Positions 1 to 64,000 of a stretch of 64,000 bases of DNA are shown piece after piece. Below the pieces are notes generated by a model, which was given only the letters and a program-made list of their open reading frames with translations, was not told where the DNA came from and made no database searches. Position 1 is the stretch's first letter; every line of letters starts with the position of its first letter. The translations under genes and the position numbers were made by a program. Where the stretch lies: the NCBI RefSeq assembly GCF_000152965.1, contig NZ_CH902583.1, forward strand, positions 2,128,754 to 2,192,753, in the 5' to 3' direction. The DNA is from Roseobacter sp. MED193. Its GTDB lineage: Bacteria > Pseudomonadota > Alphaproteobacteria > Rhodobacterales > Rhodobacteraceae.

Positions 1-421
1 TGGGCAGGCGCGGCACGCGCAGCTTTGCCCATTCCGCCTGACCTTGCTCAGCCACTTTGCGCAAGACCGCGTTGACCAACCCTTTGAGCTTCCCATGACG
101 GCGGTGTTTGGAAATGATTGCCACCATATCATTGACCACCCCATGGGCCGCAGCACCGTGACACAGCTCCACCGTGCCCAAACGCAGGACATTTTGCACC
201 GTCAGCGGCGTTGCCTTCTTTAGGTGTTTTTGCAGCACGCGATCTGCGCGTTCCAGGCTGCGCAGGGTCTGAAGGGTTAGCCGTTGAGCCCGCGCGCGAT
301 CCTCAGGGGTCAGACGCTCCAAAGCCCCCGCCGCATAGCACTCTGCCAGCAAACGTCCCTCCCCCAGAACCTGATCCAGTAGATAGATCGCCGTGCGGCG
401 GGCCTGCGTTCCATCGGACAT
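1..421 (-). CDS. rsmB: 16S rRNA (cytosine-967-C5)-methyltransferase RsmB, 3' end outside window
   Basis: The reverse strand reads an open frame of 140 codons from an ATG at 421 to the left edge of the window with no stop, so the C-terminal part lies outside. The visible part is a NusB-like RNA-binding domain: a run of helices with ARRTAIYLLDQVL near the start, RAQRLTLQTLRSLERAD in the middle and a KLKGLVNAVLRKV helix at about residues 115-127, as in the N-terminal domain of RsmB/Sun. RsmB methylates C967 of 16S rRNA using S-adenosylmethionine; the catalytic domain is not visible here. A free-standing NusB is less likely because the frame continues past 140 residues without a stop. It is divergent from the DUF1674 gene. 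Confidence 0.85.
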   Translation of the reverse strand, partial: MSDGTQARRTAIYLLDQVLGEGRLLAECYAAGALERLTPEDRARAQRLTLQTLRSLERADRVLQKHLKKATPLTVQNVLRLGTVELCHGAAAHGVVNDMVAIISKHRRHGKLKGLVNAVLRKVAEQGQAEWAKLRVPRLP

Positions 422-536
422 TGCTGCTCTCCTTGGCATAGACACGCGCCCCGCTTGCCAATGCGCCGACGCCTCTGGTGGCTTGTCCCCACCAAAAAGG
501 GGCGTATATCATGACCACAGCATAAAGGAACCCGCC

Positions 537-749
537 ATGAGCGACGAAACCCCAGGCCCCAAAGAGGCTGAACCACAGATCAATCCCGATCTGCCCCCCG
601 CCGCGCAGCGCGCCCTGGCCGAAGCAGCTGAACGCCGCAAGGCAGCCGATGCCAAAGCCAAACCGCCGGTGGAACTAGGAGGCCGCGACGGCTTGGACCC
701 GGCCCGATATGGTGACTGGGAGAAAAAAGGCATCGCAATCGACTTCTGA
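537..749 (+). CDS. DUF1674 protein, succinate dehydrogenase assembly factor 4-like
   Basis: A 70-residue protein with an alanine-, proline- and charge-rich N-terminal half and a C-terminal block GGRDGLDPARYGDWEKKG ending in AIDF. This block is the hallmark of DUF1674, whose eukaryotic members (SdhAF4) chaperone flavinated SdhA during succinate dehydrogenase assembly; that role in bacteria is an inference from homology. The ATG at 537 is chosen because AAGGA lies about 8 bases upstream and the family is short; an upstream in-frame ATG at 393 would overlap rsmB. It is transcribed divergently from rsmB. Confidence 0.85.
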   Translation: MSDETPGPKEAEPQINPDLPPAAQRALAEAAERRKAADAKAKPPVELGGRDGLDPARYGDWEKKGIAIDF

Positions 750-839
750 GCCGTTTGCGCCTTTTGGATCGCGGAACATCGCGCTTTTTTTTCGGCGTGT
801 GAACGCGTGGTTGGTTGCTTCAATGTTAGGATATTCACT

Positions 840-1655
840 TTGAAAATCGGCAATATTATTGGTGTTGCCTGCGTTCTTCTCGCAGCTGTCGCTGTTTACT
901 ACCTCTTCACCCTAAAAAGCCCACAGGAACTGGCGCTGGATACCCTCCGTGATGCCCAATGGGCTGCTGAGGGCGCAGATGTGGACATTCGGCTGGACGC
1001 CTGCCGATTGGATATTTCCATCAGGCAGGTTCAACCTAACGGCACTGGGCTGCGTCGATCCCGTTTGGTCACGGATCTCTCCGACTTCCGCAAAGACACC
1101 GTAAATATCCTACCGATCAACGATGGACGCGCGGTCCTGTCCTTAATACCCAAGCCAATTTCGGATCAGCAGCTTGTATTGGCTCAAAGGCTTTTGTCCA
1201 AAATTCCACCCAGTATGCGAGACAAAACGGGCCATACCCTGACGATGTTCCATAATGACGGCAGGGTTACGCAGAACAACCCTCTCCCACCCGGGCAGGC
1301 AGGCCATTGGCCAAAGACCGATCTGCGCCGCCTCCTGGAGCAGCCAAATGGGAAACTCACCTTTCAGCTCGGAGCGTCTCTCCCCGATACAGAACCGGGA
1401 CAGGCCACGGTAGACATTCAACCCCATGAAGATGCCCCTGCACTCTTTGACTTTGTGCAGGCCGTTGAAGCCGATTCAACACTTGTCGGCTATAGTTTCA
1501 ATCTGATCTTCAACACAGAGACAGCCGCGCGCGACACCCTGATACTTGGCGGTTTGGAGTTCCCCACCCAGGTCCGGTTTACAGTCGCATCCGAAGACCG
1601 AGCCCGCGAAACTGCCAAGGCCCTGCTAAAGCATAGTCAAGCCAACTGCAGGTAA
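840..1655 (+). CDS. Hypothetical membrane-anchored protein
   Basis: An uncharacterised protein of about 271 residues. Residues 4-24 (IIGVACVLLAAVAVYYLF) form a single hydrophobic N-terminal segment, so it is probably an inner-membrane anchor or uncleaved signal with the remainder in the periplasm. The rest is mixed alpha/beta in composition with no motif I recognise; two cysteines (in the DACRLDIS segment and near the C-terminus) could form a disulfide. The TTG at 840 is preferred over the upstream in-frame GTG at 807 because AGGA at 828-831 is well spaced for it. It stands alone between the DUF1674 and NIPSNAP genes, 38 bases before the latter, possibly co-transcribed. Function unknown. Confidence 0.65.
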   Translation: MKIGNIIGVACVLLAAVAVYYLFTLKSPQELALDTLRDAQWAAEGADVDIRLDACRLDISIRQVQPNGTGLRRSRLVTDLSDFRKDTVNILPINDGRAVLSLIPKPISDQQLVLAQRLLSKIPPSMRDKTGHTLTMFHNDGRVTQNNPLPPGQAGHWPKTDLRRLLEQPNGKLTFQLGASLPDTEPGQATVDIQPHEDAPALFDFVQAVEADSTLVGYSFNLIFNTETAARDTLILGGLEFPTQVRFTVASEDRARETAKALLKHSQANCR

Positions 1656-1693
1656 AACAGCAGACTACAGCCCTTCTGCGTTGAGGACCTAAG

Positions 1694-2026
1694 ATGATTC
1701 TGGAAATACGCCGCTACACCCTGCACCCCGGCCAGCGCGAGACCTTTATAGACTTCTTTGAAGAGGTGAACCGCGCGGCGCTACGCGAGGCGGGAATGTT
1801 GGTCTTTGGCCCTATGCGCGATCTTGATGACCCAGACAAAGTCCATTGGTTCCGCGCCTTCGAAAGCCTGGAACAACGCGATGCGGTCAAACAGGCCTTT
1901 TACGACGGCCCCGTCTGGGCGCAGGAGGTCGAGCCTCTGGTGATGCCGCTGATCGCCCATTTCGAGGCCTCCGTTGTGGAAACCACCAAGGGTTTTGAAG
2001 GATTCAGAGAAACTCCCGATCTCTGA
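1694..2026 (+). CDS. NIPSNAP family protein
   Basis: A 110-residue alpha/beta protein beginning MILEIRRYTLHPGQRETF, with WFRAFESLEQRDAV in the centre and an FYDGPVW segment. This pattern is typical of single-domain bacterial NIPSNAP proteins, which adopt a dimeric alpha-beta barrel (ferredoxin-like) fold. Their biochemical role is unresolved. GAGG upstream at about 1682 supports the ATG at 1694. The gene converges with dapB; a structured GC-rich intergenic segment lies between the two stop codons. Confidence 0.8.
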   Translation: MILEIRRYTLHPGQRETFIDFFEEVNRAALREAGMLVFGPMRDLDDPDKVHWFRAFESLEQRDAVKQAFYDGPVWAQEVEPLVMPLIAHFEASVVETTKGFEGFRETPDL

Positions 2027-2066
2027 CAGCAGCGTTCAGCAACGGGCTCCCTAAAGCCCCTTTCTC

Positions 2067-2150
2067 ATCATCTTTCCATAAATATTCCCGCCGGAGGCAC
2101 ACAGGCGGCTTTGCCGCCCAAGAACATGCGGCGCCCCAACGGGGCGCCCT
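2067..2150. repeat. Intergenic repeat module, copy 1, with GC-rich hairpins
   Basis: Between the convergent NIPSNAP and dapB genes lies a 21-bp motif at 2067-2087, built as ATCATCTTTCC then an A, then TAAATATTC. It recurs with one mismatch at 54379-54399, again between convergent genes. Here it is followed by two perfect hairpins: GGCGGC-TTT-GCCGCC at 2104-2118 and GGCGCCCC-AAC-GGGGCGCC at 2130-2148. The arrangement suggests a dispersed repeat family acting at gene 3' ends, possibly in bidirectional termination. No long T-run follows, so Rho-independent termination is not certain. Confidence 0.55.
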
Positions 2151-2156
2151 AGGGCT

Positions 2157-2966
2157 TCAAAGCCCCAATACATCCAGCATGTCATATTCGCCGGGTGCCT
2201 TGTCTTGCCCCCAGAGGGCCGCCTTTAGCGCTCCGCGGGCAAAGATGGCGCGGTCTGTCGCCATATGGCGCAGCACGATGCGCTCGCCAGCCGCAGCAAA
2301 CAAGACGTCATGCTCGCCAACGATATCGCCACCGCGAATGGCGCTGAACCCGATATCGCCCCGTTTGCGGGCCCCCGTGATCCCATCGCGGCCAGAATCC
2401 GAGACCTCTGCCAGCGTCACACCACGCCCCTCGGCGGCGGCCTCTCCCAGCATCAACGCAGTGCCCGAAGGCGCATCAACCTTGTGGTGGTGATGCGCCT
2501 CGATCACCTCGATATCAAAATCCTCATCCAAAGCTGCAGCAACCTTTTTGGTCAATTGCACCAACAGGTTCACCCCCAGGCTCATATTGCCAGCCCGGAC
2601 CAGAACCGCATGACGCGCCGCGGGTTCCAGCTGGGCGATCTGTGCCTCGGACATGCCCGTGGTGCCAATCACATGCACCGCCCGGGCCTGCGCCGCTAGT
2701 TTTGAAAACGCCAGCGTCGCCTCGGGAGAGGTAAAATCAATCACCGCCTGCGCTTTAGAAAAGGCCTCCAAAGGATCATCGGTGACCACCACCCCAATCG
2801 CGGCCCCGCCCATGGCCGTCCCAAGATCCTGACCAACCCAGGGGTGTCCAGTACGCTCCACCACGCCAACCAGCCGTGCCTTGTCGCTCTCCAATACCGT
2901 CTTGATAAGCATCTGCCCCATACGGCCAGAAGCCCCCGTAATCACGATACTTGGTGTCTGGGTCAT
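2157..2966 (-). CDS. dapB: 4-hydroxy-tetrahydrodipicolinate reductase
   Basis: A 269-residue enzyme of the diaminopimelate/lysine pathway that reduces hydroxy-tetrahydrodipicolinate with NAD(P)H. The N-terminal Rossmann motif GASGRMGQ is at residues 11-18, and the catalytic/substrate block [15 protein letters not shown], with the His pair and Lys characteristic of DapB, lies near residue 160. Length matches the family. The reading frame extends upstream to 3173, but the ATG at 2966 matches family N-termini and avoids overlap with rbfA. It is divergent from rbfA, with about 110 bases of shared promoter region, and converges with the NIPSNAP gene. Confidence 0.96.
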
Positions 2967-3076
2967 TGCGGTGGTCCTCGCCTTTACATGGATGGAGCGT
3001 AAAAATCTCTGCTGGTTTTCTCCTACCCTCTTGGCGGTGACTTGGCAAAGGGCTGGTTTCGGCTTAGATCCAAGAT

Positions 3077-3472
3077 ATGGCAAAGAACAAATCTCCTGAG
3101 GGGCGCGCCCCCTCCCAACGGCAGCTGCGCGTCGGCGAGCTGATCCGCCGGACCCTGTCCGAAGTGCTTTCACGTGGGGAACTGCATGACCCAGAGCTGA
3201 ACCGCATGTCCATCACAGTCGGCGAAGTCCGGGTCACCCCTGATTTGCGCATCGCAACCGCCTATGTGCTGCCCCTGGGTGGCAAGGGGCAGGACGACCT
3301 GCTGAAACTGCTGGGCCGCAACAAATGGGAGCTGCGCACCCTTGCCGGCAAGAAACTGGGGATGAAATACACCCCCGACCTACGGTTCCAACTGGATCTC
3401 ACCTATGACCAGATGGACGCCACCCGGCGCATGCTGGAACAGGACGCGGTGCGCCGCGACATCGAGGATTGA
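3077..3472 (+). CDS. rbfA: Ribosome-binding factor A
   Basis: A 131-residue KH-like protein needed for late maturation of the 30S subunit and 16S rRNA 5' end processing. The sequence begins with a basic tail and [20 protein letters not shown], then [20 protein letters not shown] and a C-terminal [16 protein letters not shown] segment, all typical of RbfA. The last codons overlap the TTG start of the next gene by four bases (TTGA), so translation is probably coupled. rbfA and truB are commonly close in bacteria, and here they are separated by one gene. Confidence 0.96.
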
Positions 3473-4212
3473 TCCGGCGGGCCCTCATACTGCTGGCAGC
3501 CCTCTGGGCCCTGCCAGCGGTTGGGTCCGGTTCCGGTGCCGTCAGCTGCTCTGACCTCAGCTACCAGGACAATCGCTATACGATCTGTGAGGTCGATGCG
3601 GCGCGGGCGCAGTTAAAGCTGTTCCTGCGCGATGACAAAGAGCAGGTCTTTGGCCATTTCTCAACTATCGAGAAGGCTCTCAAAAGCCAGGGCAAAGAGC
3701 TGGTTTTTGCCACCAATGCCGGGATGTATCACGCCAATCGCGCCCCAGTTGGCCTGTATATCGAAGACGGTAAGGAAGAGATGAGATTGGTCCCCAACGC
3801 AGGCCCCGGCAATTTTGGCCTGCTGCCCAATGGGGTGTTCTGCCTGCGAGAAGGCCGCGCCGATGTGTTTGAAACGCTGAGCTTTCGCGATGCGGGCATC
3901 CGCTGCACCTCTGCTACACAATCGGGACCGATGCTGGTGATCAATGGTGAATTACATCCAAGGTTTCTGCCCGATTCAACCTCCTATTACATTCGCAATG
4001 GTGTTGGCACCTCAGCCGATGGCACCCGTGTCGTCTTTGCCATCTCACGCAACGCTGTCACCTTCCATCAATTTGGTAGCCTGTTTCGCGACCACCTGAA
4101 GCTGCCCAACGCTCTCTATTTTGACGGCAATATCTCGCGCTTACATGCGCCACAGATCGGGCGCTCGGATGCTGGTTTCATGATGGGTCCGGTTGTCGGT
4201 GTGATCGAGTAA
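3469..4212 (+). CDS. Exported phosphodiester glycosidase-domain protein
   Basis: A 247-residue protein with a cleavable-looking signal peptide ([22 protein letters not shown]). The mature part carries [44 protein letters not shown] and [13 protein letters not shown]. These resemble the NAGPA-like/phosphodiester glycosidase fold (PF09992, formerly grouped with DUF2233 proteins), so it may hydrolyse a sugar phosphodiester in the periplasm; the substrate is unknown. The start is a TTG that overlaps the rbfA stop as TTGA. That is an unusual start, but no better in-frame ATG precedes the signal peptide. Confidence 0.8.
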
Positions 4213-4318
4213 CCGTCCAATGTCCATGAATGGGTCTATCACAGACCCCTAGAGCAGAATTGACAGGGCTTGTTCCTTGGGATACGCCGCGCGCCTCACT
4301 TGGATTTGGGGAACAGGC

Positions 4319-5233
4319 ATGGCACGCAAACGCAAAGGCCGCGATATTTCTGGTTGGCTGGTGGTGGACAAACCCGCCGGGCTAACTTCTACCGCTGTCG
4401 TGAACAAGGTGCGCTGGGCGCTGGAGGCCAAAAAGGCCGGCCATGCCGGTACCCTGGATCCCGAAGCTACTGGCGTATTGGCCATTGCACTGGGCGAAGC
4501 CACCAAGACCGTTCCCTATATTACCGACGCACTGAAGGCCTATTCCTTCACCGTCCGGCTTGGGCAGGCAACCAATACAGATGATGCAGAGGGTGAGATC
4601 ATTGCTACCAGCGATCTGCGCCCCACGGACGACGAGATCAAAGACGCGCTGTCGCAGTTCATTGGCGATATCCAACAGATCCCGCCCAAGTTTTCCGCTG
4701 TTAAGATCGACGGACAACGCGCCTATAAACTGGCCCGCGATGGCGATGAAGATTTTGAAATCGCCGCCCGCCCCCTGTGGGTCGAGGAACTGGTTCTGCT
4801 AGATCGTCCCGATGCCGATCACGTGGTGCTGGAAATGACCTGTGGCAAGGGCGGTTATGTGCGCTCCATCGCCCGTGATCTAGGCGCTGCTTTGGGCTGC
4901 CATGGCCATGTGAAAGTGCTACGCCGTATCTGGTCTGGGCCATTTGACGCCGCCGATGGGCTGAGCCTCGAGGATGTGCTGCGCATGGAGCGCACGCCTG
5001 AGCTCGATACTCATTTGCGCCCACTGGAACAGGGTCTGGCCGATTTGCCGGAGCTAAAGTGCACCCCCGAAGGCGCCACCCGTCTGCGCAATGGCAACCC
5101 TGGCATGGTTCTGGCCGCAGATGTGGAATACGGGGACGAGGCCTGGGCATCGATCAATGGTAAGGCCGTCGCCGTTGGTATCTACAAAGCAGGTGAACTG
5201 CACCCCAGCCGGGTCTTTGTACAGCCTGATTGA
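4319..5233 (+). CDS. truB: tRNA pseudouridine(55) synthase
   Basis: A 304-residue enzyme that converts U55 of the T-loop of tRNAs to pseudouridine. The N-terminal [14 protein letters not shown] motif and [14 protein letters not shown] are diagnostic, with Asp47 as the catalytic aspartate. Later blocks [17 protein letters not shown] and [13 protein letters not shown] complete the TruB signature, and a short PUA-like C-terminal region follows. The ATG at 4319 is chosen, with a GGGGAA-type ribosome binding site upstream; an in-frame ATG at 4277 gives an atypical extension. Confidence 0.96.
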
Positions 5234-5304
5234 GCGGTGGCTTGGCAGGTCTTCTTGTTGCGACTGAGCTTGCAAGATGTCAGCGGGGCTGGCAGGACAA
5301 AGCG

Positions 5305-5811
5305 ATGATTACTCGCAGCCATACCAAGGGCGACGCGCCCTCCACTGCCGTCTATTCCGACTGTGAAACCTTTCGCTATAGCCTGACCCGGGTGTGGGAT
5401 CCGGCAGATAAGCGGGTGATGTTTGTGATGCTCAATCCATCTAAGGCCACCGAAGTACAGAATGACCCCACGATTGAGCGCTGCGAGCGCCGCGCCCGCG
5501 CGCTGGGATTTGGTGGCTTTCAGGCCACCAATATCTTTGGCATTCGCGCCACCGACCCAAGGGTGATGCGCCAGGCCGCCGATCCGGAGGGGCCCGATAA
5601 CAAAGTGGCAATCCGTGCAGGGCTGGACTGGGCGGATATGGTGATCTGCGCCTGGGGCACCCATGGGGCCCATCGCGACCAAGGGCGCAGTATTGAAGCC
5701 CTGTTACGCGAGACAGGGAAACCTCTGCATCATCTTGGCCTCAGCAAACACGGCCACCCCAAACATCCGCTTTATATTGCCTATAGCCAGCGCCCTTTAT
5801 TGTGGACTTAA
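5305..5811 (+). CDS. DUF1643 domain protein
   Basis: A 168-residue protein with the pattern YSDCETFRYSLTRVWD, VMFVMLNPSKATEVQNDPTI, GFGGFQATNIFGIRATDP and VICAWGTHG that marks DUF1643. Members are small cytosolic proteins of unknown function found scattered in bacteria and phages. The frame is open from a TTG at 5230 overlapping the truB stop, but the ATG at 5305 fits the family's N-terminus. If the TTG were used, the gene would be coupled to truB. Confidence 0.8.
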   Translation: MITRSHTKGDAPSTAVYSDCETFRYSLTRVWDPADKRVMFVMLNPSKATEVQNDPTIERCERRARALGFGGFQATNIFGIRATDPRVMRQAADPEGPDNKVAIRAGLDWADMVICAWGTHGAHRDQGRSIEALLRETGKPLHHLGLSKHGHPKHPLYIAYSQRPLLWT

Positions 5812-5989
5812 CGCATTTTTTACGGCCGAAAAATCGCGAAACAAAACTCAAACCATTGAAGTCCGAGCTGAAAGTCGCGTTAGCTAGTGTTCTTGATTTG
5901 TTTGGAGACAATTAAGCAAAATATGGCACACTGATCACCAATTGGCTGACTGATTGCCCTTTGCATCAGGCTGGTTTTGGAGAAATGCC

Positions 5990-7087
5990 ATGTTGTGGAT
6001 AGCAGGTCTTTTGGGCCTCATGGGGATAGGCGGGGCTGCTCTGCTGGATTTTGGCGACGATCTGCCAGCTGATGAGTCGCCAGCCAGCGGTAGCGGCGAT
6101 CCCAGCGCCCCTGACGACACCCCTGTGATTCCTGCCGACGAATTTTTAGACGGCGCGACCAGCGGCACGGATCAAGGGCTGGAAATTTGCGACTTTATCG
6201 ACACAGACAGCGGCGAGACCGGCGAAAACACCGGCCTCGGCACCAGTGACACAGGAGAGCCTGAGCTGTTTGATGGAGATCAGGTCACCGGCACGGATCA
6301 AGCAGATATCCTCATCGGAACGGAGATTGGCGACCATATCACCGGCCTGGAAGGCGACGACCAGCTCAACGGCTATGCTGGCGATGATTCCGTTGTGGGT
6401 GGAACAGGCGATGATCAGTTGCACGGTGGCAGCGGCGACGACAGTTTGATCGGTGGCAGCGGCATTGACCTGCTGCATGGTGAATATGGTGATGACAACC
6501 TGTCAGGCGACGCAGGCGACGATAGCCTGTTTGGCCATTTTGGCGCCGACACCCTGCTTGGCGGAGCGGGGGACGACCAGGGGCACGGTGGTCAGGGCGA
6601 TGATTCCCTCAATGGCGAGGCTGGGAATGACGCCCTCCATGGCAATGACGGCAACGACAGCCTGCAGGGCGGTAGCGGGCAGGACAGCCTGTTTGGTGGA
6701 ACCGGAAATGATCTTGTCTGGGGGGCAGATGACGGCACCGAGGTCGACTACCTGAATGGGGGCGATGGGGATGACACCTTGGTGGCTGGCGCAGGAGATA
6801 TCGTAACTTCTGGCGAGGGGGCCGACGAGATCTGGGCTGAGGATCTATCCGGCAGCGGAGAGGCCGTGCAACTGATGGATTTTGACAGTTCCGAAGATCA
6901 ACTGGTGGTGTTCTGGAACCCCGATACCGAGGCCAAACCCGAAATCACGATTGAAACCGACAGCAACAGCCCCAACCAACAAGTCATCCGTGTCAATGGC
7001 AACGAAGTACTGCGCCTCACCGGGGCCGAAGGATTGAGCGTTGCGGATATCGCGCTGGTCGATGCGCAGACTGGCAACGCGCCCTAG
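5990..7087 (+). CDS. RTX hemolysin-type calcium-binding repeat protein
   Basis: A 365-residue acidic protein. Residues 1-20 ([20 protein letters not shown]) form a hydrophobic N-terminal segment. Residues 24-95 are an acidic, Pro/Ser/Gly-rich linker, and roughly residues 100-275 contain many GGxGxDxL-type nonapeptides (for example [36 protein letters not shown]) that would form a calcium-binding beta roll. The last about 85 residues resemble the C-terminal beta-rich tail seen in RTX proteins exported by type I systems. No catalytic domain is visible and no type I secretion genes are nearby. The ATG at 5990 has GGAGAA just upstream; an ATG at 5954 is possible. Confidence 0.85.
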
Positions 7088-7260
7088 AGGCAAGAAAGAG
7101 GCCTGCTCTGCAGTTCTCCTTTGCCTTTTCTCTCATTACCGCCTATACGCCCGCATCTGCCTTGGGTCCTGTACAGATTCGCGGCGGATTTCCTCCATGG
7201 GCCTGCGCTGGACGACATCCCGGCCTGTGCCATCACTCTAACCTTTTAAAGGAGACCCCG

Positions 7261-7530
7261 ATGTCGATCACAGCTGAAGAAAAAGCACGCCTGATGAAAG
7301 AATTCGCAACCAAAGAAGGCGACACCGGTTCGCCCGAAGTACAGGTTGCGATCCTCACCTCGCGCATCAACACCCTGACCGAGCACTTCAAAACCCACAA
7401 GAAAGACAACCACGGTCGTCGTGGCCTTTTGAAAATGGTTGCTCTGCGTCGTAAGCTTCTGGACTACACCAAAGGCAAAGATGTGGCCCGCTACCAGGAC
7501 CTGATCAAACGCCTTGGCATCCGTCGCTAA
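7261..7530 (+). CDS. rpsO: 30S ribosomal protein S15
   Basis: An 89-residue S15 protein, complete in length, with [19 protein letters not shown], the [16 protein letters not shown] core that contacts 16S rRNA helix 22, and the C-terminal [18 protein letters not shown] at about 7249 precedes the ATG. A strong terminator follows, so rpsO is not co-transcribed with pnp here, unlike the usual rpsO-pnp arrangement. Confidence 0.98.
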
Positions 7531-7556
7531 GAATACCAATCCTTTTGGATTATCAA

Positions 7557-7587
7557 CGCCCGCTCAGGTTTGAGCGGGCGTTTTTTT
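7557..7587 (+). terminator. Rho-independent terminator of rpsO
   Basis: A perfect 10-bp stem, CGCCCGCTCA at 7557-7566 pairing with TGAGCGGGCG at 7571-7580 around a GGTT loop, followed directly by seven T residues, 26 bases after the rpsO stop codon. Confidence 0.95.
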
Positions 7588-7611
7588 GTGAAACACCCGC
7601 CGCTTGCAGGA

Positions 7612-8814
7612 CTAGCGCGTAAATGGCGGACACAACCCAAGCCAGGAACCTTCTGTGGGCCGGATTGTCACCTCAACCGCTTTGCCTTCCTCCGCTTGTG
7701 GCAACCTTACGGTCTTCCAGGATTGCAATGTCCAGATGCCGAGGTTGGCCGCTCGGATATCCTCCACGGCATAATCTCCGATCACCTCTTCTCCCCAAAG
7801 CAGCTGGAACCGGCCATAGCTTTTGTCTGAGATACCGAGGGACAGTTCACGCGCTTCGGGTGCCACTGTGACCCGCGCGGTGGAGTTGAAATGAACCCCA
7901 TGAATTGGCACCCCCAGACGATCCCGGTGAATGCGCTTTTGATCCACCCCGGACAACTGTAGGAACCGTACACTGGGCAAAGGTTTCGCCGTGGGCGTCT
8001 TTGCCAGTATTCCTTCGATCCAATAGCGCCCAAACATTTGGGGGATTGGATACTCTGACGTACCAGAGGCGGCGAAAAACTCAAAATCCTCCAAATTACG
8101 CGGCTCGAACCAGCGCAGGGGATAGAGATTCATCATCGCCTCTGACCAGTTGTCGACGATCAGATGGCGTTCGAATTGATCCATCGGCATCAGCCCAAGA
8201 TCAAAGTCTTCAAACCCGACGTGTTGGCCATTGCGATACAGCCCAAGTTCGGTGGTTTCCTGTGCCCAAACCCTTTGACGCCATTTCTCATGGCCGGACC
8301 GATCAACCAGTTTGATGGCCAACTCGCGGGGGAGCAGGTTGTAGTAGGGCATTTTGGACGAATGGTAATCGATTGGCGCGATCCGGTTTGGGGCCTCACC
8401 GATATACAACAACCCATGGGGCGGAAGTGCGTCCCAACAGGTTTTCAAGGTGTTGAGCCGTTCCTCGATCGTCAGATGTTCAATGACCGCATAGAGGAAA
8501 ATAACGTCAAAACTCTCTTGTGCCAAAAGCTGCGGCAGGTCATTGGCCGCCTGCAACCGCAGCTCTGCATTCTGGATCCCGCGGGCCTCAACATTGGCCC
8601 GCCCAATAGCCAGATCATGGGGATCCAGATCGATACCCACATAGGTCTCAAACAACGGCGCCAAAGCGCAGACTTTCGCCGCCTCGCCACACCCGATTTC
8701 CAGCGCTCGCATTTTGCTGAGGTCCAGACCGGCCTGGCGCAGGGTTGGCGCAATAAAGCGCTGTGCTTGGTTGAATCTGTTTTGGAATGTCGCGCTATTA
8801 AGGAGATCGTTCAT
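7612..8814 (-). CDS. Class I SAM-dependent methyltransferase, two-domain
   Basis: A 400-residue protein. Residues 37-46 (ALEIGCGEAA) form the SAM-binding motif I, with YVGIDLDPHDLAIG as the second strand acidic motif and FDVIFLYAVIEHL as motif III/IV, so the first about 150 residues are a class I (Methyltransf_11/23-like) domain. The remaining about 230 residues are unrecognised and beta-rich near the end, perhaps substrate-binding. The substrate is unknown; small molecules or surface glycans are possible. The gene sits alone, converging with rpsO, and a run of nine C residues lies 40-48 bases upstream of its start on the coding strand. Confidence 0.8.
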   Translation of the reverse strand: MNDLLNSATFQNRFNQAQRFIAPTLRQAGLDLSKMRALEIGCGEAAKVCALAPLFETYVGIDLDPHDLAIGRANVEARGIQNAELRLQAANDLPQLLAQESFDVIFLYAVIEHLTIEERLNTLKTCWDALPPHGLLYIGEAPNRIAPIDYHSSKMPYYNLLPRELAIKLVDRSGHEKWRQRVWAQETTELGLYRNGQHVGFEDFDLGLMPMDQFERHLIVDNWSEAMMNLYPLRWFEPRNLEDFEFFAASGTSEYPIPQMFGRYWIEGILAKTPTAKPLPSVRFLQLSGVDQKRIHRDRLGVPIHGVHFNSTARVTVAPEARELSLGISDKSYGRFQLLWGEEVIGDYAVEDIRAANLGIWTLQSWKTVRLPQAEEGKAVEVTIRPTEGSWLGLCPPFTR

Positions 8815-9107
8815 GGATCGCAGCTCGCTTTGGAAATCACCTACTTCGCAATAGGGGGGGGGTAAAATTTCAGGTACCCTTCCCTAACTGCCATGGAACA
8901 ACAAGCGCAACCTCGCCCATATTGGCAGATCCTGTGATGAAGCACTTACCCCGCGAACTCTCTTGTGAACAGGAGCCGAAATTGCTACCAATCCATGAAT
9001 GATATATCATAACAACAGATAGCATGACACAGATCGCTCACCACAGCCGCCGCATCAGGAACATTGGGGAAACCAAACTAAAACGCCGCAAACGAAAGGA
9101 AGACCCC
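8815..9107. other. Intergenic region with G9 tract and 12-bp palindrome
   Basis: This divergent spacer between the methyltransferase and the small gene at 9108 has two features. One is a homopolymer of nine G (plus strand) at 8854-8862. The other is a perfect 12-bp palindrome ATGATATATCAT at 8999-9010, which could be an operator for the rightward gene. No RNA gene or further open frame was recognised. Confidence 0.5.
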
Positions 9108-9290
9108 ATGCAGGCCTACGATCGATTGCCGCGCGAGCTGCGGCTCTGGGTTCAAAGCGCGAAACTGCCCTGGTCGCCTGCCTCCTGCCGCAAAGTCTGG
9201 CTCAAAACCAAAGCCAGAGGTGATAGTTTGGAACAGACCCTGGCCAGTTTGGACCGGGCCGAAGCGGCAACCCTGGCGCGTGACAAATGA
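9108..9290 (+). CDS. Small DUF6525-like protein
   Basis: A 60-residue basic protein beginning MQAYDRLPRELRLWVQ followed by AKLPWSPASCRKVWLKTKA. The LPRELRLWV / LPWSP pattern resembles small uncharacterised Rhodobacteraceae proteins (DUF6525, from memory, not checked). The ATG at 9108 has AAAGGAAG about 8 bases upstream; the open frame continues upstream to 9024, but without ribosome-binding support. No function can be assigned. Confidence 0.6.
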   Translation: MQAYDRLPRELRLWVQSAKLPWSPASCRKVWLKTKARGDSLEQTLASLDRAEAATLARDK

Positions 9291-9464
9291 ATGCGCCAAT
9301 TCTCTGATCCGTTAGCTCAGAGCTAGTGTTTCAAGGGTCTAGCCCACCTACACTTTTGGCTATGCAGCCCCTCTATCGCGCCAAAAATTCTCCACCGGCA
9401 TAGCTTTAAAAGGCCAGCAGCCCTTTTTAGCAATGGTCTCACCACAACAAGGAGGACAACCACT

Positions 9465-9686
9465 ATGACCTTTTCAATCAGCTTATACAGGTCCCTGAAA
9501 CAGCGTGACTACAAGCCTGTGGCCAATAAAAACGCTGCTGTTGAGACGGACCCAGATATGTCATTCAGCCCGCACTGCGTCGTGACAACTCTGTCCGAAC
9601 ATCAGCAAGACCTTGCTTGGCAAGCCGCGTTGGACGCGATGAGCGACGCCAGTCGAGGGCGCGAGAAAAGTCGCTACACCTCCTAG
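9465..9686 (+). CDS. Hypothetical small protein
   Basis: A 73-residue frame preceded by a near-perfect ribosome binding site (AAGGAGG, 8 bases before the ATG), which is the main reason to accept it. The N-terminal part (MTFSISLYRSLKQRDYKP) is basic, and the C-terminal half is hydrophilic with a helical DLAWQAALDAMSDASRG stretch. No domain recognised. It lies alone between the DUF6525-like gene and the decarboxylase, which converges on it. Confidence 0.55.
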   Translation: MTFSISLYRSLKQRDYKPVANKNAAVETDPDMSFSPHCVVTTLSEHQQDLAWQAALDAMSDASRGREKSRYTS

Positions 9687-9782
9687 CCTTTCTCCCTGTA
9701 AGGATCAGAAGAGCCCATGCACCAAAAACCCGCTCAGTTGTCAAAACAGAATGTTAAAACTGAGCCCCCCTCTCTCAACGGT

Positions 9783-11132
9783 CTAGCCCCTGGCGCCAAT
9801 CCGAACCAGTAGATCAATCAACTGGTCCACATGCCGCTCCTCTGTGCGGAATGATGAGAGGCTGATCCGAAAAGCTGGGCGGTCCTGCCAAACCGTCCCC
9901 CCAAACCAAGACCTGCCACTGTTTTGCACCTGAGCCAGAATGGCCAGGGTAGCCGCGTCATCTGTGCCACGGACCAGAACCTGGTTGAGCACCACGCGAT
10001 TGAGCACCTCAAACCCCGCCTCCCCCAATGCGACACCGATGCGCGCTGCCTGCGCATGGTGGCGTGTAACCAGATCCTCTACGCCTGTCTTGCCGAGACT
10101 ACGCAGCGCCGCCCAGATTGGGATCCCGCGCGCCCGCCGGGAAAACTCCAATGTCAGGTTCTTTTGTGCATCTGCCGAAGCGCTGGAATAGGCAGCATCG
10201 CTGTTCATCACCCGCGCCAGCGCCTGCGGATCCCGGCAAACGGCCATCGCGCCATCATAGGGCGTATTGAGCCATTTGTGCCCATCCGTTGTCCAGCTAT
10301 CCGCGCCTTCGACCCCCAGAGTCAGATGCCGCAGCTGGGGGGCCGCACGCGCCCAAAGACCAAAGGCCCCATCCACATGCACCCAAGCCCCAGCAGCCTT
10401 GGCACGCGGGATGACACTGGCAAAATCATCGAACTCCCCGGTATTGACCTCACCAGCTTGCAATATCAGCAGGGTATTGGCATCCATTTCAGGCAGTAGC
10501 TCGGGCAGAATGCGTCCTTTGTCATCCACTGGCGCCTTGATCACCCGGTTCCAGCCAAACCCGAGCACCTGCAACGCCTTGCGGACCGTGACATGGGTGC
10601 TGGCAGGAACCACCACTTTGACCTCTGGCGCGCCATATAGCCCATCATTCACCACATCCCAGCCCTGCCGCGCCAATAGATCCGCCCGCGCTGCCGCCAG
10701 ACAGCTGAGACCACAGGCAGTGGCAGAAGTACCAAAGGCTACGGCGCTGCTACGGGGCAAATCCAAGACATCCAACAGCCACCTGCTGGCCTGACGCTCA
10801 ATAGCATAGGCCGCCGGACTGCCATCCTCGGTCGAGGCACATTGGTCCCAAGCGATTGCCAGACGTTCTGCCGCCGCCGCGACCGGCAGGCTGGCGCCGA
10901 TCACAAAGCCAAAGTAGTTCGGCCCATTGGAGGCCACAGTCGCCGGGGAGCCAATATTATCCATCAGCGCAATTGTCTCAGCGGCAGGAAAGCCCTGCTC
11001 CGGCAGGGGTTCATCAAAAGCGGAAAGCGCTGCAATAGCCTGCTCTGTGGGGAAAACCCGGCGCGCATCCGCGCCTGCCACATAGTCACGGGCACGCCTG
11101 TCGGCTTCCTGTAGCAACTGATCCTCGTTCAT
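9783..11132 (-). CDS. Pyridoxal phosphate-dependent decarboxylase family protein
   Basis: A 449-residue fold-type I PLP enzyme of the group II (aromatic L-amino acid/glutamate) decarboxylase family. The Schiff-base lysine is Lys286 in TTDGHKWLNTPYDG, and HVDGAFGLWA (252-261) provides the conserved aspartate that contacts the PLP pyridine nitrogen. ASNGPNYFGFVIGA and GTSATACGLSCLAAAR fit the N-terminal and phosphate-binding parts. The substrate cannot be read from the sequence; aromatic amino acids or acidic substrates are both possible. It is divergent from an ArsR-type regulator that probably controls it. Confidence 0.85.
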   Translation of the reverse strand: MNEDQLLQEADRRARDYVAGADARRVFPTEQAIAALSAFDEPLPEQGFPAAETIALMDNIGSPATVASNGPNYFGFVIGASLPVAAAAERLAIAWDQCASTEDGSPAAYAIERQASRWLLDVLDLPRSSAVAFGTSATACGLSCLAAARADLLARQGWDVVNDGLYGAPEVKVVVPASTHVTVRKALQVLGFGWNRVIKAPVDDKGRILPELLPEMDANTLLILQAGEVNTGEFDDFASVIPRAKAAGAWVHVDGAFGLWARAAPQLRHLTLGVEGADSWTTDGHKWLNTPYDGAMAVCRDPQALARVMNSDAAYSSASADAQKNLTLEFSRRARGIPIWAALRSLGKTGVEDLVTRHHAQAARIGVALGEAGFEVLNRVVLNQVLVRGTDDAATLAILAQVQNSGRSWFGGTVWQDRPAFRISLSSFRTEERHVDQLIDLLVRIGARG

Positions 11133-11172
11133 GGCAATCTCTCCTCACCCGATTCCACATCGTAATAAATCT

Positions 11173-11192
11173 ATATAGAAGATATCCTATAT
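11173..11192. promoter_or_regulatory. Candidate ArsR-type operator
   Basis: Perfect inverted repeat ATATAG (11173-11178) - 8 bases - CTATAT (11187-11192) in the 58-bp spacer between the decarboxylase and the ArsR-like gene. The right arm overlaps the regulator's ATG, so binding would block both promoter and ribosome access. The site is AT-rich, unlike its surroundings. Confidence 0.5.
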
Positions 11193-11559
11193 GCCCGATC
11201 TGCTTGTCAACCATCTTGCCGCATGGCGTGCATTGGCCAATCCTCATCGTGTTCAGATCATGGACTGGCTGCTCAATCCAGAAGCCCACTTTCCACCCCA
11301 ACGGGATGGAGATCTGGTTTCAGATGGTGTCTGTGTTGGGTTCATCACCGACAAAGTCGGCCTCAGCCAGCCCACAGTGACCAGCCATATGAAAAGCTTG
11401 GAGCAAGCCGGGCTGGTCAGCTCAAAGAAAATCAAAAACTGGGTGTTCTACAAAGCAGACCAAGAGGCCCTGCAACAGATCGCAAGCAGTTTTGCCTCTG
11501 TCGGCACACCAGCTCAGACACCGGCTGCCTATGCCGAGACGGATAGCATCAGATCGTAG
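11191..11559 (+). CDS. ArsR/SmtB-type winged-helix transcriptional regulator
   Basis: A 122-residue DNA-binding protein. WRALANPHRVQIMDWLL is the typical first helix pair of ArsR proteins, FITDKVGLSQPTVTSHMKSLEQAGLV is the recognition helix-turn-helix, and KIKNWVFYKAD forms the wing. The metal-binding ELCVCDL box of arsenic sensors is absent, so the effector is probably organic rather than a metal. Divergent from the PLP decarboxylase with a palindromic spacer, which suggests it controls that gene and itself. No clear Shine-Dalgarno precedes the ATG. Confidence 0.85.
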   Translation: MPDLLVNHLAAWRALANPHRVQIMDWLLNPEAHFPPQRDGDLVSDGVCVGFITDKVGLSQPTVTSHMKSLEQAGLVSSKKIKNWVFYKADQEALQQIASSFASVGTPAQTPAAYAETDSIRS

Positions 11560-11992
11560 ATCCAGTTATGGACAAAGGCATGGATCTCGATGCCAAAGGC
11601 CCAAGCCCCCAAAACGGGTGATCGCCAATAGGCCGATCCCTTCAAAACTGAGGGCATGACGAATTCTGTCTGCTGTTCCGCGCGTTGAAAGGCCTATTGT
11701 CCTGCGAACACAGGGGGCATTCATCGGGCCGTCCCCTGCGCTGTTGCGCCATCGCGGGGGAGGTCGTCCTCACCTTTTGGCTTTCTATCGCTGGCCGTTT
11801 TGACAGCAAGGTCCTCACCAGACCCGCTTTTGCTTTCTTTTGGCGGAATTCTCCTGTATGCGCGGCCTATCTGAGACACGTGCCTGGCCTCGGTACGCGA
11901 AATCAAGATGGAAGAGGCCGGCGGCAATGGGGCCGCCATGAAAACGGGAGACCCAGGATACGCCTGGGAGTGCTCCCATTTAGGATGCTGAC
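11560..11992. other. Non-coding region and pnp 5' leader with hairpins
   Basis: There is no convincing gene in these 433 bases; the open frame running through it overlaps pnp out of frame and has no family resemblance. Close to pnp, three stems are seen: GGCGGC/GCCGCC (11920-11937), CCCAGG/CCTGGG (11952-11968) and TGGGAG/CTCCCA (11965-11978). The last two share bases and cannot both form. AGGA at 11982-11985 is the pnp ribosome binding site, directly after this structure, so the leader may regulate pnp translation. Confidence 0.5.
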
Positions 11993-14125
11993 ATGTTCAA
12001 CGTTACAAAGAAATCGATGCAGTGGGGCGAAGAGACGCTGACACTGGAAACGGGCAAGGTTGCCCGTCAGGCAGATGGCTCTGTCATCGCCACACTGGGT
12101 GAAACCAGCGTTATGGCCAACGTGACTTTTGCGCGCAAGCAAAAGCCTGGTCAGGACTTCTTTCCTCTGACAGTCCACTACCAAGAGAAATACTATGCCG
12201 CGGGTAAAGTGCCCGGCGGTTTCTTTAAGCGCGAAGCGCGCCCAACCGAAAAAGAAACACTGACCGCGCGCCTGATCGACCGTCCGATCCGCCCGCTGTT
12301 TGTGCCCGGCTTCAAAAACGAAGTCCTGGTCATGTGCACCGTACTGAGCCACGATCTGGTCAATGACCCGGACATGGTGGCGATGATCGCGGCCTCGGCT
12401 GCCCTGACCCTGTCCGGCGCGCCATTCATGGGCCCGATCGCAGCCGCCCGCGTTGGTTTTGAAGGCGGCGAATACGTCCTCAACCCCACCGTTGATGACA
12501 TGCAGGACCTGCGCCTGAACCCTGAACAGCGCTTGGATCTGGTTGTTGCCGGTACCAAAGACGCGGTGATGATGGTCGAATCTGAAGCCTATGAGCTGTC
12601 CGAAGCAGAAATGCTTGGCGCGGTGAAATTCGCCCATGACGCGATCCAGCCTGTGATCGACCTGATCATCTCGCTGGCCGAAGAAGCCGCAAACGAGCCT
12701 TTCGAATTTGCGGCCCCCGACTACTCGGAACTGTTTGAGGCCGTGAAAGCCGCAGGCGACACCGAGATGCGCGCCGCCTTTGCGATCAGCGACAAGCAAG
12801 AGCGCACTGCCGCTGTTGCCGCTGCCCGTGAAACCATCAAGGCAGCTCTGAGCGAAGAGCAGCTGGACGACGCCAACCTTGGCTCGGCAATGAAGAAGCT
12901 CGAAGCTGGTATTCTGCGTGGCGACGTTGTCAAAACCGGCAAGCGTATCGATGGCCGTGCCACCGATGAGATCCGCGACATCGTTTCTGAAACCGGCATG
13001 CTGCCACGGACCCACGGTTCCGCCCTGTTCACCCGTGGTGAAACCCAAGGTCTGGTTGTGACCACTCTGGGCACCGGCGACGACGAGCAGTTCATCGACG
13101 CGCTGCACGGCAACTTCAAATCCAACTTCCTGCTGCACTATAACTTCCCTCCCTATTCGGTTGGTGAAGTGGGTCGTGTGGGCGGCCCCGGCCGTCGTGA
13201 AATCGGCCACGGTAAGCTGGCATGGCGCGCGCTTCAGGCGGTTCTGCCTGCGGCAACCGACTTCCCCTACACCATCCGCGTGGTCTCTGAGATCACCGAA
13301 TCGAACGGCTCCTCCTCGATGGCGTCTGTTTGTGGTGGCTCCCTGTCGATGATGGATGCGGGCGTTCCGCTGAAAGCACCGGTTGCCGGTGTTGCCATGG
13401 GTCTGATCCTGGAAGACGACGGTTCCTACGCGATCCTGTCCGACATCCTGGGCGACGAAGATCACCTCGGCGACATGGACTTCAAAGTGGCCGGTACCGA
13501 AGCAGGGATTACCTCGCTGCAGATGGACATCAAGATCGCAGGCATCACGCCCGAGATCATGGAAAAAGCCCTGGAGCAGGCCAAAGCTGGCCGTATCCAC
13601 ATTCTGGGTGAGATGAACAAAGCGCTGTCCGGCGCTGCGGAATTCTCTGTCCACGCGCCCCGCATCGAGACCATGCAGGTGCCCACCGACAAGATCCGTG
13701 AAGTCATCGGTTCCGGCGGTAAGGTCATCCGCGAGATCGTTGAAGTCTCCGGCGCCAAGGTCGACATCAATGACGAAGGCATCATCAAGATCGCATCGCC
13801 AAACGGCGACTCGATCAAGAAAGCCTACGACATGATCTATTCGATCGTCGCCGAGCCCGAAGAAGGCAAGATCTACACCGGTAAAGTTGTCAAAATCGTC
13901 GATTTTGGTGCCTTTGTGAACTTCTTTGGCAAGCGCGACGGCCTGGTCCACGTGTCCCAGATCGAAAACCGCCGCCTGAACCACCCTTCGGATGTTCTGA
14001 AGGAAGGCCAGGAAGTGAAAGTAAAGCTCTTGGGCTTTGATGATCGCGGCAAGGTCCGTCTGTCGATGAAAATGATCGACCAGGAGACCGGCGAAGAAAT
14101 GGCTCCTGAGAAAAAAGAAGACTAA
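11993..14125 (+). CDS. pnp: Polyribonucleotide nucleotidyltransferase (PNPase)
   Basis: A 710-residue 3'-5' phosphorolytic exoribonuclease, core subunit of the RNA degradosome, and the usual length. It has two RNase PH-like domains (about 1-220 and 300-540), with [14 protein letters not shown] in the first and [19 protein letters not shown] plus the catalytic region [18 protein letters not shown] in the second. A KH domain ([17 protein letters not shown], about 560-615) and an S1 domain ([16 protein letters not shown], about 620-690) end the protein. It normally follows rpsO directly; here about 4.4 kb of accessory genes intervene. The leader may be autoregulated, as is known for pnp in enterobacteria. 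Confidence 0.98.
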
Positions 14126-14145
14126 TATCGTCTTCTGACTGTTAG

Positions 14146-14178
14146 AATGGCCCCGGAGCTCAGCTCTGGGGCCATTTT
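14146..14178 (+). terminator. Rho-independent terminator of pnp
   Basis: AATGGCCCC (14146-14154) pairs with GGGGCCATT (14168-14176), and the inner bases also pair around a short loop. The stem runs into TTTT at 14175-14178, about 20 bases after the pnp stop. Confidence 0.85.
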
Positions 14179-14218
14179 CGTTTCAGCTCTTCCACTGTCA
14201 TTCTGTTCTGGTGGGCGC

Positions 14219-14377
14219 CTAGCACAAACAATCTGGCGAGGCCGCAACACCTACGTCTGTCACCACGCCGTCCTCCTCCAGCAGCGGCAGGCAGGCGCAG
14301 TCCTTTGGCCAGTTGAGCCAGAGAGCAACGCCTCCCGTGCACACCAAAATCGCCACCAATACGATGCTCCAACGCAT
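14219..14377 (-). CDS. Possible small exported protein with two CxC motifs
   Basis: A 52-codon reverse-strand frame, ATG at 14377 to TAG. Residues 1-23 (MRWSIVLVAILVCTGGVALW then LNW) look like a short basic-hydrophobic membrane or signal segment. The rest is acidic and carries CAC (27-29) and CLC (50-52, the last residues). AGAGG lies about 10 bases before the ATG. It is too short for routine gene calling and I know no family, so it rests on the signal-like start, the paired cysteine motifs and the ribosome binding site. It is divergent from the glycosyltransferase at 14508 and converges with pnp. Confidence 0.45.
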   Translation of the reverse strand: MRWSIVLVAILVCTGGVALWLNWPKDCACLPLLEEDGVVTDVGVAASPDCLC

Positions 14378-14507
14378 AAAGAATTCGCCTCTGCTTTACT
14401 TCGTTTAGCCAAGACTATCCCAGGGCTTGCGCCTCGTCCTATCGAAAATTCGCCCCATCCACCCGGACCCAAACAGAGAGCTTTTCCCACTTCGCTTTCT
14501 GCGGTAG

Positions 14508-15233
14508 ATGCAGCCCATGCGTTCTTTCATTATTCATATGCCAGACAGCACCGCGCGCCAGGCCAATGCTGAGCGTCTCTGTGACGATCTTCCATCTGGC
14601 ACCCTGTTTGACGCAGTGAACGGACGCGACCCGGCGCAGATTGGCGCGGTCAAATACCATGGTGGCGATCTGCATTCCCCCAACTACCCCTTTGCCCTGC
14701 GCCCGGCTGAAATCGGTGTCTTTCAAAGCCACCGCAGGATCTGGCAAAAGATGGTGGATGAGGGCATTGATTTAGCCCTGATCACCGAGGATGATTTGCA
14801 AATCGACCCTGTGCTGTTTCCCAAAGCGCTGGAGTTGCTACAGCGTCACGCTACGCCGGACCACTATATCCGCCTCCCCGTGAAACAACGTGAGACCCCC
14901 GCCAAGGTGCTCGAAGACAAGGACGGCCTGCAGTTGATCCTGCCACGCGTGATTGGCCTGCAATGTATCTGCCAATGTGTTGGCCGCCACGCGGCCGCCC
15001 GCCTGCTACAGGCGACCAAGGAGATTGACCGCCCGGTTGATACTTTTTTGCAGATGCACTGGATCACCCAGCAGCCTGTGCATGCCCTGTTGGGCACGGG
15101 CAACCAAGAGGTTGCAGCACAGATTGGGGGCTCGACCATTCAGCAAAAGACGCCAAAGAAAGGCAAGCTGACCCGCGAGCTAAAACGCGCGTTCTACCGA
15201 GCGCAGATCACTGCCCGACCACAAACAGGATGA
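14508..15233 (+). CDS. Glycosyltransferase family 25-like protein
   Basis: A 241-residue cytosolic protein. The start MRSFIIHMPDSTARQANAE matches the N-terminal strand of GT25 enzymes (names a nucleotide-sugar-binding region), ALRPAEIGVFQSHRRIWQ matches the conserved GE.GC..SH block, and LALITEDDLQID carries the EDD/DxD metal-binding triad. GT25 enzymes add sugars, mainly galactose, to lipooligosaccharide or proteins. The C-terminal region is basic. The ATG at 14508 or 14517 may be used; no strong ribosome binding site is visible for either. No LPS genes are adjacent, so the acceptor is unknown. Confidence 0.7.
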   Translation: MQPMRSFIIHMPDSTARQANAERLCDDLPSGTLFDAVNGRDPAQIGAVKYHGGDLHSPNYPFALRPAEIGVFQSHRRIWQKMVDEGIDLALITEDDLQIDPVLFPKALELLQRHATPDHYIRLPVKQRETPAKVLEDKDGLQLILPRVIGLQCICQCVGRHAAARLLQATKEIDRPVDTFLQMHWITQQPVHALLGTGNQEVAAQIGGSTIQQKTPKKGKLTRELKRAFYRAQITARPQTG

Positions 15234-15379
15234 CCTCCCCCGCGCTTTGGAAGCAACGGAGAACAGGCCGCTACGCTGAGAGATCTGTTAAACAGCCGCC
15301 GTGCGGGCAATAGCCGCCTTTTCCCGGCTGTTTGGCCGATACTCTTATGGGCACCGGAGTGAAAATCTCGCTGAGAGAC

Positions 15380-15769
15380 TTAGACCTGGTCAAATGCATC
15401 CCGCGACTGTTCAATTTCGCTCATCTTGTCCGCAGACCAATCGATCAAGGCATGTAGCGGCTCCATAAACGACAGACCGAGATCAGTGAGGCTATAGGCA
15501 ACCGAAGGTGGCTTCGTATCAAACACCTCACGTGCAACCAGCCCATCCCTTTCTAGATCGCGAAGCGACTGTGTCAGCATCCGCTTTGAGATGTCAGGCA
15601 AAGAACGACCAAGCGCGTTGAACCTTTGCGGCCCGGCCTCCAGTTCAAGAAGAATCAAAGACGTCCATTTCGCAGCGACATGATCCAGAACCTGGCGCAC
15701 AGGGCAATTGCTCGGGTCAAATCCCATTGCCTTCCAATCTTCGATCCGTTTCGCCAACGTATTGCGCAT
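15380..15769 (-). CDS. HxlR family transcriptional regulator
   Basis: A 129-residue winged-helix regulator. NCPVRQVLDHVAAKWTSLIL contains the conserved N-terminal cysteine and the first helices of HxlR proteins, FNALGRSLPDISKRMLTQSLRDLERDGLV is the DNA-recognition helix and hinge, and VAYSLTDLGLSF is the wing. HxlR regulators often sense electrophiles or quinones through this cysteine (known for relatives such as YodB). It is divergent from a quinone-oxidoreductase-like gene, the same pairing as E. coli ytfH-qorB, and so is its likely regulator. Confidence 0.9.
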   Translation of the reverse strand: MRNTLAKRIEDWKAMGFDPSNCPVRQVLDHVAAKWTSLILLELEAGPQRFNALGRSLPDISKRMLTQSLRDLERDGLVAREVFDTKPPSVAYSLTDLGLSFMEPLHALIDWSADKMSEIEQSRDAFDQV

Positions 15770-15817
15770 GATCTGTCCTCTCTTGTCTGCTCAGCCCCCT
15801 CTTGGTGGCCCCATAAG

Positions 15818-15835
15818 GGTTACCTATGCGTAACC
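15818..15835. promoter_or_regulatory. Candidate HxlR operator 1
   Basis: A perfect inverted repeat GGTTAC (15818-15823) - 6 bases - GTAACC (15830-15835) lies 49 bases upstream of the HxlR start, between the divergent HxlR and oxidoreductase genes. Its size and location fit a dimeric winged-helix repressor site. Confidence 0.55.
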
Positions 15836-15873
15836 TGTAGCGGGGAAAGTGCCTCCTTTTCAGAGCGGCCCAA

Positions 15874-15890
15874 GGTCTCTAAACGAGACC
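15874..15890. promoter_or_regulatory. Candidate operator 2 in the HxlR/oxidoreductase spacer
   Basis: A perfect inverted repeat GGTCTC (15874-15879) - 5 bases - GAGACC (15885-15890), 44 bases before the oxidoreductase ATG at 15934. It differs in sequence from operator 1, so it may bind another regulator or form a transcript hairpin. Confidence 0.45.
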
Positions 15891-15933
15891 TATATACGAT
15901 TCGAGACCAAAATCAAAACCAAAGGAAATCCCT

Positions 15934-16797
15934 ATGACAAAATATCTCGTAACTGGGGCAACCGGCCAGTTGGGGCAACTTGTTCTGAACGCCCTTTCTG
16001 AGAAAAAAATCCTGAATTCTGACATAGCTGTTCTGGTTCGCCGCGCGGATGCTGCTGCCGAATTGAAGAGCAAAGGGTACGATGTTCGCATGGGTGACTA
16101 TTCAGATGCGGACAAATTGGCTGCTGCATTTGCGGGCATTGAGCGTCTTCTGCTGATTTCTGGCTCTGAAGTGGGCGAACGCCTGCCACAACATTTCAAT
16201 GTAATCGCCGGTGCCAAAGAAGCTGGGGTCAAATATATCGTATATACCTCTTTGTTGAAAGCAACGAGCAGCAAGATTGGCCTCGCGCCTGAGCATGTGG
16301 GCACTGAAGAAGCCATCACTGGATCTGGTCTCGACTACACCTTCCTGCGCAATGGCTGGTACGCAGAAAACTATCTTATGGCTTTGCCACAAATCCTCGA
16401 ACTGGGTCAGCATTTCGGCGCCGCCGGAGACGCAAAATTTGCCCCAGCCACCCGCGCTGATCTTGCCGAAGCCGCCGCTGTAGTGCTCACGGGTGAAGGT
16501 CACGAGGGAAAGACCTATGAATTGGCTGGGGACTATTCCTTTACCTACGCGGATTATGCCGACACCATCGCAGAGTTGTCTGGAAAACAGATCGCCTATG
16601 TCGATATGCCTGAGGCCGCTTTCAAGGATGCCCTCACCGGGGCCGGTCTGCCAGAACCATTGGCGGCGCTGTTGTCAAATGCCGATGCTGTTGCAGCAGA
16701 AGGCTGGTTGTTTGATGATAGTAAAACCCTCTCTCGTTTGATTGGTCATCCGACCACACCGATTAAGGAAGTGCTCCAGGCCGCCATGGCGAACTAG
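15934..16797 (+). CDS. NAD(P)H:quinone oxidoreductase type 2 / NmrA-like SDR protein
   Basis: A 287-residue atypical short-chain dehydrogenase. The N-terminal TGATGQLG motif (7-14) is the NAD(P)-binding GxxGxxG of NmrA-like proteins. VYTSLLKATSSKIGLAPEH and YTFLRNGWYAENY match E. coli QorB (YtfG), which reduces quinones with NADPH. A C-terminal region of about 60 residues resembles its substrate domain. Divergent HxlR regulator with two palindromes between; together they look like a quinone or electrophile stress switch. Confidence 0.85.
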   Translation: MTKYLVTGATGQLGQLVLNALSEKKILNSDIAVLVRRADAAAELKSKGYDVRMGDYSDADKLAAAFAGIERLLLISGSEVGERLPQHFNVIAGAKEAGVKYIVYTSLLKATSSKIGLAPEHVGTEEAITGSGLDYTFLRNGWYAENYLMALPQILELGQHFGAAGDAKFAPATRADLAEAAAVVLTGEGHEGKTYELAGDYSFTYADYADTIAELSGKQIAYVDMPEAAFKDALTGAGLPEPLAALLSNADAVAAEGWLFDDSKTLSRLIGHPTTPIKEVLQAAMAN

Positions 16798-16991
16798 GCA
16801 ATCGTATAGCCTCTCTTGGCTGTCCCGTAAGAGAGGCAAGAGTGGCTTTGGCTAGAGGTTCAAGAAAACACTGCAAAACCGATGTGGGCGGCCGTCTTGT
16901 TAATCGACCCACATCGACAAATACCGTCTGAGTGAAGCGCAAAAAATGAGGCCAGTGGCCCCATTTTCCGGTTCGTCTCTGATCTTCCGGC

Positions 16992-17645
16992 TTAGCTGGG
17001 CGCTTTGGTTTTGCGCAGGTAAGGGAAGATGGTCTCGTATTCGCCAAACTTGGCTGTGGCATCCTCATTCGACACGGTTGGCGGGATAATCACATCTTCA
17101 CCGGGTACCCAGTTTGCCGGCGTTGCAACACCATTGCCCGTGGCCATCTGCAGCCCATCCAGCGCCCGCAGGATTTCAGCAAAATTGCGCCCCACCGACA
17201 TGGGATAGGTCATCGACAGTTTCAGCTGTTTGTCGGGCCCAATGATAAAGACCGAACGCACGGTGGCGCTGTCGGCAGGAGTGCGACCGTCGGGCATATA
17301 GGCTTCGGCGGGCAACATATCAAAGGCTTTGGACACGGCCAGACCTTCATCGGCGATAATTGGGAAACCGGCGGCAGCATTGCCGTATTTCTCAATGTCG
17401 CCTTTCCATTTCTTGTGGTCTTCCACACCGTCTACGGAAACGCCAATCACCTTGGTACCGCGCTTGGCCCACTCATCATTCAACTGTGCCACTGCCGAAA
17501 ACTCAGTGGTGCAGACCGGGGTGAAATCCTTGGGATGGGAAAACAGAATCGCCCAACTGTCACCGATCCACTCGTGAAAGCTGATCTCCCCCTGGTCCGT
17601 TTCAGCCGTGAAATTTGGAACTACATCATTAATACGCAAACCCAT
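16992..17645 (-). CDS. 1-Cys peroxiredoxin (Prx6 type)
   Basis: A 217-residue cytosolic peroxidase that reduces hydrogen peroxide and organic hydroperoxides. The peroxidatic Cys45 lies in SHPKDFTPVCTTE, typical of Prx6 proteins (PVCTTE rather than the AhpC FVCPTE). Thr42 and a later SMTYPMSVGRNFAEILR segment complete the active site. The C-terminal extension GNGVATPANWVPGEDVIIPP fits Prx6 as well, and no typical resolving cysteine is seen. The ATG at 17645 has GAGGAGA just upstream; the open frame begins 7 codons earlier. It is divergent from the aldehyde dehydrogenase gene. Confidence 0.93.
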   Translation of the reverse strand: MGLRINDVVPNFTAETDQGEISFHEWIGDSWAILFSHPKDFTPVCTTEFSAVAQLNDEWAKRGTKVIGVSVDGVEDHKKWKGDIEKYGNAAAGFPIIADEGLAVSKAFDMLPAEAYMPDGRTPADSATVRSVFIIGPDKQLKLSMTYPMSVGRNFAEILRALDGLQMATGNGVATPANWVPGEDVIIPPTVSNEDATAKFGEYETIFPYLRKTKAPS

Positions 17646-17921
17646 GACGGTCTCCTCTCGTTTCAATTCCGGGCCACAAAACAGCCCGCTGTCTGTGATG
17701 CCGCAACGTTACAGCCCGAGGCTGGATTGGCCAGCCCAAAAGGCAAGACCCATGGTGGAATGCGGGTAGCTTTGCGAAACTTTGCTTGTGCCCATCTGCC
17801 GCTCGAGCAATATGATCAAATTATTTAACATGACCGCTTGCCCCGCTGGAACCGCAGTGACAAGGTGTCGGATGACTTCCGGCCAGCGCGCCGGATTCTG
17901 CGTCTGAATGGGAGACCGGAC

Positions 17922-19361
17922 ATGATTGAGAAACGCGACTTTTACATCAATGGTGCGTGGGTTGCCCCTGCGCAAGCAAACGATTTTGAGGTAATCGACC
18001 CCTCTACCGAAGAAGCCTGCGCGGTGATTTCATTGGGCGGCCAAGCCGATACCGATGCAGCTGTAGCCGCCGCCAAAGCTGCCCTGCCGGGTTGGATGGC
18101 AACCCCAGTGGCAGAACGCATTGCGCTGGTCGAAAAGCTGATAGAGGTCTACGGCAATCGCAGCGAAGAGATGGCGCAGGCCATATCCGTCGAGATGGGC
18201 GCGCCGATCGAAATGTCGCGCAGTCAGCAAGTTGGCGCCGGTAGCTACCACCTACAAGAATTTATCAATGCCGCAAAGGCCTATGCCTTTGACGCGCCCT
18301 TGGGCGACCATGCCCCCAATGACCGCATCATCCACGAGGCGGTCGGCGTTACCGCCCTGATCACCCCCTGGAACTGGCCGATGAACCAGGTGACTCTGAA
18401 GGTCGGCGCCGCAGCGATTGCTGGCTGCACCATGGTCCTGAAACCCTCCGAGCAGAGCCCGCTCAACGCCATGCTCTTTGCCGAAATGATGGACGAAGCC
18501 GGCTTCCCCAAAGGAGTGTTCAACTTGGTGAACGGTGACGGTGTGGGCGTTGGCTCACAGCTGACCGCGCATCCAGATGTGGATATGGTCTCCTTTACCG
18601 GCTCGACTCGGGCCGGTACCGCGATCTCGAAATCCGCTGCCGAAACCCTCAAGAAGGTACATCTGGAACTTGGCGGCAAGGGTGCCAATGTTATCTTTGA
18701 CGATGCCGATGAGAAGGCCGTGAAACGCGGCGTCTTGCATATGATGAACAACACCGGCCAAAGCTGTAACGCCCCAAGCCGGATGTTGGTTCAGAAAGGG
18801 ATCTATGATCAAGCGGTTGCCACTGCGTCCGAAGTTGCCTCCAAGATCACAGTGGGCCCCGCCTCCGAAGAGGGGCGCCACATTGGTCCGGTGGTGAATG
18901 AGCTACAATGGAACAAGATCCAGGATCTGATCCAGAAGGGCATTGATGAGGGCGCCAAACTGGTGGCCGGTGGCACTGGTCGCCCCGATGGGCTGAACAA
19001 AGGCTTCTATGTCAAACCCACGGTTTTTGCAGATGCCAACAACCAGATGGTCGTTGCCCGCGAAGAGATCTTTGGCCCAGTTCTGACGATGATTCCTTTT
19101 GAAACCGAAGAGGAAGCCATCGAAATCGCCAATGACACCCCCTATGGGCTGACCAACTACGTACAGACTCAGGATAGCGCGCGCGCCAATCGCATGGCCC
19201 GCGTGCTGCGCTCTGGCATGGTGGAAATCAATGGCAAGTCGCGCAGCGCTGGCGCGCCCTTTGGTGGCATGAAGCAATCCGGCAATGGCCGCGAAGGTGG
19301 CAGCTGGGGAATAGAGGATTTCCTCGAAGTGAAATCCGTCGGCGGCTGGACACCAGAATAA
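17922..19361 (+). CDS. NAD(P)-dependent aldehyde dehydrogenase
   Basis: A 479-residue enzyme oxidising an aldehyde to the carboxylic acid. Catalytic residues are Cys282 in NNTGQSCNAPSR and Glu249 in HLELGGKGANVIF; VTALITPWNWPMNQ holds the conserved oxyanion Asn and FTGSTRAG the cofactor loop. The C-terminal EEIFGPVLTMIPFETEEEA and PFGGMKQSGNGREGG segments are standard. The substrate is not readable from sequence; no partner alcohol dehydrogenase is adjacent. The ATG at 17922 has GGGAGA 6 bases upstream; the longer frame from 17838 lacks this. Confidence 0.92.
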   Translation: MIEKRDFYINGAWVAPAQANDFEVIDPSTEEACAVISLGGQADTDAAVAAAKAALPGWMATPVAERIALVEKLIEVYGNRSEEMAQAISVEMGAPIEMSRSQQVGAGSYHLQEFINAAKAYAFDAPLGDHAPNDRIIHEAVGVTALITPWNWPMNQVTLKVGAAAIAGCTMVLKPSEQSPLNAMLFAEMMDEAGFPKGVFNLVNGDGVGVGSQLTAHPDVDMVSFTGSTRAGTAISKSAAETLKKVHLELGGKGANVIFDDADEKAVKRGVLHMMNNTGQSCNAPSRMLVQKGIYDQAVATASEVASKITVGPASEEGRHIGPVVNELQWNKIQDLIQKGIDEGAKLVAGGTGRPDGLNKGFYVKPTVFADANNQMVVAREEIFGPVLTMIPFETEEEAIEIANDTPYGLTNYVQTQDSARANRMARVLRSGMVEINGKSRSAGAPFGGMKQSGNGREGGSWGIEDFLEVKSVGGWTPE

Positions 19362-19391
19362 GGCCCGGCTCAGCAAAGACGGACCGTTTTG

Positions 19392-19422
19392 AAAGGTCGC
19401 CCCCCGGGCGGCCTTTCTTTTT
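19392..19422 (+). terminator. Rho-independent terminator of the aldehyde dehydrogenase gene
   Basis: AAAGGTCGCCC (19392-19402) pairs with GGGCGGCCTTT (19406-19416), with one G-U pair and a CCC loop, followed by CTTTTTTT, about 30 bases after the stop codon. Confidence 0.85.
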
Positions 19423-19537
19423 GGCGATCCCTCGCGTGCGTTCACAGGTCGGATTTTTCAAAGCGAAGGTGGCTCTCCCGCGTCCTCCCGTTGCCCTGGC
19501 CAAAGCCAGAACAAGGGCGGACCTTGGGCAGGCTCTG

Positions 19538-19975
19538 TCAGGCCAGCCCATCGACAATAAGCTGCGGCACCCCGTCAGAAGTCTTCTGGGCGGAACAACC
19601 ATCCCAGCCGATAACCCCTGTGACCCGCTGGCGCAGCGCGGAAAAGCTCTCAAAGCGCACCACGTCCACCGGCGTGTCAAAATGCAGCGTAATCTGGCGA
19701 TGCTCACCATCTCCCATCAGGGAAAGCCCGCGTATTTCACCTTTAAAGACCTGTCCCAAGTAACGCCCGCGAACCCGGTCCCCAACCTGCAGCTGCAACC
19801 GGTTGGAGGCACGGGCCTGTAGCGTATTCCAATCCCGCGCACCGTATTGCTGTGCAACCAGCTCCAAAGATTTGGAATGGCCAACCGCAACACCGCTACT
19901 GTGTAATTGTTGTCGCAGGCGCTTCGCCTGCAGCTTCAACGCATCCGTTGAAGGCACATTAGAAAAATCAGTCAT
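19538..19975 (-). CDS. Glyoxalase_8 domain protein
   Basis: A 145-residue protein. Residues 10-57 (LKLQAKRLRQQLHSSGVAVG through SLELVAQQYGARDWNTLQAR) match the helical Glyoxalase-related domain (PF20066), found in small proteins and in N- or C-terminal extensions of glyoxalase-superfamily proteins. The remaining about 90 residues are beta-rich (LQVGDRVRGRYLGQVFKGEI) and might be a small barrel fold. No metal-binding glyoxalase residues are seen, so catalytic activity is not supported. It stands alone and converges with the aldehyde dehydrogenase. Confidence 0.75.
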   Translation of the reverse strand: MTDFSNVPSTDALKLQAKRLRQQLHSSGVAVGHSKSLELVAQQYGARDWNTLQARASNRLQLQVGDRVRGRYLGQVFKGEIRGLSLMGDGEHRQITLHFDTPVDVVRFESFSALRQRVTGVIGWDGCSAQKTSDGVPQLIVDGLA

Positions 19976-20392
19976 CTGTTTCTCGTCCCATTAAGGGCAC
20001 GCAAATCACGATGGGCACCGCATTGCCATCCAGCGCGCCAAGAGGTGAGCGATAGATGTCGTCTTGATCTTATCAGGGTTTCACCATGGCCCCGAATCAG
20101 AGCTGCGGTAGGCAGGAGACCCAAACCTAGGGCTTCGCTTACGGCAGTTCTCTCTGCTCAGTCAAGCCTCAGAGATTGGCTTTCCCGATAACTGGATCGC
20201 AAGAGGCTTTGCCAGGGACTCTTCGAACATAGGCCAGACGCCAAATAACATGCCCAGAACTCTCTGAAGCCAAGCTTGGATCTCTGGCCTCTATTCCCCG
20301 CTCCGCCTCCCCTAAACGACCGATTGCCCCGCTCTTACAAACGGGGCAATCTCAGCATAGTCAAAGGCAAGGTGAGCAATGAAGGCTCGCCC
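19976..20392. other. Intergenic region with one inverted repeat and a decayed reading frame
   Basis: No complete gene is visible in these 417 bases. A perfect 9-bp inverted repeat, GATTGCCCC (20322-20330) with GGGGCAATC (20343-20351), lies just downstream of the chemotaxis receptor gene on the minus strand; no T-run follows, so it is only a possible terminator. A short minus-strand open frame (about 20162-20290) reads QAWLQRVLGMLFGVWPMF and may be a remnant of a transporter C-terminus. Confidence 0.35.
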
Positions 20393-21973
20393 CTAAGCGG
20401 CAGCGTTAAGGCTTGTCGTACCTGCTGTGTGTCGGTCCAACTCAAACCGCGCCATCAAAGCAGAAAGCTTTGTCGCATCAGTGTGCAACATATGGCCAGC
20501 GGCTGTCGCCTGTTCCACCATAGCTGCGTTTTGTTGGGTTACATTGTCCAGCTGGCTTACGCCGGTGTTGATTTCACCCAGACCTGTTGCTTGCTCAACC
20601 GCACCATTTGCAATGTCTGAAATAAGTCTCGAAATCTCGTTCACACGTCTGACAATTGTACTGATGGATTTCCCCGCATCACCTACGAGGGTCACGCCAT
20701 GTTCCACCTGTTTTGAACTCTCTGTGATCAGTGTTTTGATCTCGGTCGCCGCATCAGCTGAGCGCTGCGCCAATCCACGCACTTCGGAAGCAACAACCGC
20801 AAAGCCTTTGCCAGCCTCCCCAGCGCGCGCCGCCTCAACACCCGCGTTTAGGGCGAGAAGGTTAGTCTGGAAGGCAATATCGTCAATTACCCCAATGATC
20901 TGCGCAATCTGGTCAGAGGAGTTCTCGATTGTAGACATCGCAGCCACGGCCTTGGTCACAATGTCACCACTGCTCTCGGCTTCCTTGCGCGCTTCTTCCA
21001 TCGTGTTTTCAACATTGCGGGCGCCATCTGCGGCGGACTTCACGGAAACCGTCATTTCTTCCAGGGCGGCGGCTGTCTCTTCCAGCGTAGCGGCCTGGCT
21101 TTCGGTCCGATGTGACAGATCATCCGAAGCCTGGCTGATCTCAGTAGCGCCGTTCTTGATGCTCTCACTGGCACCAATCACCTGCTCCATGGTCTCTTTG
21201 AGCGAAGTCACAGTTGCATTGAAATTTGTGCGCAGCTGCTCGTATTCACTCGGGAAACTCTCGTTGATGGTACAATCCAACCGGCCACTGGCCATTTCAC
21301 CCAGATGTGAGCCAACGGTGTCCACAACAAGTACAGCATCTTTCTGGCTCTTCGTCGCCTTGGCCTGCGCTTCTTCGGCCACAAGGGTCTGCGCACTTGC
21401 CGCTTCCTGCTGGCGTTTGAGTTCAGCATCCGCAGCCAGGCTTTTGAGCAGACTGAGCAGTAGAACGCCCGCCTCCAGCAGAACAATGACAGCGTGCAAA
21501 ACGGTGCGTTGCAGGTTCGCCATCAGATCACCGCCAGGGTAAACCATTTTGGGCAACATAAAGCTAAAGGAAACGTGGTGCAGCGCCACCAGAACGGTGG
21601 CAAAAATCAATGCTTTGGGGTTTGCTAGGGTTGAGACAATGGCCAGAACGGCAAAGAACATCATATGCGTGTCCAACTGCCAAGCATGACCGCTCAGGGA
21701 TGCTGTCAGAAGAATGCAGTGGGCCACAAAACAGAAACTCAGCAGGTAGTCCCGTGTTGAGGGAGGAAGTGCCTTTGAAACATAGGCAAAAACACCCAAT
21801 ACAAGACTAAGGCAAGCAAAGACCCACCAGTTTGGGTTGCCGTTAAGGTAGAAGGCTGCAACAGCAGGCCCAGGCACCAAGAGCCAGCTGGTAATTTGCT
21901 GAATGCTGCGTTCATTCGTGAGTATTGAGCTGGCAGCTTCGGGCTTCGCGCCAGTAGGTTTCATATTGCGCAT
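20393..21973 (-). CDS. Methyl-accepting chemotaxis protein
   Basis: A 526-residue receptor. Roughly residues 28-180 hold several hydrophobic segments ([91 protein letters not shown]). It is thus a polytopic membrane sensor rather than the usual two-helix periplasmic type. A HAMP-like region follows at about 220-265. The signalling hairpin [20 protein letters not shown] then [20 protein letters not shown] contacts CheA/CheW. No CheR-docking pentapeptide at the C-terminus. Its start overlaps the end of the upstream small membrane protein gene by 13 bases. Confidence 0.93.
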
Positions 21974-22269
21974 AGTTCTAACACTCTCTCTCCATCAACC
22001 ACCAGCCAAGCACCATGTGCATAAAGCTGGGCAACGCTTTGCGACGTCTCCAGGGCAACCAAAACACCCAATGGAGCGCGCTCTGGTGCCACTTCCTGCA
22101 CACCCGCCTTGTCTGCAATCCATGCGGCATCCCCCCAGGGAGATGCGATTACCAAGGCAACATCTCCAACTTGGGGGCGCTCCTGCATCAACAACGGCAA
22201 GACCGGCGAACACAGCACAACAACCATAGCGGTCAACATGAGTGCTACATCTGGGGCGGCAAATTTCAT
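21961..22269 (-). CDS. Hypothetical protein in receptor operon, N-terminal membrane segment
   Basis: A 102-residue protein with one hydrophobic segment ([21 protein letters not shown], about residues 7-27) and a small domain predicted outside the cytoplasm ([27 protein letters not shown], then [29 protein letters not shown]). The gene overlaps the start of the chemotaxis receptor gene by 13 bases, so the two are co-translated and may work together. No family recognised. A role in presenting or tuning the receptor is only an inference. Confidence 0.75.
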
Positions 22270-22780
22270 AAAGGGAGCTTTGCGTCAAAAATCCTTACGA
22301 AGTCTAAAGACTGCATAAACCGCGCGGACAAAACCCATACAATCTTAACGGATTGAACGTGGGAAAAGACAACTGTTCCCCACCGCGCAGGCCGCCACTG
22401 GCAAAGCCTTGGAAAACTACATTCCGGTAATGGGCTACATTCATCACCTCAAAAACAGGAAATAGTAAATATTTCAATTATCTAAGCGCCCTATTCCACC
22501 GCCTTACTGCTGAGCTTTGATACAAAGATCGGCGTTGCGCGGGCTGCCCTGGGAGGGTTTTCTAGGGCCTGATCTTCAAAGCGGCCAAGCCATCATGCGG
22601 GACGTCGATACTAGGTCAATACTCTCAGCAAGCGCCTGCGTGACCGTGTTAGGATGTTCCACACCTTCAATGCTATTGTGGCGCCAAGTTTTCAAATCAG
22701 TGCTAATCTTAGCCGCGAGCAAGATCTTTGCCTGACCCGGAAAGCTTGCGAGAAATTAAGCAGTTGGGTACTGATTTGTC
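22270..22780. other. Intergenic region between the receptor operon and the cox cluster
   Basis: These 511 bases separate divergent transcription units and must hold promoters for both. No convincing gene: a plus-strand 72-codon frame has no ribosome binding site or family. Antisense to it, a minus-strand frame without ATG (22576-22755) reads protein-like sequence (AAKISTDLKTWRHNSIEGV) and may be a fragment of a decayed gene. No clear terminator or operator seen. Confidence 0.4.
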
Positions 22781-23977
22781 ATGCAGATACTGGATTACTC
22801 CCATAACACCCTACTGGTCCTCGCTTCCCTTTTGGTCGCGACAATGGCCGGGTTCACCGGTTTCTCGCTGACCAAGGGTCTGTCAGAGCGCAGTGTTGCC
22901 CACCGAAAAATCCTCATCGCACTCGCTGCGGTTGCGCTGGGGGGCGGTATCTGGTCCATGCATTTTGTCGCCATGCTTGGGCTACAACTGCCAATTCTGT
23001 TCTACTATGATGCCGCCATAACCCTGGCCTCAGCCCTAATCGCCATTCTGGTGGTCGGCTGTGCGCTGCTTATCCTGCATTTTTGGAAACGGACCGCAGG
23101 GACGCTGGTTCTTGCGGGTGTGATTGTCGGGTTAGGCGTCCTGGCCATGCATTATCTGGGCATGTCTGCGATGGAGCTCTGCCAGGCACTCTATACCCCA
23201 ACCGGGATTGCTTTGGCTGTCATCTCCTCCTGTGCGCTCAATACTGCGGCCTTTGCCATCGCTTATGGTCAGCGAACCCAACGCAATATCGTTGTCGGAA
23301 CATTGTTCTTTGGCTTTGCTGTTTTTGCAGTGCATTTCATTGCTATCAGTGGCGCCGACTTTGTCGCCGTGGATAATTTGACCGAGGTTGGTCCGTTGAT
23401 CAGCAATGAGGTCATGGCAATTGCTGTTGTCCTTAGCAGCTTTGTTCTATGCGGGGCCTTCCTGCTGACCGGGGTTACCTTCTTGGCACCACCTGAATTG
23501 GCACCGCTACAGCCAGAGGCCCACCTGACCCCCTCTGCAAATCCTCTGACCGGGCCAGAGCAGGATCAAGAACAAGAGCCCCAACAACCAACAGCGCAGC
23601 CCGCTGCACCGATTGCTGCCCCCGATGAGCCCCATACAACCACCACACAGAGCCAGATCCCCTATGAGCTGGAAGGGCGCACCCTGTTTTTGGACCGCCA
23701 AGAGGTGGCTGCCATCCGGGCAGAGGGGCACTACACCCATATCTATACCGAAGAGGATAAGCTGTTTTGTGTCTGGTCTATCACCGAGGCGGAAAAGCGA
23801 CTGGGTCCGACCCGCTTTATCAAGACCCACCGCAGCTACTTGGTTAACCCAGCTTTTGTCACCGGGTTTGAACGGCTCAAGGACAATGGCGTCTGCTATT
23901 TTGACATCGCGAAACTCTCCAAGGTTCCTGTAAGCCGCTCACGATTGCGGGCCGTGCGCGAGATGTTGGGCGTCTAG
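22781..23977 (+). CDS. coxC: MHYT-LytTR membrane-bound transcriptional regulator, CoxC type
   Basis: A 398-residue protein. Residues 1-235 carry about seven hydrophobic segments with the MHYT-domain signatures MHFVAM (about 66), MHYLGM (about 124) and VHFIAI (about 187). MHYT domains are proposed to bind a diatomic gas or copper through these His/Met residues. A Pro/Gln-rich linker (about 240-295) leads to a C-terminal LytTR DNA-binding domain (about 297-398) with IRAEGHYTHIYTE and RFIKTHRSYLVNPAFV. The combination is that of CoxC/CoxH in Oligotropha carboxidovorans, encoded in the CO dehydrogenase cluster. It precedes coxM by 138 bases; a direct-repeat site in between is its likely target. 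Confidence 0.85.
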   Translation: MQILDYSHNTLLVLASLLVATMAGFTGFSLTKGLSERSVAHRKILIALAAVALGGGIWSMHFVAMLGLQLPILFYYDAAITLASALIAILVVGCALLILHFWKRTAGTLVLAGVIVGLGVLAMHYLGMSAMELCQALYTPTGIALAVISSCALNTAAFAIAYGQRTQRNIVVGTLFFGFAVFAVHFIAISGADFVAVDNLTEVGPLISNEVMAIAVVLSSFVLCGAFLLTGVTFLAPPELAPLQPEAHLTPSANPLTGPEQDQEQEPQQPTAQPAAPIAAPDEPHTTTTQSQIPYELEGRTLFLDRQEVAAIRAEGHYTHIYTEEDKLFCVWSITEAEKRLGPTRFIKTHRSYLVNPAFVTGFERLKDNGVCYFDIAKLSKVPVSRSRLRAVREMLGV

Positions 23978-23983
23978 TCACCA

Positions 23984-24016
23984 CGCATTTCGTGCCTTCA
24001 GTTTCGCATTTCGTGC
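23984..24016. promoter_or_regulatory. Tandem direct repeat, candidate LytTR operator of cox genes
   Basis: The 12-mer CGCATTTCGTGC occurs exactly twice, at 23984-23995 and 24005-24016, start to start 21 bp, two turns of the helix. LytTR proteins bind pairs of direct repeats with about this spacing on one face of DNA. It lies between coxC, which encodes a LytTR domain, and coxM, about 100 bases before the coxM ATG. Binding is inferred, not shown. Confidence 0.65.
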
Positions 24017-24115
24017 GCAAACCCTCTCTTTTCAGTGAAAAACGGATGCGCCAAAACCACGGCGCGCCGCAGGCTTCCCTCAAGCAAGTAAATTGCACGT
24101 CAGGGAGGACAAGCA

Positions 24116-24970
24116 ATGATACCAGCGGCGTTTGACTATTATCGCCCCAAGAACATGGATGAGGTAATCGCCTTATTGCAGGAGCACGGCGATGATGCCC
24201 GTGTGATGGCAGGCGGGCACAGCCTGATCCCGATGATGAAGCTTCGCATGGCCGAAGTGCCGCATCTGATCGACCTTCAGAGCATTGAAGGCCTCAAAAC
24301 GATAGAGATCGAAAACGGTCAGATCACCCTTGGCGCGATGGTGACGCAGCATGATCTGATCGACCACGACGGTCTCGCCGCTGCGGTACCAATCCTGCGT
24401 GAAGCCGCCTTGCAGATTGCCGACCCCCAGGTGCGCTACATGGGCACGATCGGGGGCAACGTCGCCAACGGTGACCCTGGCAATGACATGCCAGGCGTGA
24501 TGCAGTGCCTGGATGCGCAGATCAATCTGGCAGGTCCCGATGGCCCCCGGACGGTTGCAGCCCGCGACTACTATGAAGCCGCCTATATGACCGACCGCGC
24601 AGATGACGAGGTGCTCGTCTCGGTGAGCTTGACGGCGCCCACAGGTGGCTACGCCTATGAAAAGCAAAAGCGCAAAATTGGCGATTATGCCACGGCTGCT
24701 GCGGCGGTTCAGATCACCAAATCTGACGGCAAAGTTGCCACAGCCTCCATTGCAATGACCAACTTGAGCGACGTTCCAGTCTGGTCCGAAGAGGCAAGCG
24801 CCGCTCTGATTGGCACCAGCTGCGAAAGCGCTGCACTCGATGCAGCCGTAGCGGCCATGCTGGGCGATATTGATCCGTCCGAGGACAACCGCGGCCCGGT
24901 TGCCTTTAAACGCCACGTGGCTGGCGTGATCCTGAAACGCGCGGTGACACGCGCCTGGGACCGGGCATAG
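24116..24970 (+). CDS. coxM: CO dehydrogenase medium (FAD-binding) subunit
   Basis: A 284-residue flavoprotein subunit of aerobic [MoCu] carbon monoxide dehydrogenase, matching the expected length. VMAGGHSLIPMMKLRMA is the N-terminal FAD pyrophosphate loop, TIGGNVANGDPGND the second glycine-rich FAD loop, and KQKRKIGDYATAAAAV belongs to the C-terminal domain. The subunit passes electrons from the iron-sulfur clusters to the quinone pool. GGGAGG sits upstream of the ATG. First structural gene of the operon, 12 bases before coxS. Confidence 0.95.
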   Translation: MIPAAFDYYRPKNMDEVIALLQEHGDDARVMAGGHSLIPMMKLRMAEVPHLIDLQSIEGLKTIEIENGQITLGAMVTQHDLIDHDGLAAAVPILREAALQIADPQVRYMGTIGGNVANGDPGNDMPGVMQCLDAQINLAGPDGPRTVAARDYYEAAYMTDRADDEVLVSVSLTAPTGGYAYEKQKRKIGDYATAAAAVQITKSDGKVATASIAMTNLSDVPVWSEEASAALIGTSCESAALDAAVAAMLGDIDPSEDNRGPVAFKRHVAGVILKRAVTRAWDRA

Positions 24971-24982
24971 GGGAGCAAAAAC

Positions 24983-25477
24983 ATGTCAGACAAGATGCAT
25001 ATCAAACTGAAGGTCAACGGCGAGGACAAAGAGTTCCTGGCCGAACCGCGTGAGCTGCTGATCTACGCTCTGCGCGAAAAGCTGAATATCACCGGCCCAC
25101 ATGTTGGCTGTGAGACCTCTCATTGTGGCGCTTGCACCGTCACCATTGATGGTAAATCGGTGAAGTCCTGCACTATGTTTGTGGCCCAGGCCAATGGCGC
25201 TGAGATCACCACTATCGAAGGGATCGGGACGCCGGATGCCCTGCATGTGCTGCAGGAAAACTTCCGCGAGCATCACGGGCTTCAGTGCGGGTTCTGCACC
25301 CCCGGCATGATCACCCGCGCCACCAAGCTGCTGGAAGAAAATCCAAACCCCACCGAAGAAGAGGTGCGCTTTGGCATGGCCGGCAATATCTGCCGCTGTA
25401 CTGGATATCAGAATATCGTCAAATCCATCCTCTCGGCCGCAAGCGAGATCAATGCAGCCAAGGAGGCAGCGCAATGA
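24983..25477 (+). CDS. coxS: CO dehydrogenase small (2Fe-2S) subunit
   Basis: A 164-residue protein with two [2Fe-2S] domains. The N-terminal plant-type cluster ligands are in [20 protein letters not shown] with a following Cys; the C-terminal helical cluster ligands are in [12 protein letters not shown] and [11 protein letters not shown]. Together these carry electrons from the molybdenum-copper centre in CoxL to FAD in CoxM. The stop codon overlaps the coxL start as ATGA, so expression is coupled. Confidence 0.96.
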
Positions 25478-27891
25478 ACGATATGACTCCAGACCGCGAA
25501 GAACGCTCTGCCAACCTCAAGGGCCTTGGCTGCTCCCGCAAACGCGTCGAGGATGCCCGGTTCACCCAGGGCAAGGGCAACTATGTCGATGACATCAAAC
25601 TTCCCGATATGTTGCACGGAGATTTTGTCCGCTCTCCCTATGCCCATGCACGGGTTGTGTCGGTCAATAAGGACGCCGCTCTGGCGCTGCCCGGTGTTGT
25701 TGCCGTTCTGACCGCCGAAGACCTGGCCCCACTGAATCTCCATTGGATGCCCACTCTGGCGGGTGACAAGCAAATGGTTCTGGCCGATGGCAAGGTGCTG
25801 TTCCAGGGCCAGGAAGTGGCCTTTGTCGTCGCCTCTGATCGCTATGTCGCCGCCGATGCGGTAGAGCTGGTTGAGGTCGAATACGAAGAGCTGGAGGTGA
25901 TCACCGATCCCTTTGAGGCACTTAAATCCGATGTGGTCCTACGCGAGGATCTGGAGGGCCAGACCGAAGGCGCCCATGGGCCGCGCAAACACCACAACCA
26001 TATCTTCACCTGGGAACAGGGCGATGAGGCAGGCACCAATCAGGTGCTGGACAATGCCGAGGTGGTGGCTGAGGAAACCATGTATTACCACCGCACCCAC
26101 CCCTGCCCGCTGGAGACCTGCGGCTCGGTGGCCTCGATGGACAAGGTCAACGGCAAGTTGACGCTTTGGGGCACCTTCCAGGCGCCACATGTGGTGCGCA
26201 CCGTGGCCTCGCTGTTGTCGGGAATCGAAGAGCACAATATTCGCGTGGTCTCCCCCGATATTGGCGGCGGCTTTGGCAATAAGGTTGGTGTCTACCCTGG
26301 TTATGTTTGTTCCATCGTCGCCTCCATTGTGACCGGAAAACCGGTGAAGTGGGTCGAGGATCGGATGGAAAACCTGATGTCCACCGCCTTTGCCCGCGAC
26401 TATCACATGACCGGCAAGATCTCAGCCACCAAGGAGGGTAAGATCACCGGGCTGCATTGCCATGTAACCGCCGACCACGGTGGCTTTGACGCCTGCGCTG
26501 ATCCGACCAAATTCCCGGCTGGCTTCATGAATATCTGCACTGGGTCCTATGACATCCCGGTGGCCTATCTGGCCGTGGATGGCGTCTATACCAACAAGGC
26601 TCCCGGTGGTGTCTCCTATCGCTGCTCCTTCCGGGTGACCGAGGCGGTCTATTTTATTGAGCGCATGATCGAGGTCCTGGCGATTGAGCTGGATATGGAT
26701 GCAGCCGAGCTGCGCCGGATCAACTTCATCAAAAAAGAGCAGTTCCCCTACACGGCGGCGCTGGGTTGGGAATATGATTCCGGCGATTATCACACGGCCT
26801 GGGACAAGGCGCTGGAGACCGTCGATTATGAAGGCCTGCGCGCGGAGCAGGCGGAACGGGTTGCGGCCTTCAAACGCGGCGAGACCCGCAAGCTGATGGG
26901 GGTTGGTCTGAGCTTTTTCACCGAGATTGTCGGTGCAGGCCCGGTTAAGAACTGCGATATCCTCGGCATGGGGATGTTTGACAGCTGCGAGATCCGCATA
27001 CATCCCACCGGATCGGCCATCGCGCGTCTAGGCACCATTAGCCAGGGTCAGGGCCATGCGACAACCTTTGCACAGATCCTCGCCAGTGAGATCGGTATCT
27101 CTGCCGATAGCATCACCATCGAGGAAGGCGACACTGACACCGCCCCCTATGGACTGGGCACCTATGGATCGCGCTCCACGCCGGTTGCAGGCGCCGCCAC
27201 GGCGATGGCGGGGCGTAAAATCCGCGCCAAGGCGCAGATGATCGCGGCCTATCTGCTTGAGGTGCATGACGATGACGTAGAGTTCGACATCGACCGGTTT
27301 GTGGTCAAGGGCGCGCCAGAGCGGTTCAAGACAATGAAAGAGATCGCCTATGCCGCCTATAATCAGGCCATTCCGGGGATCGAACCAGGTCTTGAGGCAG
27401 TCAGCTACTATGATCCGCCCAATATGACTTATCCCTTTGGCGCCTATGTCTGTGTGATGGATATCGACGTGGACACCGGGGTTCCGGAAATCCGCCGCTT
27501 TTATGCGCTGGATGACTGCGGCACCCGGATCAATCCGATGATCATCGAAGGTCAGGTGCATGGAGGGCTGACCGAGGCGCTCGCCGTCGCGCTGGGACAG
27601 GAAATTGCCTATGACGATATGGGCAATGTCAAGACCGGCACGCTGATGGACTTCTTCTTGCCGACCGCATGGGAAGTCCCGAACTATGAGACGGATTATA
27701 CCGTCACCCCCAGCCCGCATCACCCCATCGGCGCCAAGGGCGTCGGCGAAAGCCCCCATGTGGGCGGCGTGCCCTGCTTCTCGAATGCTGTACAGGATGC
27801 CTTCCGCGCCTTCGGGTTGCGACACACCAATATGCCCCATGACCACTGGCGCATTTGGCAGACCGCCAATGGTCTGGGCCTGCACGATTAG
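25474..27891 (+). CDS. coxL: CO dehydrogenase large (molybdenum-copper) subunit, form I
   Basis: An 805-residue catalytic subunit binding molybdenum cytosine dinucleotide and, in characterised members, copper. The active-site loop reads SYRCSFR with the copper-coordinating Cys at residue 384 (Cys388 in the O. carboxidovorans enzyme). CSFR marks form I, bona fide CO dehydrogenases, as opposed to the AYRGAGR of form II; the first residue is Ser where form I usually has Ala. [11 protein letters not shown] and [13 protein letters not shown] are the molybdenum-cofactor binding motifs of the xanthine oxidase family. The ATG at 25474 matches family N-termini and overlaps coxS; the frame is open further upstream, which is not used. 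Confidence 0.95.
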
Positions 27892-27945
27892 GGAGACCGA
27901 GGCGATCCCATCATGGGGTCGCCTCCTCACCAAACGGGGATGATC

Positions 27946-28821
27946 ATGACCTGGACCACGCTTCAAACCGCCATGGCGGAACAGGGCTATATTGCCGATG
28001 ACGACTTGGCGATGGCGGTGCATCTGGCGCTGTCGCTGGGCCGTCCTTTGCTGCTGGAAGGTGCCGCCGGCGTGGGCAAGACCGAGGTCGCTCGGGTGCT
28101 CAGCAACCTACGCGAGACCGAGTTGATCCGCCTGCAATGCTACGAGGGGTTGGACGCGGCGCAGGCAATCTATGAATGGAACTATCAGCGCCAGCTCTTG
28201 TCGATCCGGGCCGCCTCCGAACATGGCGAAACCGGGCGCAGTGTCGAAGAACGTATTTTCTCCGAAGAATTCCTTTTGGAACGTCCCCTGCTCAAAGCGA
28301 TCCGCCGCGATACACCACCCGTGCTGTTGATTGACGAAATCGACCGCGCCGATGAGGAGTTTGAGGCCTATCTGCTTGAAATTCTGTCAGAGTTTCAAGT
28401 GACCATCCCCGAACTGGGGACCATAAGTGCAAAATCTCGCCCCATTGTAATTCTCACCGCCAATGGCACCCGCGATCTGAGTGACGCGTTGCGGCGGCGC
28501 TGTCTTTATGCCCATGTCTCTTACCCGGAACGTGCCACTGAACTGGCGATCCTCAAGGCACGCTGCGGGGCAATCGAAGACAGATTAGCGGGGCAGATCA
28601 TCGGTTTTGTCCAGTCCCTGCGCAAAGAGGATCTGGAGAAAAAGCCTGGCATTGCTGAGATGCTGGACTTTGCCGCTGCTCTGATGGGGCTTGGGATTGC
28701 CGATCTGACACAAGATCCAGTGGTGCTGCAGGCTTGCCTGGCCACCTTGCTAAAGACTGAGACGGATCGCTTCAACATCACCACCGAGGTGGCGCAACGC
28801 CTTGCAGGTAAAGCAGCATGA
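27946..28821 (+). CDS. coxD: CO dehydrogenase maturation AAA+ ATPase CoxD (MoxR family)
   Basis: A 291-residue MoxR-type AAA+ ATPase. Walker A is GAAGVGKTE (residues 39-47), Walker B PVLLIDEIDRADEEF, with the sensor 1 segment IVILTANGTRDLSDALRRRC. In O. carboxidovorans CoxD helps insert sulfur and copper into the active site of CODH; this function is inferred by family and position. The ATG at 27946 is preferred because GGGGA sits 5 bases before it; an ATG at 27940 is possible. It overlaps coxE by four bases (ATGA). Confidence 0.92.
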   Translation: MTWTTLQTAMAEQGYIADDDLAMAVHLALSLGRPLLLEGAAGVGKTEVARVLSNLRETELIRLQCYEGLDAAQAIYEWNYQRQLLSIRAASEHGETGRSVEERIFSEEFLLERPLLKAIRRDTPPVLLIDEIDRADEEFEAYLLEILSEFQVTIPELGTISAKSRPIVILTANGTRDLSDALRRRCLYAHVSYPERATELAILKARCGAIEDRLAGQIIGFVQSLRKEDLEKKPGIAEMLDFAAALMGLGIADLTQDPVVLQACLATLLKTETDRFNITTEVAQRLAGKAA

Positions 28822-30002
28822 GCCAGGTCACCAAATTCGCCGCCCGTGATTCGGGACCAACGGCCCGAATGGTCGGCTTTATGTCCCATCTGCGCGACAA
28901 CGGCTTTCGCCTGGGCGTTGGTGAGGCAGAGCTGAGCCTGCAGGCGCTGACCCATGTGATCGCTTCGGACCCCACCGTCACCCGACATGCCCTGCGCGCA
29001 GTTTGTACGGGGTCAATTGAGGAGGTGGAACGGTTTGATGGCCTATTTGATGCCTTCTGGATGAATGGTGGGCGCGTCACGACAAAAACCATTCCAACCC
29101 AGTCCCCCGTTTCAGACCATATCCATAGTTCGCGCGATGCCGCCGGAGCTGAAAATTCAGGAGGTGCAGGAACACCCAGCACACCAGATAGCGCGGGCGA
29201 AGACCCGGCGGAAGCGGATGGGGAGGGCAAGCTGGTTGCCAGCCTGACCCAGGCAAAGATGAAGACAGATCTGCGCGATCTGGTTCGCCCAGAAGAGATT
29301 GCAGAGGCCCAGGTGGTAGCACAACGTTTGGGCGCGGCATTGCGGGATCGTCGCTCGCGGCGGCGCAGGCAACACCGTAAGGGAGACCGAATTCATTTTA
29401 GAAAGGTGATCCGCCAAAGCCTCTCTTCCGGAGGGGAACCCCTGCATCTGGCCCGGATGCGCCGCCCGGACCGACCACTTAAAATCGTGACGCTTTGCGA
29501 TGTATCCGGGTCGATGGCCACCTATGCGCAGGTGTTTCTTGCCTTTGTGGCTGGAATGATGCGGGCAGATCCAAACACGGATGCCTATCTGTTTCACACC
29601 CGGCTGGTACGGATCGCCGAAGCTCTGCGCGATAAGGACGCTTTGCGTGCTCTGGGGCGTCTGTCTGTTCTAGCAGATGGCTTTGGCGGGGGGTCAAAAA
29701 TTGGCGTCTCTCTGGCCCAGTTCTCCCAAACCTATGCACGTCGGTTTGTCGATGGGCGCACCGTGGTTCTGATCCTGTCGGATGGCTACGACACCGACCA
29801 CCCGGACCTGTTGAGCGCTGCGCTGGAAAAGCTGAAGAAGCGCGGCTGCAAGATCATCTGGCTGAACCCTCTGAAGGGCTGGGCAGGCTATGAGCCGGTG
29901 ACCCGCGCCATGGCACAGGCCCTGCCGCATTTGGATGTGTTTTGCCCCGCCAACACCCTGGCCGACCTGGCTGCCCTGGAACAGGAGCTCACCCGCCTAT
30001 GA
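28818..30002 (+). CDS. coxE: CO dehydrogenase maturation protein CoxE (VWA domain)
   Basis: A 394-residue cytosolic protein. Residues 1-170 contain an acidic, low-complexity central linker (about 95-140). A basic stretch RDRRSRRRRQHRKGDRIHF (about 177-194) follows, then a von Willebrand factor A domain whose metal-ion adhesion motif is DVSGSM (228-233), with VLILSDGYDTDHP later. MoxR ATPases and VWA partners such as CoxD/CoxE act together as chaperones; here they overlap by 4 bases. Its stop overlaps the coxF start as ATGA. Confidence 0.93.
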   Translation: MSQVTKFAARDSGPTARMVGFMSHLRDNGFRLGVGEAELSLQALTHVIASDPTVTRHALRAVCTGSIEEVERFDGLFDAFWMNGGRVTTKTIPTQSPVSDHIHSSRDAAGAENSGGAGTPSTPDSAGEDPAEADGEGKLVASLTQAKMKTDLRDLVRPEEIAEAQVVAQRLGAALRDRRSRRRRQHRKGDRIHFRKVIRQSLSSGGEPLHLARMRRPDRPLKIVTLCDVSGSMATYAQVFLAFVAGMMRADPNTDAYLFHTRLVRIAEALRDKDALRALGRLSVLADGFGGGSKIGVSLAQFSQTYARRFVDGRTVVLILSDGYDTDHPDLLSAALEKLKKRGCKIIWLNPLKGWAGYEPVTRAMAQALPHLDVFCPANTLADLAALEQELTRL

Positions 30003-30832
30003 CCCCAGCTGAGATGATCGATACAGATATGGCAACCCTGGCTCAAGAAATGCGCGCGCGCGGAGAGCCCTTTGCCATTGCCACGGTGGTACGCACCCTG
30101 GGCGCAACGGCGGCAAAACCGGGCGCCAAGGCGCTGCTGGATGGCGAAGGCACCATCTTGCAGGGCTGGATTGGCGGCGGTTGCGTGCGCAGTGCTTTGG
30201 TGAAGGCCGTAAAACGCGCCCTGCAAGATGGCACGCCGCAATTGGTCTCGCTACATCCGCAGGATCTATTGGATGAAAAAGGGCTCACCGCCGGGGACAG
30301 CGTCGACGGCGTGCGTTTTGCCCGCAATGGCTGCCCTTCCAAGGGGTCAATGGATATCTTTGTAGAGCTGATCCTTCCCCTGCCGGAATTGGTGATCTAT
30401 GGCGATGCGCCAGTGGCGCAATCCCTGGCGCGGCTCGCCGAACAATTCCAATGGGCCGTAACCATCGGCGATCCCGAGGCCTCCCCCCTGGCCCTATCGC
30501 AGGGAGAGACCCGCATGATCGTGGTGGCAAGCCAAGGCAAGGGCGATCTGGCCTGCCTGAAACAGGCGCTGGAAACATCGGCAGCTTTTGTCGCCTTTGT
30601 GGGCAGCCATCGTAAATTCGCGGCCCTGTCAGAGACTTTGATCGGGCGTGGCGTCGCGCGGGCAGATCTGGACCGGATCCAGGCCCCAGCTGGACTGGCC
30701 ATTGGCGCGGTGACACCGGATGAGATTGCCCTCTCCATTTTGGCGCAACTGACGCAGGTGCGCCGTCGCACCCATCGCAGCGAAGAGCAAATCACCCCAG
30801 ACCAACAGAGCCAACAGGAGGCAAGCGCTTGA
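29999..30832 (+). CDS. coxF: CO dehydrogenase maturation protein CoxF (XdhC family)
   Basis: A 277-residue XdhC/CoxI-family protein. The N-terminal domain has PFAIATVVRTLGATAAKPGAK and GWIGGGCVRSALVKA, with the conserved cysteine in GGGC, and residues 140-250 form a Rossmann-like XdhC_C domain (VAFVGSHRKFAAL, AGLAIGAVTPDEIALSI). XdhC proteins bind and help insert the molybdenum cofactor into xanthine oxidase family enzymes. The ATG at 29999 overlaps the coxE stop. The charged QRS-rich C-terminal tail ends in a TTGA overlap with the next small frame. Confidence 0.92.
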   Translation: MTPAEMIDTDMATLAQEMRARGEPFAIATVVRTLGATAAKPGAKALLDGEGTILQGWIGGGCVRSALVKAVKRALQDGTPQLVSLHPQDLLDEKGLTAGDSVDGVRFARNGCPSKGSMDIFVELILPLPELVIYGDAPVAQSLARLAEQFQWAVTIGDPEASPLALSQGETRMIVVASQGKGDLACLKQALETSAAFVAFVGSHRKFAALSETLIGRGVARADLDRIQAPAGLAIGAVTPDEIALSILAQLTQVRRRTHRSEEQITPDQQSQQEASA

Positions 30833-30930
30833 AACGCATAATGACTTACCTGCAGTCGCGCTTCTCTCTGGCTCCATTGAGCAAAGAGCAGGCTGAGATA
30901 ATGGCCTCTGTAAAACACCCCTGTTGTTAA
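30829..30930 (+). CDS. Possible 33-residue micropeptide ending Cys-Cys in the cox operon
   Basis: A TTG-initiated frame that overlaps the coxF stop codon (TTGA) and has AGGAGG about 7 bases upstream, the best ribosome binding site in the cluster. It encodes KRIMTYLQSRF then SLAPLSKEQAEIMASV and ends HPCC, followed by TAA; the next gene coxG begins 13 bases later after its own AAGGA. The residues are amphipathic-helix-like with a C-terminal His-Pro-Cys-Cys. It could be a metal-binding or partner-binding peptide for CODH assembly, or simply a translation-coupling leader. Unknown family; not proven expressed. Confidence 0.45.
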   Translation: MKRIMTYLQSRFSLAPLSKEQAEIMASVKHPCC

Positions 30931-30943
30931 GAAGGATACGCAC

Positions 30944-31393
30944 GTGGAACTGAACGACGAAATCACAATCAACGCCCCAATGGCACGGGTCTATGAGGCC
31001 TTGAACGACCCAGAGATCCTGCAACAGTGCATTCCTGGCTGCGAAGAACTGATAAAACACTCTGACAGCGAATTGGAAGCCAAGGTGGTGCTGAAAATCG
31101 GCCCTGTCAAAGCGCGCTTTGGCGGCAATGTGGAGCTGGATACCTCTGGCGCTCCGGATGCCTTCTCCCTGACCGGCCAGGGCAGCGGTGGTGCAGCCGG
31201 CTATGCCAAGGGCGGCGCGGATGTCACCCTGAGCGAAGCAGATGGAGTCACCACCCTCACCTATACTGCCAAGGTCGATATTGGCGGCAAGCTGGCGCAG
31301 CTGGGATCCCGCCTGATCCAGAGCACGGCGAAAAAACTGGCTGGCAAGTTCTTCAAATCTTTCGGGGAGGTTGTCGACAGCGTTGACGCCTGA
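30944..31393 (+). CDS. coxG: CO dehydrogenase accessory protein CoxG (SRPBCC family)
   Basis: A 149-residue SRPBCC/START-fold protein starting with GTG and AAGGA upstream. [22 protein letters not shown] is the usual N-terminal strand and first helix; [16 protein letters not shown] and [24 protein letters not shown] are typical of CoxG. In characterised organisms CoxG is proposed to anchor CODH to the cytoplasmic membrane. This protein lacks the C-terminal hydrophobic tail of longer CoxG proteins, ending soon after [12 protein letters not shown], so direct membrane anchoring is not obvious. Last gene of the operon, followed by a terminator. Confidence 0.9.
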
Positions 31394-31424
31394 CAGCTGC
31401 TGTCTACATGAAACCACAAAGATT

Positions 31425-31458
31425 TGCCCCGAGGCCCCTAGCCTTGGGGCATTTCTAT
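31425..31458 (+). terminator. Terminator of the cox operon
   Basis: TGCCCCGAGG (31425-31434) pairs with CCTTGGGGCA (31442-31451), one G-U pair, followed by TTTCTATTT, 31 bases after coxG. It lies just beside the end of the converging GMC gene and may serve both. Confidence 0.8.
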
Positions 31459-31465
31459 TTAGCCC

Positions 31466-33079
31466 CTATCGATGTGCCTCGAGGATCAGATCGCTGGCCT
31501 TTTCGCCAATCATGATCGCCGGAGCATTGGTATTACCGCTGACGATCTCTGGCATGATCGAACAATCCGCCACTCGAAGCCCAGAAATTCCATGTACCCG
31601 CAGCTTAGCATCGACAACGGCATCCTTTGACTGGCCCATCTTGCAGGTCCCCGTTGGGTGATAGATCGACGCTGTATTATTGCGCGCCCAGTCGAGCGTT
31701 GCATCATAGTCTTCCATGTCGAGACTGGCGTGGGGACGAAACTCCTCGGAGATCTTGGAGGTCAGCGGCGCATGTCTGGCAATTTTGCGCGCGATATTGA
31801 CCCCCTCGACCACGGTCTGACAATCGGTCTGGGTTGAGAGGTAATTGGGGATGATCTTTGGATAGCGAGCAGGGTCGGCAGAGTTCAAGCGAATTTCGCC
31901 ACGCGATTCGGGTCGCAACTGGCACACCGACATAGTGAAGGCCGAGAACTTATCAGCCCCTTTGCCGGGGTTCTCCGCTGACAGAGGTTGAACGTGAAAC
32001 TGTATATCAGGGGTTTCCAGTTCAGGGCGCGTTTTTAGAAATCCAGTGGCCAGACTGGCGGCCATAGTCATCGGCCCGGCGCGGAACATCAGGTATTTCA
32101 ACCCAATCTTGGCCTGGCCGATCAGAGAGCCTACTTCGTCATTCAGGGTGGGTTCATTACACTTATAGACCAGCCGGGCCTGCAGGTGGTCCTGCATGTT
32201 TTTTCCCACGCCGGGTAAATCCGCCACGACCTTGATACCCTGTTCCAGCAGCTGTTCGGCCTCTCCAATACCGGAGAGCATCAATATCTGCGGTGAGTTG
32301 ATTGCGCCGCCAGACAGGATCACCTCACGTCCCGCCTTGATAACATGGGTCTGGCCAGCGCGGTCCTTATAGGCAACCCCGGTGGCGCGCGTCCCCTCGA
32401 TCACAACGCGTTGAACATGGGCATGGGTGATTATCTGCAGGTTTGACCGCGATTTAACCGGGTTCAGAAAAGCCACCGCCGCAGAACAGCGCCGCCCATT
32501 TTGGGCGGTCAGCTGAAAGAAGCCCACGCCTTCCTGATCAGCGCCGTTGTAATCAGGGTTGAACTTGTATCCGGCTGCCTGCGCCGCCGCGACCCAGGCA
32601 TCGGTGATAGGGCGCTGGATACGCATGTTAGATACGGAAAGCGGCCCCTGTTCACCATGGAACATATCCTGACCACGCTCGTTCTTTTCAGAGCGTTTGA
32701 ACAGCGGTAGCACGTCATCCCAACCCCAGCCCTCATTGCCCATCTGCCGCCAGCGATCATAGTCCTGGGATTGTCCACGGACATAGAGTAACCCATTGAG
32801 CGAGGAAGATCCCCCCAAAACCTTGCCCCGCGGCCATTCGATTGAACGCCCATTCAAACCTGGATCAGGTTCGGTTTTGTAGCACCAATCCACCTTTGGG
32901 TTGTGAATGGTCTTGAAGTAGCCAACAGGGATGTGAATCCAGGGGTTGCTATCACGCCCGCCAGCCTCAAGCAGGATCACCTTTTTGCTGGGATCTGCGC
33001 TCAGCCGATTGGCTATCACACAGCCAGCGGAACCTGCCCCAACGATGATATAATCTGCCTCCAAAACCTGGCCCTCCAA
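31466..33079 (-). CDS. GMC family oxidoreductase (choline dehydrogenase-like)
   Basis: A 537-residue FAD enzyme. [14 protein letters not shown] (14-27) is the ADP-binding GxGxxG motif, [15 protein letters not shown] is GMC signature 1, and [17 protein letters not shown] signature 2. The C-terminal region holds the catalytic His in [16 protein letters not shown] and the partner Asn in [19 protein letters not shown]. It oxidises an alcohol such as choline or an aliphatic alcohol; BetA itself is usually associated with betaine genes, which are missing, so the substrate is open. The divergent TRAP transporter and IclR regulator suggest it oxidises the imported compound. Confidence 0.9.
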
Positions 33080-33130
33080 TTGCTCACGAAAAAAACTCTA
33101 TGCAGATTGCATGAATTCGGCTAGCTTTTT

Positions 33131-33149
33131 TTGAGATAAAACGTCTCAA
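33131..33149. promoter_or_regulatory. Candidate operator between GMC oxidoreductase and dctP
   Basis: A perfect inverted repeat TTGAGA (33131-33136) - 7 bases - TCTCAA (33144-33149), 26 bases upstream of the dctP ATG and 51 bases upstream of the GMC oxidoreductase start. It could bind the IclR protein encoded at 36542. An ATGATCAT palindrome lies just downstream. Confidence 0.5.
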
Positions 33150-33174
33150 TAATGATCATCTAGGGAGGAAGACC

Positions 33175-34407
33175 ATGGGACTCAAGGAGAATCTTAACCA
33201 TATCTCACGGCGGGATCTGTTCCGCGTCGCTGGGCGCTACGGTATGAGCTCGACACTTTTGGCGGCGGGTGGCTTTGGAGGAGCCATGAGCCTAGCCAAT
33301 CTCGCATCTGCAGCGGAATCGACCTACGACAAGCGTTTTAGCAAGCCCGCAAAGCACACGCTTAAGTTTGGTGCGGCTGGTTTCAATGCACAGAACCTGC
33401 TGATTGAACGCGCCGGTGCCTTGGAATTTGCTCGCGATCTGGAAAGCCGCACAGATGGGGAGATCCGTATTGAATTCATTGGCAATAACCAGATCTGTGG
33501 CCAGACCTCCTGCGTAGAGAAAACCCAGCAGGGCATCGTGGATATCTATGCCGCCTCAACCCAAAATTCCGCCGGCGGTGCGCCCTATCTCAATGTGCTG
33601 GACTACGCCTATATGTTCCCAGGTCGGGCCTCGCAGTACCACTTCCTCTATAGCCCAGAATCGCAGCGCATTCTGCGGGATCCGTTGGAAAAACGTCATG
33701 GATTGAAGTTCCTGTTCAGCCATTGTGAGCTGCGCGGCATTCAGTTGGGCCTTGGCTGGGAAGACAAGCCAACCGTGACCAAACTGGAGCAACTCTTCGG
33801 CACTAAGAACCGGGTAACCGGGACCCAGCTGGGCCGGATCGCCATGCAGGCGCTGAACCTAAACCCGGTGCCTGTGGCCTGGGAGGAAACTCTGGATGGT
33901 CTGAAACAGGGGCTGATTGACGGAGCCGAAACCTGGGCCTCGGCTGTGGCCTATGCCAATATGTCACCAGTGGTTAGCCAGTCGGTTGATCTCAAATTCT
34001 TCTGCGGCACCGAGCACACCTCGATGAGTGCGGCAGTCTTTGATGGGCTTGAGGGCTATCTGCAGGATGCGGTGATGGAGAGCGCCTATTGGGCGCAGAC
34101 CCATGTCCAGGCGGCGAATGAGGCAGCGCTGGTCAAGACCGTCGGCCATTCTGACCCGCAGATGCCGGGCACGATCTTTGCCGAAAACAATGTGCGCAAC
34201 GCATTCCTGGCAGATGATCAGATCAAAATGGCCGAGGAAATGTGCTCGCCCGAGTTCCAGCCGCAGCTGTGGGAACAGTGGCGTGATCGCCTGAACAAAT
34301 GGGCCGGTGGCATTGATACCTATCAGGAGATCTATGACATCGCGCGCCAGGTGCCCAAGGACATGAAACCAGAGAATGTCGAACCCCGGCGCTGGTGGAA
34401 AGCCTAA
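33175..34407 (+). CDS. TRAP transporter substrate-binding protein (DctP type), Tat-exported
   Basis: A 410-residue periplasmic solute-binding protein. The N-terminus carries a twin-arginine signal (SRRDLFRVAGRYG, residues 11-23) followed by a hydrophobic stretch and a likely cleavage after ASA near residue 46. The body matches DctP-fold TRAP receptors (FAENNVRNAFL, GLIDGAETWASAVAYA). Tat export of TRAP receptors is known for some families binding organic acids or compatible solutes. GGGAGGAAGACC precedes the ATG. Followed after a stable hairpin by dctQ and dctM. Confidence 0.88.
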   Translation: MGLKENLNHISRRDLFRVAGRYGMSSTLLAAGGFGGAMSLANLASAAESTYDKRFSKPAKHTLKFGAAGFNAQNLLIERAGALEFARDLESRTDGEIRIEFIGNNQICGQTSCVEKTQQGIVDIYAASTQNSAGGAPYLNVLDYAYMFPGRASQYHFLYSPESQRILRDPLEKRHGLKFLFSHCELRGIQLGLGWEDKPTVTKLEQLFGTKNRVTGTQLGRIAMQALNLNPVPVAWEETLDGLKQGLIDGAETWASAVAYANMSPVVSQSVDLKFFCGTEHTSMSAAVFDGLEGYLQDAVMESAYWAQTHVQAANEAALVKTVGHSDPQMPGTIFAENNVRNAFLADDQIKMAEEMCSPEFQPQLWEQWRDRLNKWAGGIDTYQEIYDIARQVPKDMKPENVEPRRWWKA

Positions 34408-34426
34408 AACCCAAAAGTATGAAGAC

Positions 34427-34454
34427 AGACCGGCGTGCTTTTGCGCGCCGGTCT
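34427..34454 (+). promoter_or_regulatory. Intercistronic hairpin after the TRAP receptor gene
   Basis: AGACCGGCG (34427-34435) pairs perfectly with CGCCGGTCT (34446-34454), with further G-C pairing inside and a CTTTTG-type loop, 20 bases after the receptor stop. No long T-run follows, so it is better read as a 3' stabiliser or partial terminator that raises receptor mRNA above the membrane subunit mRNA. Confidence 0.6.
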
Positions 34455-34504
34455 TACCTGTCCGAATAAAGCGGCCTGCGCCAACGGACTACAGGGAGGA
34501 AAAG

Positions 34505-35173
34505 ATGGGACTCTGGCCAGAGATCGGCGATATATTTCGTGCATTTGCATCACAAGACAGCTGGGAAATCCGCAATGCGCTCAAAACCGAAGGCGCTTGG
34601 CTGTTCGGCACAGTTGCCACCGCGCTCAGCGGGTTGATCATGCTGTGGATCTACAAGCTACTGCCCTGGTTGGACCGGCACCTTGAACGCACGGTGATGG
34701 TCTATAGCTATCTGGCGATTGCCTTTATCATATTTTGGGGCGTTATTGATCGCTTCATTTTCTCGAACCAGCAGCCCTGGTCGACCACCATTCCTCCGCT
34801 TTTGTTCATGATCATGGCCTGGTTTGGTGCCGCCTTTAACGTGCGACTGCGCACCCACCTCAGCTTTGCAGAGTTTCGCTCCATGATGCCACGGGCTGGA
34901 CAGATGGCCTGCCTGATGTTGGATGCCGTTTTGTGGTTTATTTTTGCAGTGATTGTACTGGTGACAACAACGCGGATGACGGCGCTATCGGCGTCAAATT
35001 TTCAGATCGTTCTGGGCACCGATAATGTCATGCAGTGGTGGTTCCTGATCACCGCGCCCATGTCGTTTGTTCTGATGGTGGCGCGGGTGTTTGAAAACCT
35101 GATCGAAGACGTTTCGAACTGGCGCTCTGGGGCACCGCTGATCAAACAGGCTGTGATCGGGGGGGATATCTGA
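34505..35173 (+). CDS. TRAP transporter small permease subunit (DctQ type)
   Basis: A 222-residue membrane protein with four transmembrane segments (about 33-55 WLFGTVATALSGLIMLW; 66-88 TVMVYSYLAIAFIIFWGVI; 98-117 TIPPLLFMIMAWFGAAF; 139-160 ACLMLDAVLWFIFAVIVLV) plus a further hydrophobic WWFLITAPMSFVLMV near the end. This is the topology of DctQ. GGGAGGAAAAG precedes the ATG at 34505; the frame runs upstream into the hairpin but lacks such support. Its stop codon and the dctM start share one base (TGATG). Confidence 0.9.
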   Translation: MGLWPEIGDIFRAFASQDSWEIRNALKTEGAWLFGTVATALSGLIMLWIYKLLPWLDRHLERTVMVYSYLAIAFIIFWGVIDRFIFSNQQPWSTTIPPLLFMIMAWFGAAFNVRLRTHLSFAEFRSMMPRAGQMACLMLDAVLWFIFAVIVLVTTTRMTALSASNFQIVLGTDNVMQWWFLITAPMSFVLMVARVFENLIEDVSNWRSGAPLIKQAVIGGDI

Positions 35174-36531
35174 TGACAGATGGATCTTGGGTCACGCTGA
35201 TCTCGCTTGGGGTCACCTTTTTGTTCATGCTCGGCGTGCCGGTTTTGCTGGTCATTGCCTATTGGGTGATTGGCTGCTCTTTTGTTCTGGGTTTGACGCT
35301 CGACAATATGGGTGCCGAGCTTCTGAATGTGTTTAACAAGGGTTTTGCCCTGCTGGCGATGCCGCTGTTTATCCTCACCGGCGATCTGATCAACCAATCA
35401 GGAATTGCCCGGAGATTATCGGATTTTGCCTATGCCTGTCTGGGTTGGCTGCGTGGAGGGCTTGCCATGGCAGCGCTGGGCGCTTGCGGGCTGTTTGCGG
35501 CCATTTCAGGCTCTAACTCGGCGACGACGGCGACAATTGGCTCTATGCTGCACCCTGAAATGGTCAAAGGCGGATATGATGAACGCTTTTCTGCGGCGAC
35601 CGCAGCGGCGGGTGGTACGGTGGGGATTATCATCCCGCCCTCGATCATCTTTATCGTCTATGGCTTCCTGCTGAACCTGCCAATTTCAGAGCTGTTTGTA
35701 GCCGGCATCCTGCCCGGTGCGCTGATGGTGATTGGCATGCAGCTGGCCTGCTGGGTGATCTGCCGGATCAACGGCTGGGGTCATCTGATCCCGTTGCAAA
35801 TGACCCGGGTTCTGAAAACCGCCTTTGGTGCCTGGCTTGGCTTCTTTGCCATCGGATTGGTGCTTTGGGGGATCTACACCGGCAAATTCTCCCCAACCGA
35901 GGCGGCTGGAGTCACTGTGGGCTTTTGTGTCATCGCCGGGCTGGTGAGCTATCCGCTCAACCGGATTATGGGATCGCGGAAAGATAGACCAATTTCTGAA
36001 AAGTCCTACGCCGAGATGCTCGTGGTCGAAGGCTTTACCATCCCGCAAATCCCATCGGTGGTGGTACGTTCAGCCCAGATCACAGGCATTTTGGCCCCCT
36101 TGATTGCCATTTCCGTGGTGATGCAGCAGATCCTGTCGCTGCTGGGTGCGCAGCAAACCATCGGCGATTTTGTCACCTCTATGGGCGGCTATCACGCGGT
36201 ACTCTTTACCTCGATGGTGATTGTCTTCTTCTCTGGCATGGTACTGGAAAGCCTGCCCGTGACGATCATCCTGGCGCCGATCCTCGCGCCGATTGCGGCG
36301 TCAGTGGGGATTGATCCGATCCATTTTTCGGTGATCTTCCTGGTGGGGGCCTCCATTGGGTTTATTACGCCCCCATATGGGCTCAACCTCTATGTCGCAT
36401 CTGGTGTAACGGGCGTTCCCTACTTCCGCCTGCTGCGCTATACCGTGCCCTACCTTGCGGCATTGATTAGCGTCTGGATACTGGTTGCCCTGGTGCCTGA
36501 CCTCGCACTGATCCTGCTGCCCAACAGATAG
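35173..36531 (+). CDS. TRAP transporter large permease subunit (DctM type)
   Basis: A 452-residue polytopic transporter with about 12-13 hydrophobic segments. Diagnostic blocks are FALLAMPLFILTGDLINQSGIARRL, GACGLFAAISGSNSATTATIG and GGTVGIIIPPSIIFIVYGFL near the Na+/substrate site, and SIGFITPPYGLNLYVA. It couples sodium flux to solute uptake with DctP and DctQ. The gene runs directly into an IclR regulator gene 10 bases later. The transported compound is unknown. Confidence 0.94.
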   Translation: MTDGSWVTLISLGVTFLFMLGVPVLLVIAYWVIGCSFVLGLTLDNMGAELLNVFNKGFALLAMPLFILTGDLINQSGIARRLSDFAYACLGWLRGGLAMAALGACGLFAAISGSNSATTATIGSMLHPEMVKGGYDERFSAATAAAGGTVGIIIPPSIIFIVYGFLLNLPISELFVAGILPGALMVIGMQLACWVICRINGWGHLIPLQMTRVLKTAFGAWLGFFAIGLVLWGIYTGKFSPTEAAGVTVGFCVIAGLVSYPLNRIMGSRKDRPISEKSYAEMLVVEGFTIPQIPSVVVRSAQITGILAPLIAISVVMQQILSLLGAQQTIGDFVTSMGGYHAVLFTSMVIVFFSGMVLESLPVTIILAPILAPIAASVGIDPIHFSVIFLVGASIGFITPPYGLNLYVASGVTGVPYFRLLRYTVPYLAALISVWILVALVPDLALILLPNR

Positions 36532-36541
36532 ATGTAGTCCC

Positions 36542-37336
36542 ATGCCCCACGAGCCGACCTCCGCCAAAGAGACGCAGATTCCAACCAATTTGAGATTGCT
36601 GCTGATCATCGAGGAGGTCGCGCGCCGTGGTGTTGCGATAAAACCGGCAGAGCTGGTTGAGACCCTGGGGCTGCCCAAACCCACCCTGCACAGGTTGCTG
36701 CAAACGGCGGAGGAAGAGGGGTTCTTGCAGCGCGATCTTGATGGTCGCTCCTACGGGCCCGGCTCCCGGCTGCGGTCGCTTGCGGTGAACACCATTTCTT
36801 CCGAACATCTGCGCACGGCGCGATTGACAATTCTCAGGGCGGTAGCAGAAGAAATCGGTGAGACCTGCAATCTGGCCACCCCAGATCGCGAAGGCATGAC
36901 CTATCTGGACCGGGTTGAGACCAAATGGCCTCTGCGGATCCAATTGCCAATAGGCACTCAAGTGCCGTTTCATTGTACCGCAAGCGGTAAGATGTATCTG
37001 TCGACTCTACGGCCTGCGACCCTCAACAGTGTGCTATCTGCACGTGCCCTAGAACCACAGACCCAGCGGACAATAACTGACCCCGATACCCTGCGCGCGG
37101 AATTGCAAAAGACCCGTGCGCGCGGGTATGCAACAGATGACGAGGAATTCATGACCGGAATGGCTGCAATTGCCGTGCCGATCCTGGACCCCCAAGGGCG
37201 GCTGATGGCAACATTGTCGGTCCATGCGCCGGTTCAACGACGAGGTTTGAGCCAGATCCTGGAATTTCTCGCCCCCCTGCAAAAGGCTGCAGCGCAGCTG
37301 ACTGAGCTTAATCGCGCGCAGGAAGAAAGCCGCTGA
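36542..37336 (+). CDS. IclR family transcriptional regulator
   Basis: A 264-residue regulator. Residues 15-80 form the winged helix (LLIIEEVARRGVAIKPAELV then ETLGLPKPTLHRLLQTAEEEGF), and the remainder is the IclR effector-binding domain: FHCTASGKMYLSTL, ARGYATDDEEFMTGMAAIAVPI and LSVHAPVQRRG. It directly follows dctM and probably controls the transporter and the GMC gene in response to the imported compound or its product. A ribosome binding site is weak here, consistent with coupling to dctM. Confidence 0.93.
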   Translation: MPHEPTSAKETQIPTNLRLLLIIEEVARRGVAIKPAELVETLGLPKPTLHRLLQTAEEEGFLQRDLDGRSYGPGSRLRSLAVNTISSEHLRTARLTILRAVAEEIGETCNLATPDREGMTYLDRVETKWPLRIQLPIGTQVPFHCTASGKMYLSTLRPATLNSVLSARALEPQTQRTITDPDTLRAELQKTRARGYATDDEEFMTGMAAIAVPILDPQGRLMATLSVHAPVQRRGLSQILEFLAPLQKAAAQLTELNRAQEESR

Positions 37337-37451
37337 CGAGGCTGGCGCGGGCGCCATTAGATCCATCAGCAATGGTGATGAGACGCTAACAGAAACTGTG
37401 CTTCTTCTTTTGGCATGACCTGTCATAAAGACGCGTCAGAGGAGACCCGAG

Positions 37452-38357
37452 ATGACGCAAATGCCGCGCGAGAATATCGATACACCGCAGGGGTTAGCCT
37501 TTGCCATTTCAGCCTATGTGCTCTGGGGATTTCTGCCGCTTTACATGAAACTGGTGGCGCATATTCCCGCTGCTGAGGTGGTCGCGCATCGGGTGCTTTG
37601 GTCAGTACCGGTGGCGGGGTTGCTCTTGGTGGTCTTGGGGCGCACTAAGGAGCTACGCGCTGCACTCAAGAGCCCCCGCACGTTGGGCATGGCCTGCGTC
37701 ACAGCCGCACTTATATCGGTGAATTGGGGCATTTACGTTTGGTCTATTGCCACCGGCCACGCACTGGATGCAGCTCTTGGCTATTATATCAATCCGCTAT
37801 TCAGCATTGCGCTGGGTGCCGTTTTACTGCGAGAGCGGCTGACGCCAACGCAACTGCTCGCCATTGGCCTGGCCGCAGCCGCTGTGGTGGTCCTGACCGT
37901 TGAAGCCGGGCGACTTCCCTGGGTCGCAATTGCATTGACGCTCAGCTGGGGCTTTTATGCTTTCTTCAAGAAACAGCTGCCGGTTGGTCCTAATCAGGGC
38001 TTTATGCTTGAGGTCCTGATCCTGACACCACCCGCGCTGGGCTATCTGGCCTATATGTCGGTAACGGGAGGCACCCATTTTCAGGGCGTGGATATCTGGC
38101 TGCTTATGGGCTGCGGATTGGTGACCGCGGTGCCGCTGATTGTCTATGCCAATGGGGCCAAGCTGCTCAGACTTTCGACGATCGGGATCCTGCAATATAT
38201 CGCACCGACGATGATCTTCCTGATCGCGGTTTTTGTCTTTGGAGAAGAATTTGGTCGCGCAAGGATGATCGCCTTCCCAATGATCTGGGCAGCCTTGGTG
38301 ATCTATTCAATTCCGCTGATCCGACAGTTGCGTCAAAACCCCAAGGCCCAGGCCTAG
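37452..38357 (+). CDS. rarD: EamA family permease, RarD type
   Basis: A 301-residue inner-membrane protein with ten hydrophobic segments in two EamA repeats (first AFAISAYVLWGFLPLYMKLV, last AFPMIWAALVIYSIPLI). VAHRVLWSVPVAG, SVNWGIYVWSIATGHALDAA and LGYYINPLFSIALGAVLLRERL are typical of RarD (chloramphenicol-sensitive protein), a putative drug/metabolite transporter. AGAGGAGACC precedes the ATG at 37452. The genome context gives no clear substrate. Confidence 0.88.
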   Translation: MTQMPRENIDTPQGLAFAISAYVLWGFLPLYMKLVAHIPAAEVVAHRVLWSVPVAGLLLVVLGRTKELRAALKSPRTLGMACVTAALISVNWGIYVWSIATGHALDAALGYYINPLFSIALGAVLLRERLTPTQLLAIGLAAAAVVVLTVEAGRLPWVAIALTLSWGFYAFFKKQLPVGPNQGFMLEVLILTPPALGYLAYMSVTGGTHFQGVDIWLLMGCGLVTAVPLIVYANGAKLLRLSTIGILQYIAPTMIFLIAVFVFGEEFGRARMIAFPMIWAALVIYSIPLIRQLRQNPKAQA

Positions 38358-38382
38358 AATATAGATTGGGGCATCTGGGGCG

Positions 38383-38793
38383 TCAGGTCAGGGCTTTGCG
38401 AAATTCGAGGAAACGCGCGTCAGTCATCACCCTGGCATTGATGGCATCGCGCAGGGCGCCAATGGTTTTATGTGGACGCATCACCACCTCAAAATTCTGG
38501 ATCAAACCCGCATCATTCAGGGTGATCAGATCGACACCAACAGTGTCTAACTCGCCAACTTTACATTGAAATTCCAGCGCCCAATCCTTGCCCTCACCCA
38601 TGATACGGCGATAGCGGAATTCAGAGAAGATCTGGCCGACATGCCCCAGAACAGCGGCAACCGGCGCCCGGCCAGTCCAGGTTTTCCAATAGGTGGGCGG
38701 CAGGAAGGTCACATCTTCGGCCAACAGCTCCAGGATGGCTTCTTCTTCGCCTTTGGCAACAACTTCCTGCATGCGGGTAATGGTTGGATGCAT
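38383..38793 (-). CDS. NTF2-like (SnoaL-type) protein
   Basis: A 136-residue protein starting MHPTITRMQEVVAKGEEEAI, with LLAEDVTFLPPTYWKTWTGR and ILGHVGQIFSEFRYRRIMGE. These resemble the cone-shaped alpha+beta barrel of SnoaL-like nuclear transport factor 2 superfamily proteins. Members include isomerases, hydrolases and non-catalytic binders; no catalytic residues can be assigned. GGGAGAGAG precedes the ATG at 38793. The reading frame extends upstream to 39120, but that part is antisense to the RluA gene. It lies alone on the minus strand, its stop 25 bases from that of rarD. Confidence 0.8.
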   Translation of the reverse strand: MHPTITRMQEVVAKGEEEAILELLAEDVTFLPPTYWKTWTGRAPVAAVLGHVGQIFSEFRYRRIMGEGKDWALEFQCKVGELDTVGVDLITLNDAGLIQNFEVVMRPHKTIGALRDAINARVMTDARFLEFRKALT

Positions 38794-38918
38794 GGTCTCT
38801 CTCCCTGAACGTCTTTTTTTAATTGCTAGGCTGAACTCTGCGTTTCCTCCCCCTATCACAGCAAGCGCGACGTTGCGGGAACTTGCAGGGGAGCGAAAGG
38901 CGCAGTAGGCAGGCACAC

Positions 38919-39572
38919 ATGGCAGTTTCAAGTGACTATACCCCGCCGCAGGACCCATTGGAGATCCTGCATCATGACGCCCAAATCTTGGTGGTGAACA
39001 AACCCGCGGGCCTGCTAAGTGTGCCCGGACGTGGCGAGCATCTGGCTGACTGCCTGCTGAGCCGGGTGCAAACCGCCTTTCCTGAGGCCCTGCTCGTGCA
39101 TCGACTAGACCGGGACACATCCGGGGTTATGGTCTTTGGGGTGACACCGCATGCGCAGCGGCATCTGTCGATGCAGTTTGAAAAGCGCACAACCCGCAAG
39201 GTCTATGTCGCGCGCCTTGCGGGTCATTTGGAGCCCCGTGCTGGCGAAGTAGACTTGCCGCTTATCGTGGACTGGCCTAATCGCCCCCGGCAGATGGTCT
39301 GCCATGACACTGGAAAACCCGCCCTAACGGACTTCCGCGTGGTGAAATACGGCGAGGGTGAAACCCGTGTGAGATTGACGCCAAAGACCGGTCGCACGCA
39401 TCAGCTTAGGGTGCATATGATGGCACTGGGTCATGCGATCCTCGGCGATCCGCTGTATGCCACTGGAGAGGATCGAGAGTATTCCCGGATGATGCTGCAT
39501 TCAGAGGAATTGAGGATTAAACACCCGGACACTGGTGAATCGATCAAGTTCCGCGTCAAAGCACCGTTTTAG
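38919..39572 (+). CDS. RluA family pseudouridine synthase
   Basis: A 217-residue single-domain pseudouridine synthase. ILVVNKPAGLLSVPG is the first conserved block and VHRLDRDTSGVMVFG holds the catalytic aspartate (Asp64). LTPKTGRTHQLRVHMMALGHAILGDPLY is the C-terminal RluA motif. There is no S4 domain, unlike RluC and RluD, so this is closer to the RluA type modifying 23S U746 and tRNA U32; the exact target is uncertain. The frame opens at 38883 with a further ATG. It is divergent from the NTF2-like gene. Confidence 0.92.
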   Translation: MAVSSDYTPPQDPLEILHHDAQILVVNKPAGLLSVPGRGEHLADCLLSRVQTAFPEALLVHRLDRDTSGVMVFGVTPHAQRHLSMQFEKRTTRKVYVARLAGHLEPRAGEVDLPLIVDWPNRPRQMVCHDTGKPALTDFRVVKYGEGETRVRLTPKTGRTHQLRVHMMALGHAILGDPLYATGEDREYSRMMLHSEELRIKHPDTGESIKFRVKAPF

Positions 39573-39606
39573 AAGCGGCCTCAGCTTCACCAGCAGCCCC
39601 GCCAGA

Positions 39607-40455
39607 TCAGGGCGCCACTTTCAGCCACTGCGACGGCAGAATATCAGGATTGCTGAGCTTGGGGTCGCCAAACCAGTTGGCCGGCCCTGCAACACGCTTT
39701 TGCGGATTGGCGTTCAGCCAAGCAGCCCACCAGGAAAACGAGCTATTGCCGATGATATTGTGTTTGCACAAACTCATGAGGCGCATATCCTCAAAATCGG
39801 TTTCCGGCCCGTTGAAATCCACAACCACCTTTTTGCAAGGCAGAGGGAGGTTGGCCTTAGCCCAGTCAGGATCATCTGAGAAGACATAAACAGTGGGGGC
39901 ATCTTGTGACAAACCCTCCAGAAGGCGGGTCAGTGCGGCCTCATAATAGGCTTGATCACAAAGCACATGGGCCGAAAGCGCGACATAGTCTCCGCGCCGC
40001 ACATGCAGAGAAATCGCGTTATCCTCCATGATCCGCGCCGCCATTTCGGCGTTTTGGCGATTGCTGAAGTCAGGAAAAGTAAAATCCGCTCGGATCAGAT
40101 CACTGATCTCTTCAAAGTATCTTTCACTTTGCCAATACCCATGCAGGTAGCAGCCATCTTCCCATGTTTCAAAAGCAGTATTGTAGCCCAGGCCCCGCTC
40201 GCGACGAAACCGTGGCGCCAGCCCGAGACCACGCCACAGCCCATAGCGCAAGGGTGCATGCTGCTTTAATGGGGGTAGCTTGGGGGCGGCGCTAAGGGGC
40301 AGGTCAAAGACACGCGTCAAAACCCCTTCGCCGCGCAGTTCAGCGCCGCGGCCATCCAATGCGACGCCACAGCCCAGACGATGCGCCAGGGCGCGGGCAG
40401 CCGCATATTGGAACATCTGGTTGCCAAGACGACCATGCAGACGAGAGGTGATCAT
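39607..40455 (-). CDS. Glycosyltransferase family 11-like alpha-1,2-fucosyltransferase
   Basis: A 282-residue protein with HGRLGNQMFQYAAARALAHRL at the N-terminus, CYLHGYWQSERYF in the middle, HVRRGDYV at 151-158 and NSSFSWWAAWLN near residue 245. The HxRRxDY motif and SFSWW are shared by bacterial GT11 alpha-1,2-fucosyltransferases (FutC-type), which add fucose from GDP-fucose to galactose in LPS or capsule. No GDP-fucose genes are visible in the window. The ATG at 40455 is chosen because family members start MIT/MI; the frame opens at 40503. Confidence 0.88.
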   Translation of the reverse strand: MITSRLHGRLGNQMFQYAAARALAHRLGCGVALDGRGAELRGEGVLTRVFDLPLSAAPKLPPLKQHAPLRYGLWRGLGLAPRFRRERGLGYNTAFETWEDGCYLHGYWQSERYFEEISDLIRADFTFPDFSNRQNAEMAARIMEDNAISLHVRRGDYVALSAHVLCDQAYYEAALTRLLEGLSQDAPTVYVFSDDPDWAKANLPLPCKKVVVDFNGPETDFEDMRLMSLCKHNIIGNSSFSWWAAWLNANPQKRVAGPANWFGDPKLSNPDILPSQWLKVAP

Positions 40456-40517
40456 GGCAGGCTCCTCAGCAGATACCCCGGAACTGGGCCGCGGTATCTG
40501 CACCCCATAGACAGGGA

Positions 40518-42950
<2,433 letters not shown>

Positions 42951-43133
42951 TTAACTTTCAGAGTTTATACGCAATTTGCCCCCTAATGTCACCCACACAG
43001 GGCCTTTTTCTTAGCCTGAAACAACACCCTATCGTGGGCCGCGCGCATCCCCTCAAATCCAAGACCCAGAAGCGCACAACGCATGCAATTGAGGGATCAG
43101 GCTTATCCAAGGTTTTCCCTAAAACACAGCCGA

Positions 43134-43934
43134 CTAACCCTGCGAACTGAACCGCAGGTGAAGTTCATTTGCAGCCTGCCAGTCCGCCTTGCGACGTTGA
43201 CCAGATGTGGCCTGCAACCAGTCTTTTGCTGTCTGACTCTCCAGCGTAATCAGGGCATCAATCAACGGCGTCTCCGCAATCTCTTCTGCTTTCTCTCTCA
43301 GCTCAGCCTTGCGACGGGTCAAGGCGTCAATCTGCGCTGTGAGCGCCCCCTCCAAGTGGCAGCCCAGCATGAGCTCTTGCATGTTCATCGGCGGCACGGG
43401 CGCCTGTTGCAGCCGCATCCATCGCAGGGCCAAGGCCGGTCGCAGGATATAGAAGTAGCGCTTTAGCCGCCTGCCACCGCCAGGCGCCAGCAAGCGTGTC
43501 TGCTGGCGCTCCATTAGCTGCAGATAATGCCAGGTCACCGCTCGTCGATCGAGCACCCCACCACAAAAGCTGCGTAGGGCAGAGACCGCCTCTTGGTTTG
43601 CCATATAGACGATTGGTGACTGCAACCATTCCGCAATCACGGCATTGGAATTACAGGCCAGTTTCAGCGCCTTGCCCAGCTCCCAGCCAGACAGGTCCAA
43701 CTCATCATCAATCGGGTATTCAACAACGTCTCGTTTGCCATCCAGGCGCAGATGCCAGGACACCGGTCGGCTGTAAACAAAGCGCACATCGTAATCGCTG
43801 TCTGGCGAATGAAACCCCCAGGCGCGTGACCCGGATTCCGCCGCAAACAGGATACGCAGGCCTTCCTCAGCCTCGATCTCTTTCAGCTTTGCCTGAATGA
43901 GATCCCGCATTCCGGCACTCACCGCATCAGTCAT
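43134..43934 (-). CDS. RlaP-type nucleotidyltransferase
   Basis: A 266-residue protein whose N-terminal nucleotidyltransferase core holds ESGSRAWGFHSPDSDYDVRF (residues 33-52), the GSx-DxD arrangement of the Pol beta superfamily, and a C-terminal helical region. This matches RlaP (PF10127), named for being associated with RNA ligases in repair neighbourhoods. The substrate is unknown. The start overlaps the recF stop as ATGA and the gene leads into gyrB, so it is embedded in the replication operon. No RNA ligase gene is nearby. Confidence 0.85.
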   Translation of the reverse strand: MTDAVSAGMRDLIQAKLKEIEAEEGLRILFAAESGSRAWGFHSPDSDYDVRFVYSRPVSWHLRLDGKRDVVEYPIDDELDLSGWELGKALKLACNSNAVIAEWLQSPIVYMANQEAVSALRSFCGGVLDRRAVTWHYLQLMERQQTRLLAPGGGRRLKRYFYILRPALALRWMRLQQAPVPPMNMQELMLGCHLEGALTAQIDALTRRKAELREKAEEIAETPLIDALITLESQTAKDWLQATSGQRRKADWQAANELHLRFSSQG

Positions 43935-45028
43935 CTGCTTACCACCTGTGAAATTCCTTCCATGTCTCCCACCTCCAGAACCTGGGCACGTGTGCCCAGT
44001 TCCGCAAAGAGCTCGGCCCCTGTGCCCGTCATCCAGGCCTGGGCCCCAAGCGCACAGATTTCATCATAAAGAGCCGCCCGACGTCCGGCATCCAAATGGG
44101 CCGCGACCTCGTCCAACAGCAAAATGGGCGGCGCCCCCTCGCTGGCAGTCAAAGCCCGCGCATTGGCCAGAATGAGAGAAACCAGAAGCGCCTTTTGTTC
44201 CCCTGTAGAGCATTCCTTGGCGGCAATCCCTTTGTGCACATAGGTGCCAATCAAATCACTTCGGTGCGGCCCAACGAGGCTCCGCCCAACCTTCATGTCC
44301 CGCATCCGCCCCTCTGCCAGGGCCTGCACCAGATCCGCTTCGCTCTGTGGCATCTCACCCTCAGACTGAACCAGATCCAGATGTGCGGTTGGAAATGCAG
44401 TCTCAGCCTTGTCTTGCGCCTCAATCAGCCGCTGAACAGCAGAGCATCGCGCTGTATGAATACGATGGCCAGCCGTCCCCATCTGCGCCTCAACCACCCG
44501 ATACCAGGCAGCATCACGCACCTGTTCTTTCAGCAACCTGTTACGCTCGCGCATGGCCTTTTCGTAGGTCAGCGTTGCTTCCGCGTGACTGGGATCAAAG
44601 CTCAAGGCTATTCGGTCCAGGAACCGTCGACGCCCCTCAGCGGCCTCCACCCACAAGCGGTCCATCACTGGCACCAGCCAGACCACCCGGCAGATCTGCC
44701 CCAGGGCGATCTGGTTCGAGGCCTTATTGTCGATCCGAACCTGGCGCGCCGCGCCTTCCTCGGACCAGGTTTCGATTTCATAGGCCTGATCCGGCGCCTG
44801 CAACACCGCCTTCAACTTCCAGCCCAGCCCTTCGGGACGGCGCACCATGTCGGCAGCACTGGCCCGTCGCAGCCCCCGCCCCGGCGAAAACAGTGAAACA
44901 GCTTCCAGGATATTGGTCTTACCAGCGCCATTTTTGCCATGAATGGCCACGGGGCGCCCATCCAAATGCAGTTCCGCCCGCAGATGCGAGCGGAAGTGGG
45001 ACAAAGTCAATTCAGTTAAGGCCAACAT
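43931..45028 (-). CDS. recF: DNA replication and repair protein RecF
   Basis: A 365-residue SMC-like ATPase that binds gapped DNA and loads RecA with RecOR. MLALTELTLSHFRSH is the N-terminal strand set and AIHGKNGAGKTNILEAVSLF the Walker A loop. LDEVAAHLDAGRR contains Walker B and the D-loop; FLDRIALSFDPSHA lies in the arm region. Length is normal. The stop overlaps the RlaP start as ATGA, and it follows dnaN by 45 bases. Confidence 0.97.
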   Translation of the reverse strand: MLALTELTLSHFRSHLRAELHLDGRPVAIHGKNGAGKTNILEAVSLFSPGRGLRRASAADMVRRPEGLGWKLKAVLQAPDQAYEIETWSEEGAARQVRIDNKASNQIALGQICRVVWLVPVMDRLWVEAAEGRRRFLDRIALSFDPSHAEATLTYEKAMRERNRLLKEQVRDAAWYRVVEAQMGTAGHRIHTARCSAVQRLIEAQDKAETAFPTAHLDLVQSEGEMPQSEADLVQALAEGRMRDMKVGRSLVGPHRSDLIGTYVHKGIAAKECSTGEQKALLVSLILANARALTASEGAPPILLLDEVAAHLDAGRRAALYDEICALGAQAWMTGTGAELFAELGTRAQVLEVGDMEGISQVVSR

Positions 45029-45073
45029 GAATGGGCGCGCCTTTTGCTACACGGCGCAGCCGCAAACCACCAA

Positions 45074-46195
45074 TTATACGCGCATCGGCATAACAACATA
45101 GACCGCGCTTTCATCACTGCCTTCGCGCATCAAGGTCGGATCGCCAGAGGAATTGAACATAAAGACAGCGTTTTCGCGGTCAACCTGATTGGCAATTTCC
45201 AACAGATATTTGGCGTTAAAACCGATCTCCAAACGCTCATCCGCATAGGCCACTGCCAGCTCTTCTTCAGCCGCACCGCTGTCCGGCGCATTGACCGACA
45301 GGATCAGACGATCCTCTTCCAGCTGCAGTTTCACCGCGCGCGACCGCTCGGAAGAAACAGTGGCAACACGATCCACAGCACGGGCGAACTCATCCGCATC
45401 TACTTCCAAACGACGGGTATTGCCCGCCGGAATGACCCGCGTGTAATCAGGGAATGTGCCATCAATAACCTTGGAGGTCAGGGTGATATTCGGGGTGGCG
45501 AACCGCACCTTGGTCTCAGACACCGAGACCGCAATATCCATCTCATCATCATCCAGCAACTTGCGCATCTCGCCCACGGTTTTACGCGGCACGATCACGC
45601 CTGGCATGTCCTCGGCCCCAACTGGCAGCGACGCGTCAATCCGGGCCAAACGGTGTCCATCGGTGGCCACACAGCGCAGCACCTTGCCGCCCTCCGCCGC
45701 ATCCGAGACATGCATATATACCCCATTTAGATAATAGCGGGTCTCTTCGGTGGAGATGGCAAACTTGGACTTATCAAAAAGCCGACGCAGCATGGCCGCA
45801 TTGGCGGTAAAGTTCGAATGATATTCCGAGCTCGCCATAACCGGGAAATCTTCGCGTGGCAGGGTCGCCAAGGAGAAATTCGAGCGCCCAGCCTCGACCG
45901 TCAGACGGCCTGTTGCCGCATCCGCAGTCAGTGTCACCAGAGCACCATCGGGAAGTTTGCGCACGATCTCATGCAGCGTCGTGGCGGCAACAGTTGTAGC
46001 CCCGGCGCGCTCAACCTGCGCAGGCGCCTTGTCGACCACTTCGATATCAAGATCGGTGGCACGGAACTGGGCCACGTCACCTTCGGCCTCGATCAGAACA
46101 TTGGCCAGGATCGGAATAGTATTTCTACGCTCGACCACTGATTGGGCCTGCGCAACCGCCTTCAGGAGTGTGCCGCGTTCGATGCTGATCTTCAT
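45074..46195 (-). CDS. dnaN: DNA polymerase III beta sliding clamp
   Basis: A 373-residue ring-forming processivity factor, the usual length. MKISIERGTLLKAVAQAQSVV then VERRNTIPILANV at the start and the C-terminal PTLMREGSDESAVYVVMPMRV are diagnostic. Three-fold repeated clamp domains are apparent, with ARIDASLPVGAEDMPGVIVP in the middle of the protein. AGAGGAAAG precedes the ATG. It begins the recF-RlaP-gyrB transcription unit, after a terminator at the end of dnaA. Confidence 0.98.
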   Translation of the reverse strand: MKISIERGTLLKAVAQAQSVVERRNTIPILANVLIEAEGDVAQFRATDLDIEVVDKAPAQVERAGATTVAATTLHEIVRKLPDGALVTLTADAATGRLTVEAGRSNFSLATLPREDFPVMASSEYHSNFTANAAMLRRLFDKSKFAISTEETRYYLNGVYMHVSDAAEGGKVLRCVATDGHRLARIDASLPVGAEDMPGVIVPRKTVGEMRKLLDDDEMDIAVSVSETKVRFATPNITLTSKVIDGTFPDYTRVIPAGNTRRLEVDADEFARAVDRVATVSSERSRAVKLQLEEDRLILSVNAPDSGAAEEELAVAYADERLEIGFNAKYLLEIANQVDRENAVFMFNSSGDPTLMREGSDESAVYVVMPMRV

Positions 46196-46504
46196 GTCGC
46201 TTTCCTCTTCGTCGCGCCCGTTCTGTCAGAGTTGCCGTGCCATAACTGAGGGCTGCTGCCCAGCCAATGAAAAAGCAATACTCGGGACCAGCAAAGTAGC
46301 GGTTTGCCCCTCATGCACAAGGCTTTTTATTGAGTTTTCCAGGGGAATCCCAGTAGCGTCAAGAGGCCAGATCCCACAACAGCGTCAAACCCGCCCAATC
46401 GTTGCCAGGGAACCAGACGATCACCGCCCAGCCCCGCAAATAGCCAAAAAAAACGGCCCTGGAAATCCAGGGCCGTATACAATCAATGCGACAGTGGTGC
46501 CGGA
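46196..46504. other. Spacer between dnaA and dnaN
   Basis: Apart from the dnaA terminator at 46445-46476, no gene or clear regulatory motif is seen in these 309 bases. The dnaN promoter must lie between the terminator and 46196. Confidence 0.5.
46445..46476 (-). terminator. Rho-independent terminator of dnaA
   Basis: Perfect 10-bp stem with ACGGCCCTGG at 46453-46462 and CCAGGGCCGT at 46467-46476 and a four-base loop; on the minus strand it is followed by eight T residues. It lies 28 bases after the dnaA stop, so dnaN is probably a separate transcription unit. Confidence 0.95.
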
Positions 46505-47923
46505 TCAGGATTCAAGCGACCGGCGCAGCATTTCCACATCTTCGGCGATTTGCCCATCTGTTGACTTCAACTCTTCAATCCGGCGCACACCATGCATGAC
46601 GGTTGTATGGTCGCGACCACCAAAACGGCGGCCAATCTCTGGCAGGCTGCGGCTTGTGAGTTTTTTGCACAGATACATTGCGACCTGACGCGGCCGCGCA
46701 TAGGAGCGCAGACGCTTGGGGCCAATGATATCGGACATCCGGATATTATAATACTCCGACACCTTGCGCTGGATTTCCTCTACGGTGATTTTGCGTTCAG
46801 AGGCGCGCAACACATCAGCCAGACAATCCTGGGTCAGATCCATATCGATTTCACGCCCCACCAGCGAGGCAAAGGCAAACAGCCGAGTCAACGCCCCTTC
46901 GAGCACGCGCACATTGGTGGAGATGCGGTGCGCCAGGAACTCCAGCACCCCATCAGCGATTTCCAAATCGGGATAGGTCTGTTGCTGCAGCTGCACCTTG
47001 GTCTGCAGAATACCCAGACGCAGTTCATAGTCTGTTGGGTGCAGGTCCACCACCAGGCCACATTGCAAGCGCGATTTCACCCGGTCTTCCAGATCCTTGA
47101 TCTCGCCTGGGGCGCGGTCGGCAGAGATAATGATCTGCTTGTTCTGATCCACTAGTGCGTTGAAGGTATGGAAGAATTCTTCCTGAGTGGAATCCTTTCC
47201 AGCGATGAATTGCACGTCATCTACCATCAGCACATCAACCGAGCGGAACAGGTGCTTAAAATCCATCATTTTGCGTTCACGCAGAGCCTGCACAAAGCGA
47301 TACATGAACTGTTCAGCAGACAGGTAAAGCACGTTCAGGCTCGGATTCTGAACAGTGATTTCCCAGGCAATAGCATGCATCAGGTGGGTTTTCCCCAGAC
47401 CGACGCCACCATAGAGCACCAGAGGGTTGAACGTCACTGGACCGCCCTCAGCCACGCGACGCGCGGCGGCATGGGCCAGCTCATTGGGCTTACCAACAAC
47501 AAAGTTGTCAAAGGTGAAGCGGGGGTCCAAAGGAGCCGCTTGCAGGGTATCCATCGGTGCAGCAGCCGCTGCTTTGTCAGACAAGGACATACCTGTGCTC
47601 GCGCCGGTATTTCCCGTCTCTTGCATCTCGGCAAATGGCTCTGCGGGCTGTTCAACCTGGCGCACCGGGCGGGCAGGCGAATTGGCAGCGACCCGGAAGG
47701 CCAGGCGTTGAACTGGCTCGCCAGACAGACTGAACTCATGCAGAATCAAATCTGCAAAGTTCTGGCTCACATAGTTGCCCATAAAGTTTGTTGGCACGTG
47801 AAATACGGCCACACCGTCGTCAACTGAATTAAACTCAAGTGGTTCAATCCAGGTCGTAAAATTGTTCTGGCCAACAGTCTTCAAAAGCCGTGTTCTGAGC
47901 TGTCCCCATTTTTCTTCCGTCAT
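46505..47923 (-). CDS. dnaA: Chromosomal replication initiator protein DnaA
   Basis: A 472-residue initiator. Domain I is at 1-80, a variable linker with RPVRQVEQPAEPFAEMQET follows, and the AAA+ domain III holds Walker A GGVGLGKTHL and Walker B LMVDDVQF. C-terminal domain IV, RFGGRDHTTVMHGVRRIE, is the DnaA signature for binding DnaA boxes. The ATG at 47923 is used because GAGGCG precedes it and relatives start MTxExWGQL; an ATG at 47935 also exists. It lies between rpsT and dnaN. Confidence 0.97.
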   Translation of the reverse strand: MTEEKWGQLRTRLLKTVGQNNFTTWIEPLEFNSVDDGVAVFHVPTNFMGNYVSQNFADLILHEFSLSGEPVQRLAFRVAANSPARPVRQVEQPAEPFAEMQETGNTGASTGMSLSDKAAAAAPMDTLQAAPLDPRFTFDNFVVGKPNELAHAAARRVAEGGPVTFNPLVLYGGVGLGKTHLMHAIAWEITVQNPSLNVLYLSAEQFMYRFVQALRERKMMDFKHLFRSVDVLMVDDVQFIAGKDSTQEEFFHTFNALVDQNKQIIISADRAPGEIKDLEDRVKSRLQCGLVVDLHPTDYELRLGILQTKVQLQQQTYPDLEIADGVLEFLAHRISTNVRVLEGALTRLFAFASLVGREIDMDLTQDCLADVLRASERKITVEEIQRKVSEYYNIRMSDIIGPKRLRSYARPRQVAMYLCKKLTSRSLPEIGRRFGGRDHTTVMHGVRRIEELKSTDGQIAEDVEMLRRSLES

Positions 47924-48410
47924 GCTGCGCCTCATGCATCCCCAAAAACAAGCAGCGGCCTGTTTATCTTTCGCCTATCATTTCTTTGCGCCCCTTTCAG
48001 AGCCGCTCTTCACACATAGCTTCTGTGTTTGCGGACAGGGTATTCCTGACCGCACTCCCCTTCGGGGCAACGGATCGTCCAAACAAAAACACCAAAACGC
48101 GGTGGCTCTATATTGATACAAAAAAACCGTTTCTGCACACAGATGGGAACGAGGCTGCTGACTGGAAAATCCAGTACAGCAAGGCACAGAAGCCGTTAGG
48201 CGAATATAGCCTTTCGTAACTTCCTGCAGCGTCAGCAACCTTGATGCCCGTCAAGATTACCGTGAGCAGCCTGTCCCCCCAGCGAGTGAATCGCTGTACA
48301 TGTGGTAGCAATTTGCGAGGGGCAGCGGCAATCAAACTATGATGTTGACTCACGCTTTGCCCACAAAGAATCTCTCGCAGTTGCAGCAGGCCTTAGTCAG
48401 ATAAGGACAA
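47924..48410. other. Intergenic region upstream of dnaA
   Basis: This 487-base stretch holds the dnaA promoter region. No gene is recognised. By eye, no consensus DnaA box (TTATCCACA or complement) is seen; the nearest variant is TTTGCCCACA at about 48356. Thus this spacer is not an obvious replication origin. An AT-rich segment around 48101-48130 may be part of the promoter. Confidence 0.45.
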
Positions 48411-48443
48411 AATAAAAAGGCGCCGCAAAAATGCGACGCCTTT
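48411..48443 (-). terminator. Rho-independent terminator of rpsT
   Basis: Minus-strand RNA pairs AAAGGCGTCGC with GCGGCGCCTTT (plus coordinates 48416-48443), one G-U pair, followed by TTATTTTG. It lies 43 bases after the rpsT stop and would stop transcription before dnaA. Confidence 0.88.
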
Positions 48444-48486
48444 AAAATTTTCAATTTCCTGCTTGTGCGGAAATTACGTCCGAGAA

Positions 48487-48750
48487 TCAACCCAGCGCTT
48501 TGACTCGTGCGGTCAGACGGGACACTTTCCGCGATGCGGTGTTCTTGTGGTAGACGCCTTTGGTCACACCACGCATCAGCTCAGGCGCGGCGAGGCGCAG
48601 AGCAGCGGCTGCATCTTCTTTGTTGCCAGATTCGATGGCTTCTTCAACTTTACGCAGGAAGGTGCGGATGCGCGAACGGCGGGCTTTGTTTACTGCGAAA
48701 CGCTTTTCGTTCTGACGGGCGCGTTTTTTTGCTTGGGGGCTATTTGCCAT
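48487..48750 (-). CDS. rpsT: 30S ribosomal protein S20
   Basis: An 87-residue protein, standard for S20: [17 protein letters not shown] at the start, then [19 protein letters not shown] and [20 protein letters not shown]20 binds 16S rRNA early in assembly. AAGGT lies upstream of the ATG. Placement beside dnaA is common in alphaproteobacteria. It has its own terminator. Confidence 0.97.
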
Positions 48751-49006
48751 GTCTCTGTGACCTTATCTTCGGGTTCGAATGTGTATATCGGCGCAGGCCA
48801 GCCAAACCCGGATCGGATCTCGGAGTGATTCTAGCCAAGCGGGCTGCACGCGCATGTATGGCTGCGGTCTTTAATGCGGCGGACGGCAATATGCAAGCCA
48901 TTTGCCAAAGACCTGATCTTTCGCCTTGCAACGGCAGCCATACCGCTGAAAAGCCGCCAGGACCAAACAAACGCAAGGCCCTGGCATTGGGGCAAACCCC
49001 AGAAGG

Positions 49007-49783
49007 TTACTTATCGCGGAACTGAGCTTCGCGTTTCTCCAGGAAGGCCGCCATGCCCTCTTTCTGATCCTCAGTCGCAAACATCGAGTGGAACACCCGG
49101 CGTTCAAACAACATGCCTTCGCTTAGCGGCAGCTCGTAGCTGCGGTTGACCGTTTCCTTGACCGCCATGACGGTCAGCTGGGATTTTTCGGCAATTTTAT
49201 GCGCCGCGCCCATGGCCTCTTCGATCAGCTTTTTGGCAGGCACGACCCGCGACACCAGGCCAGCGCGCTCGGCTTCCTCGGCGCCCATGAAACGACCCGT
49301 GAGGTTCATATCCATGGATTTGGACTTACCTACAAATCGTGTCAGACGCTGTGTACCACCGATACCCGCGACAACGCCCAGATTGATCTCTGGCTGGCCA
49401 AACTTTGCGGTTTCCGCCGCGATGACAAAATCGCACAACATCGCCAATTCACAGCCGCCGCCCAGCGCATAACCGGCCACAGCCGCGATGATGGGCTTGC
49501 GGATGGCAATGATGCGATCATTGACCTGCGCAAAGAGGTTGTTGGTATAGACATCGGTAAAGCTCATCTCCGACATCTCTTTGATGTCAGCGCCGGCAGC
49601 AAAGGCCTTTTCCGAACCGGTCAGCACGATGCAGCGCACCTTGTCGCTAGCGTCGGCTTCTTCCAGGGCCGTGCAAAGCTCACTCACGAGCGCTGCATTG
49701 AGCGCGTTCAACGCCTCGGGGCGATGCAGTTTGATAAGGCAAACGTGGTCCTGCACATCGACGTTGATCGTCTCATAGGCCAT
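49007..49783 (-). CDS. Enoyl-CoA hydratase
   Basis: A 258-residue crotonase-superfamily enzyme. CIVLTGSEKAFAAGADIKEM supplies the oxyanion hole, and the catalytic glutamates are in YALGGGCELAMLCDFVIAAE and FGQPEINLGVVAGIGGTQRL. VKETVNRSYELPL near the C-terminus is typical of mitochondrial-type short-chain enoyl-CoA hydratase (ECHS1/PaaF-like). It hydrates trans-2-enoyl-CoA in fatty acid or amino acid degradation. The ATG at 49783 (MAYETINV) is preferred by family; one 5 codons upstream also exists. Confidence 0.93.
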   Translation of the reverse strand: MAYETINVDVQDHVCLIKLHRPEALNALNAALVSELCTALEEADASDKVRCIVLTGSEKAFAAGADIKEMSEMSFTDVYTNNLFAQVNDRIIAIRKPIIAAVAGYALGGGCELAMLCDFVIAAETAKFGQPEINLGVVAGIGGTQRLTRFVGKSKSMDMNLTGRFMGAEEAERAGLVSRVVPAKKLIEEAMGAAHKIAEKSQLTVMAVKETVNRSYELPLSEGMLFERRVFHSMFATEDQKEGMAAFLEKREAQFRDK

Positions 49784-49846
49784 AATTGATGCTTTCATTG
49801 TTCCGTTCAGAACCGAGTCATTACCACGACAAACATCGCATTCAAG

Positions 49847-50698
49847 CTATCTTTGACACTTGCCACAGTAGAAAGAGGATCGCCCTGACTGGGTGATTCT
49901 GGCAATAGTCCCACCACACCCCTGTCGCCGACAGGCCTCTGCCTCGCGGCCATATACGTCAAAGCTGTGTTGAAAATATCCAAGTTCGCCATTGGCTTGG
50001 CGGAAATCTTTTAGCGAAGATCCCCCCGCTTTGATGGCGTCTTCCAGAACCTGGCGAATGATCGGAACCAGGCTGGCAACGCGACGAGCCGAGAGTTGCC
50101 CCGCTTTGCGTGTGGGCAAAATTTGAGCACGAAAAAGCGCCTCACAGACATAGATGTTGCCCAGACCAGCTATGATTCCCTGATCCAGAAGTGCCGATTT
50201 CACCGGTGTGTTCTTGCCTTTGAAGGCGGCAATCAGGTGGTCCTCATGAAAGTCATTGCCTAAGGGTTCTGGCCCGAGCACCTTCAGGAGTTTGTGCTCC
50301 GCCAGTCCCGCTGTTTCAATCAAATCCATGGCGCCAAAGCGGCGCGGATCATTGAACGTCACTCGCGCGCCGTTCTCCATGTCAAAAACCACATGGTCAT
50401 GTTTCTCTGCCTGTGGATGGTCGTGCACAAACTGCCCCAGAGGATCGCCCGACACCGTCATCCGCCCCGACATGCCCAGGTGCACCAGCAGGGTCTCGCC
50501 CCGATCCAGCTCTGCCAGGATGTATTTCGACCGCCGCCGCAGCGCCACGACCCGCGCGCCGGTCAGCCGCTCGGCCATGCGCTCTGGAAAAGGCCAGCGC
50601 AGATCTGGCCGGTTCACATGAGCCTGTGCAATCACCACCCCCTCCATTGAGGGCTGCAATCCCCGCATCACGGTCTCAACCTCGGGCAGTTCAGGCAT
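49847..50698 (-). CDS. mutM: Formamidopyrimidine-DNA glycosylase
   Basis: A 283-residue bifunctional DNA glycosylase/AP lyase that excises 8-oxoguanine and formamidopyrimidines. [14 protein letters not shown] provides the catalytic Pro and Glu after Met removal; [17 protein letters not shown] is the helix-two-turn-helix; [12 protein letters not shown] and FYCGKCQR form the C-terminal zinc finger. The start is overlapped by 8 bases by the upstream membrane protein gene. It lies between the hydratase and unknown genes. Confidence 0.97.
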
Positions 50699-51308
50699 TG
50701 TTCAGCTTGCTCTCTGCAATTTCCAAGATATCGCTATGACCAGCACTGTATTTCGAGACGCGCGCAACACCCGAACCAGTGAAGTGTAGTTTGTCCTGAT
50801 AGGCCTCTTGCTCGATTTTTCTTAGGTCACTCCAAAGGTGAAGTTTTTGACGTCCCCAGAAATCTGGCCCTTCTATGGCCTCTTCGTTCCAACGTAGTTT
50901 AGTGAACAACCAGTAGACCACTTCATAAATCATGATCAGCCCTATGGCAGCGACAAACACCGCAAATAGGGCCGTGGCGACCCCAGCCCCCGCTGCAACT
51001 ATTTCAAAAGAAAACTTAAACATGACCGTTCCCAAAGGCAAAACGAAGAACACCAATACTATCCTCGCACCGACATTGATTCGTGCACAATGCCGACCAT
51101 CCTTCAGAAGTATCCCATGAGTGCGCCCGCTATCCATGGCAGCAAAAACAAATTTCAAACACGCAATGCTTAGTGGTCCCGCGGCAAGCAATACGACCAC
51201 CAGGTCAGGAATTTTTGATACCCAACCATTTATCTTCAAATAGAAAATCGCCACCGCCCATACGGTGGAAAAGGTTAGCACAAGTGCGGGTCTTATCAAC
51301 GGCTTCAT
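50691..51308 (-). CDS. Hypothetical integral membrane protein
   Basis: A 205-residue protein with about four hydrophobic segments (8-24 [17 protein letters not shown], 35-55 [20 protein letters not shown], 83-103 [17 protein letters not shown], 106-137 [21 protein letters not shown]), then a cytosolic tail of about 65 residues rich in charged residues. No family recognised. Its stop overlaps mutM by 8 bases. A near-identical 38-base leader precedes both this gene and the next, suggesting duplicated regulation. Confidence 0.7.
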
Positions 51309-51346
51309 CCCCGCTCCCTGCTACACATTCGCCCCATCGCGTTCCC
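51309..51346 (-). repeat. Leader repeat A (upstream of 205-residue membrane protein gene)
   Basis: The 38 bases immediately upstream of the start codon match 51972-52009 at 32 positions. On the coding strand it begins GGGAAC, contains GGGGCGAAT and ends AGCAGGGAGCGGGG before ATG. It includes the ribosome binding site. Confidence 0.7.
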
Positions 51347-51359
51347 AGTTGCGGGCAAA

Positions 51360-51971
51360 TCAGACATTCACTTTCCTAACCAAGCAATCATCGTAAGCAT
51401 AGTCATGAGGGTAGAAAGATGCAGCAGCGGCTAAAATCGGCTGTGTGCCCGTCATGTGAGAATTCAGATCAATCTGTCGCTTGCTGATATCCTCAAGCTT
51501 ATACGGGCCTTTTCGCAGGCTTGGCCTTAGGCCTTCCGAGGACCAGAGTTCGCCCGCTTTCATAAAAACGCGATAGGGAAAGCAATGCACCCCCGCGGCA
51601 CAGCCCAAAACAAAGACACCAAACCCAGGTATTGCGCCTAGGATCCGAAAAATGACTGGATCCTCTGCAGGTCCCCCAAACAGGCAATAAAGTGCTATGG
51701 CCCCTCCGCCGATCGCGAGGAGGCAACCACACAGCATATGCCCAATGGGAAACCTGGATTCGATTGCCCCATCTGGCTGTTCTACTCGACGCTCAGATCC
51801 GACCCAGAACAGCCCTGACATCGCTGCGATCAACCCAACAACCATCGGCAAAATAGCCGCATACCCCGGAGCACCATCCAGATTAGCTACTCCCCAGAAG
51901 CTAAGGCTAAAAAGCACGCTCCCCCAAAGAAAACGTCGCCAAAACCTGTCTTTCCAAAAGGCACCTTGCAT
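51360..51971 (-). CDS. Hypothetical integral membrane protein
   Basis: A 203-residue protein with about four hydrophobic segments (14-32 [18 protein letters not shown], 37-58 [21 protein letters not shown], 79-97 [20 protein letters not shown], 108-130 [21 protein letters not shown]) and a soluble C-terminal tail of about 70 residues. No family recognised, and its sequence is not clearly homologous to its downstream neighbour though the topology is similar. It is divergent from ubiE. The shared leader suggests a co-regulated pair, perhaps a two-component membrane system. Confidence 0.7.
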
Positions 51972-52009
51972 CCCCGCCCCCTGCTACCTATTCGCCCAAT
52001 TGTGTTCCC
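51972..52009 (-). repeat. Leader repeat B (upstream of 203-residue membrane protein gene)
   Basis: Matches leader A at 32 of 38 positions, directly before the start codon of a different membrane protein gene. Coding strand begins GGGAAC, contains GGGCGAATAG and ends AGCAGGGGGCGGGG before ATG. Confidence 0.7.
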
Positions 52010-52057
52010 GGGTTTGGTCTCTATAAGAGGGGGCGGTATCGGCAGAGGCAAGTCCCC

Positions 52058-52810
52058 ATGGCAGACAGATCAGACAGCACCACCCATTTTGGCTTTGAAA
52101 CCGTCCCCGAGCATGAAAAAGCAGGCCGGGTTCAGGGCGTGTTCAATTCCGTGGCCTCCAAATATGACATCATGAACGACGTGATGAGCATGGGCATCCA
52201 CCGGGTTTGGAAAGACGCCATGATGGATTGGCTGGCACCCCGCCCCGGCCAGCGGCTGCTGGATGTGGCCGGTGGGACCGGTGATATCTCCTTTCGCTTC
52301 CTCAAACGCGCCGGCCACGGCCATTCCACCGTGCTGGATCTCACCACGCCAATGCTGGAGGAAGGGCGCAAGCGGGCCGAGGCTGAGCAGATGGCCGAGA
52401 GCCTGGATTGGGTCACCGGCGACGCCATGGCCCTGCCCTTCAAGGACAATACGTTCGACGTCTACACCATCTCCTTTGGCATTCGAAACGTCACCCGCCC
52501 GCAGGAAGCCCTCAATGAAGCCTACCGCGTGCTGAAACCCGGTGGTCGCCTGATGGTGCTGGAGTTCTCGCAGCTGCCCAATGACGGCATGCAAAAGCTC
52601 TACGACCTCTATAGTTTCAACGTCATACCGCGCATGGGCAAACTCATTGCCAATGACTACGACAGCTACCAGTATTTGGTGGAATCAATCCGCAACTTCC
52701 CTGATCAGGACACCTTCCTAGAGATGGTGAAAACCGCGGGCTTTGCCAATGCCAAGTACCGCAACCTCTCCATGGGTATCGCAGCGCTGCATTCTGGCTG
52801 GAAGATCTAA
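52058..52810 (+). CDS. ubiE: Ubiquinone/menaquinone biosynthesis C-methyltransferase UbiE
   Basis: A 250-residue SAM-dependent methyltransferase acting on the quinone ring in ubiquinone biosynthesis. [19 protein letters not shown] then [20 protein letters not shown] and [16 protein letters not shown] (SAM motif I) are diagnostic; [20 protein letters not shown] is motif II/III. AGAGGC precedes the ATG. The ubiB gene begins 4 bases after the stop. Confidence 0.97.
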
Positions 52811-52813
52811 ACC

Positions 52814-54340
52814 ATGCGTGGCCCCCATAATATCATCCGCCTGATCCGCACTGGTGCCACAATGGTACGTACCGGCGCCATGGATGTGGTATTGGATGCT
52901 TTTGACGCGCCCGCCCCCCTGCGGGTGCTGGCCTATACGCTCGGCTGGCCTTTTCAGTGGCTGGGCTACAAGGGCGATCCTCAAATGCCCCCTGCCACCC
53001 GCGCCCTGACGGCGCTGGGGCCCGCCTATATCAAGTTCGGACAGGTGCTCTCGACTCGCCCCGATGTGGTTGGCGAAGATATGGCACAGCAATTGCGGGT
53101 GTTGCAGGATCAGCTGCCGCCCTTCTCCAGGGCTGAGGCCATGGCTGAGGTGGAGCGCGAGTTGGGCCGTCCGCTGGCAGAGGTCTTCTCGGAGTTCAGC
53201 GAACCCATCGCCGCCGCCTCCATCGCCCAGGTGCATAGGGCACGGCTGACCGAAACCGGCGAAGATGTCGCTGTAAAAGTTCTGCGCCCCGGCATCGAAC
53301 GCGCCTTCAACAAAGACGTGGACGCCTTCTACTTTGCCGCCAGAATCGTCGATATCTTTGCACCTGGTGCGCGCCGCCTGCGCCCCATGCAGGTGATCGA
53401 ACATTTCGACGGCGTGGTACAGGGCGAATTGGACCTCCGCCTAGAAAGCTCAGCCGCCTCGGAATTCGCCGCTAACACCAGCGAGGATGAGGGTTTTCAA
53501 CTGCCCCGTATCCGTTGGGAAGCCTCAGCCCGCCGGGTCATGACCCTGGACTGGGCCGACGGCATTGCGCTTGGTGACAACGCGGCCCTGGATGCGGCAG
53601 GCCAGGACCGGTCTGCGCTGGGCAAGCGCGTGCTCTCGCTCTTTCTACGCCATGCACTGCGCGACGGCTATTTTCACGCAGATATGCACCAAGGCAACCT
53701 CAAGGTGGCCGCCAATGGCGATATCATCGCCTATGACTTTGGCATCATGGGCCATATCGACGAATACACCCGCCGGGTCTACGCCGAGATCCTCTTTGGC
53801 TTTATCAAGCGCGATTACAAACGCGTCGCCGAAGTGCATTTTGAGGCCGGCTATGTGCCCGCAGATCGCGACGTTGATGAATTCGCCAGGGCGATCCGGG
53901 CCGTGGGCGAGCCTATCTTTGGCATGGACGCCAGCCATATTTCCATGGGCAACCTATTGAACTATCTGTTCGAGGTCACCGAACGCTTCGGCATGGAAAC
54001 CCGCACCGAGCTAATCCTTCTGCAACGCACCATGGTGGTGGTCGAAGGCGTCGCCCGCTCGTTGGATCCCCATATCAACATCTGGGAAGTGGCCCAGCCT
54101 GTGGTTGAGGACTACATTAAGAAAAGCATTGGCCCCCGCGCCATAGCCTCGGATCTGATGAAAACCGCCAAGGTCCTGGCCCGCTTTGGCCCGCGCCTGC
54201 CCGCGCTGATGGAACAGGCGCTCATCGCTCAAAGCCAGGAGCCCGCCTCAGATCACAGCAAAAGATCGTGGAAACGCGCCACCCTGTTCGGCGCGTTGGC
54301 CGGAGCCCTGGCAACATTCCTGTTGGTCCAGATCTTCTGA
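52814..54340 (+). CDS. ubiB: Ubiquinone biosynthesis atypical kinase UbiB
   Basis: A 508-residue ABC1/ADCK-family protein kinase-like ATPase needed for ubiquinone synthesis. The KxGQ motif is in AYIKFGQVLSTRPDVV (residues 71-86), with SIAQVHRARL and DFGIMGHIDEYTRR downstream. A hydrophobic C-terminal tail (ATLFGALAGALATFLLVQIF, about 488-508) is the expected membrane anchor. The distance from ubiE (3 bases) supports co-expression. A repeat module follows before the converging thiolase gene. Confidence 0.96.
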   Translation: MRGPHNIIRLIRTGATMVRTGAMDVVLDAFDAPAPLRVLAYTLGWPFQWLGYKGDPQMPPATRALTALGPAYIKFGQVLSTRPDVVGEDMAQQLRVLQDQLPPFSRAEAMAEVERELGRPLAEVFSEFSEPIAAASIAQVHRARLTETGEDVAVKVLRPGIERAFNKDVDAFYFAARIVDIFAPGARRLRPMQVIEHFDGVVQGELDLRLESSAASEFAANTSEDEGFQLPRIRWEASARRVMTLDWADGIALGDNAALDAAGQDRSALGKRVLSLFLRHALRDGYFHADMHQGNLKVAANGDIIAYDFGIMGHIDEYTRRVYAEILFGFIKRDYKRVAEVHFEAGYVPADRDVDEFARAIRAVGEPIFGMDASHISMGNLLNYLFEVTERFGMETRTELILLQRTMVVVEGVARSLDPHINIWEVAQPVVEDYIKKSIGPRAIASDLMKTAKVLARFGPRLPALMEQALIAQSQEPASDHSKRSWKRATLFGALAGALATFLLVQIF

Positions 54341-54378
54341 CAGGCACAAAAGGGGGCCGTCGAACACCGGCCCCCCGT

Positions 54379-54470
54379 ATCATCTTTCCCTAAATATTCT
54401 GGGGTGAATGGCCCAGACGGGCCAGAGGGGCAAAGCCCCGCACCTTCAAACCGGCGGGGCGTAGCCCCTC
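54379..54470. repeat. Intergenic repeat module, copy 2, with GC-rich hairpins
   Basis: The 21-bp motif ATCATCTTTCC, C, TAAATATTC matches 2067-2087 with one mismatch. It is followed by hairpins TGGCCC-AGAC-GGGCCA (54409-54424), GGGGC-AAA-GCCCC (54427-54439) and GGGGC-GTA-GCCCC (54456-54468). Again it lies between convergent genes (ubiB and the thiolase). Confidence 0.55.
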
Positions 54471-54484
54471 CGCTCTTTAAGGCT

Positions 54485-55660
54485 TCAAAGACGTTCAATC
54501 GCCAGGGCAATCCCCTGCCCACCACCGATACACATAGTGATAAGGGCCTTAGAGCCACCGGTCCGCTCCAGCTCATACAGCGCCTTCAGCGTGATGATCG
54601 CCCCTGTCGCACCTACTGGATGCCCCAGGGCAATTGCGCCGCCGTTGGGGTTCACCTTGGCCGGGTCCAGCCCCAGCTCCTTGTTCACCGCCAGCGCCTG
54701 CGAGGCAAAGGCCTCGTTGCTTTCAATCACATCAAAATCGCTCGCCTTCAGCCCGGTCTTGGCCAGCAGGTTCTGCACCGCTGGCACCGGGCCGATGCCC
54801 ATGACCTCAGGGCGCACACCGGCATGGGCATAGCCCAAAACCCGCGCCTTGGGCTTCAGACCGGCCTTTTCAGCTGCCTCTGCCCGCGCCATGACCAGGG
54901 CCGCCGCGCCATCATTGATGCCAGAGGCATTGCCCGCAGTGACGCGGCCGTCCTTCTGGAATACTGCCCGCAGCCCCGCCAGGGCCTCCAATGACGTACC
55001 CTTGGGGTGCTCATCCACCTCAAAGGCCACCATGTCGCGCTTTACCTTCACCTCTACGGGCGTGATCTGGCTTTTGAAATAGCCCGCCTCAATCGCCGCC
55101 GCCGCACGGGTTTGGCTGGCGAGGGCAAATTCATCCATCTGTTCGCGGGTGATCTCGTGCTCATCCGCGACATTCTCTGCCGTCACCCCCATATGGCCGG
55201 TGCCAAAGGGGCAGTTCAGCGCGCCCAGCATCATATCGAGCGATTTGACATCGCCCATCTTGGCGCCCCAACGCTGCTGCTGCATGATAAAGGGGCTGCG
55301 CGACATATTCTCGGCACCGCCGGTCAGCGCGTAATCCGCATCCCCCAGCATCAGCGACTGAATGCCCGACACCAGCGCCTGGGCACCGGACCCACACAAA
55401 CGGTTGACGTTCATCGCCGGGGTACCATTGGGCACGCCCGCCTGCATCGCCGCCACGCGGGACAGATACATGTCACGCGGCTCGGTGTTGATCACATGGC
55501 CAAAGACCACATGGCCAATCTGTTCCGGGTCCACGCCCGAACGCTCCATCGCCGCCTTCGAGGCAACTGTGGCCAGATCAATAGGGGCAGTATTGGCCAG
55601 CGCGCCACCAAAGGTACCAATTGCGGTGCGGGCACCGTCCAGAATGACGATATCAGTCAT
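54485..55660 (-). CDS. Acetyl-CoA C-acyltransferase (thiolase)
   Basis: A 391-residue thiolase. The acyl-accepting nucleophile is Cys89 in NRLCGSGAQALVSG, and the C-terminal catalytic His and Cys lie in GGAIALGHPVGATGA and MCIGGGQGIAL. These are of the degradative/biosynthetic acetoacetyl-CoA thiolase type; chain-length preference cannot be told (PhaA, AtoB and PcaF are alternatives). GAGGAGAGAG precedes the ATG at 55660; the frame starts 5 codons earlier. It is divergent from an XRE-cupin regulator. Confidence 0.92.
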   Translation of the reverse strand: MTDIVILDGARTAIGTFGGALANTAPIDLATVASKAAMERSGVDPEQIGHVVFGHVINTEPRDMYLSRVAAMQAGVPNGTPAMNVNRLCGSGAQALVSGIQSLMLGDADYALTGGAENMSRSPFIMQQQRWGAKMGDVKSLDMMLGALNCPFGTGHMGVTAENVADEHEITREQMDEFALASQTRAAAAIEAGYFKSQITPVEVKVKRDMVAFEVDEHPKGTSLEALAGLRAVFQKDGRVTAGNASGINDGAAALVMARAEAAEKAGLKPKARVLGYAHAGVRPEVMGIGPVPAVQNLLAKTGLKASDFDVIESNEAFASQALAVNKELGLDPAKVNPNGGAIALGHPVGATGAIITLKALYELERTGGSKALITMCIGGGQGIALAIERL

Positions 55661-55791
55661 GATCTCTCTCCTCACGAGTCAGTTGGCGCATTATGCAGCT
55701 GCAGCATCGCCCTGTCTGCCCCTCACTGCCCCCGAACCCGGTGGACGTCCCGTCATTGACAAATCCCCTCAGGACCCGCAGGACATCTGTT

Positions 55792-56358
55792 ATGACGGAA
55801 AACCCAGACGATATCCTGACACTGCTGCCCGCCCGGCTGAAAGAGGCCCGCCGCGCCCAGGGCCTCAGCCTTGAAGCCGTGGCCAATCTTTCGGGCGTCA
55901 GCCGCTCGATGGTGAGCCAGATCGAACGCGGTGAAAGCTCCCCGACCATTGCCACCCTGTGGAACCTCACCCGCGCGCTGCAGGTGGATTTTGCCGGCCT
56001 GCTGGAAGCCGGCGACCTGCAGGACCGGATCGAGGTTCTGCGAGCGGTGGATGTGCCCAAGATCGAAAACATCGGCGAGGGCTGCCGCATCCGCATCCTG
56101 TCACCGCCAGAAGAGGCCGGCGGCCACGAGATCTATGACATCCGGTTCGACAAAGGCGGTGCCCTGACCAGCCAGCCCCATACCCGCGGCGCGCATGAAC
56201 AGCTGACGGTGCTGGAGGGCGAAATCGAGGTAACCTCCGGCAGCGCCAAGGATAGGCTACAATCAGGCGACACCGCCCGCTACGCTGCCGATGTGGCTCA
56301 TGCGATCACCGCACCCAATGGGGCGGCGCGGGTGTTTCTGATCGTGAAGAACGCGTAG
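55792..56358 (+). CDS. XRE family transcriptional regulator with cupin domain
   Basis: A 188-residue regulator. LKEARRAQGLSLEAVANLSG then VSRSMVSQIERGESSPTIA is the helix-turn-helix (about residues 16-57), followed by a cupin domain (about 108-185) with QPHTRGAHEQLTVLEGEIEV. Proteins of this design commonly repress or activate nearby catabolic genes in response to a small molecule. The ATG at 55792 with AGGA upstream is chosen; the frame opens at 55693 but would overlap the divergent promoter. It is divergent from the thiolase gene and may regulate it. Confidence 0.9.
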   Translation: MTENPDDILTLLPARLKEARRAQGLSLEAVANLSGVSRSMVSQIERGESSPTIATLWNLTRALQVDFAGLLEAGDLQDRIEVLRAVDVPKIENIGEGCRIRILSPPEEAGGHEIYDIRFDKGGALTSQPHTRGAHEQLTVLEGEIEVTSGSAKDRLQSGDTARYAADVAHAITAPNGAARVFLIVKNA

Positions 56359-56404
56359 CACTCTCAAGCACAAGTATCATCGCCCGTTCAACTTTGTCGA
56401 AGCT

Positions 56405-57082
56405 TCAGGCTGGTAGGATGGGGGCCGGAAAGGGAAACGTTAGAATGCCGCGCCACAGCATGTGGAATGCGTAGGCCGCCCAGCAATACAACGAGAACAA
56501 TGCAAAACGTAGCCATCTCCGTTGATAAGATTGGCTCTGGATCATTGCCGCCAGGGGATAGACGACGAGGCAAAGCACTCCCAACATCCAGACAAATTCA
56601 AGCTCTATGTTCCCCCATAAAAACGGGGCCATTCCAAGAACGATCCAGGGAAGCCAACTGACAACACCTATGGGCGTGATCAGCACCAGGCAAATTGCCG
56701 AAACAACGCGTCCCCGCGTCGGACGCAAAACATCTAGAACCTGCCCTCTTGTCTGCCGGATCAGCCACCAAACCATGGCCAAAGCGTACCCAAGTATCAG
56801 TGCAAACCCGATTGCTACAGGAAGCGCGACTGGATCTCCCAACAATATAGAAGGCTCTAAAAGGTTAGGCCTCCAAATCCACTGGTAGATCACAAAGATT
56901 CCAAATCCCAAGAACAGGGCCAAGACGCGAGGTGGACTATATGATTGTTCAACTGGTTCCACGCAATCACCCCTTGGGAGAAGATATTCGGTGCACTCAC
57001 CTTTAAACAGCATCCTCCTGAGGAAACAAGAAAAATCAAGTGAAGGTGGATCCAGCACTTCGTAGTTTCTCACGCCAACCAC
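56405..57082 (-). CDS. Hypothetical integral membrane protein
   Basis: A 225-residue protein with a cysteine-containing, charged N-terminal region of about 50 residues and five hydrophobic segments (about 52-70, 86-108, 125-145, 147-175 and 190-213). No motif or family recognised. The GTG at 57082 has AAGGTGG upstream; an ATG at 57013 lies immediately after AGGAGG with no spacing and so is unlikely. It lies alone between the regulator and kbl, divergent from kbl. Confidence 0.6.
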   Translation of the reverse strand: MVGVRNYEVLDPPSLDFSCFLRRMLFKGECTEYLLPRGDCVEPVEQSYSPPRVLALFLGFGIFVIYQWIWRPNLLEPSILLGDPVALPVAIGFALILGYALAMVWWLIRQTRGQVLDVLRPTRGRVVSAICLVLITPIGVVSWLPWIVLGMAPFLWGNIELEFVWMLGVLCLVVYPLAAMIQSQSYQRRWLRFALFSLYCWAAYAFHMLWRGILTFPFPAPILPA

Positions 57083-57108
57083 TTTTCCACCTTCACGGAT
57101 TTTTTTCC

Positions 57109-57140
57109 GAGATAATGAAATCTCCTATTTGGGAATTTCA
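57109..57140. promoter_or_regulatory. Candidate operator upstream of kbl-tdh
   Basis: Overlapping inverted repeats lie 45-76 bases before kbl: GAGAT (57109-57113) - 6 bases - ATCTC (57120-57124), and TGAAAT (57116-57121) - 13 bases - ATTTCA (57135-57140). AT-rich compared with surroundings. An Lrp/AsnC-type regulator is plausible for threonine catabolism, but none is encoded here. Confidence 0.4.
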
Positions 57141-57184
57141 TCCGTTATGATAGATGCGATTCCACGGATAAGGAGTTTCCCGCC

Positions 57185-58372
57185 ATGAGCACTGCATTTC
57201 TGAACGACATCTCTGAGACGCTCACCCAGATCGAGGCCGATGGCCTTTATAAGCGGGAACGAATGATCACCTCCCCACAAGGGGGTGAAATTACCGTTGG
57301 CGACCGCGAGGTCATCAACCTTTGTGCCAATAACTACCTTGGCCTGGCAGATCACCCCGATCTGATCAAAGCGGCGCGTGGTGTGATGGACGACAAGGGC
57401 TTTGGCATGGCCTCGGTCCGCTTTATCTGCGGTACGCAAGACATCCACCGCGAGTTGGAACAGCGCTTGGCCAAGTTTCTGAGCAAGGATGACGCAATCC
57501 TGTTTGCGGCCTGTTTTGATGCCAATGGCGGGCTGTTCGAGCCCCTGTTGGGGCCAGAGGATGCGATCATCTCGGACAGTCTCAACCACGCCTCGATCAT
57601 CGACGGGGTGCGCCTGTGCAAGGCGAAACGCTATCGCTACCTCAACAGCGATATGAACGATCTGGAGGCCTGGCTGAAACAGGCCCGCGAGGACGGCGCC
57701 CGCCATATCATGATTGCCACCGACGGAGTGTTCTCGATGGATGGCTATCTGGCGAAACTTCCGGAAATCCGCGCCCTGGCGGATAAGTATGACGCCGTGG
57801 TCATGGTGGATGATTGCCATGCCACCGGCTTTATGGGGCCAAATGGCGCCGGTACGCCGGATCATTTTGGGGTGGATGTGGATATCCTCACCGGGACTTT
57901 GGGCAAAGCACTTGGGGGGGCCATCGGCGGTTATATCGCCGGGCCGCAGCCAGTGATCGACCTGCTGCGGCAGCGGGCGCGGCCCTATTTGTTCTCCAAT
58001 TCGCTGCCGCCCTCCATCGTTGCTGCCGGGCTGGAGGCCATCCGCCTTGTCGAAGAAGGCGCCGATCTGCGCCAACAGCTGTTTGAAAACACACGCTTTT
58101 GGCGCGCCGGGCTGGAAGAGCTGGGTTTTGACCTGCTGCCCGGAGAGCACCCCATCGTGCCGGTGATGCTGGGCGAGGCGCAGCTGGCCCAGGACATGGC
58201 CGCACGGCTCTTTGACGAAGGCGTCTATGTCTCGGGCTTCTTCTTCCCGGTGGTCCCGCGTGGTCAGGCGCGTATTCGCACCCAAATGAACGCCGCCCTG
58301 ACACGGGGGGAACTCACCCGCGCGCTGGCGGCCTTTGGCAAAGTTGGCAAAGAATTGGGGATCATCAAATGA
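57185..58372 (+). CDS. kbl: 2-amino-3-ketobutyrate CoA ligase (glycine C-acetyltransferase)
   Basis: A 395-residue PLP enzyme that converts 2-amino-3-ketobutyrate and CoA to glycine and acetyl-CoA, second step of threonine degradation. The Schiff-base Lys241 is in [15 protein letters not shown], the stacking His in [12 protein letters not shown], and the Asp in [28 protein letters not shown] near the N-terminus matches Kbl. AAGGAG lies upstream of the ATG. The stop overlaps the tdh start as ATGA. Confidence 0.97.
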
Positions 58373-59421
58373 CCAGACCAAACACGATGAAAGCGCTGGA
58401 AAAATCCCATCCCAAAGAGGGCTTGTGGATGGTGCAGGCCCCGGTGCCGGAAATCGGCCCGGACGAGGTGCTGATCAAGATCAACAAGACCGGCATCTGC
58501 GGCACCGATGTGCATATCTGGAACTGGGACGCCTGGGCGCAAAAGACAGTACCAGTGCCGCTGATCACCGGCCATGAGTTTGCCGGCGAGATTGTCGAGC
58601 TGGGACGCAATGTCACCGATCTGGAGATCGGCCAGCGCTGCTCGGGCGAGGGGCATTTGATTGGCCATCATTCCCGGCAAAGCCGCGCTGGCAAGTTTCA
58701 CCTCGATCCCGAAACCCGCGGTATCGGCGTCAACGAACAGGGGGCCTTTGCCCAGTATCTGGCGCTGCCGGCTTTTAATGTTGTACCGCTCCCGGATGAC
58801 ATCCCCGATGACATCGGCGCCATTCTCGATCCCCTGGGCAATGCGGTGCATACTGCGCTCAGCTTTGATCTGGTGGGGGAGGATGTTCTGGTCACTGGTG
58901 CCGGCCCCATTGGCATCATGGCCGCTGCCGTAGCCCGCCATGCCGGGGCCCGTCATGTGGCCATTACCGATGTGAACTCAGGACGACTTGAACTGGCGGC
59001 ACAGGTCGCCAATGTCCGCCCAGTTAATGTGGCAACCGAAGACCTGAACGATGTCATTGCCGAGCTTGGTATGTCTCAGGGCTTTGACGTGGGGCTGGAG
59101 ATGTCCGGCAACCAGCGCGCGCTGGATCAGATGGTTGAGGCCCTGGTTATGGGCGGGCGCATTGCTCTGCTAGGCATCCCGCCGGGCAAATCTCCAGTAG
59201 ACTGGAGCCGGATCGTCTTCAAAGCGCTGACCCTCAAGGGCGTCTACGGGCGGGAGATCTTCGAAACCTGGTATAAAATGATTGCCATGCTGCAAAACGG
59301 ACTGGACGTCAGCCCCGTCATTACCCACCAGTTTGGCGTTGATGACTTTGCCGAGGGATTTGCGGCAATGAAATCCGGCAACAGCGGTAAGGTGGTCCTG
59401 AACTGGAATCAATCCACATAG
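58369..59421 (+). CDS. tdh: L-threonine 3-dehydrogenase
   Basis: A 350-residue zinc-dependent medium-chain dehydrogenase that oxidises threonine to 2-amino-3-ketobutyrate. Catalytic zinc ligands Cys44, His69 and Glu70 ([14 protein letters not shown]) are present, and [18 protein letters not shown] is the NAD-binding fold. The structural zinc loop is altered: where E. coli has four cysteines, this protein reads [20 protein letters not shown] without Cys, so it lacks that zinc. Such a loop is, to my recollection, found in related alphaproteobacterial Tdh. Start overlaps kbl (ATGA); a second ATG at 58387 is nearer to the E. coli start. Confidence 0.95.
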
Positions 59422-59443
59422 CCGCAAACCAGGCGCAATCGAT

Positions 59444-59506
59444 GATCGGCGGGTACACATACTATTCGGCTTTAGCCAAAAGGAACTCACGACCAAACCG
59501 CCGATC
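59444..59506. repeat. Nested inverted repeat downstream of tdh
   Basis: GATCGGCGG (59444-59452) pairs perfectly with CCGCCGATC (59498-59506) around 45 bases that include a small GGC-TTTA-GCC hairpin (59468-59477). It begins 22 bases after the tdh stop and might be a terminator, cruciform or part of a small RNA. A TGTGC-N7-GCACA inverted repeat follows at 59543-59559. Confidence 0.4.
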
Positions 59507-59589
59507 ACACCTTCAGTATACACAAAATTTCTTTATCGAATATGTGCAAATTACGCACAATTTTCAGTTTCGCTGATCAACGGCGTTTT

Positions 59590-60321
59590 TCAGGTGGGCA
59601 TAAGAGGCTTGCGCCCCTCCGAAGTGAGGGTCCAACACGTCTGACCTTCAAACACCGCTGCCGTCAGATCGCGCCCAAAGCCAGCACCAGAATCGAGGTT
59701 TATTCGGTTGCCGCGGTGCTCGGGCGCGGGGATCTGCGTGTGCCCATGTACCACCAGCCAGGGATAGGCGCGCTGATCGTTCAGGAATTCCTGGCGGATC
59801 CAGATCTTATCATCCTGGCTTTGATCCTCCAGCGCCACACCAGGGCGAATACCTGCGTGCACAAACAGCAACTCCCCTTCCTGGTGGTAATCCGGCAGTG
59901 TTTGCAGAAAACGGCTATGGTGCTCGGGCACCGCCTTTAACGCCTCGGCATGCAGCTCATAGATCCGGGTGTTCTCGGTCACTTCAGTGCCATAGGATTG
60001 CAGCGTCTCAATCCCGCCGATGCGCTCATGCAGCCAGTGATAGCCCACCAACAGGCGCGCGTCATTGCGCGGGTAGTCCTCCATGAACATGGAGAACATC
60101 CGGTCGTGATTGCCCAGCAGACAGACCCAATTGCGCCCCGCCGCCAGGCCTTTCGACAACAGCTCAATCACCCCGCCCGAGTCCGGCCCGCGATCAACGT
60201 AATCGCCCAGAAAAACCACCCGAGCCTCCGGCCCGCCATCCGCCTCAATCCGCGCAAGCGCCTGTTCCAGCATCTCTAGCTGGCCGTGAATGTCACCAAT
60301 GGCGTAGATCGGTTGGGTCAT
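59590..60321 (-). CDS. PPP-family metallophosphatase (serine/threonine phosphatase-like)
   Basis: A 243-residue calcineurin-like enzyme. The signature motifs GDIHGQL (metal), VFLGDYVDRGPDS, LLGNHDRMF and HGHTQ are all present, as in bacterial PPP protein phosphatases and ApaH-type diadenosine tetraphosphatases. Two manganese or iron ions are expected at the active site. The substrate cannot be told. The ATG at 60321 gives the usual MTQPIYAIGDIHG start; an in-frame ATG at 60360 is less likely. Confidence 0.88.
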   Translation of the reverse strand: MTQPIYAIGDIHGQLEMLEQALARIEADGGPEARVVFLGDYVDRGPDSGGVIELLSKGLAAGRNWVCLLGNHDRMFSMFMEDYPRNDARLLVGYHWLHERIGGIETLQSYGTEVTENTRIYELHAEALKAVPEHHSRFLQTLPDYHQEGELLFVHAGIRPGVALEDQSQDDKIWIRQEFLNDQRAYPWLVVHGHTQIPAPEHRGNRINLDSGAGFGRDLTAAVFEGQTCWTLTSEGRKPLMPT

Positions 60322-60375
60322 CAATTTGGCTCCAAATTTGCGTGCCTCATTAGTGGTCAAAAGAAGCCCAATTTG

Positions 60376-60407
60376 AAAGAGCCCATTGCCAGGGCAAAGG
60401 ACTCTTT
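60376..60407. terminator. Possible bidirectional terminator
   Basis: AAAGAG (60376-60381) pairs with CTCTTT (60402-60407) with further pairing (TTGCC/GGCAA) inside, between the ClpP-like gene and the phosphatase gene, both on the minus strand. The plus-strand side ends in a T-run; the minus-strand side has only a short one, so the direction of termination is uncertain. Confidence 0.45.
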
Positions 60408-60455
60408 TTTCGACTTGGTAAGCTCAGCTAACGCCTAGTGAGACCTAGAGAGGAA

Positions 60456-61049
60456 TCAAACCAATTCTTCTGCGCTGTGAATGATTTTGCCCGCCAACCC
60501 GTAATCGATCGCTTCTTGTGCCGTCAGCCAAAAGTCACGCGCTGTGTCTGCTTCTATTTTTTCCGGGGTCTGGCCAGTGGCCTCAGCAAAAAGAAGATCA
60601 AAGCGTTGGCGCATGATTTTGATCTGTTCCGCCTGTATCAACATGTCACTGGCCTGACCGCCAATCCCTCCCGAAGGCTGATGCAACAAAAACCGGGTGT
60701 TGGGCAGGCAATAGCGGTTTTCCTGTTTGGCACCAACGTAGATCAACGCCCCGGCACTGGCGACCCAACCGGTGCCAATTGTCCGAACCTTTGGCCGAAT
60801 GAAGCCGATGACGTCATGTACCATATCGCCGCTTTCCACATGACCGCCTGGCGAGGAAATGAAGATATTGATCGGGTCATCACTCTCTTCAGCCAGGGCC
60901 AAAAGATGCGCCACCGTCCGTTGCGCCAGCTTGTCGTTGATTTCACCTGCAACAATCACCGTTCGGCTTTGAAAAAATAACGCGTCAACCTTGCCCGTGC
61001 CAAGACGGGCCTCACGTTTTTCTGTGTCGTCCAACATCTTGGGAAACAT
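60456..61049 (-). CDS. ClpP-like serine protease
   Basis: A 197-residue protein of the ClpP family with catalytic Ser99 (GWVASAGALIYVGA), His123 (RFLLHQPSGG) and Asp172 (ADTARDFWLTAQEAIDYGL). Homo-oligomeric ClpP associates with AAA+ unfoldases such as ClpX or ClpA to degrade proteins. The block GQAASMG typical of housekeeping ClpP is replaced by GWVASAG, suggesting a paralog rather than the main clpP, which normally sits next to clpX. No unfoldase gene is adjacent. Confidence 0.85.
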   Translation of the reverse strand: MFPKMLDDTEKREARLGTGKVDALFFQSRTVIVAGEINDKLAQRTVAHLLALAEESDDPINIFISSPGGHVESGDMVHDVIGFIRPKVRTIGTGWVASAGALIYVGAKQENRYCLPNTRFLLHQPSGGIGGQASDMLIQAEQIKIMRQRFDLLFAEATGQTPEKIEADTARDFWLTAQEAIDYGLAGKIIHSAEELV

Positions 61050-61124
61050 AAATTCCTCCTTTTCCGACTGGAGCTATCCGCAGCTAAAAACATAGCAGCA
61101 GAAACACCACGCAACCGCAAGGGG

Positions 61125-61160
61125 AACAAAGAAGAGGACCACCCTAAAGTGGTCCTCTTC
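61125..61160 (-). terminator. Terminator of serA
   Basis: A perfect 12-bp inverted repeat, GAAGAGGACCAC (61131-61142) with GTGGTCCTCTTC (61149-61160) around a CCTAAA loop. On the minus strand it follows the serA stop by 22 bases and is followed by TTTGTTCC. Confidence 0.88.
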
Positions 61161-61182
61161 GAAAGCGCACAGCACCGATAGA

Positions 61183-62778
61183 TCAGGCGACATCAAACTG
61201 CAGTGGTTTGATCTGGTTGAACAGATCGGTTTCGGCCAGTTTGGCGCGTGCCTCGGCGGGTACGGCTGCATCTACATAGAGCAGGGCAATGGCCTCACCG
61301 CCAGCTTCGGCGCGGCCCAGGGTAAAGTTGGCGATGTTGACGCCATGCTCACCCATGGTTTGACCCAGGGTGCCGATGATGCCGGGCACGTCGTTGTTGG
61401 TGGTGTAAAGCATATGGGCGCCGACCTCGGCGTCGATATTGATGCCTTTGATCTGGATGAACCGGGGCTTGCCATCAGAGAACACAGTGCCACCAACCGA
61501 GCGCTCGCGCTTATCCGTGACGGCCGTGACCTTGATATAGCCATCAAAGGCGCCAGATTTGTCCTGGTTGGTGGTGGAGATCTGGATGCCACGTTCCTTG
61601 GCCACCACAGGGGCAGAAACCATGTTCACATCCGGGTTCACCTTTTTCATGATGCCGGCCACAACAGCGCAGTTCAGCGCGTCGAGGTTCATCTCCGCTG
61701 CGACACCATCATAGAGGATGTTGATCGCCTTGATCGGCTCATCCGTCATCTGGCCGACGAAGGCGCCCAGGTGATCGGCCAGCTTGATCCAGGGGCCCAT
61801 GACCTTGGCTTCTTCGGCGGTGACGCTTGGCATGTTCAGCGCGTTTTCAACGGCACCGGTCAGCAGATAGTTCGACATTTGCTCGGCCACCTGCAGGGCG
61901 ACGTTTTCCTGTGCCTCAGTGGTTGCCGCGCCCAGGTGCGGCGTGCAGACCACGTTGGGCAGGTTGAACAGCGCGTTTTCCTTGGCGGGTTCTTCCGAGA
62001 ACACGTCAAAGGCGGCACCGGCCACATGGCCCGATTGCAGGGCCTCGGCCAGGGCTTCCTCGTCCACCAGACCACCACGGGCACAGTTGATGATACGCAC
62101 GCCTTTCTTGGTCTTAGCGAGGTTTTCGCGGCTCAGGATATTGGCTGTGGCATCGGTAAAGGGCACATGCAGGGTGATGAAATCGGCGCGGGCCAGCAGC
62201 TCGTCCAGCTCGACCTTTTCAACGCCCATCTTGTCGGCCTTTTCCTGACCCAGGAAGGGATCATAGGCCACGACTTTCATTTTGAGGCCACGGGCCCGAT
62301 CGCAAACGATGCCACCAATATTGCCGGCACCGATAACGCCCAGGGTTTTATTGGTGAGCTCAGTGCCCATGAATTTGGACTTTTCCCATTTGCCCGCATG
62401 GGTCGAGGTGGAGGCCTCTGGGATCTGACGCGCCACGGCAAACATCATCGCAATCGCGTGTTCGGCAGTTGTGATCATATTGCCAAAGGGCGTGTTCATC
62501 ACGATCACGCCTTTTTTCGACGCTGCTTCCTTGTCGATGTTGTCGGTGCCGATGCCGGCACGGGCGATGACCTTAAGATTCGTCGCATTGGCGAGGATCT
62601 TTTCCGTCACTTTGGTGGCGGAACGGATGGCGAGACCATCATACTGACCAATCACTTCGGCCAGCTTGTCCTTGTCTTTGCCCAGATCAGGCTGGAAATC
62701 CACGTCGATGCCGCGATCACGAAAGATCTGTACGGCGGCTTCGGAGAGTTTGTCGGAGATGAGTACCTTGGGAGCCAT
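61183..62778 (-). CDS. serA: D-3-phosphoglycerate dehydrogenase
   Basis: A 531-residue first enzyme of serine biosynthesis, oxidising 3-phosphoglycerate to phosphohydroxypyruvate with NAD. GVIGAGNIGGIVCDRARGLK is the NAD fold, and the catalytic Glu, Arg and His are in NCARGGLVDEEAL, TPHLGAATTEAQE and neighbours. The length and C-terminal VNIANFTLGRAEAGGEAIALLYVD show the extended type with intervening and ACT domains, so serine feedback is possible. A hairpin separates it from serC. Confidence 0.97.
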   Translation of the reverse strand: MAPKVLISDKLSEAAVQIFRDRGIDVDFQPDLGKDKDKLAEVIGQYDGLAIRSATKVTEKILANATNLKVIARAGIGTDNIDKEAASKKGVIVMNTPFGNMITTAEHAIAMMFAVARQIPEASTSTHAGKWEKSKFMGTELTNKTLGVIGAGNIGGIVCDRARGLKMKVVAYDPFLGQEKADKMGVEKVELDELLARADFITLHVPFTDATANILSRENLAKTKKGVRIINCARGGLVDEEALAEALQSGHVAGAAFDVFSEEPAKENALFNLPNVVCTPHLGAATTEAQENVALQVAEQMSNYLLTGAVENALNMPSVTAEEAKVMGPWIKLADHLGAFVGQMTDEPIKAINILYDGVAAEMNLDALNCAVVAGIMKKVNPDVNMVSAPVVAKERGIQISTTNQDKSGAFDGYIKVTAVTDKRERSVGGTVFSDGKPRFIQIKGINIDAEVGAHMLYTTNNDVPGIIGTLGQTMGEHGVNIANFTLGRAEAGGEAIALLYVDAAVPAEARAKLAETDLFNQIKPLQFDVA

Positions 62779-62842
62779 TTTTGTAGGTCCTTTTATGCGG
62801 GGGCCAGTTACGGCCTGAAGGGTGTCGCTTAGGGGAGCGCTA

Positions 62843-62860
62843 CCCGGCGGTTCCGCCGGG
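62843..62860 (-). promoter_or_regulatory. Intercistronic hairpin between serC and serA
   Basis: CCCGGCGG (62843-62850) is followed by TT and CCGCCGGG (62853-62860), an 8-bp perfect inverted repeat in the 104-base gap between serC and serA. No T-run, so more likely a processing or stabilising hairpin within one transcript. Confidence 0.45.
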
Positions 62861-62882
62861 CGACTGAGTTCAGTCTTGAGAT

Positions 62883-64000
62883 TTAGCCTTGCGCGGCGAT
62901 CTCGGCCTCAAAGGCCCAGGCAAGCCAGGGCAGCATGGCCTGGATGTCAGCGGTTTCCACTGTGCCACCACACCAGATCCGCAGACCCGCAGGCGCGTCG
63001 CGGTAGGCGCCGATGTCCAGCGCGATGTTTTCCGCTTCCAAACGTTTGGCCACAGCCTTGGCAAAGGCAGCACCGTCCTGGATGCGCGCATCAGTGAACT
63101 TCAGGCAGACAGAGGTATTGGAGCGCGTCGCCTCATCCTCGGCCAGATTGGCGATCCAAGGGTTGGCGGTGCAGAAATCAAACACCGCTTGCGCATTGGC
63201 GTCAGCACGGGCGATCAGCCCCTCAAGCCCACCAACGGAACGCGCCCAGTCCAGAGCAAAAAGGTAGTCCTCAACCGCCAACATCGAAGGCGTGTTGATC
63301 GTGGCCCCGGTAAAGATACCCTCGATCAGCTTGCCGCCTTTGGTCATGCGGAAGATTTTGGGCAGGGGCCAGGCCGGGGTATAGCTCTCAAGGCGCTCAA
63401 CAGCGCGGGGGGACAGCACGATCACACCATGGGCCGCTTCGCCGCCCAATACCTTTTGCCAGGAGAAGGTGGTCACATCCAGTTTGTCCCAGGGTAGATC
63501 CATCGCAAAGGCCGCAGAAGTGGCGTCGCAGATGGTCAGACCGGCGCGGTCAGCGGCAATCCAGTCCGCATTTGGAACCCGCACACCGGCAGTGGTGCCG
63601 TTCCAGGTAAAGACCACATCGTTGGTGCAGTCGACCGAGGCCAAGTCAACGATCTGACCATAATCGGCGGTTTTGACCTCAGCGTCGATTTTCAACTGCT
63701 TCACCACATCGGTGACCCAACCAGCGCCAAAGCTTTCCCAGGCCAGCATCTCGACCTTGCGTTCGCCCAAGAGCGACCACAGCGCCATTTCAACCGCACC
63801 TGTGTCAGAGGCGGGAACGATGCCAATACGATAGTCAGCGGGGATGCCCAGAACTTCGCGGGTGCCTTCAATCGCGGCCTTCAGCTTGTCCTTGCCAACG
63901 GCAGCGCGGTGCGAGCGGCCCAGAGCGGCATCGGCGAGTTTGGTGACATCAAAAGTGGGGGGTTTGGCACAGGGGCCAGAGGAAAAACGCGGATTGGCCG
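62883..64000 (-). CDS. serC: Phosphoserine transaminase, 5' end outside window
   Basis: About 372 codons are visible, from a TAA at 62883 to the right edge, where the N-terminal residues are cut off. The upstream part translates as [17 protein letters not shown], then [19 protein letters not shown] and [19 protein letters not shown], typical of the SerC type found in alphaproteobacteria. The Schiff-base lysine lies in [18 protein letters not shown]. It converts phosphohydroxypyruvate to phosphoserine with glutamate, the step after SerA, and is transcribed ahead of serA. Confidence 0.93.

Follow-up and report, generated by a model that had tools for sequence, protein, structure and literature searches.

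Direct repeats ahead of coxM in Roseobacter sp. MED193 as a predicted operator of the membrane regulator CoxC

The spacer between coxC and coxM in Roseobacter sp. MED193 contains direct repeats that are predicted, from sequence comparison, to form the CoxC operator of the coxM promoter (probability approximately 0.9). The same site recurs ahead of the CO dehydrogenase genes of many marine roseobacters and of some more distant relatives. This CO dehydrogenase is present in roughly one in four of the family genomes searched (CoxM at E 1e-70 in 101/394), and the conserved operator would give a membrane-bound CO sensor a direct target on DNA, predicting a regulated promoter wherever it is present. 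A membrane-tethered regulator reading in-line boxes would also be mechanically unusual. In literature searches covering mainly papers outside subscription journals, no described roseobacter CoxC operator, no binding or expression data for one, and no account of the control of roseobacter CO dehydrogenase genes were found; the word roseobacter is absent from the study of Afipia CoxC used for comparison (PMC11347149).

Repeat pair and flanking genes

The window was the whole stretch of DNA analysed (64 kb). The regulator gene, the predicted boxes, and the genes of the proposed target operon are located in it as follows:

22781..23977, + strand: coxC, membrane MHYT-LytTR regulator, 398 aa (Pfam MHYT 4.4e-27, LytTR 4.4e-17)
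23984..23997, + strand: predicted CoxC box R1, CGCATTTCGTGCCT
24005..24018, + strand: predicted CoxC box R2, CGCATTTCGTGCGC, 21 bp past R1 and 111 bp ahead of the coxM ATG
24025..24039, + strand: weak third box R3, TTTTCAGTGA region, at R1+41-42 (family-wide signal at R1+41)
24102..24109, + strand: probable coxM ribosome-binding site, AGGGAGGA, assigned from its letters
24116..24970, + strand: coxM, CO dehydrogenase FAD subunit (Pfam FAD_binding_5, CO_deh_flav_C), opening the proposed target operon
24983..25477, + strand: coxS, iron-sulfur subunit (Pfam Fer2_2, Fer2)
25474..27891, + strand: coxL, large subunit (from translation; start chosen by inference)
27913..31393, + strand: maturation genes, namely an AAA ATPase (coxD), coxE, an XdhC-type gene (coxF), and coxG (Pfam; gene letters assigned by analogy with Afipia)

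The coxL translation contains SYRCSFR, which we take to resemble the form I signature.

The spacer from the coxC stop (23977) to coxM (24116) is 138 bp long and contains two exact copies of the 12-mer CGCATTTCGTGC, at 23984-23995 and 24005-24016 with a period of 21, as the earlier note had placed them. When the spacer was shuffled by mononucleotides 20,000 times, an exact 12-mer direct repeat arose by chance in 5 cases, and the matrix pair score of the window was equalled in 0/1000 dinucleotide shuffles. CGCANTTCGTG was confined to this spot within the window (two copies in 0/100 shuffles), and the 33-bp element had one match in the 4.67-Mb genome of the strain when up to 3 mismatches were allowed. 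Single boxes were unremarkable (7 matches in the window with 2 mismatches vs 10.3 expected); it is the exact pair, rather than the single box, that stands out in the window. The repeats proposed in the earlier note were retained, but its length of 33 bp was replaced by approximately 55 bp, because the conserved box is wider (approximately CGCAnTTCGTGcA) and is joined by a weak third copy near 24025-24039. The pair was also extended in number, the family pattern being three boxes, not two.

In the AlphaFold model of CoxC, seven helices were predicted within residues 10-233, the linker (residues 234-288) was of low confidence, and the LytTR domain (approximately 290-398) had a confident fold. 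The N-terminal part is a seven-helix MHYT domain with three His-containing motifs, and the motif His was retained in 96/96 CoxC rows at each of the three. The LytTR part matched PDB 3d6w (9.3e-07), the AgrA-DNA structure 3bs1 (1.4e-03), and also ComE structures. MHYT and LytTR were the only Pfam domains at E 0.001; no heme (PAS) sensor domain of the RcoM type was found at that threshold.

Conservation of the boxes and their association with coxM

When CoxC was searched for in the 394 family genomes, at least 147 of them matched at E 0.001; the weaker matches often covered the N-terminal part only, inside other frames. The locus set (L002-L100, 99 loci) comprised those of the matches listed that reached the LytTR part, together with a few doubtful ones. 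Loci having the LytTR part and coxM downstream were kept (91); the LytTR part was absent in the first tblastn from L013, L038, L092, and L100, and coxM was absent from L018, L031, L036, and L095. When L013, L038, L018, L031, L036, and L095 were re-examined (as L133, L134, L129, L131, L130, and L132, respectively), the pair was found before coxM in 6/6. A 14-bp weight matrix was started from the seed CGCATTTCGTGCAA and converged on CGCAnTTCGTGcA. For L021, the second and third boxes were scored in the pair count, and the locus was excluded from the third-box offset tests and the tree.

The pair of CGCAnTTCGTGc/a boxes was spaced by exactly 20 bp in 44/91 loci and by exactly 21 bp in another 44 (19-22 allowed), and it was below the threshold in three (L007, L022, and L099); these within-family counts are partly circular, since the same 95 loci had served to train the matrix. 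With the spacing freed to 12-60, the best pair of each of the 91 loci was at 20 (45 loci), 21 (45), or 29 (1). The earlier note had made its proposal depend on the conservation of the repeats in close relatives, and their retention at 20 or 21 bp in 88/91 loci supports the candidate it put forward, in which the neighbouring MHYT-LytTR regulator has a LytTR-type site ahead of the CO dehydrogenase operon. The spacing state switched between 20 and 21 at least 9 times on a quick tree built from 85 CoxC rows, so the pair is not one frozen ancestral sequence. Four spacers (L016, L024, L063, and L069) contain an extra box 9 bp upstream of R1 and overlapping it, perhaps a small tandem duplication within the operator.

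Past R2, the conserved columns included +42 G, +46 T, +47 T, +48 C, and +50 T (aligned on R1), which correspond to positions 1, 5, 6, 7, and 9 of a box placed at +41. In both spacing classes the mean box score was highest at +41 (z 5.0, 44 loci; z 3.6, 43 loci); the outer boxes therefore tend to keep 41 bp between them, with the middle box sliding by one base. The best offset within 34-89 fell at 40-42 in 54/87 loci. In the window, R3 is a poor matrix match that keeps the TT and G at +41 and lacks the GC of TTNNNGCN. As in the Afipia type, the TTnnnG core occurs in three directly repeated copies in the cox promoter region, two of them strong in the family and one, at R1+41, weak.

The boxes are tied to coxM rather than to coxC. 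The distance from R2 to the coxM ATG had a median of 110 bp (IQR 109-114, range 87-146), and that from the coxC stop to R1 ranged from -19 to 231 bp. A pair score above 18 was obtained before coxM in 89/90 loci and before coxC in 0/94. In three genomes where coxC lies 14, 31, and approximately 4 kb away, the pair is still before coxM, with the second box 98-108 bp ahead of it. R1 overlaps the last coxC codons in 23/88 loci (L014, L032, L039, and others), so the end of the regulator gene is there both protein-coding and box-bearing. Autoregulation of coxC was considered and rejected: the upstream pair in the window was matched by 495/1000 shuffles, and none of the 94 relatives exceeded the score of 18.

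A degenerate pattern applied to the 394 whole genomes gave 74 sites, one per genome, of which 69 were 86-134 bp upstream of coxM; the reversed-pattern control gave zero matches in the same genomes. The five other sites were in G307:C10, G260, G179, G393, and G387, and cox genes were not found within the 2.5-3 kb inspected around each of the last four. The G393 site falls within an ORF, presumably that of seryl-tRNA synthetase. The strict pattern was absent from 32 of the 101 CoxM genomes; 24 of these had a pair by the matrix, and the remaining eight were those of L007, L022, and L099 and five genomes without CoxC among the matches listed.

Comparison with Afipia and other LytTR sites

According to the earlier note, DNA recognition by MHYT-LytTR regulators of CO oxidation was not described in detail; it was described in 2024 for CoxC of Afipia carboxidovorans OM5 (Durante-Rodriguez et al. 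2024, PMC11347149). In that study, the LytTR domain binds PcoxB and requires three direct repeats, and CoxC is a repressor released by CO with copper. The MED193 system shares with it the MHYT-LytTR architecture, three direct repeats with the TTnnnG core, and a cox cluster as the target. The Afipia operator lies before coxB, whereas the MED193 element lies between coxC and coxM, and the box of MED193 and its family exceeds the published Afipia repeats in length and regularity (CGCAnTTCGTGcA); its period is 20/21, and the published repeats begin 29 and 26 bp apart.

When the family matrix, trained without Afipia, was applied to the 668-bp PcoxB intergenic region, the best triple was found at L229:2184 with spacings of 21/20, scoring 25.8 (best of 1000 shuffles, 14.3). 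It lies within the published probe stretch, although the first two bases of box I are altered there by the probe primer. The published repeats, as read from the mutant primers, begin at 2201, 2230, and 2256 and have box scores of -13.3, 1.4, and -1.3. The first published substitution alters one conserved base of box II (10.7 to 6.5); with the second, box III loses its TT and G.

A tentative reading, to which we give slightly less than even weight, is that the triplet before coxM is the primary alphaproteobacterial CoxC operator, that Afipia has two operators, and that the published PcoxB repeats are misregistered. The outer boxes of the triplet would then be approximately 41 bp apart and the middle one could shift by one base; the true PcoxB boxes would be CGCAGTTCATGC, CGCCGTTGGTGG, and AGTCGTTTGGGC at 0/21/41, published repeat I would be no separate site, and repeat II would be box III. 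Two published binding results (PMC11347149) count against 0/21/41: the first substitution alone (PcoxB1) left very weak binding, more of a loss than the drop from 10.7 to 6.5 would suggest, and a change in repeat III, beyond the triple, abolished the residual binding. The 0/21/41 register is therefore offered as a proposed correction to the one printed CoxC operator that was found, and not as a refutation of it.

The Afipia coxC-coxM spacer contains CGTATTTCGTGC, followed at a distance of 20 bp by TGCTTTTGGTGA (pair score 23.7 vs at most 20.0 in shuffles). With the third box at exactly +41, 24/1000 shuffles were as good as the triple; with +40 allowed, the triple scored 22.0 vs at most 5.3 in 500 shuffles. 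The main text of PMC11347149 names no PcoxM and has coxM only within cluster lists. From its sequence, this spacer would hold a second, so far unreported candidate operator. Bradyrhizobium betae has the same layout, and two Rhizobium plasmids have a box pair before coxM; the Afipia, Bradyrhizobium, and Rhizobium loci were all outside the matrix training set.

Among named, class-level, and plasmid loci with coxM, a pair scoring above 18 was present within 300 bp upstream in 86/88, with the spacing restricted to 20 or 21 and with some records shared with the family set; 7 of 95 loci had no coxM match. Nine class-level loci had coxM, and the score was above 18 in L135-L137, L139-L141, and L144, 17.1 in L142, and 2.0 in L143. 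For the comparison of PcoxB, 38 loci were scanned for CoxB relatives, with no match at E 1e-8. With Afipia CoxC as the query, 4 genomes of the family around G479 were covered. A roseobacter-like CoxC together with a box pair was observed in a record named Rhizobiales bacterium IMCC20636 (72%) and in MAGs labelled Granulosicoccaceae (58-59%) (L151, L171, and L175), which would point to horizontal transfer or to mislabelled bins.

AgrA and ComE are response regulators with no known membrane sensor, and RcoM1 is a soluble regulator with a sensor of the PAS type. The AgrA and ComE sites are like the family boxes in being direct repeats approximately two helical turns apart, and the regulators share the LytTR fold. 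The canonical LytTR site is a pair of 9-bp repeats (PMC11347149), in contrast to the three boxes here. The RcoM1 site of Paraburkholderia xenovorans, as described in PMC11347149, has TTCNNGCA directly repeated in three copies; gaps of 12-13 bp separate the 8-bp repeats, giving a 20/21-bp period as in the family boxes, and the family consensus TTCGTGCA fits TTCNNGCA exactly. The window boxes TTCGTGCC and TTCGTGCG, with their period of 21, have 5/6 of its defined letters, and the third box does not fit. RcoM1 is a heme sensor and an activator, whereas CoxC is a membrane MHYT protein.

Proposed mechanism, sign of control, and alternatives

That CoxC acts at the coxM promoter by docking on the in-line boxes was considered nearly as probable as the operator assignment. 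CoxC would reside in the cytoplasmic membrane with the MHYT domain as a gas sensor; that of Afipia CoxC is copper-dependent (PMC11347149). The C-terminal LytTR domains, carried on the flexible linker, would dock side by side on three boxes (two strong, one weak) lying in line on one helix face at 0, 21, and approximately 41 bp; both the binding in MED193 and the number of subunits bound are inferred. By analogy with Afipia, CoxC would occupy the boxes without CO, keeping coxMSLDEFG low, and CO at the MHYT domain would release it. Repression relieved by CO, drawn from the same analogy, is thus the favoured sign of control, with a modest lead over even odds.

Alternatively, CoxC could act from the same boxes as an activator, with or without CO, recruiting RNA polymerase from an operator just upstream of a weak -35. 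Sequences resembling a -10 were enriched at R1+84-90 (z 4.0, 87 loci; 7 windows tested, 3 groupings), which would put the -35 near R1+61, downstream of R3, and an operator upstream of the -35 also suits activation. The enrichment was weaker in the 21-bp class (z 2.6), and the -10 matrix used was entered by hand. The consensus scan found no sigma-70 promoter match in the window. The Afipia-type operator overlaps the -35 box. Activation from a site upstream of the -35 is stated for RcoM1 and for most LytTR regulators (PMC11347149), but the sole MHYT-LytTR regulator found to have been tested is a repressor. In the 0/21/41 register, Afipia PcoxB has TTGATG at +61 and TATCGT at +85, so a similar geometry accompanies repression there. 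The position of the operator alone does not discriminate repression from activation, and activation was judged unlikely, though with appreciable weight, against the preferred repression.

It is improbable that another regulator binds the boxes and that coxC is nearby merely by gene adjacency. LytTR proteins are not alone in having sites made of direct repeats spaced by two helical turns, and among the 101 CoxM genomes five (G008, G083, G109, G102, and G354) had no CoxC among the matches listed, one of which, G109, retains a degenerate pair. G008 and G083, however, have no pair before coxM, and the loci of G102 and G354 are interrupted by contig ends. Few sites are off coxM (5/74), as expected of a dedicated regulator, and the motif recurs in the Afipia promoter bound by CoxC in vitro (PMC11347149). 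In G109 (L238, approximately 1588-1608, - strand), the degenerate pair is followed by TTGACC 61 bp past R1, as if the operator were decaying and a plain promoter taking over after the loss of the regulator.

Hardly any weight can be given to duplication by chance, or to an element of a coxC-coxM transcript acting at the RNA level (R1 is transcribed where it overlaps the coxC end), against the conserved helical-phase spacing, the near-fixed distance to coxM, the persistence of the boxes with coxM after rearrangement, and a terminator scan that was empty on the + strand here and gave one weak match on the - strand.

As a minor observation, the third MHYT motif in the window (23327-23347, CoxC residues 183-189) reads AVHFIAI and that of Afipia GMHYTAM; the change of Met to Val was present in 77/96 CoxC rows, as in the window. 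Judging from these residues, copper coordination at this motif may differ in the roseobacter group.
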